The translations under genes were made by a program, and so were the position numbers. From positions 1-41,119 of the forward strand of contig DASYUT010000043.1 in the NCBI GenBank assembly GCA_036000965.1: a stretch of DNA of 41,119 nucleotides, given 5' to 3'. Origin of the DNA: Actinomycetes bacterium. Its GTDB lineage: Bacteria; Actinomycetota; CALGFH01. Shown one piece after another: positions 1-41,119 of this stretch. The notes under the pieces were generated by a model. It ran no database searches, was not told the origin of the DNA, and was given only the letters and a program-made list of their open reading frames with translations. Within the stretch, counting starts at the first letter, position 1, and the number at the start of each line of letters is the position of its first letter.

Positions 1-137
1 TCTAGGAGGTTGAACAGCTGCCGGGCGACGAAGCGCTGCAGGCACCGCCGGATCGCACGGGGCGTGTTGCCGTCGGCGACGCGTCGGGTGGCGTCGGCGC
101 GGGTCGTTGGGTCGCCCAGGCTCAGGTCAATACAGCT
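1..137 (-). pseudogene. IS110-family transposase, C-terminal remnant (runs off left edge)
   Basis: Read on the minus strand directly after the arcA stop codon, and in the same frame, this stretch encodes about 45 residues. They contain DPTTRADATRRVADGNT followed by RRCLQRFVARQLFNLL. This is the pattern of the C-terminal tail of IS110/IS1111-type transposases (DPxTRAY..RR.AEGKT..EIRRCLKRxVARxxxxLL). The N-terminal catalytic part is absent: the fragment begins at the arcA TAG with no start of its own. The 3' end lies outside the window. It is read as a truncated insertion-sequence remnant and is the likely cause of the rearranged arc locus to its right. The family assignment rests on pattern memory only. 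Confidence 0.6.
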
Positions 138-1397
138 CTAGAAGTCCACGGCGTCGCGGATGAGTGGGCAGGTCATGCAGTGGCCCCCTCCCCGACCGCG
201 GCCAAGCTCGGCCCCGACGATCGTGATGACCTCGACTCCCGCCTTGCGCAGCAGGGTGTTGGTCAGGGTGTTGCGGTCGTAGGTGCAGACCACGCCGGGC
301 TCGAGGGCGACGGCGTTGTTGCCGCTGTCCCACTGCTGGCGCTCGGACGCGTACACGTCGCCTCCGGTCTCGACGACCCGCAGCTGGGGGAGGCCGAGCG
401 CCTCGGCGACCACGTCGACGAACTTCTTGGAGCCCTCGTCGGTGACCTCGACCCCGGGCGCCCGATCGCTCGGCCGCAGGGAGAAGGCGTGAACGCCGTC
501 GACGATGTTGGCGTACAGCGTGGCAATGTCCCGGTCGGCGAAGGTGAACACGGTGTCCAGGTGCATCGCGGCGCGCAGCTTCGGCATGCCGGCAACCACG
601 ACGCGCTCGGCGGCGCCCTGCTCGAACAGGGCCACCGCGACCTGGGTGATCGCCTGGCGCGAGGTGCGCTCGCTCATGCCCATCAGCACGACGCGGTTGC
701 CGACGGGCATGATGTCGCCGCCCTCCAACGTCGCCAGCCCCCAGTCCCGCTCGGGGTCGCCCCACCACACGGTGGAGCCGACGAGGTCGGGGTGGAACTC
801 GTAGATCGCCTTCATCAGCAGCGTCTCGTCGTGCCGTGCCGGCCAGTACAGCGGGTTCAGCGTCACGCCACCATAGAGCCAGCAGGTCGTGTCGCGGGTG
901 TACAGGGTGTTGGGCAGCGGCGGCATGAGGTACTCGCGGACACCGGTCGACTCGCGGGCGAGTGCGACGTAGCCGGAGCGGAAGTCGTCGGGAAGCTCGG
1001 AGGTGGCCAGCCCACCGATCAGGTACTCCGCGAGCTGGCGCGGCTCGAGCGTCTCCAGGTATGCGCGGGTGTCGTCGATCAGGCCGACCCCGACCTGGTT
1101 GGCGACGATCTTCCGGTCCAGCAGCCACGACCTCGCCTCGGGGATCGCCACCGTCTGCGCAAGCAGGTCGTGCAGCTCGAGGACGTCGACTCCGCGCGTG
1201 CGCAGCTTGTCGACGAAGTCGGCGTGGTCGCGCTGGGCGTTCTCGACCCACATCACGTCGTCGAACAACAGGTCCTCGGCGTTGCTGGGCGTGAGCCGAT
1301 GGTGGGCCAACCCGGGCGCGCAGACGAGGACCTTCCGCAGCCTGCCGACCTCGGAGTGCACGCCGTAGGTCGAGCTGACGGTGTTCTGGCTGGTCAT
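138..1397 (-). CDS. arcA: Arginine deiminase
   Basis: This 419-residue protein hydrolyses L-arginine to citrulline and ammonium in the cytoplasm, the first step of the ADI pathway. Length and motifs are those of full-length arginine deiminase: [29 protein letters not shown], the catalytic His-x-Asp in MHLDTVF, and the C-terminal GGGHCMTCP. In that last motif Cys407 matches the nucleophile Cys406 of the Pseudomonas enzyme. The ATG at 1397 is preceded by GCGAGG at usable spacing. The gene looks intact, but its former neighbour arcD survives only as a fragment directly upstream, and no complete arcB or arcD exists in the window. Arginine import, ornithine export and citrulline phosphorolysis must therefore be supplied elsewhere or be lost. 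Confidence 0.95.
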
Positions 1398-1439
1398 GTG
1401 TACCTCGCTTCGAGTTGGACGCGTGTCCCGGCACGGAGG

Positions 1440-1720
1440 CTAGGATCGAGATCCAGCGGGTCGCGAGGGCGACGACGCCGACGATCGAGACGGCCAGGAT
1501 GACGAGCTCGGCGGGCGAGAACAGCCGCCTGCGCTGCTCGCGGCGGGCCGTCACGAACAGGATGCCGGCCGGCGCGTAGATGATGAACGACACGAGGATG
1601 AACTTCGGTCCGGCGGCGACTGCAGGAACGCGGCGCAGACGGTTGCCAGCGCCCCCCCACCACGAGCTCGCGGCTCCAGCCCTCGCGCTTCTCCGCGTAC
1701 TCGGCTGTTGCGCAAGGGTC
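1440..1720 (-). pseudogene. arcD: Arginine/ornithine antiporter ArcD, C-terminal remnant
   Basis: On the minus strand, directly upstream of arcA, the reading KREGWSRELVVG is followed in another frame by ALATVCAAFL, then in a third by AAGPKFILVSFIIYAPAG, RREQRRRLFSPAE and a last hydrophobic helix ending in ISI. This is the typical end of a basic amino acid/ornithine antiporter. A run of seven G near 1650 and a lost base near 1621 shift the frame. One extra C before TAG (1440-1442) removes the natural stop after ISI, so the frame runs into arcA. The rest of the transporter is missing: the fragment begins a few bases after the lipoprotein stop codon. It is a non-functional, 5'-truncated and frameshifted remnant. 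Confidence 0.75.
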
Positions 1721-1725
1721 GATGA

Positions 1726-2442
1726 TTAGAGTCGCCGGGCGATGGTGGCCGCGAGGTTCGTCGCCTTGGCGCCCAGGTCGCTCTTGCCGGAGGAGTACAG
1801 GACCGACACGACCGCCTTTCCGACCCGGACTGCGGCCAAGGTCGTGCCGCCCTGCCACACCGGGGAGGTCAAGACCGCCTTGACGCTGTCGTCGCCGACC
1901 CTTGGGCCGGCCTTGGCGACGACCTTGACGGTGGTGGGGGTTCCGGAGGTGGTCGTCTTGAACTTGGCGCAGACCGCAAACAGCTTCCGCAGGTTGGCCA
2001 TGACCTTCTGGGCGTCGGTGCCCCGGAACGAGTCGATCACCGCATCGACCTCGTCGCCGTAGCTGTCGGTGAAGCCGGTCTGCGCGAAGGACGCCGGCGG
2101 GCCGATCCCGGCACCCTCGGCCCAGACGTTAGTGTCCAGCTTCCTACAGGCCGAGCTTCTCGGCGTGGTGGCCGTGGACCGCGGGCCGAACACGTCCCCG
2201 GAATCCCTGACGACGGCCGGGGAGACCTTGAACCCGGCCGGGAGGTCCTTGGTGGTCAGCAGGACGGCCTTCAGCTGGGTTCCGTTCTTCAGGCCCGCGT
2301 TGGGATCGGCCGAGCTCGGAGGCGTGGGGCTCGGCGCGGCGGTGGTCGAACCTGGCTGCCCCGGCTGAGCGGTCGATGAGCAACCCGCAAGCAAGACGAC
2401 AACCGCTACCACACCGATGACCAGCTCAACCGTGCGGCGCAC
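1726..2442 (-). CDS. Secreted lipoprotein of unknown function
   Basis: The predicted 238-residue protein begins with a GTG codon at 2442, preceded by AGGGGG seven bases upstream. The N-terminus VRRTVELVIGVVAVVVLLAGCSS is a lipoprotein signal peptide with lipobox LLAG-C. A Ser/Thr/Pro-rich linker follows (about residues 24-45), then a domain of about 190 residues beginning LKAVLLTTKDLPAGF and containing two spaced cysteines (SACRKL, AVCAKF). That layout resembles the extracellular sensor-like lipoproteins of Actinobacteria (PknH-type), but I cannot assign a specific family. A longer frame continues upstream, but it would bury the signal peptide, so the GTG start is preferred. It probably sits on the outer face of the membrane. 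Downstream it abuts the truncated arcD fragment. Confidence 0.8.
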   Translation of the reverse strand: MRRTVELVIGVVAVVVLLAGCSSTAQPGQPGSTTAAPSPTPPSSADPNAGLKNGTQLKAVLLTTKDLPAGFKVSPAVVRDSGDVFGPRSTATTPRSSACRKLDTNVWAEGAGIGPPASFAQTGFTDSYGDEVDAVIDSFRGTDAQKVMANLRKLFAVCAKFKTTTSGTPTTVKVVAKAGPRVGDDSVKAVLTSPVWQGGTTLAAVRVGKAVVSVLYSSGKSDLGAKATNLAATIARRL

Positions 2443-3072
2443 GATGGTTCCCCCTGACAGCTCCGGGTTGAGCCGGACGGCGTCGCCGTCCGGATACACC
2501 CGGTCGCAAGTGATGTCAAGCAGTCGTTGACCCCGAACGGGCTGGTCGTGCCGCTTCGACCAGGCATCCACCTGGTGGCGGCGCGGCAGCCCACCCTGCC
2601 GGACTCCGTGGGGATCCCGAGCCGTAGACACCAGACTTCGATCTGGTGCCCCAGGTCCTCGGGCTTGCCTTGCTCGGTCAACGACGCGGTCAACGTGCTG
2701 CCTTGCGCTACCAGTGCCTGCATTAACAGCTGGCGTTCCTGAGCTGGGCTGCCCTACCAGGACGACGGTGGCTTGCCGGCCGCCCCCAGGCTACGGATCT
2801 GGTGACACGAGCAACCAGGGTCGCCCACCACCCGCGGAGGCAACCCGGGTGCACCGGACCCGGGCCGGGGAGTAGCCCAAGGCCGTCGCGCGGCCGCTCC
2901 GCTGACCAAGAAAGCCGCATCCGGCGCCGGGTTCGCGCTTGCGGGCGCGGCGATCACCCGCGCGGTCGATTCCGGCGCCCTCCATGGACCGTCCCATCGA
3001 CGGCGCTTTCCTGGTCCGGCGTCCGGCCGCATCATGGGCCCGCCACCCGCTGTCGACACGAGGAGGCGCTCG
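2443..3072. other. Gene-free stretch, possibly degraded sequence
   Basis: No gene is recognised in these 630 bases. A minus-strand frame with an ATG at 2723 reads MQALVAQGSTLTASLTEQGK and onward with ordinary amino-acid composition. It lacks a good ribosome site, overlaps the lipoprotein start and matches no family I know, so it may be a decayed gene. Around 2905-2990 the plus strand has a short alanine-rich reading without a start. The last 12 bases carry the ribosome site of the VOC gene (AGGAGG, 3061-3066). The stretch lies inside the rearranged arc region and is probably junction DNA. Confidence 0.4.
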
Positions 3073-3513
3073 ATGGCAGTCCCGCTGTCGCTCGGCCCGG
3101 TCCACCACCTTCGCCTCACCGTCACCGACGTCGAACGGTCCCGGGCGTTCTACACCGAACTGCTCGGGTTCCAGATCGCCATGGACGCCCCGCCCTCCGC
3201 CGACGATCCCCACCACGACCTGACCGTGGACCTGCTGCAGGACGGCATCGTCATGGTCAACGGCGACCTGCTCATCGGGCTGCGCCCGGTGGACACCGAG
3301 CGGACCAACGACCGCTTCGACCCGTTCCGCTGCGGCCTTGACCACCTCAGCTTCAGCGTGGCCGGCAAGGCCGACCTGGAGGCGGCAGTGCAGGCCTTCG
3401 AGGAGCGTGGCGTGGAGCACAGCGGCATCCATGACCTGCCGCCGTTCGGCATCGCGGTGCTGCCGTTCAAGGACCCCGACGGGGTGGCGCTGGAGCTCAC
3501 CGCCCCGCTGTAG
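3073..3513 (+). CDS. VOC-family (glyoxalase/bleomycin-resistance fold) protein
   Basis: This 146-residue protein starts at ATG 3073, six bases after a perfect AGGAGG. It has the two beta-alpha-beta-beta-beta modules of the vicinal oxygen chelate fold. Module 1 begins VHHLRLTVTDVERSRAFYTELLGF; module 2 begins LDHLSFSVAGKADLEAA and ends DPDGVALELTAP. The His of each module start and the final Glu (ALELT) are the usual metal ligands. Such proteins are glyoxalases, dioxygenases or small-molecule resistance proteins, and the substrate cannot be read from sequence. It stands alone on the plus strand between two minus-strand arc fragments, convergent with arcC, and shows no link to arginine or purine metabolism. 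Confidence 0.88.
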   Translation: MAVPLSLGPVHHLRLTVTDVERSRAFYTELLGFQIAMDAPPSADDPHHDLTVDLLQDGIVMVNGDLLIGLRPVDTERTNDRFDPFRCGLDHLSFSVAGKADLEAAVQAFEERGVEHSGIHDLPPFGIAVLPFKDPDGVALELTAPL

Positions 3514-3624
3514 CTGTGCGGGCCGCAGCCACCACATACGTAGATCGAGGACATCCTCGGCCCGGCAGCCAGGGATAGCGAGGCGCTACGCGTCCACCAT
3601 CCCTCCATTCCCGCGGCACGGCGA

Positions 3625-4539
3625 TCACGGGGCGACCACCCGGGTCCCCGCGTTGCCGTCCACGATCGCCTCGATCTCGGCCAGGCCACCGATCGCGGCC
3701 TGCTTGCCCGTGCCTTCGACGAACCGGACAGCTGCCTCGACCTTCGGGGCCATCGACCCGGCGGCGAATGCCAGCTTGCGCAGCTCGTTCGGTGTCACCC
3801 GCTCCAGCCGGCGCTGCTCGGGGGTGCCCCAGCCGGCGTAGACACCGTCGACGTCGGTCGCCATGACGAACAAGTCGGCCCCGACCTCCCGGGCGAGCAG
3901 CTGACTCGCAAGGTCCTTGTCGATCACGGCCTCGACCCCGACGAGGGTGCGTTCGGCGTCCGGCGCATACATCGTCGGGACCCCGCCCCCGCCCGCGCAG
4001 ATCACGATGACGTCCTTGTCGAGGAGCCAGCGGATCGGCCGGATCTCGAAGATGCGTTTGGGTTCGGGCGACGGGACCACCCGCCGCCAGCGATCCCCGT
4101 CCGGCTTGAAGACCCACCCCTTCTCGCTGGCCAGCTTGTCGGCCTGCGGCTTGGTGTAGACGGGCCCGACGAACTTCGTCGGGTTGCCGAACGCCGGATC
4201 CGACGGCTCGACCTCGACCATCGTGAGGATGGTCGCGAACGGCACCTCGACGGGCAGCAGGTTGCCGAGCTCCTGCTCGAGGACGTACCCGATCATGCCT
4301 TCGGTCTGCGCGCCGAGCACGTCCAAGGGATAGGCCTCGACCTCTGCGAAGGCGGCGCCCTGGAGCGCCAGCAACCCCACCTGCGGTCCGTTGCCATGCG
4401 ACAGCACCAGCTGGTGGTTGCGCGCCACCGACGCAAGCGCGCGGGCGGCCGTCTTCACGTTGCCACGCTGCACGTCGGCGGTCATCGGCTCGCCCCGCTT
4501 CAGCAGCGCGTTGCCTCCCAGCGCCACGACCACTCTCAT
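3625..4539 (-). CDS. arcC: Carbamate kinase
   Basis: This 304-residue protein makes ATP and carbamate (then CO2 and ammonia) from carbamoyl phosphate and ADP, in the cytoplasm. It is full length and carries the family marks [10 protein letters not shown] at the N-terminus, [48 protein letters not shown] and the late [13 protein letters not shown]. The ATG at 4539 has GGAGG seven bases upstream. Immediately upstream lies the last part of an ornithine carbamoyltransferase, so the original order was arcB-arcC. With arcB lost, its carbamoyl phosphate would have to come from elsewhere. The neighbouring divergent gene is a probable allantoate amidohydrolase, and carbamate kinase is also used in allantoin fermentation through oxamate. 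That link is inference only. Confidence 0.95.
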
Positions 4540-4551
4540 CGGATCCTCCGA

Positions 4552-4620
4552 TCAATCGCCAAGGGGCCACCATCACGGCCTTGATGGCACGCATCCGGTT
4601 CTCGGCCTGGTCGACCTGGG
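4552..4620 (-). pseudogene. arcB: Ornithine carbamoyltransferase ArcB, C-terminal remnant
   Basis: Upstream of arcC on the minus strand the frame reads VDQAENRMRAIKAVMVA. This is the hallmark end of catabolic ornithine carbamoyltransferase (FDQAENRxHTIKAVMVATLGD). Dropping one base from the CCCC run restores LGD followed by a TGA (4552-4554) just ahead of the arcC ribosome site; as it stands the frame runs on. Nothing upstream of about 4620 matches the enzyme, so roughly 300 residues are missing. It is a 5'-truncated, frameshifted remnant. It shows that this copy of the pathway has lost its citrulline-to-carbamoyl-phosphate step. Confidence 0.75.
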
Positions 4621-4774
4621 TGCTCAATTGGCCCCGATCGTGGTCCTGATCACCCTTGCTCGAGCCGTTCGATCTGCCTCAGTACAGGGAGGGACCTCCA
4701 CTCCGCTGAGGTTCGGCGACGCCCTCGGCCTCAATGCAAAGTCCCCGCCCCGCCAGTGGCGCCCGCCGAGACGG
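4621..4774. other. Divergent spacer between arcB remnant and amidohydrolase
   Basis: No gene is seen. The left edge is the break point of the arcB remnant. The stretch holds no clear ribosome site for the amidohydrolase gene and no recognisable -35 box. Its right end carries the TATCGT hexamer described separately. Confidence 0.4.
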
Positions 4775-4787
4775 TATCGTCCGGCCA
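4775..4787 (+). promoter_or_regulatory. Candidate -10 box of a leaderless transcript
   Basis: TATCGT (4775-4780) fits the TAnnnT pattern and ends six bases before the ATG at 4787. There is no Shine-Dalgarno sequence in between. This spacing is typical of leaderless mRNAs, which are common in Actinobacteria, where transcription starts on the A of the start codon. No convincing -35 box is visible. Confidence 0.35.
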
Positions 4788-6007
4788 TGGAACTGCGCGA
4801 CGAGTTCGAGCGCTGCTTCGCCGGGCTGGCGGCGATCGGGCGCGACGGGGCCGGCGGCTGGACGCGGCTGGCCTGGACCGTTGAGGACCGGGCGGCGCGG
4901 GGCTGGTTCGCGGCCGAGGCGGCCGCCCGCGGCCTGGACGTGGAGCAGGACCGGGCCGGCAACCTGTGGGCCTGGTGGGGCGGGCGCGGGCCGGGCGCCC
5001 TGGCGGTCGGGAGCCACCTGGACACGGTGCCGCGTGGCGGGGCCTTCGACGGCGCCCTCGGGGTGGTCGGCGGGCTGCTCGCGGTCGGCGCGCTCGCCCG
5101 CGGCGGCGCCGTCCCCCGGTGGCCGGTGGCGGTGGTCGCGTTCGCCGACGAGGAGGGCGGCCGCTTCGGGATGGCGACGTTCGGCAGCCGGGTCCTCGCC
5201 GGCACCCTCGACCCGGCCGCCGTGCTGGAGCGGACCGGCACGGACGGGGTCACCCTGGCCGAGGCGCTGCGGGCCGCCGGGCTGGACCCGGCCGCGCTCG
5301 GGCCCGACCCGGCCCGGCTGGCCCGCCTGGCCGCCGCAGTCGAGCTGCACGTGGAGCAGGGCCGCTGGCTGGTCGACCACGACGCCCCGCTCGGCCTGGC
5401 CAGCGGGATCTGGCCCCACGGCCGCTGGCGGCTCGACCTGGCCGGCGAGGCCAACCACGCCGGCACGACCAGGCTGGAGGACCGCCACGACCCGGTGCTC
5501 GGCCTGGCGGAGGCCGCGCTGGCGGCCCGGGCGGCGGCCGCGCGGCACGGGGCGGTCGCCACGGTCGGCCGGCTGGAGGTGGAGCCGAACTCGACCAACA
5601 GCGTCGCCGCGCGCGTCCGCGCCTGGCTGGACGTGCGCGCCGCCGACGCCGCCACCCTTGACCGGGTGCTCGCCGAGGTCGGCGGGGTGCTCGACCGGGC
5701 CGCCGAGGGGCACGGGCTGGCCGTCGAGGTCGCCTGCGAGTCGCGCAGCCCGGCGGTCGCCTTCGACCGCGCCCTGACCGACCGGCTGGCCGCCTGCCTG
5801 CGCGGCCGCGGGCTGGACCCGGTCGAGCTGCCCACCGCGGCCGGCCACGACGCCGGCGTCCTGGCCGCCGCCGTGCCGAGCGCGATGCTGTTCGTCCGCA
5901 ACCCAACCGGGGTGAGCCACAGCCCGGCCGAGCACGCCGAGCTGAGCGACTGCCTGGCCGGCGTGGAGGCGCTGGCCGCCATCGTCGAGGAGCTGGCATG
6001 CCGGTAG
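4787..6007 (+). CDS. M20-family amidohydrolase, probable allantoate amidohydrolase
   Basis: This 406-residue protein belongs to the hydantoinase/carbamoylase branch of peptidase family M20. The di-metal ligands are visible in order: His in GSHLDTV, Asp in FDGALG, Glu pair in FADEEGGRFG, His in LHVEQG, and a late His in SHSPAEH. The lid-domain sequence GEANHAGTT and the substrate-carboxylate region VEPNSTNSVAA also match. In allantoate amidohydrolase the reaction is allantoate to ureidoglycine or ureidoglycolate, CO2 and ammonia. N-carbamoyl-L-amino-acid hydrolase is the alternative and cannot be excluded by sequence. The purine-degradation island that begins 2.8 kb downstream favours allantoate. 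It has no ribosome site and stands alone, divergent from arcC. Confidence 0.85.
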   Translation: MELRDEFERCFAGLAAIGRDGAGGWTRLAWTVEDRAARGWFAAEAAARGLDVEQDRAGNLWAWWGGRGPGALAVGSHLDTVPRGGAFDGALGVVGGLLAVGALARGGAVPRWPVAVVAFADEEGGRFGMATFGSRVLAGTLDPAAVLERTGTDGVTLAEALRAAGLDPAALGPDPARLARLAAAVELHVEQGRWLVDHDAPLGLASGIWPHGRWRLDLAGEANHAGTTRLEDRHDPVLGLAEAALAARAAAARHGAVATVGRLEVEPNSTNSVAARVRAWLDVRAADAATLDRVLAEVGGVLDRAAEGHGLAVEVACESRSPAVAFDRALTDRLAACLRGRGLDPVELPTAAGHDAGVLAAAVPSAMLFVRNPTGVSHSPAEHAELSDCLAGVEALAAIVEELACR

Positions 6008-6049
6008 CATCCAAGCGGCGCGCGATGTGGGCTCGGCGCTGCGACCTTG

Positions 6050-6337
6050 TCAGGAACTCAGGTCGAGTAGCTCGCGGAGCAGCGCGAGAAGCCTGAACCA
6101 GGTCTTGGAATCGGGGACGGCGGTCAGCGTGATGGTCACGTGATCGGCGTCGGCGCACACGTCGATCGCAGCCAGGGTTGGCCCGGCGTTTGGCGATCGA
6201 AGTCCGATTGCCGCTGCCTCTTCCCCGTCCACGACCCGCAGCCCGACAGCGAGCGCCGCCTGCTCGAGCCCAGCTTGCAGCAGCGGCACTCCTGCGACGA
6301 CACGAGCAGCCGTTGGGGCGTCTTTGGCCTCGGGCAT
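6050..6337 (-). CDS. Small hypothetical protein
   Basis: This 95-residue reading frame has G/C in most third codon positions and a sensible fold pattern. An N-terminal helix region VVAGVPLLQAGLEQAALAVGLRVV is followed by two strands (AAIDVCADADHVTITLTAV) and a C-terminal helix FRLLALLRELLDL. I do not recognise a family. The N-terminal part loosely recalls the start of a receiver domain. The ATG at 6337 has no clear ribosome site, so the start is uncertain. It is convergent with the amidohydrolase gene, 42 bases away, and divergent from the histidine kinase. It may be a small accessory protein of the two-component pair, but that is only position-based. Confidence 0.45.
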   Translation of the reverse strand: MPEAKDAPTAARVVAGVPLLQAGLEQAALAVGLRVVDGEEAAAIGLRSPNAGPTLAAIDVCADADHVTITLTAVPDSKTWFRLLALLRELLDLSS

Positions 6338-6576
6338 CTGTCGATCATGGTGAGGCTCGCGCAGCCAGCCAAGGGCAGAACTACCCCACTTCGCAGGTGC
6401 TCAGCTGAGGCCGCTCCACGTCGAGCTGGCCAACGTGGCGCCAGATGGTACGGCTTGGCAGGGCTATGCATGGATAGCCGGATCGGCGCTCTTCCCTTAG
6501 GCTCTCGGTCTCTGCCAGCAAGATGAGAGCGCGGACGAGCATGCTTTGTTCCACAGGTCCTGGCACGTGATCCGCA
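6338..6576. other. Spacer between small ORF and histidine kinase
   Basis: No gene is assigned. A minus-strand frame of 78 codons (6381-6617, starting MTLDQVRLRADRAIADHV) has plausible composition. It overlaps the kinase start and has no known relatives I can name. Local GC is somewhat lower than in the flanking genes. Confidence 0.3.
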
Positions 6577-7887
6577 ATGGCGCGATCCGCACGTAGTCGG
6601 ACCTGGTCCAGCGTCACCCGGCACAGGCGGAGCCGGCTCGCAGGGCAGCATCGGCGTCCTGCGGAGACCGGCGATCACCCAGCGACGGTAGGGCCGGCGT
6701 CCTCGGCCGGTGATGCGTCGTCGACCGGGGTGGCGGGCGCCGACGAGCTGGTCCGGCGGACGCTGAGCTGGTTCGCGGTGGCCGCGCTCGCCTACCGGGT
6801 AGCGATCACTCCGATCCTGGTGGCCGGCGCGCTCGGCAACCTCGGGACCGACATCCCTCGTTCCCTCCTGGCCGGCCTGGCCGTGGTGCTGACCGGCGAT
6901 CTGGTACTGCTGGTCGGCGTCAGCATGGGCCGCTTCCGCGGGCTGCTGCGGTCGCCCGCATTCCTGGCCGTCGACCTCGCGGTCGCCACTGGCCTGAACC
7001 TCTGGGCGACGTCGACGCTGCAGCACGGCACGTTCCTGTGGACCGGTCGGGACATCGTCTGGGGCTACGGCCTGGGGGTGATCAGCTTCTGGACCGCCCT
7101 GCGAGGAGCCAGGACCGGCGCTGCGATCCTTGCCGGCGGGGTCGCCCTGCACCTGCTGATGGCCAGACTCAACCATGCGGTCTTCGACTTCGACGGCTGG
7201 ATGACCTTCGTGGCCCGCATCGCCTGGCTGGCGCTGGCGTTCGGGTTGGCCCTGGTGATCGTCGCGCTGGCCCGCCAGGGGGCCCGGGCGGCCGTCGGCG
7301 AGGGACTGCGGGCCGGACGGGAAGGTGAGCGGGCCCGCCTGCTCCGCGAGACCCATGACACGGTCCTACAGACCCTGGAGGCGATCGCCCTACGCGCCGG
7401 CGCGGACGACGGCATGCCCGCCGAGCGCCTACGGGAGATCCGAGCCACCGCGCTGCAGCAGGCGACCGAACTGCGCGGGGTCCTGCATGAGGACAGCGCA
7501 CGCCAGGGCGGGCTCACCGGCGGCCTGCACGCGCTCACCGAGGAGTTCCTGCACCGCGGCCTGCACACCGAGCTGGTGACCGGTGGGCTGGACCGCGATC
7601 CCCCTCCGGCCGTGGCGACCGCCCTGATCGGGGCGACGCGCGAGGCGCTAACCAACGTGGCAAAGCACGCCGACGCTGGCCGGGCGGTGGTGCGGGCGGT
7701 GTCACGGCCGGACGGGGTGGAGGTCATCGTCCGCGACCACGGCCGCGGGTTCGACCTCGAAACCGAGCACCACGGCTTCGGAGTCGAGCGGTCGATCACC
7801 AGCCGCATGCACGAGGTGGGCGGCCGGGCCGAGCTGTGGTCGGCCCCAGGACGCGGGACACGGGTGACGCTGTGGGGGCCGAGATGA
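6577..7887 (+). CDS. NarL/DesK-type sensor histidine kinase
   Basis: This membrane kinase has up to 436 residues. About six hydrophobic segments (about residues 60-230: TLSWFAVAALAYRVAITPILVA through WLALAFGLALVIVALA) form the sensor part. A HisKA_3 dimerisation helix with RLLRETHDTVLQTLEAI (phospho-acceptor about His260) follows, then a GHKL ATPase domain with TREALTNVAKHA (N box), VRDHGRGFD (G1) and GFGVERSITSRM. The first 50 residues are Arg/Ser-rich and look untranslated. A GTG at 6730 is an in-frame alternative start, but neither start has a good ribosome site. The stop overlaps the response regulator start (ATGA), so the two are a translationally coupled pair. The signal is unknown, and the many membrane helices suggest a membrane-borne cue. 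Confidence 0.9.
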   Translation: MARSARSRTWSSVTRHRRSRLAGQHRRPAETGDHPATVGPASSAGDASSTGVAGADELVRRTLSWFAVAALAYRVAITPILVAGALGNLGTDIPRSLLAGLAVVLTGDLVLLVGVSMGRFRGLLRSPAFLAVDLAVATGLNLWATSTLQHGTFLWTGRDIVWGYGLGVISFWTALRGARTGAAILAGGVALHLLMARLNHAVFDFDGWMTFVARIAWLALAFGLALVIVALARQGARAAVGEGLRAGREGERARLLRETHDTVLQTLEAIALRAGADDGMPAERLREIRATALQQATELRGVLHEDSARQGGLTGGLHALTEEFLHRGLHTELVTGGLDRDPPPAVATALIGATREALTNVAKHADAGRAVVRAVSRPDGVEVIVRDHGRGFDLETEHHGFGVERSITSRMHEVGGRAELWSAPGRGTRVTLWGPR

Positions 7888-8498
7888 TCAGGGTGGCAGT
7901 CGTCGAGGACCATCCGATCTTCCGCAAGGGACTGGTCCACGTGATCGACGCCGCACCGGACCTCCGGCTGACCGGTGCGAGCCGGTCGGTCGAGGAACTG
8001 GACGCCCAAGGCGAGGCACAGGCCGAGGTCGTGCTGCTGGACCTGCACCTGCCCGGACTCAGCGGGGCGGCGGCCGTCACCCATCTGTGCGCCCGCGGCC
8101 AGTCCGTTCTGGTGGTGTCCGCCTCGGAGGCACCCGCCGACGTCATCGAAGCGATCGGGGCCGGCGCCCGAGGCTACCTCACCAAGCAGGCCGAGGAGTC
8201 CGAGATCGTCCGGGCGATTCGCGCCGTCGCGGAGCAACGTACCTATGTCTCGGCGACGCTCGCCTCCTACCTGCTCCAGGCGCCCATCAGGATCACCGAG
8301 CGAGAGCGGGAGATCCTCGAGCTGGTCGCCGGCGGCGAGACCGACCAGGACATCGCGAAGTTGCTGCAGCTCAGCGTCCGTACCGTCCACTCCCACCTGG
8401 ACCGCATCCGCAACAAGACCGGCTCGCGCCGGCGGGCAGACCTGACCCGCTTCGCCCTCGAACGCGGGATTGCGCCCCGCTTCCCCAAAGAGGGGTAG
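7884..8498 (+). CDS. NarL/LuxR-type response regulator
   Basis: This 204-residue cytoplasmic transcription regulator is partner to the kinase it overlaps by four bases. The receiver domain (residues 1-115) has the acidic pair in VVEDHP, phospho-acceptor Asp53 in LLDLHLPG, the conserved Ser/Thr in VVSAS and Lys in YLTKQAEE. The C-terminal LuxR-type helix-turn-helix (about 135-195) has ITEREREILELVAGGETDQDIA and LSVRTVHSHLDRIRNKTG. The targets are unknown. The next gene downstream is separated by 315 bases and a large hairpin, so it is not co-transcribed by default. Confidence 0.95.
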   Translation: MIRVAVVEDHPIFRKGLVHVIDAAPDLRLTGASRSVEELDAQGEAQAEVVLLDLHLPGLSGAAAVTHLCARGQSVLVVSASEAPADVIEAIGAGARGYLTKQAEESEIVRAIRAVAEQRTYVSATLASYLLQAPIRITEREREILELVAGGETDQDIAKLLQLSVRTVHSHLDRIRNKTGSRRRADLTRFALERGIAPRFPKEG

Positions 8499-8567
8499 TT
8501 CGACCCCGGCCGGGTTGGGCACTTCTCCGCCTTGGCAGGGAGTCGGCCCAGCGGGACCATCCAGGGC

Positions 8568-8630
8568 GGCCGAGCCCCCTGGCGAGGATTCGGGGGGTCC
8601 CCATCGGGGCTCGCCAGTGAGGGCTCGGCC
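8568..8630 (+). terminator. Large hairpin after the response regulator
   Basis: GGCCGAGCCC (8568-8577) pairs exactly with GGGCTCGGCC (8621-8630). Inside it, CTGGCGAG (8579-8586) pairs exactly with CTCGCCAG (8610-8617). The result is an 18-bp GC-rich stem with small bulges around a 23-base loop. No T-run follows, as is common for high-GC actinobacterial terminators. It sits about 70 bases past the regulator stop and would end that transcript. It could also be a protein-binding or attenuation structure in front of the DUF6986 gene. Confidence 0.5.
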
Positions 8631-8693
8631 GTCATCGCATGCACGGTCGGCGCGGGCGGTGACTTGTGGTGGGCTCGCCGTCGGACATGAGAC

Positions 8694-8733
8694 GGGGTAC
8701 GGTGTGCCCGCAGAACGGAAACTACATTTCACG
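8694..8733 (+). promoter_or_regulatory. Candidate IclR-controlled promoter of the DUF6986 gene
   Basis: GGGGTACGGT (8694-8703) gives a -10-like TACGGT, and 12 bases further lies the imperfect inverted repeat CGGAAACTACATTTCACG (8716-8733). The same GGGGTACG hexamer region, followed by a CGCAG/GCAG string and an AAACT-containing imperfect palindrome, occurs upstream of the tartronate semialdehyde reductase operon (11064-11100). IclR-family boxes are often of the form TGGAAAN(3-4)TTTCCA. A good -35 box is not seen here. Confidence 0.4.
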
Positions 8734-8813
8734 GCGGAGCCGACCTCGCTGCCCTCACAGACGAAGGGATGGGTCCACGAGGGCGGCCGCTGTGGCCGTT
8801 GCGAGGAGTCCCC

Positions 8814-10079
8814 GTGGCCGCAGCCCTTCCGCGTCTCGGCGTGGACGTTCTGGACGACCTCGACCGACGACTGGCGCCGGCAGACGCCGACCTTGCCGCC
8901 CGCTATCCCGGAGACGCGGGCGGCCGCCAACCGGTGCACACCGTGTACGTCCCTGCCGACCTCATGACTTCCGGGCTCACTGCCGACTGGGGCGCGCAAG
9001 CACGGGCGGCACTCGACCAGCACGCCGCCAGCGCGCCGGCGCTGGCCGAGGCCACCGGAGTCGACGCGACGCTGGTCGCGCGTGTGTTCCCCAGAGTGTT
9101 GGACAAGCTCGCGCGGGAGCCTATCGAGGACCTGCGCCTCGACTTCGAGGACGGGTACGGAGCCCGGCCGGACGAGCAGGAGGACCACGACGCCCTGGCC
9201 GTGGCTCGGGCCCTGGCCACGGAGATCGAAGCAGGGACGTCGCCGCCCTCTGTGGGGCTGCGGATCAAGTGCCTGGAGGCCGCGACCCGGCGCCGAGGGC
9301 TGCGAACGCTGGACCTCTTCCTGAGCGGGCTGCTCGCCCACGCCGCGCTGCCCGACGGGTTCGTCGTCACCCTGCCGAAGGTGACCGACGTGCGTCAGGT
9401 CGAGGCCATGGCCGTGGTCTGCGGCCTACTGGAGCAGGCGCACGGCATGCCCGCGCGCCGACTGAGGTTCGAGATCCAGGTCGAGACGCCGCAGTCGGTC
9501 CTGGCCGCCGACGGGACCGCCGCCGTGGCCAGGATGATCCATGTGGCGGACGGCCGCTGCTCCGGCCTGCACTACGGCACCTACGACTACAGCGCCGCCT
9601 GCGGGATCGCTGCGGCCTACCAGAGCATGGAGCACCCTGTGGCCGATCACGCGAAGGCGGTCATGCAGGTGGCCGCGGCCGCGACCGGCGTCCGCCTGTC
9701 CGACGGGTCCACCAACGTGCTGCCGGTCGGCGACACCCAGGCGGTGCACGCGGCGTGGCGGCTGCACGCCCGCCTGGTCCGCCGGTCCCTGGTGCGCGGC
9801 TACTGGCAGGGCTGGGACATGCACCCGGCCCAGCTGCCCACCCGCTACCTGGCGACCTACGCCTTCTTCCGGGAGGGTCTGCCGGCGGCGGCGGCCCGGC
9901 TGCGGGCGTATGCCGAACGCACCGCCGGCGGCGTGCTCGACGAGCCGGCCACGGCACAGGCGCTGGCCGGGTTCGTGGCCCGTGGCCTCGACTGCCAGGC
10001 GTTGGACGCGACCGAGGTCCAGGAGCTCACCGGGCTGGACCACACGGTAATCGACCGCTATGCGAGGCGAACTGGCTGA
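8814..10079 (+). CDS. DUF6986 family protein, aldolase/citrate-lyase-like
   Basis: This 421-residue protein resembles the HpcH/HpaI-aldolase and citrate-lyase-beta TIM-barrel superfamily. An acidic metal-site motif RLDFEDGYGAR (about residues 115-125), LRIKCLEA, VVTLPKV, FEIQVETPQS and HYGTYDYSAACGI occur in barrel order. I recall it as the DUF6986 group, which recurs near purine and glyoxylate genes in Actinobacteria and has no assigned reaction. A C-C bond lyase or a glyoxylate-condensing reaction is a reasonable inference. The start chosen is GTG 8814, five bases after GAGGAG; an ATG at 8769 is in frame but has no ribosome site. Its promoter region resembles that of the big purine operon, and the IclR regulator gene follows. 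Confidence 0.8.
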   Translation: MAAALPRLGVDVLDDLDRRLAPADADLAARYPGDAGGRQPVHTVYVPADLMTSGLTADWGAQARAALDQHAASAPALAEATGVDATLVARVFPRVLDKLAREPIEDLRLDFEDGYGARPDEQEDHDALAVARALATEIEAGTSPPSVGLRIKCLEAATRRRGLRTLDLFLSGLLAHAALPDGFVVTLPKVTDVRQVEAMAVVCGLLEQAHGMPARRLRFEIQVETPQSVLAADGTAAVARMIHVADGRCSGLHYGTYDYSAACGIAAAYQSMEHPVADHAKAVMQVAAAATGVRLSDGSTNVLPVGDTQAVHAAWRLHARLVRRSLVRGYWQGWDMHPAQLPTRYLATYAFFREGLPAAAARLRAYAERTAGGVLDEPATAQALAGFVARGLDCQALDATEVQELTGLDHTVIDRYARRTG

Positions 10080-10201
10080 GGGTGTGGCGGTGCCGGCCGA
10101 GGAGCGCCATAGTGGTCATCCGTGCCCGTCACCCGGATGCCGTTTCCACACCGTGGGCAGGATTGGGGAATCCGTAGCTCCAACGCACGGGTCGTTCGAA
10201 C

Positions 10202-10216
10202 AGGAGGCCGGTCATC
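10202..10216 (+). promoter_or_regulatory. Ideal ribosome site in front of an ATC codon
   Basis: AGGAGG (10202-10207) lies six bases before ATC (10214-10216), which is in frame with the IclR gene and ten codons upstream of the first GTG. The peptide so added (IATAERTTGG, or MATAERTTGG if initiated) is a normal IclR N-terminal lead. The GTG at 10244 has only a distant GAGG. Initiation at an AUC codon is therefore likely. Confidence 0.5.
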
Positions 10217-10243
10217 GCCACCGCTGAGAGGACCACAGGCGGC

Positions 10244-10993
10244 GTGCAGTCGGTGGAGCGCGCCCTATCCCTGCTCGAGAGCCTCGCCGACCTGGGACAG
10301 GAGCAGGAGGTCGGCGTGAGCGAGCTGCGCACCGTGACGGGACTGCCCTTTGGCACCATTCACCGGTTGCTCGGCACGCTCGTGCTGCACGGCTACGCCC
10401 GGCAGAATCCGGAGACCCACAAGTACACACTTGGCCCACGCCTGCTGCGCCTCGGTGACGCGGCCGGGCGCCACTTCGGCGGGTGGGCACGTCCCTTCCT
10501 CACCGAGCTGATGGAGGTCAGCGGTGAGTCGGCCAACCTGGTCATGCTGGACGGCGACCATGCCGTCTATGTCGCGCAGGTGGCCTCTCGCAAGCACAAT
10601 GTCCGGATGTTCACCGAGGTGGGACGCCGAGTACTGCCGCACTCGACCGCGGTCGGCAAGGTCCTGCTCGCCTTCCGCCCGCGGCCTGCGATGGAGGCAC
10701 TGCTGGACCGAACCGGTCTGCCGCCGCGCACACCGCGGACCATCGTCGACCGGAACAAGTTCCTCGCCGAGCTCGACGTGGTCGCGCGTCAGGGATACGC
10801 GGTCGACGACGGTGAGGAGGAGATCGGCGTCCGCTGTCTGGCGGTGCCGGTGTTCGGCGTCGGGGACAGCGTAGCCGCCGTGTCGGTCTCCGCGCCCGAA
10901 GGACGCCTTCGTCGGGATGACTACGAGCGCCTGCTGCCAGAGATGATGCGCATCTCAGCAGCGATGACAGGCAGCCTCGTCGCCGCGTCCTGA
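10244..10993 (+). CDS. IclR-family transcriptional regulator
   Basis: This 249-residue DNA-binding regulator (259 if begun at the ATC codon 10214) probably controls the purine/glyoxylate genes on both sides. The winged helix-turn-helix spans about residues 1-62 (QSVERALSLLESLAD, VSELRTVTGLPFGTIHRLLGTL, YTLGPRLLRLG). The effector domain covers about 75-245, with VYVAQVASRKHNVRMFTEVGRR, PHSTAVGKVLLA, GYAVDDGEEEIGVRCLAVPVF and a final conserved helix region. The effector-loop residues are the usual kind for small organic acids such as glyoxylate or allantoin derivatives, but the ligand cannot be read from sequence. Matching elements upstream of the DUF6986 gene and of the 13-gene operon are the likely binding sites. 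Confidence 0.93.
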   Translation: MQSVERALSLLESLADLGQEQEVGVSELRTVTGLPFGTIHRLLGTLVLHGYARQNPETHKYTLGPRLLRLGDAAGRHFGGWARPFLTELMEVSGESANLVMLDGDHAVYVAQVASRKHNVRMFTEVGRRVLPHSTAVGKVLLAFRPRPAMEALLDRTGLPPRTPRTIVDRNKFLAELDVVARQGYAVDDGEEEIGVRCLAVPVFGVGDSVAAVSVSAPEGRLRRDDYERLLPEMMRISAAMTGSLVAAS

Positions 10994-11044
10994 ACCGGTC
11001 TGCACGCGGCGGCTCGCGGCCAGGCTGCAGCTGTCCACGAAGGC

Positions 11045-11100
11045 TTGACGGGGCGTCCGACTCGGGGTACGTTCCACCCACGCAGTGGGTAAACTTTCCC
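11045..11100 (+). promoter_or_regulatory. Promoter and candidate IclR operator of the purine operon
   Basis: TTGACG (11045-11050), a 17-base spacer and TACGTT (11068-11073) form a near-consensus housekeeping promoter. Thirteen bases further lies GGGTAAACTTTCCC (11087-11100), an almost perfect palindrome placed over the expected transcription start, as for a repressor. A second GGAAA string follows at 11108-11112. The GGGGTACG core is shared with the region upstream of the DUF6986 gene. The leader to the first gene is about 160 bases. Confidence 0.55.
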
Positions 11101-11185
11101 GCATTACGGAAAGCGCTAGGGAGCGACCCGCCGTCCGAGAGGAGTTCTCCGGTCGGCGAAGACCTTCGCGCCGCTGGACCAGCAG

Positions 11186-11215
11186 CGGGTTGGGCATGCA
11201 CGGGTTGGGCATGCA
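11186..11215. repeat. 15-bp exact tandem duplication in operon leader
   Basis: CGGGTTGGGCATGCA occurs twice without a mismatch (11186-11200 and 11201-11215). Each copy carries an ATG, so the duplication doubles the possible start of the small leader frame described next. Confidence 0.9.
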
Positions 11216-11246
11216 GAAGTTGCTGAACGAGGAGGGCCGCCGATGA
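11196..11246 (+). CDS. Possible 16-codon leader peptide
   Basis: ATG 11196 (or ATG 11211 in the second repeat copy) opens a short frame, MHGLGMQKLLNEEGRR. Its TGA stop (11244-11246) overlaps the ATG of the reductase gene as ATGA. The reductase ribosome site lies inside this frame. Such an arrangement can couple translation of the first operon gene to a leader peptide, but the frame has no ribosome site of its own and may be chance. Confidence 0.25.
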   Translation: MHGLGMQKLLNEEGRR

Positions 11247-12139
11247 CGGCGATCGGGTTCATCGGCCTCGGCGTGATGGGCAGACCCATGGCCGAGCACC
11301 TGGTCCGCGCCGGCCACGAGCTCACCGTCCACAACCGTTCCGAGGAACCAGTGCGCGCCCTGGTCGCGGCGGGCGCGAAGGCGGGCGGCTCGGCGGCCGA
11401 CGTGACGGCCGGCGCCGACGTCGTCATCACCATGGTGCCCGACTCCCCCGACGTCGAGGACGTGGTGCTCGGCGACGACGGCGTCCTTTCGGCCGCGCGC
11501 GACGGGCTCCTGCTGATCGACATGAGCACGATCCGGCCCGACACGGCCCGCCTGGTGGGCGACGCGGCGCGGGCCCGCGGGGTGCGGTTCCTCGACGCCC
11601 CGGTGAGCGGCGGCGAGGTCGGCGCCGTGGAGGCGACCCTCTCGATCATGGTCGGCGGCGCCGCCGAGGACTTCGACGCCGCCCTGCCCGTCCTCGAGGT
11701 ACTGGGCAAGACGGTCGTGCACGTCGGGCCGGTCGGCTCCGGTCAAACCGTGAAGGCCGCCAACCAGCTCATCGTCGCCGGCGTGATCGAGCTGGTCAGC
11801 GAGGCGATCGTGCTGCTGGAAGCCCACGGGGTCGACATGGCGCCGGCCATCAAGGTGCTGGCAGGCGGGCTGGCCGGCAACCAGATCCTGGAGCGCAAGG
11901 CCGCCGGGATGCTGGCCCGCAAGTTCGACCCTGGCTTCCGCATCGACCTGCACCACAAGGACATGCAGATCGTCCAGGCGGCGGCCCGCGACGCCGGTGT
12001 GGCCATTCCGGTGACGGCGCTGGTCGCCCAGATGCTGGTTGCGCTGCGCAGCCTGGACCGCGGCTCGCTCGACCACAGCGCCATCCTGACGCTGATCGCC
12101 GACCTGTCCGGCCGCGGCGGTCCCCGTCCCACCGCCTGA
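11243..12139 (+). CDS. glxR: 2-hydroxy-3-oxopropionate (tartronate semialdehyde) reductase
   Basis: This 298-residue member of the beta-hydroxyacid dehydrogenase family reduces tartronate semialdehyde, made by glyoxylate carboligase, to D-glycerate with NAD(P)H. The Rossmann motif GFIGLGVMGRPMAEHL is at the N-terminus. The substrate-binding DAPVSGGEVGA, the catalytic Lys in GSGQTVKAANQL and the C-terminal HHKDMQ helix are all in the right order. The ATG at 11243 has GAGGAGG eight bases upstream. It is the first gene of a 13-gene operon that also contains the carboligase, hydroxypyruvate isomerase and glycerate kinase, which makes this role more likely than hydroxyisobutyrate dehydrogenase. 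Confidence 0.9.
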   Translation: MTAIGFIGLGVMGRPMAEHLVRAGHELTVHNRSEEPVRALVAAGAKAGGSAADVTAGADVVITMVPDSPDVEDVVLGDDGVLSAARDGLLLIDMSTIRPDTARLVGDAARARGVRFLDAPVSGGEVGAVEATLSIMVGGAAEDFDAALPVLEVLGKTVVHVGPVGSGQTVKAANQLIVAGVIELVSEAIVLLEAHGVDMAPAIKVLAGGLAGNQILERKAAGMLARKFDPGFRIDLHHKDMQIVQAAARDAGVAIPVTALVAQMLVALRSLDRGSLDHSAILTLIADLSGRGGPRPTA

Positions 12140-12150
12140 TAGGGGTCGAC

Positions 12151-12990
12151 ATGCTGGTTGCCCGCCCCACGACACTGGCCGAGGTCTTCGACGCGCTCGA
12201 CGAGCTGCCTGACGCGCACCTGCTGGCCGGCGGCACCGACCTGATGGTGGAGGTGAACTTCGGCCACCGGCGTCCGCCGTCCGTGGTCGCGCTGCGCCGC
12301 GTCGAGGAGCTGCGAGGCTACGACGTGCTCGACGACGAGGTCGTGCTCCGCGCTGGAACCACCTGGACGGAGGTCGAGAACGACCTGGTAGACGTCCTTC
12401 CCGGGCTGGCGGCGGCCGCCCGGACGGTGGGCTCGCCCCAGATGCGCAACGCCGGCACCGTAGGCGGGAACGTCGGCACCGCCAGCCCGGCGGGCGACGG
12501 GCTGCCGGTGCTCGGCGCGATGGACGCCACCATCGTGCTCGCCAGCCGCGGCGGCGACCGCCGGCTGCCGCTGGCCGAGTTCATCACCGGGGTCAAGCGC
12601 ACCGCGATCCAGCCGGGCGAGGTCATCCGGGAGGTCCGGGTGCCCCGCCTCGACGGTCCACAGCAGTTCCTCAAGGTGGGCACCCGCAACGCGATGGTGA
12701 TCTCGATCGTGGTCTGCGGCCTGGTCGTCGACCGGGCCGGCCGCAGCGTGCGGCTCGGCCTCGGCTCGGTGTCGCCGCGGCCGCTGCGGGCCACCGCCGC
12801 CGAGGAGTTCATCGCCGGTGAGATCGACTGGGACGCCATGACCGCCCCGCCGGACGCGGTGGCCAGGTTCGGCCAGCTGGCCCGCGATGCCGCCACCCCC
12901 ATCTCCGACCAGCGCGGCACGGCCGAGTTCCGCCGGCACGCCGTCGGAGTGGTCGCCACCCGAGCACTGCAGAGGAGCCTCGCCGCATGA
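12151..12990 (+). CDS. Xanthine dehydrogenase family, FAD-binding subunit
   Basis: This 279-residue subunit carries FAD between the iron-sulfur centres and NAD+. Both FAD signatures are present: LLAGGTDLMVE near residue 25-35 and the phosphate-binding RNAGTVGGNVG near 105-115. The C-terminal CO-dehydrogenase flavoprotein domain has KVGTRNAMVISIV and LGLGSVSPRPLRAT. It starts eleven bases after the reductase with AGGGGT upstream and overlaps the next gene by four bases. The three-subunit order FAD, 2Fe-2S, molybdenum and the uricase next door support xanthine (or hypoxanthine) as substrate rather than CO or nicotinate. Confidence 0.93.
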   Translation: MLVARPTTLAEVFDALDELPDAHLLAGGTDLMVEVNFGHRRPPSVVALRRVEELRGYDVLDDEVVLRAGTTWTEVENDLVDVLPGLAAAARTVGSPQMRNAGTVGGNVGTASPAGDGLPVLGAMDATIVLASRGGDRRLPLAEFITGVKRTAIQPGEVIREVRVPRLDGPQQFLKVGTRNAMVISIVVCGLVVDRAGRSVRLGLGSVSPRPLRATAAEEFIAGEIDWDAMTAPPDAVARFGQLARDAATPISDQRGTAEFRRHAVGVVATRALQRSLAA

Positions 12991-13502
12991 GCGTGCAACC
13001 GGCCGCCCCGGACGCCCAGCCCACCGAGAGCTACCGCCTGTCGGTCAACGGCAAGGACCGGGAGGTCGCCGACGCCTGGATCGGCGAGAGCCTGCTCTAC
13101 GTGCTCAGGGAGCGCCTCGCCCTCCCCGGCGCCAAGAACGCCTGCGAGCAGGGCGAGTGCGGCTCCTGCTCGGTGATGCTCGACGGCACCCTGGTGGCCT
13201 CCTGCTGCGTGATGGCCGCCGACGCGGTCGGCAGCGACGTCCGCACTGTCGAGGGCCTGAGCCCCGAGGGCGAGCTGACCGACGTCCAGCGGGCCTTCTT
13301 CGAGCAGGGTGCCGTGCAGTGCGGCTTCTGCATCCCCGGGATGATCGTGGCCATGCACGACCTGCTGGACCGCCGGCCCGACGCCGACGAGCTGGCGCTG
13401 CGCGAGGCCCTCTCCGGCAACCTGTGCCGCTGCACCGGATACGGCAGGATCTTCGCCGCCTTCCACGCCGTCAAGGAGGAGCGCGCCCGTGCCAGCACCT
13501 AG
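12987..13502 (+). CDS. Xanthine dehydrogenase family, 2Fe-2S subunit
   Basis: This 171-residue electron-transfer subunit carries two [2Fe-2S] clusters. The plant-type ferredoxin domain has CEQGECGSC and a fourth Cys in ASCC (about residues 52-75). The helical second domain has CGFCIPGM and CRCTGYGRI (about 112-153). It starts inside the stop of the FAD subunit (ATGA) and overlaps the molybdenum subunit by 14 bases, so the three are made in fixed ratio. An N-terminal extension of about 15 residues precedes the ferredoxin fold, which is within the family range. Confidence 0.95.
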   Translation: MSVQPAAPDAQPTESYRLSVNGKDREVADAWIGESLLYVLRERLALPGAKNACEQGECGSCSVMLDGTLVASCCVMAADAVGSDVRTVEGLSPEGELTDVQRAFFEQGAVQCGFCIPGMIVAMHDLLDRRPDADELALREALSGNLCRCTGYGRIFAAFHAVKEERARAST

Positions 13503-15807
13503 CCTGCCAAGCACCTTCACGCGCACGCGCCGGGCTCCCGGCCTGGGCGAGAGCGTCCTGCGGCCGGACGCCCCGGCCAAGACCAAGGGCGAGTTCGCCT
13601 TCTCCTCCGACCTGTGGACGGAGGGCATGGTCTGGGGCGCGACCCTGCGCAGCCCCCACCCATACGCCCGCATCCGGGTGATGGACACCGCCCCGGCCCT
13701 CGCCATCCCGGGCGTGCACGCGGTGATCACCAACGACGACCTGTGGGGCAGCCGGACCTACGGCCTGGAGCACCACGACCAGCCGGTGTTCGCCGACGGG
13801 GTGGTGCGGTTCCACGGCGAGCCGGTCGCCGCCGTCGCCGCCGACCACCCCGAGATCGCCCGCCGGGCCGCCGACGCGATCGTGGTGGACTACGAGGTCC
13901 TCGCCCCGGTCGTCGACCCCGAGGCGGCCATGGTCGGCGAGGCCATCCACCCCGCCGGCAACCTGTTCAGGCACCTGAGGGTCCGCTTCGGAGACCCGGA
14001 CGCCCAGGGTGAGGTGGTCGTCGAGGGCGACTACGAGGTCGGCATGCAGGACCAGGCGTTCCTCGGCCCGGAGTCCGGCCTGGCCGTGCCGAGCGAGGAC
14101 GGCGGCGTCGAGCTGTACGTCGCCACCCAGTGGCTGCACGTCGACCGCGACCAGATCGCCGCCTGCCTGAACCTGCCAAGGGAGAAGGTGCGGCTCACCC
14201 TCGCCGGGACCGGCGGCGCCTTCGGCGGCCGCGAGGACCTGTCCATGCAGATCCACGCCTGCCTGCTGGCCCTGGTCACGCGCAAGCCGGTCAAGATGGT
14301 GTACAGCCGCGAGGAGTCGTTCTTCGGCCACGTCCATCGCCACCCTGCCCGGCTCTGGTACCGCCACCACGCCTCCCGCGACGGGCGGCTGGTCAACGTC
14401 GAATGCCGAATGGTGTTCGACGGCGGCGCGTACACCTCGTCGTCGACGGCGGTGATCTCCAATGCCTCCGCCTTCGCCCCCGGCCCCTACTTCACCCCGA
14501 ACGCGAAAGTCGACGGCTTCGCCGTGCGCACCAACAACCCGCCGTGCGGCGCGATGCGCGGCTTCGGCGCGGTGCAGACCTCCTTCGCCGCCGAGGCGCA
14601 GATGGACAAGCTGGCCGCGGCCCTCGGGATCGACCCGGTCGAGCTGCGCCTGCGCAACGCGCTGAAGACCCACGACCAGCTGATCACCGGGCAGGTGATC
14701 ACCGGCACCGCCCCGGTCGCCGAGTGCATCGTCGCCTGCCGCGACCTGCCGATGCCGGAGCCACTGTCGGCCGACGCGCCGGTGATGTCGCTGCCGGGAG
14801 GTGCCGGGCTGACCGCCCTGCATGGCGACGTGCGGCGCGGCGTCGGCTTCGCGGTCGGGTTCAAGAACCTGGCCTTCTCCGAGGGGTTCGACGACTACTC
14901 CACCGCGCGGGTGCGCCTGGAGCTCGGCCCGGGCGGCGAGCCGGTGGCCACGGTGCACGTCGCCACCGCCGAGGTCGGCCAGGGGTTCGTCACCATCGGC
15001 CAGCAGATCGCCCGCGCCGAGCTGGGCGTGACCGAGGTCGTCGTCCACCCCGCCGACACCCAGGTCGGCTCCGCCGGCTCCACCAGCGCCTCGCGCCAGA
15101 CGATGATGTCCGGCGGCGCGGTGCAAATGGCCTGCTCGGCCGTTCGCGAGGTGATCCTCGAGCGGGCGGCCCTCGACCTGCACCTGGCGCCGGCGGACAT
15201 GGTGCTGGAAGAGGGCGAGCTGGTGACCAAGGACGGCGCCGCCAGCGTGTCGCTGGCCGACGCGCTGCGCGCCGGCCCGATCGAGGCGACCCGCGAGTTC
15301 CACCACGCCCCGACGGAGCCGCTCGACGAGAACGGCCAGGGCAACGCGCACTGGTCCCTGGCGTTCGCCGCGCACCGCGCGGTGGTCGACGTCGACCCGG
15401 AACTCGGGCTGGTGCGCGTCGTCCAGGTGGCCACCGCCCAGGACATCGGGCGGGCGCTGAACCCCTTGGCCGTCACCGGCCAGATCGAGGGCGGCATCGC
15501 GCAGGGCGTCGGGCTCGCCGTGATGGAGGAGATCATCGTCGAGGAGGGACGGGTCAGGAACCCGTCGTTCACCGACTACCTGCTCCCGACCGCCCTGGAC
15601 ATGCCACCGGTGGTGCAGACCTGGATCGAGCAGCCCGAGCGGGGAGCGCCGTACGGGGCCAAGGGCGTCGGCGAGCCGCCGACCATCTCCTCGACCGGGG
15701 CGGTGGTGGCCGCCATCCGGCAGGCGACCAACCTGCCGCTGAACCGGATCCCGGTGCGGCCGGACGACATCGCGCTGTCCCCGGAGGCAGCCGCCCGACT
15801 AGCGTGA
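13489..15807 (+). CDS. Xanthine dehydrogenase family, molybdopterin-binding catalytic subunit
   Basis: This 772-residue subunit holds the molybdenum cofactor and hydroxylates the purine ring (hypoxanthine to xanthine to urate). The small domain (residues 15-140) includes DAPAKTKGEFAFSSD and GEPVAAVAADHPEIA. The cofactor domain has GTGGAFGGRED, GAMRGFGAVQ, VGQGF and SRQTMMSGGA. The catalytic Glu sits in GAKGVGEPPT near the C-terminus. The start is a GTG inside the preceding gene. Length is that of the bacterial three-subunit enzymes. Substrate choice within the family is inferred from the uricase gene directly downstream. Confidence 0.95.
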   Translation: MPAPSLPSTFTRTRRAPGLGESVLRPDAPAKTKGEFAFSSDLWTEGMVWGATLRSPHPYARIRVMDTAPALAIPGVHAVITNDDLWGSRTYGLEHHDQPVFADGVVRFHGEPVAAVAADHPEIARRAADAIVVDYEVLAPVVDPEAAMVGEAIHPAGNLFRHLRVRFGDPDAQGEVVVEGDYEVGMQDQAFLGPESGLAVPSEDGGVELYVATQWLHVDRDQIAACLNLPREKVRLTLAGTGGAFGGREDLSMQIHACLLALVTRKPVKMVYSREESFFGHVHRHPARLWYRHHASRDGRLVNVECRMVFDGGAYTSSSTAVISNASAFAPGPYFTPNAKVDGFAVRTNNPPCGAMRGFGAVQTSFAAEAQMDKLAAALGIDPVELRLRNALKTHDQLITGQVITGTAPVAECIVACRDLPMPEPLSADAPVMSLPGGAGLTALHGDVRRGVGFAVGFKNLAFSEGFDDYSTARVRLELGPGGEPVATVHVATAEVGQGFVTIGQQIARAELGVTEVVVHPADTQVGSAGSTSASRQTMMSGGAVQMACSAVREVILERAALDLHLAPADMVLEEGELVTKDGAASVSLADALRAGPIEATREFHHAPTEPLDENGQGNAHWSLAFAAHRAVVDVDPELGLVRVVQVATAQDIGRALNPLAVTGQIEGGIAQGVGLAVMEEIIVEEGRVRNPSFTDYLLPTALDMPPVVQTWIEQPERGAPYGAKGVGEPPTISSTGAVVAAIRQATNLPLNRIPVRPDDIALSPEAAARLA

Positions 15808-15820
15808 GGAGTCGGAGGCC

Positions 15821-16663
15821 ATGGGCATCGTCCTGGGTGCGAACAGCTACGGCAAGGCAGGCAACCACCTGTTCAAAGTGGTGCGCGCCACCGACAGGCA
15901 CGAGGTGCGCGACTACCGCGTGGACGTGGCCCTGACGGGCGACTACGACGCGGTGCACACCCACGGCGACAACACCGGCGCCATGGCCACCGACACCATG
16001 CGCAACACCGTGTACGCCGTCGCCAAGCAGCACGACTTCGACTCCCCGGAGCGGTACGGGCTGCAACTGGTGGACTACCTGCTGACCCAGCCGCGGGTCA
16101 GGGTGGCCAGGGTGAGCGTGGTCGAGCAGCGCTGGAACCGGATCGTGGTCGACGGCCGGCCGCACGACCACGCCTTCACCAAGGCCGCCGGCGGCAAGCA
16201 CACCGCGGTCGTCACCGGCGAGGGCGACCGGCGGGCGGTCAGCGCCGGCCTCGACGACCTGCACGTGCTGAAGACGACCAACTCGGGATGGTCGAACTTC
16301 CTCGAAGGCGGCTACCGGACCCTCAAGGACACCGACGACCGCATCCTCGCCACCAGCATCACCGCGTCCTGGGACTACCGCGAGCCGAGCGGCGACTTCG
16401 GCGCATGGTGGGACGGGGTGCACGAGCAGATCGGCCGCACCTTCACCGACCACTTCAGCCCGTCGGTGCAACACACCATCTGGCGCATGGGCCAGGCGAT
16501 CCTGGAGAGATTCGAGCAGATCGAGCGGATCAGCTTCACCCTGCCCAACAAGCACCACCTCCTCTACGACCTCGCCCCGTTCGGCATGGACAACGACCGG
16601 GAGATCTACTGGGTGACGGTCGAGCCCTACGGACGCATCCAGGCGACCGTCGAGCGCGACTGA
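15821..16663 (+). CDS. Urate oxidase (uricase)
   Basis: This 280-residue cofactor-free T-fold enzyme oxidises urate with O2 to 5-hydroxyisourate and H2O2. Catalytic residues are visible: Lys12 in NSYGKAGN, the charge-relay Thr in GAMATDTMRNTVY, and Asn/His in LPNKHHLLYDL. The tunnelling-fold repeat pair is complete: VARVSVVEQRWNRI in the first half, KTTNSGWSNFLEG and TSITASWDYR in the second. A GGAGG and an AGGAG precede the ATG. The stand-alone form contrasts with the Bacillus enzyme, which is fused to OHCU decarboxylase. In this operon that decarboxylase is instead fused to the next gene, a permease. Confidence 0.97.
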   Translation: MGIVLGANSYGKAGNHLFKVVRATDRHEVRDYRVDVALTGDYDAVHTHGDNTGAMATDTMRNTVYAVAKQHDFDSPERYGLQLVDYLLTQPRVRVARVSVVEQRWNRIVVDGRPHDHAFTKAAGGKHTAVVTGEGDRRAVSAGLDDLHVLKTTNSGWSNFLEGGYRTLKDTDDRILATSITASWDYREPSGDFGAWWDGVHEQIGRTFTDHFSPSVQHTIWRMGQAILERFEQIERISFTLPNKHHLLYDLAPFGMDNDREIYWVTVEPYGRIQATVERD

Positions 16664-16702
16664 AACCGGGAGCGCGCCTCCTCGAAAGGTTGGTGACGCC
16701 AG

Positions 16703-18628
16703 ATGGCCAGGACAGACCAGAGGGCATCCGACCGCCCCGCCGTCCATCCGTGGGACGAGATCCTGCCGCCGCCGAAGCTGGCCATCTACGGGTTCCAGCA
16801 CGTGCTGGCGTTCTACGCCGGCGCGGTGATCGTGCCGATCCTGCTCGCCGGCGCCATCAAGCTCACGCCGGAGCAGCTCGCCTACCTGATCAACGCCGAC
16901 CTGTTCACCTGTGGCATCGCCTCGATCATCCAGTCGGTCGGCTTCTGGAAGATCGGCGTTCGGATGCCGCTGCTGCAGGGCGTCACCTTCGCCGCGGTGT
17001 CCCCGATGATCAGCATCGGCCTGGCCGAGGGCGGCGGTGTGCCCGGCCTGCGGGCGATCTACGGCTCCGTGATCATCGCCGGGATCGTCGCGTTCCTGGT
17101 CGCCCCCTTCTTCGCCAGGCTGATCCGGCTCTTCCCCCCGATCGTCACCGGGACCGTCATCACCATCATCGGCATCGTCCTGCTGTCGGTCGCCGCCCTG
17201 GACGCCGGGGGCGGCGGCGCCAGCCAGTTCACCAACCCGCCCACCTTCGGGCGCATCCGCAACCTGGCCCTCGCCGGCTTCACGCTGCTGGTGATCCTGC
17301 TCATCTACCGGCTGTTCACCGGCTTCGTGGCCACCATCGCGGTGCTCATCGGCCTGATCGTCGGCACGCTGGCCGGCTGGATCTTCGACTTCACCGACTT
17401 CTCGAGGGTCGGCGGCGCCGACGTGCTCGGCGTCACCACGCCCTTCCACTTCGGCACCCCGACCTTCAAGGTGGCCGCGATCATCTCCATGGTGGTGGTG
17501 ATGCTGATCACCATGGTGGAGACCACCGGGGACGTCTTCGCCTGCGGCGAGATCGTCGGCAAGCCGATCGACAAGGGGGACGTCGGCAGGGCGCTGCGGG
17601 CCGACGGCCTGGCCACCACCCTCGGCGGCATCCTCAACTCCTTCCCGTACACCTGCTTCGCCGAGAACGTGGGGCTGGTGCGGCTCACCAAGGTGAAGAG
17701 CCGCTTCGTGGTCGCCACCGCCGGGTTGTTCATGATCGTGATCGGGCTGATCCCGAAGGTCGGCGCGGTGGTCGCGGCGATCCCGCCGCCGGTGCTCGGC
17801 GGTGCCGGGTTCGCCCTGTTCGGCACCGTGGCCGTGATCGGCATCCAGACGCTGCGGCGGGTCGACTTCCACGACGAGCGCAACGTGATCATCCTGGCCG
17901 TCAGCCTCGGCTTCGCGATGATGCCGACCGTCTACCCGACGATCGTCAACTTCTTCCCCGAGTCGGTGCGCACGATCATCTCCAGCGGCATCACTCTCGG
18001 CAGCATCAGCGCCATCCTGCTCAACCTGGTCTTCAACGTCTGGGGCGGCCGCAGCAACCTGGTCACCAAGGTCCTGCCGATCCCGCGCCGCGACGAGGTC
18101 CTCACCATCGACCAGGTCAACCAGATGGACCGCGACCAGTTCGTCGGCACCTTCGGCGGCCTGTTCCAGGGGCCGCCCTGGATCGCCGAGCAGGCCTACC
18201 GGGCGCGGCCGTTCGAGGACGTGTACGACCTGCGCAAGGCCTTCCACGACGTGCTGTTCGACGCGCCGGCGGAGCGGCAGCTCGAGCTGATCCGGCAGTA
18301 CCCGGACCTGGCCGGCGTGGCCACCCGCGAGGGCCGGCTGTCCACCCGCTCGGTGATGGACCAGGCGTTCGCCGGCCTCGACCAGCTCAGCAGCGACGAG
18401 TACACCTCCTTCGACGACCTCAACCACGCCTACCGGGAGAAGTTCGGCTTCCCGCTGGTGGTCGCGGTGCGCGAGAACACCAAGGAGACCATCCTCAAGG
18501 CCGGCAACGCGCGGCTGCAGAACTCTCCCGCCGCCGAGCAGGCCACCGCGCTGGTCGAGATCGCCAAGATCGCCAACCTGCGCCTGCTCGACATCGTGGA
18601 GGAGCCGGTCGAGCAGCCGGCGTCGTGA
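16703..18628 (+). CDS. NCS2 purine permease fused to an OHCU decarboxylase-like domain
   Basis: This 641-residue protein has two parts. Residues 1-460 form a nucleobase-ascorbate (NCS2) permease with about 14 hydrophobic segments, the TM8 motif MVETTGDVFACGEIVG and the TM10 signature ENVGLVRLTK. It should import xanthine, urate or a related purine. Residues 466-640 form a full-length OHCU decarboxylase fold (TIDQVNQMD, LFQGPPWIAEQA, DQAFAGLDQLSSDEY, KFGFPLVVAVRENTK, EIAKIANLRLLDIVE), placed in the cytoplasm after the last helix. The catalytic His of canonical enzymes (HPxLxG) is Tyr533 here (QYPDLAG), and the SxxEQ Glu is Asp553. Ser550, Gln554 and Pro534 are kept, with the same 17-residue spacing from the His position to the Ser. 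A canonical decarboxylase occurs separately two genes on. The domain may be a substrate sensor, a scaffold or an altered enzyme. Confidence 0.92.
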   Translation: MARTDQRASDRPAVHPWDEILPPPKLAIYGFQHVLAFYAGAVIVPILLAGAIKLTPEQLAYLINADLFTCGIASIIQSVGFWKIGVRMPLLQGVTFAAVSPMISIGLAEGGGVPGLRAIYGSVIIAGIVAFLVAPFFARLIRLFPPIVTGTVITIIGIVLLSVAALDAGGGGASQFTNPPTFGRIRNLALAGFTLLVILLIYRLFTGFVATIAVLIGLIVGTLAGWIFDFTDFSRVGGADVLGVTTPFHFGTPTFKVAAIISMVVVMLITMVETTGDVFACGEIVGKPIDKGDVGRALRADGLATTLGGILNSFPYTCFAENVGLVRLTKVKSRFVVATAGLFMIVIGLIPKVGAVVAAIPPPVLGGAGFALFGTVAVIGIQTLRRVDFHDERNVIILAVSLGFAMMPTVYPTIVNFFPESVRTIISSGITLGSISAILLNLVFNVWGGRSNLVTKVLPIPRRDEVLTIDQVNQMDRDQFVGTFGGLFQGPPWIAEQAYRARPFEDVYDLRKAFHDVLFDAPAERQLELIRQYPDLAGVATREGRLSTRSVMDQAFAGLDQLSSDEYTSFDDLNHAYREKFGFPLVVAVRENTKETILKAGNARLQNSPAAEQATALVEIAKIANLRLLDIVEEPVEQPAS

Positions 18629-19941
18629 GCGCGGCCATGGGCCGGCTGGTCCTGCGGGGCGCCCGCTGGCCGGGCGACGTCGCGATCACGGGAGGCAGAA
18701 TCGCCGCGGTCGGCTCGGTGCCCGAGGAGGCGGGCGACGAGGTGGTCCGGGTCGACGGCGACATCATCACCGCCGGCCTGATCAACACCCACCACCACTT
18801 CTACCAGTGGATGACCCGCGGCTGGGCCTTCGACTGCACGCTGTTCGGCTGGCTGACGACGCTGTACCCGGTCTGGGCGCGCATCGGGCCGGAGGACGTC
18901 GAGGCCGCGGCGGCCGTTGCCATGGGCGAGCTGGCGCTCACCGGCTGCACCACCGCGGCCGACCACCACTACGTGGTGCTCGGCGGTGACGACTCGGTGT
19001 TCGACGCGATCGCCGCCGCCGCCCGCACCATCGGGATCCGCGCCCACATCGCCCGCGGCTCCATGGACCTGGGCGAGAGCAAGGGCGGGCTGCCGCCCGA
19101 CTCGGTGGTCGAGGACCTGGACGCGATCCTCGCCTCGACGGCGGCGGTGCACGCGCGGCTCCACGACGGCGAGCGCATCGTCGTCACGGTCGCGCCGTGC
19201 AGCCCGTTCAGTGTCACCACCGACCTGATGACGGAGTCGGTGGCGCTGGCCCGACGCCTCGGGCTGCGCGTGCACACCCATCTCGCCGAGACGCTGGACG
19301 AGGAGCGCGACTGCATCGCCCGCTTCGGCAAGCGTCCGCTCGACCTCCTCGACGAGATCGGATGGATCGCCGGCGACGTCTGGGTGGCGCACGGCATCCA
19401 CTTCAACGACGCGGAGGTCAAGCGCCTCGGGAACACCGCCACCGGCATCGCCCACTGCCCCTCCAGCAACTGCCGCCTCGGCTCCGGGATCTGCCGCGTC
19501 AACGACCTGGTCGACGCCGGGGCCCCGGTCGGGCTCGGCGTGGACGGTGTGGCGTCCAACGAGATCGGCGGACTGCTTCCGGAGCTGCGCATGGCGCTGT
19601 TCCTGGCTCGGCAGCGCACCATGGATCCCGCCTCGTTCATGCCGGTCGACGCCCTTCGCCTGGCGAGTGAGGGAGGCGCCCGGTGTCTGGGTCGCGGTGA
19701 CATCGGCCGGCTGGATCCGGGCTGCAGGGCAGACGTCGTGGTCTGGCCCGGGGACGACCTCGCCGACGTCCTGGATCCCCTCGCGGGACTCGTGCTCGGC
19801 CCCGAGCGTCGGGCGCGCCATGTCTTCGTCGAGGGTGAGTACGTCGTCCGCGACGGGCACCTGGTCGGCGCGGACATCCGGGACCTGCGGCGCGAGCTGG
19901 CACGGCGGGCGCGGCGGCTGTGGCCCGAGGACGCGGCATGA
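18625..19941 (+). CDS. 8-oxoguanine/guanine deaminase (amidohydrolase superfamily)
   Basis: This protein of about 438 residues is a metal-dependent hydrolase of the TRZ/ATZ group. Metal ligands appear as TAGLINTHHHFYQ, RVHTHLAE, WVAHGIHF and the Asp in LGVDGVASNE. PCSPFSVTTDLM and the GVDG(S/V)ASN block are those of 8-oxoguanine deaminase-type enzymes. It would deaminate guanine or 8-oxoguanine to xanthine or urate, feeding the dehydrogenase and uricase of the operon. A GTG at 18625 overlaps the permease stop (GTGA) and is chosen as a coupled start; the ATG at 18637 is an in-frame alternative. It overlaps the next gene by four bases. Confidence 0.88.
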   Translation: MSAAMGRLVLRGARWPGDVAITGGRIAAVGSVPEEAGDEVVRVDGDIITAGLINTHHHFYQWMTRGWAFDCTLFGWLTTLYPVWARIGPEDVEAAAAVAMGELALTGCTTAADHHYVVLGGDDSVFDAIAAAARTIGIRAHIARGSMDLGESKGGLPPDSVVEDLDAILASTAAVHARLHDGERIVVTVAPCSPFSVTTDLMTESVALARRLGLRVHTHLAETLDEERDCIARFGKRPLDLLDEIGWIAGDVWVAHGIHFNDAEVKRLGNTATGIAHCPSSNCRLGSGICRVNDLVDAGAPVGLGVDGVASNEIGGLLPELRMALFLARQRTMDPASFMPVDALRLASEGGARCLGRGDIGRLDPGCRADVVVWPGDDLADVLDPLAGLVLGPERRARHVFVEGEYVVRDGHLVGADIRDLRRELARRARRLWPEDAA

Positions 19942-20453
19942 CCGAGGGCAGGACCACCGAGCAGCGGCAGCTGCGCTGGTTCAACCAGCTCACCGACCAA
20001 GAGGCGGTCGGCGCGCTGCTGGGTGTCTGCCACTCCACGAGATGGGCCGAGCAAGTGGCGGGGCGGCGGCCATTTCCGTCCGTGGAGATCTTGCAGGCCG
20101 TCGCGGACGAGGTCTGGACGAGCCTCACGCCCGACGACTGGCTGGAAGCCCTCGACGCCCACCCGCGCATCGGCGAGCGCGGTGGAGCATCGGCAGCGTG
20201 GTCCCGCCGCGAGCAGGCAGGGGTCGGCCAGGCCAGCAACGACGTCCGGGCCGCGATCGACCGGGGCAACCGTGCCTACGAGGAGCGCTTCGGCCACGTG
20301 TTCCTCATCTCGGCCGCTGGCCGCAGCGCCGAGGAGATCCTGGCCAACCTCCGCGACCGGATGGACAACGACCCGGGGACAGAGGTTCGCGTCGCCGCGG
20401 AGGAACAGCGGCGGATCACCCGGTTGCGGATCGAGAGGCTGATGCAGGAATGA
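19938..20453 (+). CDS. uraD: OHCU decarboxylase (stand-alone)
   Basis: This 171-residue enzyme decarboxylates 2-oxo-4-hydroxy-4-carboxy-5-ureidoimidazoline to S-allantoin, the last step from urate. It opens with LRWFNQLTDQEAVGALLGVCHSTRWAEQVA. Unlike the domain fused to the permease, it keeps the catalytic set: His75 in DAHPRIGE and Ser89, Glu92 and Gln93 in SRREQ. The ERFGHVFLISAAGRS strand-helix and EEQRRITRLRIERLM C-terminus complete the all-helical fold. The start lies in an ATGA overlap with the deaminase stop. It also overlaps HIU hydrolase by four bases, so consecutive pathway enzymes are translated together. Confidence 0.93.
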   Translation: MTEGRTTEQRQLRWFNQLTDQEAVGALLGVCHSTRWAEQVAGRRPFPSVEILQAVADEVWTSLTPDDWLEALDAHPRIGERGGASAAWSRREQAGVGQASNDVRAAIDRGNRAYEERFGHVFLISAAGRSAEEILANLRDRMDNDPGTEVRVAAEEQRRITRLRIERLMQE

Positions 20454-20806
20454 GCGCGGTCACCACCCACGTCCTGGACACGGCCCGCGGCCGCCCGGCG
20501 GCCGGCATGCGGGTCACCTTGGCGGTGTGCGCCGACGCTGCGGTGTGCGCCGACGCTGCCTGGACGCCACTGGGCGCCGGGGTCACCGACGACGACGGCC
20601 GGCTCGGTGACCTCGTCGCCGAGGGCGCGCTCCGGGCCGGGGTGCACCGCATGACGTTCCACACCGGGGAGTGGTTCGCCGCGGAGCAGGCAGACAGCTT
20701 CTACCCGGAGGTGAGCGTCGTGTTCGAGGTCCGCGACCCGGGTGGCCACTACCATGTCCCGCTGCTGGTCAGCCCCTTTGGCTACAGCACCTACCGGGGG
20801 AGCTGA
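20450..20806 (+). CDS. uraH: 5-hydroxyisourate hydrolase (transthyretin-like)
   Basis: This 118-residue enzyme hydrolyses 5-hydroxyisourate, the uricase product, to OHCU. The family ends are clear: TTHVLDTARGRPAAGM at the N-terminus, GVTDDDGRLGDL in the middle, and HYHVPLLVSPFGYSTYRGS at the C-terminus with the terminal YRGS tetrapeptide. The catalytic His residues (near the N-terminus and in HYHVP) and the Arg in DGRLGD are present. An exact 18-bp tandem duplication inserts a second AVCADA at about residues 25-36, in the loop between the first two strands. The frame is kept, so the enzyme may still fold. Start is by an ATGA overlap with uraD. Confidence 0.93.
   Translation: MSAVTTHVLDTARGRPAAGMRVTLAVCADAAVCADAAWTPLGAGVTDDDGRLGDLVAEGALRAGVHRMTFHTGEWFAAEQADSFYPEVSVVFEVRDPGGHYHVPLLVSPFGYSTYRGS
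20522..20557. repeat. Exact 18-bp tandem duplication inside uraH
   Basis: GCGGTGTGCGCCGACGCT occurs twice in direct succession (20522-20539 and 20540-20557) with no mismatch. It encodes AVCADA twice. The lack of any silent difference suggests a very recent event or strong slippage. Confidence 0.95.
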
Positions 20807-20810
20807 CGTC

Positions 20811-21230
20811 GTGGCCCACCTGTTCCTCAACGGCGGCGGCATGCGTGACGGCCCCGTGCATCACGAGCTCCAGGGCGCACCACTGGTGGCTGAGACGCGC
20901 ACGGCTCCCCGGTACCGCTTCTACTCGGTGCGCGACGAGTTCCCGGCACTCTGGCCCGTCGAGGACGGCGGCGTCGCGGTGGCCGGCGAGCTGTACGACG
21001 TGCCCCTCGACGTCATGCGCGAGCACCTGCTTCCGGCCGAGCCGGCGGAGCTCGAGCTCAGCGTGATCCAGCTGGAGGACGGCTCCTCCTGTCTGGCGTT
21101 CGTCCTCCGTGCCGACGTCCACCGGCTCGGGCGGGGTCTGGTGGACATCTCCGGCTACGGCGGCTGGCGCGCGCACCAGGCGGCGAGCGCGCGGACCCTG
21201 ACCCCGGGAGCGACCGATGACCCGGTATGA
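20811..21230 (+). CDS. Allophanate-hydrolase-related protein (C-terminal domain only)
   Basis: This 139-residue cytoplasmic protein has the gamma-glutamylcyclotransferase-like fold found as the C-terminal domain of allophanate hydrolase. FLNGGGMRDGPVHHEL, TAPRYRFYSVRDEFPAL, GELYDVPLDVMREHLLPAEP and DISGYGGWRAH are the characteristic blocks. In allophanate hydrolase this domain is reported to decarboxylate N-carboxycarbamate. Here the amidase domain is absent. The stand-alone gene sits between HIU hydrolase and hydroxypyruvate isomerase, where a ureidoglycolate- or allophanate-handling step would be expected. The start is GTG 20811, four bases after the previous stop, with GGGGGAG upstream. 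It overlaps the isomerase by 14 bases. The reaction is unproven. Confidence 0.78.
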   Translation: MAHLFLNGGGMRDGPVHHELQGAPLVAETRTAPRYRFYSVRDEFPALWPVEDGGVAVAGELYDVPLDVMREHLLPAEPAELELSVIQLEDGSSCLAFVLRADVHRLGRGLVDISGYGGWRAHQAASARTLTPGATDDPV

Positions 21231-22044
21231 CGTCAACCTGTCGATCCTGTTCACCGAGCTGCCGCTGCTCGAGCGTCCCGCGGCCGCCGCCGCGGCCGGC
21301 TTCGACGCCGTCGAGCTGTGGTGGCCGTTCGCCGACCCGGTGCCGCCCGACCGGGACGTCGACGCGTTGGTCGGCGCCCTCACGGACGCCGGCACCCGGC
21401 TGGTCGGCCTGAACTTCGACGCCGGGGACATGGCCGGAGGAGACCGGGGCCTGCTCAGCATCCCTGCGTGGTCGGCCCGCTTCCGCGACAACGTCGACGT
21501 CGCCCTCGGGATTGCCGAGCGGACCGGCTGCCAGGCGCTCAACGCCCTGTACGGCAACCGGGTCGAGACAGCCACCCCGCAGGAGCAGGACGAGCTCGGC
21601 ATCGAGAACCTCGCGCGCGCCGCTCGGGCAGCCAGCCGGACCGGCGCCGTCGTGCTGGTCGAGGCGCTCAACTCCTACGAGAGCCCGCGCTACCCGTTGC
21701 TGTCCGCCGCCGACGCGATCGGCGTGACCGAGCGGGTCCAGGCGGCCGCAGGCGTGGACAACGTCCGCTTCCTCTGCGACCTGTACCACCTCGGCCGGAT
21801 GGGCGAGGACCTCGACAAGGTGATCACGACCTGCACCGACCGAATCGCCCACGTCCAGATCGCCGACATCCCCGGGCGCAACCAGCCCGGCACGGGCCAG
21901 CTGAACTTCGACCACCTCCTCGGGCTGCTCGCGGATGCCGGCTACACCGGTTACGTCGGCTTGGAGTACAAGCCGACCGGCGCGAGCGCGGACAGCTTCG
22001 ACTGGCTCCCCCACGAGCAGCGACCGTCGAGCAGGAAGGACTGA
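21217..22044 (+). CDS. hyi: Hydroxypyruvate isomerase
   Basis: This 275-residue TIM-barrel enzyme of the xylose-isomerase-like family interconverts hydroxypyruvate and tartronate semialdehyde. Landmarks are NLSILFTELPLLERPAAAAAAGFDAVELWWPF, LNFDAGDMAGGDRGLL, ALYGNR, LVEALNSYESPRYPL, FLCDLYHLGRMGEDL, AHVQIADIPGRNQPGTGQL and GYVGLEYKPTG. The metal-binding Glu, Asp, His and Glu come in that order. It overlaps the preceding gene by 14 bases and is followed two bases later by glyoxylate carboligase, the standard partner of this enzyme in glyoxylate assimilation. Confidence 0.95.
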   Translation: MTRYDVNLSILFTELPLLERPAAAAAAGFDAVELWWPFADPVPPDRDVDALVGALTDAGTRLVGLNFDAGDMAGGDRGLLSIPAWSARFRDNVDVALGIAERTGCQALNALYGNRVETATPQEQDELGIENLARAARAASRTGAVVLVEALNSYESPRYPLLSAADAIGVTERVQAAAGVDNVRFLCDLYHLGRMGEDLDKVITTCTDRIAHVQIADIPGRNQPGTGQLNFDHLLGLLADAGYTGYVGLEYKPTGASADSFDWLPHEQRPSSRKD

Positions 22045-22046
22045 CC

Positions 22047-23792
22047 ATGCCGAAGATGCCGAGCATGCAGGCCGTCGTCCACATCCTCGAGTCCGAGGGC
22101 ATCGACACGGTTTTCGGCGTCCCCGGAGCGGCGATCCTGCCGCTCTACGCCGCGCTCGAGCACAGCAACATCCGCCACCTGACAGTGCGCCACGAGGAGG
22201 GCGGCACGCACGCCGCGGATGGCTGGGCACGTGTGACCGGCAACGTCGGCGTCTGCCTCGGCACTTCGGGCCCGGCGGGCACGAACATGATCACCGGCCT
22301 CTACACCGCGCAGGCCGACTCGATCCCCATCCTCTGCGTCACCGGTCAGGCGGCGCGGGCCAAGCTGCACCAGGAGGCGTTCCAGGCGGTTGACATCGTC
22401 GAGATCGCCAAGCCGGTGACGAAGTGGGCGGTGCAGATCAAGGAAGCCGCCCAGGTCCCATGGATCTTCCGTGAAGCCCTCCGGCTGTCCCGCTCGGGCC
22501 GCCCCGGTCCCGTGCTGATCGACATCCCCATCGACGTCGCCCGGCAGGAGATCGAGTACGACCCTGACGTGGACGCCCCGCTGCCGGTCCCCGAGGTGCC
22601 GCCAAGCCCCGCCGCGGTCCGCAAGGCCCTGGACATGCTGCTGGAGGCGGAGCGCCCGCTCCTCCTCGCCGGGGGCGGCGTGGTCATCGGCGACGCCAGC
22701 GCGGAGCTCGTCCGGGCCGCCGAGCACCTCAACGTTCCGGTGCAGATCACCCTCATGGGCAAGGGCGCCTTCCCCGAGGACCATGCCCTGTTCGCCGGCA
22801 TGGCGGGCCTGCAGACCCAGCAGCGGTACGGGAACGCGGCGTTCCTCGAGTCCGACTTCGTGCTCGCGCTCGGCGCCCGCTTCGGCGACCGGCACACCGG
22901 CGACCTCGAGACCTACCGCCAGGGTCGGAGGTTCGTCCACGTCGACATCGAGCCGACGCAGATCGGCAGGGTGTTCGCGCCCGACCTCGGCGTGGTGAGC
23001 GGCACCCGGCCGTTCCTGCGGGCGCTTCTCGCCGAGGCCCAGGCGCGTGGCGCCGGCCACGGGGCGCAGGAGTGGCCGGCTCGGGTCCGCGAGCTCAAGG
23101 CGACGCTCCGCCGGCGCGACGACTTCGACACAACCCCGATCAAGCCGCCGCGCGTCTTCCGGGAGATCAACCAGACCTACGGGCCGGACACGTACTTCGT
23201 CACCGCGATCGGTCTGTACCAGATCTGGTCAGGGCAGTTCCAGGACGTCTTCAAGCCGCGGCACTACCTCTGCTGCGGGCAGGCCGGTCCGCTCGGCTGG
23301 GAGGTGTCCGCGGCAACGGGCGTGAAGTGCGCGATCCCCGACGCGGACGTGGTCGCCGTGGTCGGCGACTACTCCTTCCAGTTCATGGTCGAGGAGGTCG
23401 CGGTCGCGGCCCAGTACCAGACGCCGTTCGTGGTCGTCCTGCTCAACAACCAGTACCTGGGTCTCATCCGCCAGGCCGAGCTGCCGTACCACATGAACTA
23501 CGCCGTCGACATCCACTACGGTGAGAACGGCGTGGACCATGTCAAGCTGATGGAGGCGTTCGGCTGCCCGGCGCGCCGGGTCACCGAACCGGGCGACATC
23601 GCCGACGCCTTGAAGTGGGCCAACGCCGAGGCCGCGCGCGCCAGGGTGCCCGTCCTGGTCGAGGTCATGATCGAGCGTGAGGCCAACGCCGCCATGGGAC
23701 CGTCGATCTCCCACATCGTGGAGTACGAGGAGTCGCCGGACGACCAAGAGGCCGAGTACGGCGCCGAAGGCGAGGCTTCGGCGGAGGGCTAG
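22047..23792 (+). CDS. gcl: Glyoxylate carboligase (tartronate-semialdehyde synthase)
   Basis: This 581-residue ThDP enzyme condenses two glyoxylates to tartronate semialdehyde and CO2. Family blocks match: FGVPGAAILPLY, CLGTSGPAGTNMITGLY, FQAVDIVEIAKPVTKWAV, SGRPGPVLIDIPIDV, CGQAGPLGWEVSAATG, and a ThDP/Mg motif VVGDYSFQF ending in LLNNQYLGLIRQAE. Known glyoxylate carboligases lack the ThDP-activating Glu and have Val51 (E. coli). Here the aligned position is Glu50 (VRHEEGGTHAADG), as in acetolactate synthases. This suggests a divergent branch or a different preference for 2-oxoacids. The neighbours hyi, glxR and glxK strongly support the glyoxylate role. The tail after about residue 560 is acidic and low in complexity. 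Confidence 0.9.
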   Translation: MPKMPSMQAVVHILESEGIDTVFGVPGAAILPLYAALEHSNIRHLTVRHEEGGTHAADGWARVTGNVGVCLGTSGPAGTNMITGLYTAQADSIPILCVTGQAARAKLHQEAFQAVDIVEIAKPVTKWAVQIKEAAQVPWIFREALRLSRSGRPGPVLIDIPIDVARQEIEYDPDVDAPLPVPEVPPSPAAVRKALDMLLEAERPLLLAGGGVVIGDASAELVRAAEHLNVPVQITLMGKGAFPEDHALFAGMAGLQTQQRYGNAAFLESDFVLALGARFGDRHTGDLETYRQGRRFVHVDIEPTQIGRVFAPDLGVVSGTRPFLRALLAEAQARGAGHGAQEWPARVRELKATLRRRDDFDTTPIKPPRVFREINQTYGPDTYFVTAIGLYQIWSGQFQDVFKPRHYLCCGQAGPLGWEVSAATGVKCAIPDADVVAVVGDYSFQFMVEEVAVAAQYQTPFVVVLLNNQYLGLIRQAELPYHMNYAVDIHYGENGVDHVKLMEAFGCPARRVTEPGDIADALKWANAEAARARVPVLVEVMIEREANAAMGPSISHIVEYEESPDDQEAEYGAEGEASAEG

Positions 23793-23795
23793 CGC

Positions 23796-24983
23796 GTGGC
23801 GGAGCCAGGTGGGCACGTCGTCGTCGCCCCGGACAAGTTCAAGGGGTCGCTCACGGCCGCCGAGGTGGCGCAGTGGGTGGCCGCCGGCCTGCGCCGCGCC
23901 TGCCCTGGGCTGGACGTGCGGGAGAGGCCGGTCGCAGACGGTGGCGACGGCACGGTGGACGCTGCCGCGTCGGCCGGCTTCCAGCGCTTCACGGTCTCGG
24001 TCAGCGGCCCGCTGGGACAGCCGGTGCAGGCCGCATTCGCGGTTCGCGGAGACACGGCGGTCATCGAGCTTGCCGAGGCGTCAGGGCTGCGGCGCCTGCC
24101 AGGCGGGCGGCTCGACCCGTACAGGGCAACCAGCCGGGGGACCGGCGAGCTGGTCCGTGCCGCACTCGACCTCGGGTGCACCACGGTCGTGCTCGGACTC
24201 GGCGGGAGCGCCTGCACCGACGGTGGCGCGGGCCTGGTCCAGGCGTTGGGCGGGCGCCTCCTCGATGCCGAGGGAGCCGACCTGCCTCCGGGTGGGGCGG
24301 CGCTCGCCCGGCTGCACCGCCTTGATCTCTCCGGCTTCGATGCGCGGGTGCCCGGAACCGAGTTCGTCGTCGCCAGCGACGTCGACAACCCGCTGCTGGG
24401 CGAGCACGGCGCCGCGGCGGTCTACGGGCCGCAGAAGGGCGCCGCCGCGCAGGACGTCCCGGTGCTCGACCGAGCCCTGGCACGGTGGGCCGACGTGGTC
24501 GGCCGCGCGCTCTCCAAGGACCTTGCCGCCCGGCGCGGTGCGGGTGCGGCAGGCGGGGTGGGCTTCGCGGCGCTGGCCTTTCTCGGCGCCGAGCTGCGTT
24601 CGGGGATCGACTTCTTCCTCGACCTGCTCGAGGTACGGGCGGCGCTGCCTGGCGCCCGGCTGGTGGTGACGGGCGAGGGCTCCCTGGACGACCAGACGCT
24701 GCGCGGCAAGGCGCCCGCCGGCGTCGCCGCCGCGGCACGGGAGCACGGAGTGCCGGTCGTCGCGGTCGCGGGGCGCAACCGCCTCTCGTCCGAAGCACTT
24801 GCCGCCGCTGGCATCGCCTCGGCGTACGCGCTGCTGGACATCGAGCCAGACCCTGACCGGTGCATGCGCGAGCCAGGGCCGTTGCTGCAGCGTCTGGCGG
24901 CTCGCATCGCCGTCGACTGGCTGGGCGCGGCGCAGGCGGTGCCGCCGACAAGGAAGTCCACCCGGGGACTGGCCGGTGCTTAG
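23796..24983 (+). CDS. glxK: Glycerate kinase (class 1, GlxK/GarK type)
   Basis: This 395-residue kinase phosphorylates D-glycerate, by family precedent to 2-phosphoglycerate, passing purine-derived carbon to glycolysis. Conserved blocks are VVAPDKFKGSLTAAEVA at the N-terminus, PVADGGDGTVDA, ASGLRRLPG, LGLGGSACTDGGAG, VASDVDNPLLGEHGAA, GAAGGVGFAALAFLGAEL, SGIDFFLDLL and VVTGEGSLDDQTLRGKAP. The GTG start is three bases after the gcl stop. It is the last gene of the 13-gene operon. A 240-base spacer separates it from the convergent hybrid kinase. The last 20 residues are basic and unconserved. Confidence 0.95.
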   Translation: MAEPGGHVVVAPDKFKGSLTAAEVAQWVAAGLRRACPGLDVRERPVADGGDGTVDAAASAGFQRFTVSVSGPLGQPVQAAFAVRGDTAVIELAEASGLRRLPGGRLDPYRATSRGTGELVRAALDLGCTTVVLGLGGSACTDGGAGLVQALGGRLLDAEGADLPPGGAALARLHRLDLSGFDARVPGTEFVVASDVDNPLLGEHGAAAVYGPQKGAAAQDVPVLDRALARWADVVGRALSKDLAARRGAGAAGGVGFAALAFLGAELRSGIDFFLDLLEVRAALPGARLVVTGEGSLDDQTLRGKAPAGVAAAAREHGVPVVAVAGRNRLSSEALAAAGIASAYALLDIEPDPDRCMREPGPLLQRLAARIAVDWLGAAQAVPPTRKSTRGLAGA

Positions 24984-25223
24984 AGCGCAGTGGCCTGACC
25001 GGCAGTCCTCTGTCGATGTGCCCCCCCGCCCGGCCGCCTGCGGCGTCCAGAAAAGGGATCTGGGAATACCCTTGAGAATTGACTCGAGAAATCTTCCTCT
25101 CGCGTCGTCATCACCGCCACCCGGCCCGTTCCCCGCCAGGCTCAGACATCGTACGGGCTGGCCGCCGACGGCAGGGGGACCGGAGGCCGGGTGGGGGATC
25201 CGCGGGCGCCGCTGGTTCATTGG
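24984..25223. other. Convergent spacer between purine operon and hybrid kinase
   Basis: No gene and no strong hairpin is seen here. A short stretch of lower GC (about 25060-25100) contains TTGAGA and TTGACT hexamers but no matching -10 box. Confidence 0.4.
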
Positions 25224-27401
25224 TCAGCGGTGGGCGGCTGCGAGGAGACGGTCGATGACCTCCAGGAAGTGGGGAACGTCCAGCGGCTTGGTCAGGTACT
25301 CGGCGGCGCCGGCGGCCAGCAGCCGCTCCCTGTTCCCAGAGCGGGTGCCGTCGGCGCTGACCACCACGACCGGCGGGCCGGCGGTGTGCGGGTCGGCCTG
25401 CAGGCGCCGCAGGACCTCCTCGCCGTCGATGCCGGGCAGGTGCAGGTCGAGCAGGACCAGATCGGGTCGGTGCTGGCGGACCAGGTCTTGGACGATCTCA
25501 CCCCGCGACGCGGCGAGCAGCTGCACGCCGCCCCGCTGGCCCAGGACGCGCTCGACCAACCGCAGGTTGGACGGGTTGTCCTCAACGTACAGCACGGTGT
25601 GTTCGCGGTGGGCGCCGGCGTCCAGCCCGGGGCTGGGAGGCGTCGGCGGGTTCCCGTCGTGGTGCTCCAGCAGATCTTCGGCAACGGGGAGCTCGAGGGT
25701 GAAGGTGGTCCCCTGGTCCTGGACGCTGTGCGCGGTGAGGGTGCCGCCCATTGCCTCCACCAGCCCCTTGGACAGCGCCAGGCCCAAGCCGGTGCCCTGC
25801 ACGTCGGTCTGCTCGGCGCCCAGACGATCAAACGGCATGAACAGCCGCTCCAGCTTGTCGGCGGGGATGCCCGGACCGGTGTCGGCCACGATGATCCCGA
25901 CCCGGCCCTGGGGGGTGGCGTGGCAGGCCAGGCGGATGCTGCCGCCGTGGTGGTTGTACTTGACCGCGTTGGAGGCCAGGTTCAGCAGCACCTGCCTGAG
26001 GCGCTGACGGTCGGCGTGGACGGTCCAGGAGCAGTCCTCGCGGGACAGGGGCTGGATGCGGATCTCGCGTTCGGCGGCCAGGGGCCGGATGAGGTCGGCG
26101 GTCTCGGTGACGACCTCCAAGAGGTTCACCGCCTCCAGCGACAGCGCCAGGCTGCCGGTCTCGATACGGGAGATGTCGAGCACCTCGTTGATGAGCCCCA
26201 GCAGGTGCCGGCCGCCCCGCATCATCTGGTTGACGCTGTCGTGCTGCTCCTCGGTGAGGTCATCGAGCTGCAGCAGCTGGCCGAACCCCAGGATGGCGTT
26301 GAGCGGGGTGCGCAGCTCGTGGCTGACGCGGGAGAGGAACTCGTCCTTCAGCCGGGACGCGTCGCGCGCCTGGTCCCGTGCCACCCCGAGCGCGGCCTCG
26401 ACACGCCACTGGCGCCGCTGGAGCCAGACGAGCAGGACGATCCCACAGCACACGATCACGCCCAACGGGACCGCGGTCGCGAGCATCGTGGTACGGGTCG
26501 CATCCACGCCGCGGTACGCCTCGGCGTGCGGGACCGCGGCGAACACCGTCCAGCCGAGCGGGTCGACCCGTTGCTGGACCACCAGCATGGCCGCACCGCG
26601 AAGCTCGAGGTCGGCGAGCTGCCCGGCGCGATGCGACGCTGCCTGCCCGATCGGCTCACCGGCGACCGGCCTGAGGCCAGGCGGGCGGCCTCCGGGTGCC
26701 GCCAGCAGCTTGCCCCGCTGGTCGGCGACCCACAGGCTCACACCCTGCATCGCGGCGACGCTGTCGGCGAGCGGCTGTACCGCGTCGAGCTCGACGCCCA
26801 GCAGGAGGATCGCAAGGGGCTTGCCGGGCGTCCGACCGTCCGGGCTCGGGGCGCGCACGTAGGTCGAGATCGTCACGACCAGGGGATGGCCTGCCTGCGC
26901 CGACTCGAACGCCTCGGACACGTAGGTATCGCCGGCGGCGACCAGCCCTCGGTAGTAGTCGCGCATGCTGAAGTCCCTGCCGACCAGCTCCGGCGCCACC
27001 GGCGAGCCGCGCAGGACGCCGTCGAGGTCGACCAGGCCCGAGCCGGCAACTCCGTCCCGGGACGCCATGAGCGCCGCGAGCTCCCGCTGGATCTCGGCGT
27101 CGTCGAACCGGGTCGGGTCGCCGCCCGTGACGGCCCGCACCAGCCGCGGGCGCCTGGCCTCGGCCTCGGCCAGGGTGACGAACCCTTCGAGCTCTGCGGC
27201 CAGCAGCGCGGCCGAGAGCGCGGTCGTCACGCGCAGGCGCACCGCGACCTCGTCGCGGACGGCATCCTGGGCGCGCGCGATCGTCAACCTCGCGAGCAGC
27301 ACAAGGGGGAGCAGGGCCACCAGCGTGGCGACGAGGCCGAGCTGGATGCTCCGGCGCGCCAGTCGGGGCTTGTCTCGTGGCGGTACTGCGCCTTCCCCCA
27401 T
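25224..27401 (-). CDS. Hybrid sensor histidine kinase with receiver domain
   Basis: This membrane protein has about 725 residues. TM1 (about 20-40, LGLVATLVALLPLVLLA) and TM2 (about 308-328) enclose an extracytoplasmic dCACHE-type sensor domain (SGLVDLDGVLRGSPV, GRDFSMRDYYRG, GHPLVVTISTYVRAP). It is followed by HisKA with phospho-acceptor His361 in SRVSHELRTPLN, the ATPase domain (LNLASNAVKYN, VADTGPGIP, GTGLGLALSKGLVEAMGG) and a receiver domain with Asp652 in LVLLDLHLPGIDG and Lys in YLTKPLD. The ATG at 27401 is preferred over a TTG four codons upstream. dCACHE domains bind small ligands such as amino acids or purines. The position next to the purine operon is suggestive only. Confidence 0.93.
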   Translation of the reverse strand: MGEGAVPPRDKPRLARRSIQLGLVATLVALLPLVLLARLTIARAQDAVRDEVAVRLRVTTALSAALLAAELEGFVTLAEAEARRPRLVRAVTGGDPTRFDDAEIQRELAALMASRDGVAGSGLVDLDGVLRGSPVAPELVGRDFSMRDYYRGLVAAGDTYVSEAFESAQAGHPLVVTISTYVRAPSPDGRTPGKPLAILLLGVELDAVQPLADSVAAMQGVSLWVADQRGKLLAAPGGRPPGLRPVAGEPIGQAASHRAGQLADLELRGAAMLVVQQRVDPLGWTVFAAVPHAEAYRGVDATRTTMLATAVPLGVIVCCGIVLLVWLQRRQWRVEAALGVARDQARDASRLKDEFLSRVSHELRTPLNAILGFGQLLQLDDLTEEQHDSVNQMMRGGRHLLGLINEVLDISRIETGSLALSLEAVNLLEVVTETADLIRPLAAEREIRIQPLSREDCSWTVHADRQRLRQVLLNLASNAVKYNHHGGSIRLACHATPQGRVGIIVADTGPGIPADKLERLFMPFDRLGAEQTDVQGTGLGLALSKGLVEAMGGTLTAHSVQDQGTTFTLELPVAEDLLEHHDGNPPTPPSPGLDAGAHREHTVLYVEDNPSNLRLVERVLGQRGGVQLLAASRGEIVQDLVRQHRPDLVLLDLHLPGIDGEEVLRRLQADPHTAGPPVVVVSADGTRSGNRERLLAAGAAEYLTKPLDVPHFLEVIDRLLAAAHR

Positions 27402-27454
27402 ACGTCGTCCCAACGGCGCGATTCCGTCCGGTCGGCGATCCCATCCCGCTCGGC

Positions 27455-27488
27455 GTGCCTGCCAGGCACCTCCCCGTCTCAGGTTGTA
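27455..27488 (-). promoter_or_regulatory. Candidate promoter and palindromic operator of the hybrid kinase
   Basis: GTGCCTG-C-CAGGCAC (27455-27469) is a perfect 7-1-7 palindrome in the kinase leader. On the minus strand TACAAC (27488-27483) lies 13 bases upstream of it and could be the -10 box, which puts the palindrome over the transcription start. No good -35 at 17-bp spacing is visible. Confidence 0.35.
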
Positions 27489-27578
27489 TCGGCCCGCCAG
27501 CTACTCTCTTGAACCGTCCGGCGAGACAGCCTTGGAGCAGTCGCGGGTGACCTACGGACCCGCTTCCTCACCCCAAGA

Positions 27579-27643
27579 GCGCCTGTGCCATGGCCAAGGG
27601 GATCCCCAAAGGCGCCTGTGCCATGGTCAAGCGGATCCACCAG
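27579..27643. repeat. 33-bp imperfect tandem repeat after the epimerase gene
   Basis: A unit starting GCGCCTGTGCCATGG occurs at 27579-27611 and again at 27612-27643 with a few differences. Each unit contains the palindromes CCATGG and a GGATCC core. The second copy covers the epimerase stop codon (27627-27629). Confidence 0.8.
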
Positions 27644-28610
27644 ACACACCCTGGTGCATCAGCGGACGGGCTTCTCCCGGGGGCGCCAGGGCCTCGCTGC
27701 GGAACCAGGCCCAGTACTCGGCCAGCTCCTCGGCCAGGGTCGTCTCTTGGCGGACCCCGAGCACGCCGGCGAGCCGGGTGGTGTCGGCGGTGCAGTGGCG
27801 GACGTCGCCGGGCCGGGGCGGGCCGTGCTCGACCGCGCAGTCCTCCCCGGTGGCGGCGCGCAGCTCCTCCACGAGCCGGTTGACCGAGGTCGGGTGGCCG
27901 GTGCCCACGTTGAACGCGCCCGACGCGTCCTCGTGCTCGGCGGCCGCGACCGTGGCCCAGGCGACGCTGCGGACGCTCACGAAGTCGCGGGTCTGCTCGC
28001 CGTCCCCGTAGACCGTCAGCGGGACGCCGCCGGCGATCCTGGTCGCAAAGATCGGGATCACGTTGCCGTACGGATCGAAGCGCTGGTTGCGGCCGAACAC
28101 GTTGAAGAACCGCAGGCACGACGCGCGCACGCCGTGGAGCTTCATGTAGGCGAGCGCGAGCTTCTCGGCGCAGAGCTTGGTGGCCCCGTAGGGGGAGTCC
28201 GGCTCGCACGGGTGTGCCTCGTCGACCGGCTGGTAGCGCGGCTCGCCGAAGATCCCGGCCGAGGATGCCAGCACGATCACGCCGGTGCCGTGCCGGCGCA
28301 TCGCCTCCAGCACGGCGATCGTGCCAAGTACGTTGCGGCTGGCGTCGGCGCTGGGGTCCTCGATCGACTTCTTGTTGCCGACGCTCGCGGCCAGGTGGAC
28401 GACGGCGTCGGCCCCGCGCATGGCCTCGTCGAGCACCTCGGGCGAGCGGACGTCGCCGGCGGTGACCTGCACGTGCGGCCAGGGCCTCAGGTTCTCGGCG
28501 TAGCCGGTGGAGAAGTCGTCCACCACCGCCACCTCGTGCCCACGCCCCACCAGCTCGCCGACCACGTTGCTGCCGATGAACCCGGCCCCGCCGGTGACCA
28601 CGCACCTCAT
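27627..28610 (-). CDS. NAD-dependent sugar-nucleotide epimerase/dehydratase
   Basis: This 327-residue short-chain dehydrogenase of the extended (GalE/WbpP/RmlB-like) type acts on NDP-sugars for the glycan made by this cluster. The NAD-binding GGAGFIGSNV is at the N-terminus, with the VDDFSTGYAENL acidic stretch. The catalytic set is Ser-Ser in LASSAGIFG and Tyr-Lys in YGATKLCAEK. FNVFGRNQRFDPYGNVIPIF and GDGEQTRDFVSV are typical of UDP-glucose/UDP-GlcNAc 4-epimerases. The exact sugar cannot be told. It is the last gene of the minus-strand polysaccharide operon and overlaps the methyltransferase stop (ATGA). The last 25 residues run through a tandem repeat and are probably dispensable. Confidence 0.92.
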   Translation of the reverse strand: MRCVVTGGAGFIGSNVVGELVGRGHEVAVVDDFSTGYAENLRPWPHVQVTAGDVRSPEVLDEAMRGADAVVHLAASVGNKKSIEDPSADASRNVLGTIAVLEAMRRHGTGVIVLASSAGIFGEPRYQPVDEAHPCEPDSPYGATKLCAEKLALAYMKLHGVRASCLRFFNVFGRNQRFDPYGNVIPIFATRIAGGVPLTVYGDGEQTRDFVSVRSVAWATVAAAEHEDASGAFNVGTGHPTSVNRLVEELRAATGEDCAVEHGPPRPGDVRHCTADTTRLAGVLGVRQETTLAEELAEYWAWFRSEALAPPGEARPLMHQGVSGGSA

Positions 28611-29419
28611 CTGGGGTCTCCCTTCCTGGTGAGCATGCAGAACCGTCCGGCGAACCCGTGCGGCAGGGCCACCTCGTAACCGCCGGGGCGCGCGGCGACG
28701 AGCTCGTCCACCGCGGTCTTGGCGCCGGCCGAGAAGAACCCGTAGTCGTCGACCACGACGTGGGCGCCGGGGGCGAGGCGGTCGTGGAGCAGCGCGAGCG
28801 CGATGCGGGTCGGCTCGTAGAGATCCATGTCCAGGTAGGCGAAGCAGACCAGGGCGGGCAGGTGGGCGGCGGTCTGCGTCTCGTCCAGGAAGCCGGGCAC
28901 CACCCGGGTCCGCTCGGCCGGGAAGCCGACCTCGGCGAGCCTGGACCGGACCTCGTCGGGGCCGAACGCGACCGCGCGCTCGTACGCGTCGATCGACCCG
29001 AGCGAGCAGATGTCGTCCAGCAGCACGTCGTGCCCGGTCGGCTTGGAGAGGCCCTCGAACGAGTCGTAGAGCCACAGGGTCCGGTCGCTGTCCAGCAGTT
29101 CGCCCGCGAGCAGCGCCGAGGTGAACCCCTGGGCCACGCCGAACTCGCACACGTCGCCGCCGGCCGGCAGCGAACGGTGCAGGCAGCGGAGCAGGTAGAG
29201 GGCCTCGCTCACGGTGGTCCCCTGCAGCCTGGCCAGCAGGCGGCTGCGGCCCGGCCGGGGCAGGAGCCCCAGCGGCAGGGCCTGGTCGCACCAGCCCGCG
29301 AGCTGCTCGATCAGCAGCTCCTCGTGGCGGAGGTGCGCCTGCCAGCCGGCCTCCCTGATGACGCGGAGCCCGAGCCGCTGCAACGTGGTCCTGGTGAGCC
29401 GCTTCGCCGTCTGCCTCAT
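28607..29419 (-). CDS. TylF/MycF-family O-methyltransferase
   Basis: This 270-residue SAM-dependent methyltransferase resembles the macrocin-O-methyltransferase (TylF) family, which methylates sugar hydroxyls. The SAM site is GGDVCEFGVAQGFTSALLA, with an acidic LWLYDSFEGLSKP. FAYLDMDLYEPTRIAL and HVVVDDYGFF contain the Asp pair that binds metal and sugar. An N-terminal helical region of about 80 residues precedes the fold. It overlaps the glycosyltransferase and epimerase genes by four bases each, so it is part of one translationally coupled series. It probably decorates the repeat unit of the exported polysaccharide. Confidence 0.9.
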   Translation of the reverse strand: MRQTAKRLTRTTLQRLGLRVIREAGWQAHLRHEELLIEQLAGWCDQALPLGLLPRPGRSRLLARLQGTTVSEALYLLRCLHRSLPAGGDVCEFGVAQGFTSALLAGELLDSDRTLWLYDSFEGLSKPTGHDVLLDDICSLGSIDAYERAVAFGPDEVRSRLAEVGFPAERTRVVPGFLDETQTAAHLPALVCFAYLDMDLYEPTRIALALLHDRLAPGAHVVVDDYGFFSAGAKTAVDELVAARPGGYEVALPHGFAGRFCMLTRKGDPR

Positions 29420-30555
29420 GAGGCGCGGCCCGACCGGTCTGTCACGGCCCGGACGAAGCGGTAGACGCCGGCCGCGGACTGGTCCCAGGTGTACAAGGCT
29501 GCGCGACGGTGCGCCGCCGCGGCCACCGCGCGCCGGACGTCGGCCTGGGTGAGCAGCGTGCGGACCGCGGCCGCGGCCGCGGCCGGGTCCTCGGGGTCGA
29601 AGTAGACACCGCCGTCCTGCAGCAGGTCGGGCATTGCCATGCGCGACGAGCAGGCGATCGGCAGCCCGGCCGCCATCGCCTCGAGCAGCGTGATCGGCCA
29701 GGTCTCGTCGGCCGAGGGGAACACGAACAGGTCGGCCCGCCGGTACAGCGCCGGCATCCGGTCCAGGGGGACGCCCTCGGCCACGGTCGTCCAGGACGCG
29801 GCGTCGAGCTCCTCGATGCGGGCGGCGAGCCGCGCCTTGGCGACCGGCTCCCCGCCGCCGACGATCGACAGGCGGAGGTCCAGGCCGAGCTCGTCGCGCA
29901 GGCGGGCGACCGCCTCGACCACGTTCCACGGGTGCTTGAACAGGTAGATGGTGGACACGCAGAGGATCTCGACCACCGCGCCGAGCTGCCGGTCGGCGGG
30001 CGCGTCGGTGCGGAACTGGGGCTCGACCGCGTTGGGCACGATCGCGGTCCGCTTCACCCCCCTGACCTGCCGGCAGACCTCGCCCCGGGTGTAGGGGGCG
30101 TGGAAGATGACCCCGTCGGCGCGGCAGAAGCTCCGCGCCAGCCGGACCCGCCAGCGCAGGAACCGGAGCGTCTGCCTGCTCGCGCCGTAGTGGCGGAACG
30201 TGTCCCGGGTGAAGGGTGCCATGTTGTGGTGGATGGCGACGCTCGGCACACCCTGGGCCCGCCCGCGCTTGACCCCGGAGGCGTGCACGATCACGTCGGG
30301 CGCCAGCTCGCGCACGAGCCGGGGGTAGCTCCGCAGCCACCAGGCGACCCGCCGCAGCCGGGCCGGCGTGGACAGGACCGGCTCGACGCGCAGGCGGACG
30401 CGCTCGTCCACCTCTGCGAGCTCGGCAGTCACCTCCGGGGAGCAGAGCAGCACGACCTCGGTGCCCGGCGGGACCCGGCCCGGGGCCAGGATGCCGCGGA
30501 GGTACCGGAAGTAGCCGCCGCTGCCCGAGCTCCCACCGTCGATCAGGACCTTCAC
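29416..30555 (-). CDS. Glycosyltransferase, GT4-type (GT-B fold)
   Basis: This 379-residue cytoplasmic glycosyltransferase adds a sugar to the lipid-linked repeat unit. The N-terminal acceptor domain begins MKVLIDGGSSGSGGYFRYLRG. The C-terminal nucleotide-sugar domain has AIVPNAVEPQF, VEILCVSTIYLFKHPWNVVEA, LSIVGGGEPV and DLFVFPSADETWPITLLEAMAAGLPIACS, where the conserved Glu-x7-Glu region is visible. The start is GTG 30555 with GAGGAGG nine bases upstream; it overlaps the polymerase stop (GTGA). Donor and acceptor cannot be told from sequence. Confidence 0.92.
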   Translation of the reverse strand: MKVLIDGGSSGSGGYFRYLRGILAPGRVPPGTEVVLLCSPEVTAELAEVDERVRLRVEPVLSTPARLRRVAWWLRSYPRLVRELAPDVIVHASGVKRGRAQGVPSVAIHHNMAPFTRDTFRHYGASRQTLRFLRWRVRLARSFCRADGVIFHAPYTRGEVCRQVRGVKRTAIVPNAVEPQFRTDAPADRQLGAVVEILCVSTIYLFKHPWNVVEAVARLRDELGLDLRLSIVGGGEPVAKARLAARIEELDAASWTTVAEGVPLDRMPALYRRADLFVFPSADETWPITLLEAMAAGLPIACSSRMAMPDLLQDGGVYFDPEDPAAAAAAVRTLLTQADVRRAVAAAAHRRAALYTWDQSAAGVYRFVRAVTDRSGRAS

Positions 30556-32330
30556 GTGGTTGGCCTCCTCCAGCCAGGTGGGTCGGGCCGCCAGCTGGCT
30601 TCGGGCCGCCAGCCGGCTGAGTCGGGCCGCTCCAGCGGTTCCGGGACTACCCGGTGCGCCGGCTGCCGCGCGTGGCCGTGGCCGAGCGCCGGCAAGGAGC
30701 CAGCATGAGGCTGGCCCGCTACCGGGTGCGCCGGCTGCCGCGCGTGACCGAGGCCGAGCGCGAGGGCGAGCAGGACCATCCCGGGGAGGTTGCTGGCCGC
30801 GTAGGTGGCCATGAGCCAGCTCTCGTCCGACAGCGTCCGGGCCAGGATCCAGATCGACAGCAGCACCAGCACCTCGACTGGGCCGCGCAGCCCGAGCAGC
30901 CAGCGAGTCACCACCCGGAACGCAAGCCCGAAGGCGAGCGCGCCGAGCACGATGCCCGCATACCCGAAGTTGAGCAGCAGCTCGCCCGGGGTGGACGGCA
31001 GCGCGCTGGACAACGGCCGGCCGAAGATCCAGTACGCCATCACCTGGTCGCTGATCCGCCACATCGGGAGGTGGTGGCCGAGCGCGACCCGCGGCGCGTA
31101 GGTGGAGTTGACCGCGCCGAGCACGGCGTACCCGTAGCTCTTGCCCCACAGGGCGGGCTGGGTGTCGAGGTGGTCGAGGATCAGCAGCACGGCGTCGAAG
31201 CGCCCGACCCCGAGGGTCTGGGTCACGTCCCCGCGCTGGTAGCTGTAGCCGACGTCCTGGGCCTTGCTGGCCGTCGACAGCGTGTTCTCGGCGCCGTGGC
31301 GGGCCTGGGCGACCAGCAGCAGGGTGAAGGCGACGAGCACGGCGGGGACGACGACCGGCCGGAAGTCCGCCGGGAACCGGTAGCCCTGGACGTGCATGAA
31401 CACCAGCACGGTGAGCAGCACGTAGGCGAGCTCGGCGCGCCCGCCGCTGCCGGCCACACCCGCGCCGCTGACCAGCAGCACGATCCCGAACAGGCGCCGG
31501 CCGGCCGCTGACGGGTGCGGGACCAGATACTTGACCGCGAAGCAGGCGAGCGACACGGAGTAGACCGGGAAGAAGCTGTTGAGCAGGAACGAGGCCGTGC
31601 TCTCGGGCGTGTCCAGGAACAGCCAGTACCCCTTGCGGGTCACCATCGTGCCCAGGATCCCGCTCAGGCCGAGCTGCAGCAGTACCGAGAGCTTGGCGAG
31701 TGCGAACGGTGCCAGCACGACCAGGCACCACAGGGCGGCGCGGAAGTTCGGCCGCCTGGCCGCGCAGCCGCGGGCCAGCCGGGCCGGCCCGCCCGGGACG
31801 TCCCGGCCCAGGGCCAGGAAGAACAGCAGCTCGAACACGCCGAGCACGAGCACGGCCTTGAGCGAGAGCCACTGGTCGGTGGGCGCGGTCCAGTGGCCGG
31901 CGCGCAGGGTGCGGTAGCGGTAGGTCGTCTCAGCGGCCGGGAAGGAGAAGGCGAGCAGGCACCAGGTGTGGAAGAACCCGCTCATCGACAGCAGCCCGGA
32001 CGTCAGGTAGGCGGTGTAGGCGCTCGACACGTTCCAGACGCAGAGCAGGCCGGCGACGACGATGGCCGCCCAGCGCCAGCGCTCCGCTGGCAGCGGCGGC
32101 TCCGGCGCCGACACCACCGCGTTGACGACCAGCAGCGCCATCCCGCCGACGAGCACGGCCCTGCGGTCCAGCGGCCTCCCCCCGTCCCGGCCACGCCGGG
32201 CCAGCTCCGCCCCGGCGGGGGCTGCGGCGTCCGCCTGTCCCGGCCACCCCGGGCCGGCCGGTCCCGCGGGCCGGGGCAGGTCGGCGTGGCTACGCGCCAT
32301 CGCCGACCGCCGCCCGGGCCGACGCGTCAC
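30552..32330 (-). CDS. Polysaccharide repeat-unit polymerase (Wzy-like) membrane protein
   Basis: This protein of up to 592 residues has about 12 hydrophobic segments from residue 55 to 510 and no close signature, as is usual for Wzy polymerases. The polar stretch between helices (about residues 330-420, AQARHGAENTLSTASKAQDVGYSYQRGDV and HLPMWRISDQVMAYW) is the long extracytoplasmic loop typical of O-antigen/EPS polymerases. Its place between Wzx and a glycosyltransferase supports the call. The start is uncertain: GTG 32330 or ATG 32300, the latter inside a repeat shared with the end of wzx. The last 70 residues are a low-complexity Gly/His/Arg/Trp-Pro tail built from DNA repeats. Confidence 0.8.
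   Translation of the reverse strand: MTRRPGRRSAMARSHADLPRPAGPAGPGWPGQADAAAPAGAELARRGRDGGRPLDRRAVLVGGMALLVVNAVVSAPEPPLPAERWRWAAIVVAGLLCVWNVSSAYTAYLTSGLLSMSGFFHTWCLLAFSFPAAETTYRYRTLRAGHWTAPTDQWLSLKAVLVLGVFELLFFLALGRDVPGGPARLARGCAARRPNFRAALWCLVVLAPFALAKLSVLLQLGLSGILGTMVTRKGYWLFLDTPESTASFLLNSFFPVYSVSLACFAVKYLVPHPSAAGRRLFGIVLLVSGAGVAGSGGRAELAYVLLTVLVFMHVQGYRFPADFRPVVVPAVLVAFTLLLVAQARHGAENTLSTASKAQDVGYSYQRGDVTQTLGVGRFDAVLLILDHLDTQPALWGKSYGYAVLGAVNSTYAPRVALGHHLPMWRISDQVMAYWIFGRPLSSALPSTPGELLLNFGYAGIVLGALAFGLAFRVVTRWLLGLRGPVEVLVLLSIWILARTLSDESWLMATYAASNLPGMVLLALALGLGHARQPAHPVAGQPHAGSLPALGHGHARQPAHRVVPEPLERPDSAGWRPEASWRPDPPGWRRPTT
30648..30761. repeat. 42-bp direct repeat in the polymerase tail
   Basis: A 42-bp unit starting TACCCGGTGCGCCGGCTG (30648-30689) recurs at 30720-30761 with about three mismatches, 72 bases apart. 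It encodes repeated GHARQPAH blocks in the polymerase C-terminus. Shorter GGGCCGCCAG copies lie between 30595 and 30630. Confidence 0.75.
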
Positions 32331-32396
32331 CGGCTGTGACCATCCCGCCCCGGCTGGAACGGCTACGCGCCATCGTGGACCGCCTCCCGGGCCGAC
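32288..32396. repeat. 36-bp direct repeat joining wzx end and wzy start
   Basis: GGCTACGCGCCATCG and the following 21 bases (32288-32323) recur at 32361-32396 with three mismatches, 73 bases apart. One copy holds the last codons and stop of wzx; the other holds the first codons of the polymerase. A duplicated gene end has apparently become a gene beginning. Confidence 0.8.
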
Positions 32397-33916
32397 TCCG
32401 GGGGCCCGGGCCGTTCCAGCGCCCGCTGCAGCAGCTCAGGCAGGGCCGAGGGCGCCGCGTGGGTCCGCACGCCGGTCCGGGCCCGCACGACCGCCCAGGT
32501 CGCGACGTGCAACAGCGCGATCCCGGCGGCCGAGGCGGCCGCCACGCCGACGATCCCAGTGGACCGCACCACCGCGAGCTCCGCGGCGACCGTGAGCACG
32601 CCGGTGGCGATGCTGAGCGCGAGCATGAGCTGGTGATGGCCGCTCATCACCAGGGCGATCCCGCAGGAGCCGAACCAGACGGTGGCGAGCTGCCCGAGGC
32701 TGAGCAGCGCGAGCGCGAACGCCCCCTGCCCGTAGAAGCCGCCGTAGACGATGCCGAGCAGCGGCCCGCCGGCGACCACGAACACCACGGTGGCGGCGAG
32801 CGACGGGACCGCGGCCGCGGTGGCCGTGGTGCGCAGGACCCGCTCGAGCTCCCGGCGCCTGCCCCGCGCGTACAGCTCGGCCACGAGCGGCGGCATGACC
32901 GCGCTGAGGATCACGTTCGGTGCGGCCACCACGGCGACCACCCGGGAGATCACGCCGTACACGGCCACCTCCTGCTTGGGGCGGAAGGCGCCCATGATCC
33001 ACAGGTCGGCCTGGGAGAAGGCGATCAGGCTCACGTTGGACACGAGCAGGGGAAGCGCGATCCGCAGCACCCGCGCGGCCCTCACCCCGTCGCTGGCGTC
33101 GCTGGCGTCGGTGCCGTTGGTGGCGTCGGTGGCGTCGGTGGCGTTGGTGATGGCGTTGGTGCCGTTGGTGGTGGCGTTGGTGCCGTTGGTGGTGGCGTCG
33201 GGTTCCTTCCCGGTACCGGCGGGCAGCGTCCGGAGCTTGCGCCGCAGCGCCCAGCCGCCGGCCAGGCAGCTGGCCAGCACCGAGCCGGCCAGCAGCACCA
33301 GGACGTCGCCCAGCTCGGCACGGCCGTCGACCGCCCAGAGCGTCGCCAGCCCGCCGAGCAGCAGCGCGGTGGCCAGTGGGCCGCCGAACAGGCTGGCCCG
33401 GCGGAGGTCGCCCCACCCCCGGAAGGCGTCGGCCACCAGGCTCTGCAGGCAGAGCGCCACGATCCAGCAGGCGACCAGGCCGGTCAGCGCGACCAGGACG
33501 GGCGCGTCGAAGACGCGCTCCTCGAACGCTCCGCCGAACGCGGCGTAGAGCAGGCCGGAGGTTGCCGCCCCGGGCACCCCGAGCCGGAAGACCAGCCGTA
33601 CCACCCGGCCGGCCCGCTCGGGCCGGCCGGTGGCCAGGCTCTCGGCCACGAACCGCACCATCACCTGGTTCAGGCCGACGCAGCCGACGGTCGTGCCGAA
33701 CCAGGCCAGGCTGAGCGCCAGGACGAAGTTCCCCATGTCGGACGGTGTCAGCAGCCGGGCGAGCACGAACCCGGTCGGGAGTCCCAGGACGGCGGTGGCG
33801 AGCTGACCACCGACCGCCCAGGCGCCGCCGGCGAGCAGTCGGCGCCGGACCGAGCCCAGCGGGGACGGTCCTGCTGCCGCCGTCACCAGCGGGGACGGTC
33901 CCGCTGCCGCCGTCAC
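32363..33916 (-). CDS. Wzx-type flippase (MATE/MOP oligosaccharide exporter)
   Basis: This 517-residue polytopic membrane protein flips lipid-linked repeat units across the membrane. About 12-14 helices are predicted. The N-terminal GAWAVGGQLATAVLGLPTGFVLARLLTP and the mid-protein SQADLWIMGAFRPKQEVAVYGVISRVVAVVAAP are characteristic. A cytoplasmic loop at about residues 239-277 is a low-complexity T/N/G/A/D string (TTNGTNATTNGTNAITNATDATDAT) not found in the paralogous flippase at 36835. The N-terminus is a 10-residue tandem duplicate (TAAAGPSPLV), so GTG 33916 and GTG 33886 are both possible starts. It overlaps the BY-kinase stop by four bases. Confidence 0.9.
   Translation of the reverse strand: MTAAAGPSPLVTAAAGPSPLGSVRRRLLAGGAWAVGGQLATAVLGLPTGFVLARLLTPSDMGNFVLALSLAWFGTTVGCVGLNQVMVRFVAESLATGRPERAGRVVRLVFRLGVPGAATSGLLYAAFGGAFEERVFDAPVLVALTGLVACWIVALCLQSLVADAFRGWGDLRRASLFGGPLATALLLGGLATLWAVDGRAELGDVLVLLAGSVLASCLAGGWALRRKLRTLPAGTGKEPDATTNGTNATTNGTNAITNATDATDATNGTDASDASDGVRAARVLRIALPLLVSNVSLIAFSQADLWIMGAFRPKQEVAVYGVISRVVAVVAAPNVILSAVMPPLVAELYARGRRRELERVLRTTATAAAVPSLAATVVFVVAGGPLLGIVYGGFYGQGAFALALLSLGQLATVWFGSCGIALVMSGHHQLMLALSIATGVLTVAAELAVVRSTGIVGVAAASAAGIALLHVATWAVVRARTGVRTHAAPSALPELLQRALERPGPPESAREAVHDGA
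33083..33203. repeat. Low-complexity repeat tract coding the wzx loop
   Basis: The plus strand shows repeated GGTGGCGTT, GGTGCCGTT and GGTGGCGTC units of 6-9 bp, including an 18-bp GTTGGTGGTGGCGTTGGTGCC pattern present more than once. All units are multiples of three, so changes in copy number would change loop length without a frameshift. Confidence 0.85.
33857..33916. repeat. 30-bp tandem duplication at the wzx start
   Basis: Two 30-bp units (33857-33886 and 33887-33916) differ at one base (33872 versus 33902). On the minus strand each begins with GTGACGGCGGCA, so the start codon itself is duplicated. Confidence 0.95.
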
Positions 33917-35580
33917 TGGCGCACCTGGCTCCTGGGCTGCCTGTCCTCGCCGGCCGGGCTGCCGTTGGAGGAGGGGCGCGTCTCGCCGTACCCGCCGTAC
34001 CCGCCGTAGCGGCCGTAGCGGCCGTAGCGGCCGTAGGACCGCCCACGGCGCAGGTCGGCGCGGTTGAAGACGTAGCCGAGCACGGGCGTGCCGATGAACT
34101 CGAGCCGCTCCCTGACCTCCTCGAGGACGCGCAGGCGGGTGCCCCGCGAGACGACCACCACGATCCCGTCCGCCTGGGACGCGATCGCGCTGGTGTCGGC
34201 GACCGCGAGCAGCGGCGGCGAGTCGACGATGACGAGGTCGGCCTGCTCCTTGACCGCGGAGAGCGCCTTGCGGAAGCCGGGGGAGCGGAAGAAGCCGCCC
34301 GGCTCGGCCAGCGGCGAGCCGGCCGGGACCATCGGCAGCCGCTGGTCCTCGTCGAGGCGGTAGTCGCTGACGTACGCCCCGAGGGGCAGCTCGCCGTTGG
34401 CCAGGTCGGTGAGGCCGGGGGAGGACGGTACCCCGGTCAGCTTGGTCAGGCCGCGGGCCCGCTCGTCGGCGTCGACCAGCAGGACCCGGCGCCCGCCGCG
34501 CATGGCCGAGATGGCCAGGTTCAGGGCGGTCACGGTCTTGCCGTCGGTCGGCCCCGCGCTGGTGATCAGCACCGTCCGGCCTCGGGACTGGGAGAGCGAG
34601 AACTCCAGCGAGGAGACCAGGAACTGGTAGGCCTCTCCCGCGACCGACTTGGGCGCCGTCTGGGCCGGGGTGAGCCCGGTCACCCCGACGGTGGAGAACT
34701 CAGGGACCTCCCCGAGCAGCGACGTCTTGAGCACGGTGGCCGCGTCCTGCCTGGCGCTGGCGACCTGGGTGTGCTCGGCCCGCCACCAGGCGAACGCGCC
34801 GACGCCGAGGAACCCCAACATCACGCCCAGGAGGGCGGCGCCGAACGAGTGGGGCTGGGCCGGGCTGGTCGGTACCCTGGCCGGCTCGAAGAAGTCGACC
34901 CCCGAGCCGAGCAGCCCGGCCTCGACGGCGATCTGGTCGGCGCGGCTCCGGCTCGACCTGAGCTGTTCGACGGCGGCATCCCGCTCGGCGACCAGGGAGG
35001 CGACCAGGGAAGCGTTCCCCGGGTTGGCCCCGATCCGCCGCTCGAGCTTCGCGATCCGGGTGCGGAGCTGGGTGTTGGAGCGGTCGAGCTGCCTGAGCGT
35101 CTTCTGGGCGGTCGCGCTGACCTGCTGCGCCGCCACGAACTGGTAGGCCCGGGCGACGGCGTCGGCGAGCGCGGCGGCGCCCTTGGGCGTCGGGTCGAGC
35201 GCGTGGACGGTGATCAGGTCGAGCTCGGCCGAGGGCTCGGCCGAGACGCGCTGCAGCAGCTGGTCGACGTCCCCCCGGCGGCCGAGCTCGGTGGCCGCCC
35301 GCGCGATCACCGGGCGGGAGGTGATCACCTCGGCCCGGTTGCGGATGGCGCGGGAGGGATCCAGGACCACCGGCTGGGCTCGGTCAGGCTGGAAGACGCT
35401 CTTGCCGCGCGGGTCGGAGAGCAGCAGCTTGGCGCTGCCCTCGTAGAGCGTCGGCTGCAGCAGCGAGAGCCCGTAGCCGGTCAGGCCGGCGAGGACGGTC
35501 ACGACCGTGACGAGCATGCGGTAGCGCCACAGGGCAGCGAGCAGGCCGGGGCCGGAGTTCACTTGGTCGACGTTCTCCAC
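33913..35580 (-). CDS. Polysaccharide co-polymerase with BY-kinase domain (Wzz/CpsD-like)
   Basis: This 555-residue inner-membrane protein controls chain length and assembly of the exported glycan. The N-terminal Wzz domain has TM1 (about 22-42) and TM2 (about 245-265), enclosing a helical region with coiled-coil heptads around LRQLDRSNTQLRTRIAKLERRI. The cytoplasmic tyrosine kinase domain has Walker A SAGPTDGKTVTAL, Walker A' VLLVDADERARGL and Walker B DLVIVDSPPLL. The tail carries a tyrosine cluster of six YG repeats (SYGRYGRYGRYGGYGGYGE), the usual autophosphorylation site. The start is GTG 35580 with GAGGAG eleven bases upstream. It is the first gene of the six-gene minus-strand operon. 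Confidence 0.95.
   Translation of the reverse strand: MENVDQVNSGPGLLAALWRYRMLVTVVTVLAGLTGYGLSLLQPTLYEGSAKLLLSDPRGKSVFQPDRAQPVVLDPSRAIRNRAEVITSRPVIARAATELGRRGDVDQLLQRVSAEPSAELDLITVHALDPTPKGAAALADAVARAYQFVAAQQVSATAQKTLRQLDRSNTQLRTRIAKLERRIGANPGNASLVASLVAERDAAVEQLRSSRSRADQIAVEAGLLGSGVDFFEPARVPTSPAQPHSFGAALLGVMLGFLGVGAFAWWRAEHTQVASARQDAATVLKTSLLGEVPEFSTVGVTGLTPAQTAPKSVAGEAYQFLVSSLEFSLSQSRGRTVLITSAGPTDGKTVTALNLAISAMRGGRRVLLVDADERARGLTKLTGVPSSPGLTDLANGELPLGAYVSDYRLDEDQRLPMVPAGSPLAEPGGFFRSPGFRKALSAVKEQADLVIVDSPPLLAVADTSAIASQADGIVVVVSRGTRLRVLEEVRERLEFIGTPVLGYVFNRADLRRGRSYGRYGRYGRYGGYGGYGETRPSSNGSPAGEDRQPRSQVRQ
33986..34037. repeat. 9-bp repeats encoding the tyrosine cluster
   Basis: About six 9-bp units (CCGTACCCG twice, then CCGTAGCGG three times and a partial unit) encode YGG/YGR repeats of the BY-kinase tail. 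Copy-number change by slippage would add or remove phosphorylatable tyrosines in frame. Confidence 0.85.
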
Positions 35581-35880
35581 GCGTTCGGACGCTCCTCATT
35601 TGATGTGCGGTCGCGGTCTGACGCAGGACAGACCTCGAAGTCGCCCGGTTACTGGCAGAATTACGGCTTCATGACGAGCCCGTTTGCGCCGATCGGCGTA
35701 CGGTGGCACACGACGTCGGCACCCAGGTTCTACGCATCGGCACGCGAAGCACGACGATTTAGCACCGCCGCTCGCCGGGCCGTGAGCTCCTCGGCGCAAC
35801 GCCATAAAACGGGCGGCGGTGAAGCGGCCATGAAGCATCGGACATTTTCGGTCGCAGCACGAGAGAAGGGGGGAATTGGC
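35581..35880. other. Divergent regulatory region of the polysaccharide operon and PP2C gene
   Basis: There is no gene in these 300 bases, which carry both divergent promoters. GGTCTG-N8-CAGACC (35615-35634) is an inverted repeat that would lie in the operon leader. ATAAAAC (near 35813) and a TAATTCT on the minus strand near 35665 are possible -10 elements without clear -35 boxes. The GAAGGGGGG ribosome site of the phosphatase ends the region. An in-frame ATG at 35830 is a weaker alternative start for that gene. Confidence 0.4.
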
Positions 35881-36633
35881 ATGACCGTCTCGTCCAAGGC
35901 CCGGGTCGTCGCGCTCTGGGGCGACGAGCACGAGCGGCTCGGCGACGTCGCCACGGTCTCGCTGGAGCCCTGCGCCGCCATCGCCCTCTCCCGCGGCCGC
36001 TTCCCCAAGGCCTACGACTACGTCGACCCCAACGAGGACGCGATCATGGTGGCCGGCGGGCCCACCGGCTGGGCGCTGGCGGTGGCCGACGGGCACAACG
36101 GGTTCGACGCCGCCCGGGCCGCGCTCGGCGCGGTCGCGCTCGAGGCGGGCGCGCTGCTCGAGGCCGGCGTGGACGACCCGGCTGCGGCCGTGGCCGCGCT
36201 GTTCGAGCTGGCCAGGCAGGCCGTGGCGCTGGAACTGGACGGCCTGCAGCCGCCACGCCATCTCAGCCGCACTGCCCTGAGCATCGCGCTGGCCGCGGAG
36301 GACCAGCTCTGCGCCGCCTCCCTGGGCGACACGATCGTGGTACACGTCAGGGGGCGCCGCCTGGCCGAGGTCGGCTCGGCCGGCCCGTTCCTCGGCCCGG
36401 CCACGCCGCTCCCGGAGCCCCGGTCCCAGGAGCTCCGCCCGGGCGACCGGGTGCTCGTCGCCTCCGACGGCCTGCTCGACTTCGTCGGCGCCACCTGGGC
36501 CGACCGCCTGGTCGCGGCGGGCCAGGCCGGCGACCACCTGACCGCCGTCCGGAGCCTGGTGATGAGCGCCTTCGCCGGCGGCGCTGGCGACAACGTCGCC
36601 GTCGGGCTGCTCGCCTGCGAGCCGGTCAGGTAG
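35881..36633 (+). CDS. PP2C-family serine/threonine phosphatase
   Basis: This 250-residue cytoplasmic phosphatase has the PPM metal-site motifs: Asp-Gly in LAVADGHNGFDAAR, the LGDTIVVHV strand pair, VLVASDGLLDF and the final GDNVAVGLL Asp. The first 55 residues include DPNEDAIMV, the acidic first motif. The ATG at 35881 has GGGGGG eight bases upstream. It is divergent from the BY-kinase operon and may counter Ser/Thr phosphorylation linked to polysaccharide synthesis. PP2C enzymes do not normally remove tyrosine phosphates, so a direct action on the BY-kinase is not implied. Confidence 0.88.
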   Translation: MTVSSKARVVALWGDEHERLGDVATVSLEPCAAIALSRGRFPKAYDYVDPNEDAIMVAGGPTGWALAVADGHNGFDAARAALGAVALEAGALLEAGVDDPAAAVAALFELARQAVALELDGLQPPRHLSRTALSIALAAEDQLCAASLGDTIVVHVRGRRLAEVGSAGPFLGPATPLPEPRSQELRPGDRVLVASDGLLDFVGATWADRLVAAGQAGDHLTAVRSLVMSAFAGGAGDNVAVGLLACEPVR

Positions 36634-36834
36634 CCAGACGGGGCTGACTGCGCTCAAGCCCCTTGGGTGGCCTGCCGATCGCCCGCACGACACCCGGCTG
36701 CACGCACCGGACCTGTTCGATCCCTTGCGCACGCACCGGACCTTTTCGATCCTTGCGAGCGATTGGAGTGACTGAATGGCACGACGCCTCATGGCACGCG
36801 TCGAGCACCTCGGGGAAGCTGGCTACCTCTGCAC
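36634..36834. other. Spacer with a 29-bp tandem repeat
   Basis: GCACGCACCGGACCT and the following 14 bases (36700-36728) are repeated at 36729-36756 with one substitution and one missing base. No gene is seen. A promoter for the second flippase should lie here, but no clear boxes are visible. The repeat could be a regulatory iteration. Confidence 0.6.
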
Positions 36835-38250
36835 ATGACCGACGTGGTCGGAGGAGCGCCTGCCACCTCCATGCCTCGCCGGTTCGCTGCCGAGGGTGCC
36901 TGGGCGCTGGGGGGCAGGGTCGTCACCATGCTGGGCGGGCTTGCCTCGGGCGCGCTCCTGTCGCGGCTGCTCTCCCCCGACGACCTCGGTGGCTATCTGC
37001 TCGTCGCGAGCTTCGTCACCGCGGGAGCGCTGGCCGGGTCGCTCGGCCTTCCCCAGGTGGTGGTGCGCCTCGTCGCCGGCGCTCTCGGCAGCGGTCGTCC
37101 CGCCCGGGCGCGGTCGGCACTGGAGACCGCCTTCGCGCTCGGGGCCCTGGGAGCCGCCGGGACCGCGGCGCTCTACGCCGGCTTCGTGGACCACGTCGGG
37201 ACCGGCCTCCTCGGCCGCCACGGGCTCCTGTCCGTCACCGGCCTCGCCGCGGTCTGGGTCGCCGTGCTCGTCGTCCAAGCCCTCGTGACGGAGGCGTTCA
37301 GGGGGCTCGGCGATGCCCGCCGGGCCGCGGCGCTCGGCGGTCCCCTCCCGGCCGGCCTGCTCGTCGCCGCGCTGCTCGTCACCGGCTGGCATGCCGGCCG
37401 GGCCGCGCTCTCCGACGTCGTGCTGCTCGCGGTCGTGGCCGCACTGCTCACCCTGCTCGCCGGATGCTGGATGCTGTGGCGCAAGGTCGGGCAGCTCCCG
37501 CGGCCACTCGGGGCGGAAGAGCGCGCCGGCGCGGGCATGGTGCTGCGGATCGCCTGGCCCCTTCTCCTGACCAGCCTGACGCTGTTCGCGTCGGCGCAGG
37601 CCGACCTCTGGATCGTGGGCGCCTTCCGTCCCCACCCCGAGGTCGCTGTCTACGGCGTGGCAGCCCGGGCCGCCTCGGTCGTCGCCGTGCCGCTCCTCGT
37701 CGTCAACGCCGTGCTCGCCCCCGCCGTGGCAAGGCTGCACGCGCAAGGCGGGACCAAGGACCTGGAGCGGGTGCTGCGCGGCACGGCCACGCTGGCCAGC
37801 CTTCCCGCGCTCGCCGTCCTTACCGTCTTCGCGGTCGCCGGCGCGCCGCTCCTCGGACTCGCCTACGGCGCGTACTACCGTGCCGGGGGGTCCGTCCTGA
37901 CCCTTCTCGCCCTCGGCCAGGCCGCAGGAGCCTGCGCCGGGTCGTGCGGCCTGACGCTGGCCATGACCGGGAGGCAGGCGCTGCTCGCAGCCATCACCCT
38001 GGGGTGCGGTGCCCTGACCGTCGCCGCCGCGGTGCTGGCCGCCGGGCCGTTCGGGATGACCGGGGTGGCCGGAGCCACCGCGGCCGGAATGGCACTCCAG
38101 AACCTCGCGATGCTGCTCGGCGTGCGGCTGACCGTCGGGGTCTGGACGCACCTGTCGCCCGTGCTGCTGGCCCGGGCACGCACGCTCCGGCTCCGGCCGG
38201 CCTGGCAGGCCCCGACCATCGACAGGAAGGCCAACACGCATGAGCCCTGA
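36835..38250 (+). CDS. Second Wzx-type flippase (MOP family)
   Basis: This 471-residue membrane protein is paralogous to the flippase at 32363-33916. The shared core is AQADLWIVGAFRPHPEVAVYGVAARAASVVAVP, followed by LERVLRGTATLASLPALAVLTVFAVAGAPLLGLAYGAYY, matching the first flippase nearly position by position. It lacks the low-complexity loop. About 12-14 helices are predicted. The ATG at 36835 has no good ribosome site. It overlaps the sulfotransferase by 11 bases. It may export a different or sulfated repeat unit, or be a diverged duplicate. Confidence 0.9.
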   Translation: MTDVVGGAPATSMPRRFAAEGAWALGGRVVTMLGGLASGALLSRLLSPDDLGGYLLVASFVTAGALAGSLGLPQVVVRLVAGALGSGRPARARSALETAFALGALGAAGTAALYAGFVDHVGTGLLGRHGLLSVTGLAAVWVAVLVVQALVTEAFRGLGDARRAAALGGPLPAGLLVAALLVTGWHAGRAALSDVVLLAVVAALLTLLAGCWMLWRKVGQLPRPLGAEERAGAGMVLRIAWPLLLTSLTLFASAQADLWIVGAFRPHPEVAVYGVAARAASVVAVPLLVVNAVLAPAVARLHAQGGTKDLERVLRGTATLASLPALAVLTVFAVAGAPLLGLAYGAYYRAGGSVLTLLALGQAAGACAGSCGLTLAMTGRQALLAAITLGCGALTVAAAVLAAGPFGMTGVAGATAAGMALQNLAMLLGVRLTVGVWTHLSPVLLARARTLRLRPAWQAPTIDRKANTHEP

Positions 38251-39187
38251 CCGCGTAACGGTGCTCTACATCGAGGGCACGGGCCGCAGCGGCACGACCC
38301 TGCTCGACAACCTCCTCGGACAGCTCCCAGGCTTCTTCTCGGCCGGCGAGCTCCGCTTCATCTGGGAGCGGAACCTGCTGGAGGGCAGGATCTGCGGCTG
38401 CGGGCAGCCGTTCGGGTCGTGTCCTGTGTGGACCGAAGTGGTGCGGCGCGCGTTCGGTGGAGCGGCCGCCGTGGACCCGCACGAGATGATCCGGCTCAGG
38501 GAGACCGCCGTCCGCCTGCGGCACATGCCGTTCCTGGCCACCCGGTGGGCGGAGGCGCTGCTCCGCCCCAGGAGCACCGGCTACCTGGACGCCCTGGGAC
38601 GCCTGTACGGGGCCATCGCCGAGGTGACCGGCAGCCGGGTGATCGTGGACTCGTCGAAGTACCCGTCCTACGGGTTCCTCCTCGACATGGTCGCAAGCAT
38701 CGACCTGCACCTCGTCCACCTGGTCCGGGACCCGAGAGGCGTCGCCCACTCCTTGCGCCGCGCCAAGCCCGAGCCGGTCGGCACAGGCCGCTTCAAGGAG
38801 ATGGAGCGGATCCCGTCGGCGACGTCCGCGGTCAACTGGAACGTCTGCAACCTCGAGGCGGAGGCCTTCGCCCGGCGCACCCCCGGGCGGTACCTCCGGG
38901 TCCGCTACGAGGACTTCGTGGCCCAACCCCGGGCCGCGCTGCTGGGTATCCTCGCCCACCTCGGCGAAGCTGCCGGGGAGCTGCCGCTGGTGGGGGAGCA
39001 CGCCGCCAGGCTGGGCGTCAACCACACCGTCAGCGGGAACCCCAGCCGCTTCAAGACCGGGGTGGTCGAGCTGCGCCACGACGACGAGTGGAGGACGCGG
39101 GGCCGGGTCGCGGCCAAGGTGGTCGTCACCGCGCTGTGCCTGCCCCTGCTCGCCCGCTACGGCTATTTCGGACCACGACGCGCATGA
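38240..39187 (+). CDS. Sulfotransferase family protein
   Basis: This 315-residue protein is predicted to transfer sulfate from PAPS to a carbohydrate or other acceptor. The 5'-phosphosulfate loop GTGRSGTTLLDNLL is near the N-terminus (about residues 13-26). The 3'-phosphate motif LVRDPRGVAHSLRRA is at about 152-166, and YEDFVAQPRAALLGILAHLG is the conserved late helix. Cysteines in RICGCGQPFGSCPVW are unusual and may bind metal or form a structural bridge. It is coupled to the second flippase, which suggests sulfation of the exported glycan. No PAPS synthesis genes are in the window. Confidence 0.9.
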   Translation: MSPDRVTVLYIEGTGRSGTTLLDNLLGQLPGFFSAGELRFIWERNLLEGRICGCGQPFGSCPVWTEVVRRAFGGAAAVDPHEMIRLRETAVRLRHMPFLATRWAEALLRPRSTGYLDALGRLYGAIAEVTGSRVIVDSSKYPSYGFLLDMVASIDLHLVHLVRDPRGVAHSLRRAKPEPVGTGRFKEMERIPSATSAVNWNVCNLEAEAFARRTPGRYLRVRYEDFVAQPRAALLGILAHLGEAAGELPLVGEHAARLGVNHTVSGNPSRFKTGVVELRHDDEWRTRGRVAAKVVVTALCLPLLARYGYFGPRRA

Positions 39188-39225
39188 GCCCGCGGACGCC
39201 CGGGCCGGTTCCCGGTGGACAGTCC

Positions 39226-39273
39226 AGCACTGTGTGACCCTCGGCCGCGAGCACTGTGTGACCCTCGGCCGCG
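39226..39273. repeat. Exact 24-bp tandem duplication
   Basis: AGCACTGTGTGACCCTCGGC plus CGCG (24 bp) occurs twice without mismatch (39226-39249 and 39250-39273). On the minus strand it encodes AAEGHTVL twice, at the end of the ABC-ATPase remnant. Confidence 0.95.
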
Positions 39274-39330
39274 AGCTGCTTCATCAGGGTGCGGACCCAC
39301 ACCACGCCCCCGGACCGCCCCCGGTCCGGG
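39226..39330 (-). pseudogene. ABC transporter ATP-binding protein, short internal remnant
   Basis: On the minus strand the string SGGVVWVRTLMKQLAAEGHTVL matches the region between Walker B and the switch loop of ABC drug-export ATPases (DPxGxxWVRxLxxxLAAEGRTVxVSSH). The match stops at a duplicated AAEGHTVL, and no Walker A, signature or switch His is found nearby. It is a fragment of about 30 codons left by a rearrangement. It lies convergent with the sulfotransferase and downstream of the oxidoreductase. Confidence 0.5.
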
Positions 39331-39348
39331 TAGGGACAGCCCGCCGGC

Positions 39349-40812
39349 TCAGGCGCGTTCATGGCGCTCCCATTCGGCCAGGTCGACGCGGCCGAGCGCG
39401 CGCCACGCCGGTGACATCGCCACGGCGCCCAGCTCGCGGGCGAGCCGGCGGGCCGCAAGGCCGACCACGGCGGTGAAGGTCGGGTAGGCGAGGTCCACCT
39501 CGGCCAGGTGCTCCACCCGCATGCCAGCGGCCATGGCCGTTGCCGCCACCTGCACCACCTCGACCGCCTGCTCACCGACCACGTGGGCACCGACGACGCG
39601 GTGCGAGCCGTGCTCGGCGATCAGCTTGCAGAACCCCTCGGTGCGACCGTCGAGGACGGCCCGGTCCAGGTCCTGGTAGGCGACCGTGGCCACGGCCACC
39701 GGCTCACCCGGACGCGCCTTGGCGGCCGTCTCGGTCAGCCCGACGCCGCCGTACTCCGGGTCGGTGAAGCCGCCGTGGGGCACGACCGCGTCGACGTGGG
39801 GCCGCCCGCTCCCGAGGAGGGCGTTCTCGGCCGCCAGGCGGCCTTCGGCGGTGGCGCTCTGGACCAGCATCATGCGGCCGGTGACGTCGCCGGCGGCCCA
39901 GACGTGCGGGGCCGAGGTCCGCAGGGTGTCGTCCACCACGACGTAACCCCCCTCGACGGTCACCCCCGCCGCCTTCAGGCCGAGCCCGTCGGTGTTCCCG
40001 GGCCAGCCCACGGCGAGCAGAACCTCGTCGGCGTCGACGACGTGCCCGGCTCCCTCGCGGGTGTAGGCGAGGCGAAGGCGGTCGCCGGCCCGCTCGATCC
40101 GCTGGATCCGCTCGATGCCGGTGACCACCTCCACGCCCCTGGCGGCCAGGGCGGCCGCCACCGCCTTGGCCACGTCCGCGTCCTCGGCGCCGAGCAGGCT
40201 CGGAGCGGCGTCCAGAATGGTCACGCGGCTGCCGAAGGCGGCGAACGCACTGGCGAGCTGGCAGCCGGTGGCCGCCCCGCCGACCACCAGCAGCGCGGGC
40301 GGGAGGCGTCGCAGGGACCAGACCTCCGAATGGGTGCGGGCCAGCTCCGTGCCCGGGACGTCGAGCCGCCGCGCGTGCCCGCCGACGCAGATGACGAACT
40401 GGCGGCCTTCGACGCGCTCCCCGTCCGGCAGGACCAGGGTGTGCGGGTCGAGGAAGCGGGCCGGGCCGGTGCCCGCCCGGACCGTCACGCCCGACCAGGC
40501 CAGATGCCGCTCCAGGTCCTTGTAGGCGTGGACGCGGTCCACGCTGGCCTGTACCCGCCGCAGCAGGGCCACCAGGTCGACCGTGGGAGGCGACCCGACC
40601 AGACCGAACTCGGCTGCCTGGCCCGCGTCCCTGAGCAGGCGGGCCGCCTTGGCGAGGACCCGAGTGGGCACGCAGCCGTCGTTGGTGCAGCTCCCGCCGA
40701 GGCTGCCCCGCTCCACCAGCGCAGCCGTGGCGCCCAGCTCGCGGGCCCGGAGCGCGGTCGAGACCCCCGCCGGACCGCCCCCGATTACCACCAGGTCGGC
40801 CGCCATGCCCAT
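39349..40812 (-). CDS. FAD-dependent NAD(P)-disulfide oxidoreductase, mercuric-reductase-like
   Basis: This 487-residue class-I pyridine nucleotide-disulfide oxidoreductase has FAD motif LVVIGGGPAGVSTALRARELG, redox-active Cys42/Cys47 in GGSCTNDGCVPTR, a second nucleotide motif VVGGAATGCQLASAFAAFGS, the FAD closing motif VWAAGDVTG and a C-terminal dimerisation domain (GGFTDPEYGGVGLTE). The usual His-Glu dyad of the dimer interface (HPTxxE) is Tyr443 and Ala448 here (AYPTFTAVV), so it is not a typical dihydrolipoamide, glutathione or mycothione reductase. MerA-like C-terminal cysteines are also missing. ATG 40812 and ATG 40806 follow an AGGAGG; the second has better spacing. The substrate is unknown. 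Confidence 0.9.
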   Translation of the reverse strand: MGMAADLVVIGGGPAGVSTALRARELGATAALVERGSLGGSCTNDGCVPTRVLAKAARLLRDAGQAAEFGLVGSPPTVDLVALLRRVQASVDRVHAYKDLERHLAWSGVTVRAGTGPARFLDPHTLVLPDGERVEGRQFVICVGGHARRLDVPGTELARTHSEVWSLRRLPPALLVVGGAATGCQLASAFAAFGSRVTILDAAPSLLGAEDADVAKAVAAALAARGVEVVTGIERIQRIERAGDRLRLAYTREGAGHVVDADEVLLAVGWPGNTDGLGLKAAGVTVEGGYVVVDDTLRTSAPHVWAAGDVTGRMMLVQSATAEGRLAAENALLGSGRPHVDAVVPHGGFTDPEYGGVGLTETAAKARPGEPVAVATVAYQDLDRAVLDGRTEGFCKLIAEHGSHRVVGAHVVGEQAVEVVQVAATAMAAGMRVEHLAEVDLAYPTFTAVVGLAARRLARELGAVAMSPAWRALGRVDLAEWERHERA

Positions 40813-41119
40813 GCGCCCCTCCTCGTCGTCGCCCAGCCCGACCGCCGCCCCCGAGCAAGCACAATCTCACCTGTGGCGGCTCGGTTCACCATCTGCGGTC
40901 ACGGCCCGCCGACCTGACCGTCGCCCCGCCGACGGGGTCGTAGTACCTACCAGTTACAGGACCTTGGCATTGGGTTGACAGGGGTATTGGGTTGACAGGC
41001 GAGCATCGTCTTGACCTGCCGGTGGCTGTGCTACCGCGGCAGCCTTGGGTTGGCCAGTGGACGTAGCCACAGGCGCTGGCGCAGCGATGCAAGATCGTGC
41101 TGGCGTGTGCGGACGGGAC
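40813..41119. other. Gene-free right edge with a repeated TTGACA
   Basis: ATTGGGTTGACAGG occurs at 40969-40982 and 40986-40999 (17-bp period), each copy with a perfect -35-like TTGACA. No -10 box follows at 16-18 bases on the plus strand. No gene is recognised. On the minus strand the upstream region of the oxidoreductase holds only its ribosome site (AGGAGG just past 40812). Confidence 0.4.

What the first reader, a model, noticed from the sequence alone, without database searches (positions are those of the whole stretch)
16703..18628. Purine permease fused to an OHCU decarboxylase-like domain with substituted catalytic residues
Seen: an NCS2 permease (about 460 residues) continues into a complete OHCU decarboxylase fold. 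The active-site His is Tyr533 (QYPDLAG instead of xHPxLxG), and the SxxEQ Glu is Asp553. Pro534, Ser550 and Gln554 and the 17-residue His-to-Ser spacing are preserved. Known: His67 and Glu87 (zebrafish numbering) are the key catalytic residues of this family. A second gene (19938-20453) has the canonical residues. Inference: the fused domain may have turned into a cytoplasmic ligand sensor that gates or reports on import, may channel an intermediate from the permease, or may do altered chemistry.
Basis: partly seen in the sequence, partly recalled or inferred. Interest (0 to 1): 0.8.

Follow-up and report, generated by a model that had tools for sequence, protein, structure and literature searches.

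The report
Purine permease carrying a dead-enzyme domain
In many actinobacteria a purine importer carries at its inner end a copy of a urate-pathway enzyme that has lost its catalytic residues but is still maintained by selection, which suggests that an old enzyme was turned into a control or docking part of a transporter.

Summary
ORF 16703-18628 (641 aa) is an NCS2 xanthine/urate-type permease joined by a short linker to a full OHCU-decarboxylase (UraD) fold. Tyr533 replaces catalytic His67 and Asp553 replaces Glu87 (zebrafish numbering).

It is not a lone mutation. In 49 of 49 distinct NCS2-UraD fusions, nearly all actinobacterial, the His is aromatic (39 Tyr, 10 Phe) and the Glu is Asp or Glu (45/4); the Arg161 equivalent is always kept. 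In 120 stand-alone UraDs, 119 have His and all have Glu and Gln. UraD domains fused to soluble enzymes keep the catalytic pair, with one degenerate exception.

The fused domains form one clade (bootstrap 100) even with catalytic columns masked. Their permeases do not (AU p=0.0002), so the domain was passed between permeases or lost repeatedly. The domain is under purifying selection, and 50 of 51 fusion genomes checked encode a separate UraD.

Best reading: a UraD-derived pseudoenzyme serving as a cytosolic accessory domain, most likely regulating the permease by binding a purine-pathway metabolite. That it is not the OHCU decarboxylase is well supported; sensing is inferred. I found no description in the literature searched.

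The parts
16703..18628 (+). Fusion gene: NCS2 permease plus UraD-like pseudoenzyme domain, 641 aa
   Evidence: ORF; Pfam and NCBIfam matches
16775..17938 (+). NCS2 permease domain (aa 25-412)
   Evidence: PF00860 338 bits; TIGR03173 511 bits; full-length model matches UapA, SVCT1 and UraA
18047..18118 (+). Linker (aa 449-472), part of it with low model confidence
   Evidence: pLDDT below 50 at 449-464; segment 446-473 is 21-29 residues long in 32 of 33 fusions
18119..18586 (+). UraD-like domain (aa 473-628)
   Evidence: PF09349 149 bits; model pLDDT 94, 2o70 TM 0.90-0.97
18299..18301 (+). Tyr533 codon, at the site of catalytic His67
   Evidence: Alignment to 2o70; aromatic in 49 of 49 fusions
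18359..18361 (+). Asp553 codon, at the site of catalytic Glu87
   Evidence: Asp 45, Glu 4 of 49 fusions
18581..18583 (+). Arg627 codon, at the site of Arg161
   Evidence: Arg in 49 of 49 fusions and 120 of 120 stand-alones
19938..20453 (+). Stand-alone canonical UraD (UraD_2 subfamily) with AHPRIG and SRREQ
15821..16663 (+). Uricase, upstream neighbour
   Evidence: PF01014, TIGR03383
18625..19941 (+). Amidohydrolase (guanine-deaminase-like); its GTG overlaps the fusion's TGA
   Evidence: PF01979; junction sequence
20450..20806 (+). HIUase (transthyretin family)
   Evidence: PF00576, TIGR02962
12151..15807 (+). Xanthine-dehydrogenase-type FAD, FeS and molybdopterin subunits
   Evidence: Pfam

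Best explanation
The gene encodes an NCS2 purine importer with a C-terminal cytosolic domain that descends from OHCU decarboxylase but no longer catalyses that reaction (a pseudoenzyme). Shown here by sequence: one ancient clade, a clade-wide change of His to aromatic and Glu to Asp (or Glu), Arg161 kept, purifying selection, and a separate UraD in nearly all host genomes. Inferred: the domain has no decarboxylase activity, still binds a small purine-pathway ligand in the old pocket (invariant Arg plus an acidic residue), and that binding tunes transport, for example as feedback when the urate-to-allantoin steps are saturated. The position is like that of the STAS domain on SLC26 transporters, which share the transporter fold.
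For: 49/49 fusions lack His, 119/120 stand-alones have it. Fused domains are one clade with catalytic columns masked: bootstrap/SH-aLRT 100/100, SH-aLRT 99 in the larger tree. dN/dS of the domain 0.10-0.37. Separate OHCU domain genes in 42 of 43 and 8 further fusion genomes. Columns taken as pocket are more conserved in fusions than random domain columns, 3 of 20,000 draws as low. Narrow linker length and, in Actinomycetes, a shared tail motif. Permease parts are not one clade, AU p=0.0002, compatible with a portable module. Transporter fold shared with UapA/UraA and SLC26. Always found in purine-catabolism settings in the loci where neighbours could be read, with two exceptions.
Against: No activity, binding or transport data. 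The pocket columns were picked from general knowledge of UraD, not from coordinates. The linker is flexible in the model and no interdomain contact is shown. Some fusions have also lost Ser84 and Gln88 equivalents, so the ligand, if any, may differ between lineages.
Confidence: 0.5

Rival explanations
1. Docking scaffold: the pseudo-UraD domain (UraD enzymes form dimers) recruits the canonical UraD or other pathway enzymes to the membrane, or helps the permease to dimerise, without sensing a ligand.
For: The fold is kept, catalysis is lost, and linker length and tail motif are conserved. In several lineages the fusion gene is followed directly by a UraD gene.
Against: In Nocardioides and Kribbella the fusion sits beside xanthine dehydrogenase genes, with no UraD in the stretch read. 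In Actinomycetes and the window the partner UraD is of a distant subfamily. Pocket Arg and acidic residue are invariant, which docking alone does not require.
Confidence: 0.22
2. Altered chemistry: Tyr/Asp (or Phe/Asp) support a different reaction on a related compound, possibly on a freshly imported one.
For: The acidic residue and Arg are kept in all fusions, and the pocket region stays conserved.
Against: Ten of 49 have Phe, which cannot act as acid or base, and that subclade has also lost Ser and Gln. No second conserved catalytic-looking residue specific to the fusions was found.
Confidence: 0.12
3. Still an OHCU decarboxylase with reduced or normal activity despite the substitutions, placed at the membrane for convenience.
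For: It scores well over the curated UraD cut-off. Asp could partly replace Glu.
Against: The key His is absent in the whole clade, and a separate canonical UraD is present in 50 of 51 genomes checked. UraD domains fused to soluble enzymes keep the His, with one degenerate exception.
Confidence: 0.08
4. Decaying leftover of an old gene fusion with no function.
For: Catalytic residues lost; the domain evolves somewhat faster than the permease in most pairs.
Against: dN/dS 0.10-0.37; many columns invariant in the fused rows compared (N473, F480, P503, R511, L529, Y577, F581, G582, P584, L585, E612, E619, I623, R627) over several bacterial classes; confident fold.
Confidence: 0.05

Closest known systems
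OHCU decarboxylase (UraD; PF09349, TIGR03164 type, e.g. zebrafish 2o70, Atu2327 2o8i)
   Same: Whole fold, HP/SxxEQ spacing, Arg161, FGFP segment; the fused clade lies inside this family.
   Different: Catalytic His replaced by Tyr or Phe, Glu mostly by Asp; fused to a permease; other changes such as Asn574 lost.
NCS2/NAT (SLC23) xanthine-urate permeases (PbuX group; UapA, UraA structures)
   Same: Complete permease domain over the TIGR03173 cut-off; same fold.
   Different: Extra C-terminal domain of about 170 residues; unfused relatives end 11-70 residues after the permease match.
SLC26/SulP transporters with a C-terminal STAS domain
   Same: Same membrane architecture followed by a cytosolic accessory domain; STAS is called regulatory (PMC6497670; fold match).
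   Different: Accessory domain is UraD-like, not STAS; no regulation shown.
Bifunctional UraD fusions (plant TTL, UraD with HIUase or allantoin-pathway enzymes)
   Same: UraD domain in a multi-domain purine-pathway protein.
   Different: Those examined keep HP and SxxEQ, and plant TTL has measured activity (PMC2834698). One degenerate exception, L246.

Membership tests
OHCU decarboxylase (functional enzyme) | UraD fold | tested here: met
   2o70 TM 0.90-0.97, rmsd 0.9-1.0 A
OHCU decarboxylase (functional enzyme) | Catalytic His67 | tested here: not met
   Tyr533; aromatic in 49/49 fusions
OHCU decarboxylase (functional enzyme) | Catalytic Glu87 | tested here: not met
   Asp553; Asp in 45/49 fusions
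OHCU decarboxylase (functional enzyme) | Arg161 equivalent | tested here: met
   Arg627; 49/49
OHCU decarboxylase (functional enzyme) | Decarboxylation of OHCU to (S)-allantoin | not testable with these tools
   Needs an enzyme assay
NCS2 (SLC23) nucleobase permease | Complete permease domain over curated cut-offs | tested here: met
   PF00860 338 bits, TIGR03173 511 bits against 414
NCS2 (SLC23) nucleobase permease | Known NCS2 fold | tested here: met
   Full-length model matches UapA, SVCT1 and UraA
NCS2 (SLC23) nucleobase permease | Transport of a purine | not testable with these tools
   Substrate not shown; xanthine or urate inferred from family and neighbours
SLC26/SulP transporter with STAS domain | STAS fold at the C-terminus | tested here: not met
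   The C-terminal domain is a UraD fold; the likeness is of position only

The most novel reading that the evidence does not exclude
A UraD enzyme was converted once, early in actinobacterial history, into a portable metabolite-sensing gate for NCS2 purine importers, and was then passed between at least three permease lineages: an enzyme-derived counterpart of the STAS domain that gives purine uptake allosteric feedback from urate breakdown.
Probability: 0.35. Interest if true: 0.75.

Novelty: new variant of a known kind. Interest (0 to 1): 0.55.

Why it matters
Fused control domains on transporters are known, but I found no description of a former enzyme of the same pathway serving on an NCS2 purine importer. 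It gives a clean, testable case of enzyme-to-pseudoenzyme conversion linked to transport. It also marks an annotation trap: the window protein passes the UraD equivalog cut-off, and at least one relative (Rubrobacter radiotolerans) is named uraD in its record.

Tried and rejected
A lone mutation or assembly error: rejected, 49 of 49 fusions share the loss of His, in many independent named genomes. Recent duplicate of the neighbouring UraD: rejected, different subfamily. Decay: largely rejected by dN/dS. Search for His-bearing permease fusions in samples of Pseudomonadota (299 genomes), the phylum of the Chloroflexota record G756 (151) and the phylum of the Bacillota record G757 (200): none found; the long Pseudomonadota ORFs that were opened carry no permease and are other fusions, which keep His except L246. 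Long ORFs in the other two phyla were not all opened. The class search around the window reached only 3 genomes. Searches failed on coordinates or handles. Literature searches for this fusion found nothing; most subscription papers are not in the library, and the primary UraD structure papers did not turn up. A look for allantoinase-like genes with a short query written by me gave three hits elsewhere in the genome and was not followed up.

Full report
Observation. ORF 16703-18628 encodes 641 residues with an NCS2 permease (PF00860, aa 25-412) and a complete OHCU decarboxylase domain (PF09349, aa 473-628, 149 bits). It also passes the NCBIfam models for xanthine permease (TIGR03173) and for the decarboxylase domain (TIGR03164). 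Aligned to the zebrafish enzyme 2o70, Tyr533 stands for His67 and Asp553 for Glu87, while Pro68, Ser84, Gln88 and Arg161 are kept. The neighbouring UraD at 19938-20453 is canonical but of another subfamily. The genome (6.47 Mb, 99% complete) has just these two OHCU domains, and the fusion is its only permease of this type at E below 1e-20.

Genomic setting. The window holds, on one strand, xanthine-dehydrogenase-type genes (12151-15807), uricase (15821-16663), the fusion, an amidohydrolase whose GTG overlaps the fusion's stop codon, UraD, HIUase, a short AH_C-domain protein, a TIM-barrel isomerase (Hyi-like), a TPP enzyme (Gcl-like) and glycerate kinase. This looks like a purine-to-glycerate cluster. 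Among 27 fusion loci longer than 6 kb, 17-19 have xanthine dehydrogenase-type subunits and 20 an amidohydrolase in the stretch read, but only 7 have uricase.

Is it a lone mutation? No. Sampling by genome search and by a scan of named genomes gave 49 distinct permease-UraD fusions: the window's own family, Rubrobacteraceae, a Solirubrobacterales genome, many Actinomycetes (Nocardioides, Kribbella, Pedococcus, Geodermatophilus, Pseudonocardia, Mycobacterium, Gordonia, Microbacteriaceae and others) and one alphaproteobacterium (Amaricoccus). At the His67 site they have 39 Tyr and 10 Phe; at Glu87, 45 Asp and 4 Glu; at Arg161, 49 Arg. In 120 stand-alone UraDs: 119 His, 120 Glu, 120 Gln. In the Pseudomonadota sample, UraD domains in other long ORFs keep HP and SxxEQ, apart from one degenerate UraD-HIUase protein. 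No permease fusion with His was found.

Evolution. With catalytic columns masked, the fused domains form one clade inside the TIGR03164-type UraDs, supported 100/100 in the careful tree and 99 in the larger quick tree, where they group with stand-alone actinobacterial UraDs. The permease parts are not one clade: the main group holds 48 fusions, three Rubrobacter fusions lie among unfused permeases, and the Solirubrobacterales one lies elsewhere. A single clade is rejected with AU p=0.0002, and p=0.01 without the Solirubrobacterales row. Either the domain was moved between permease genes or it was lost several times; a portable module is the simpler reading but is not proven. In several Rubrobacter genomes an unfused permease gene abuts a canonical UraD gene, a plausible precursor arrangement.

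Is the domain functional? dN/dS between close pairs is 0.10-0.37 for the domain and 0.08-0.24 for the permease. The domain model is confident (pLDDT 94) and superposes on 2o70 at about 1 A. Twelve columns that I took as pocket are more conserved in fusions than random columns (3 of 20,000 draws as low), although the catalytic five themselves have relaxed. Linker length is narrow, and Actinomycetes share a tail motif (ADANPIHSAR). All but one of the fusion-bearing genomes checked (42 of 43, and 8 further ones) encode another OHCU domain gene; the exception, G770, is a metagenome bin in which the fusion sits near a contig end.

Mechanism. Shown: loss of the enzyme's catalytic residues across an old clade, retained fold and Arg, purifying selection, permease attachment. 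The full-length model has a flexible linker (pLDDT below 50 at 449-464) and I have no interdomain geometry from it. The nearest precedent for a cytosolic regulator on this transporter architecture is the STAS domain of SLC26 (PMC6497670, abstract), and fused control domains are widespread on bacterial transporters (PMC10710835). In M. smegmatis, permease msmeg_1293 and OHCU decarboxylase msmeg_1294 are each induced about four-fold under nitrogen limitation (PMC4617892); the gene order resembles the mycobacterial fusion loci, but whether msmeg_1293 is a fusion was not checked.

Verdict. The finding is a clade-wide pseudoenzyme fusion, a new variant of the known kind 'transporter with fused control domain'. 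The sensing role remains a hypothesis with clear tests.

Noticed in passing
L199 (Rubrobacter radiotolerans plasmid 1) 3615-5612: A permease-UraD fusion is annotated only as uraD (OHCU decarboxylase), whereas a Rhodococcus fusion is annotated as a solute carrier family 23 protein.
   Followed up: partly
L173 (G768:C6:142320-142766), reading frame 1420: A stand-alone mycobacterial UraD-like protein with Tyr at the His site (AYPHIG) but SVCEQ kept: the only non-His among 120 stand-alones. Low-scoring OHCU matches in G744:C6 and G1435:C99 may be the same type.
   Followed up: no
L246 (G937:C136), reading frame 924 on - strand: A Pseudomonadota ORF with a degenerate UraD domain (GVLPDL, no SxxEQ) followed by an HIUase-like domain: a separate case of catalytic loss, without a permease.
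   Followed up: no
L010, and fusions of G087, G109, G119 and G053:C3: One group of Rubrobacter fusions carries an insertion of about 20-25 residues between the HP-like and SxxEQ-like motifs (seen in L010; inferred for the others from split matches).
   Followed up: partly
window 8769-10079: DUF6986 protein (weakly HpcH/HpaI aldolase-like) beside the purine cluster; a homologue lies in the same region in three other fusion loci.
   Followed up: no
window 20742-21230: Short stand-alone protein with the allophanate hydrolase C-terminal domain (PF21986) between HIUase and the Hyi-like gene; no homologue was found in the other fusion loci read.
   Followed up: no
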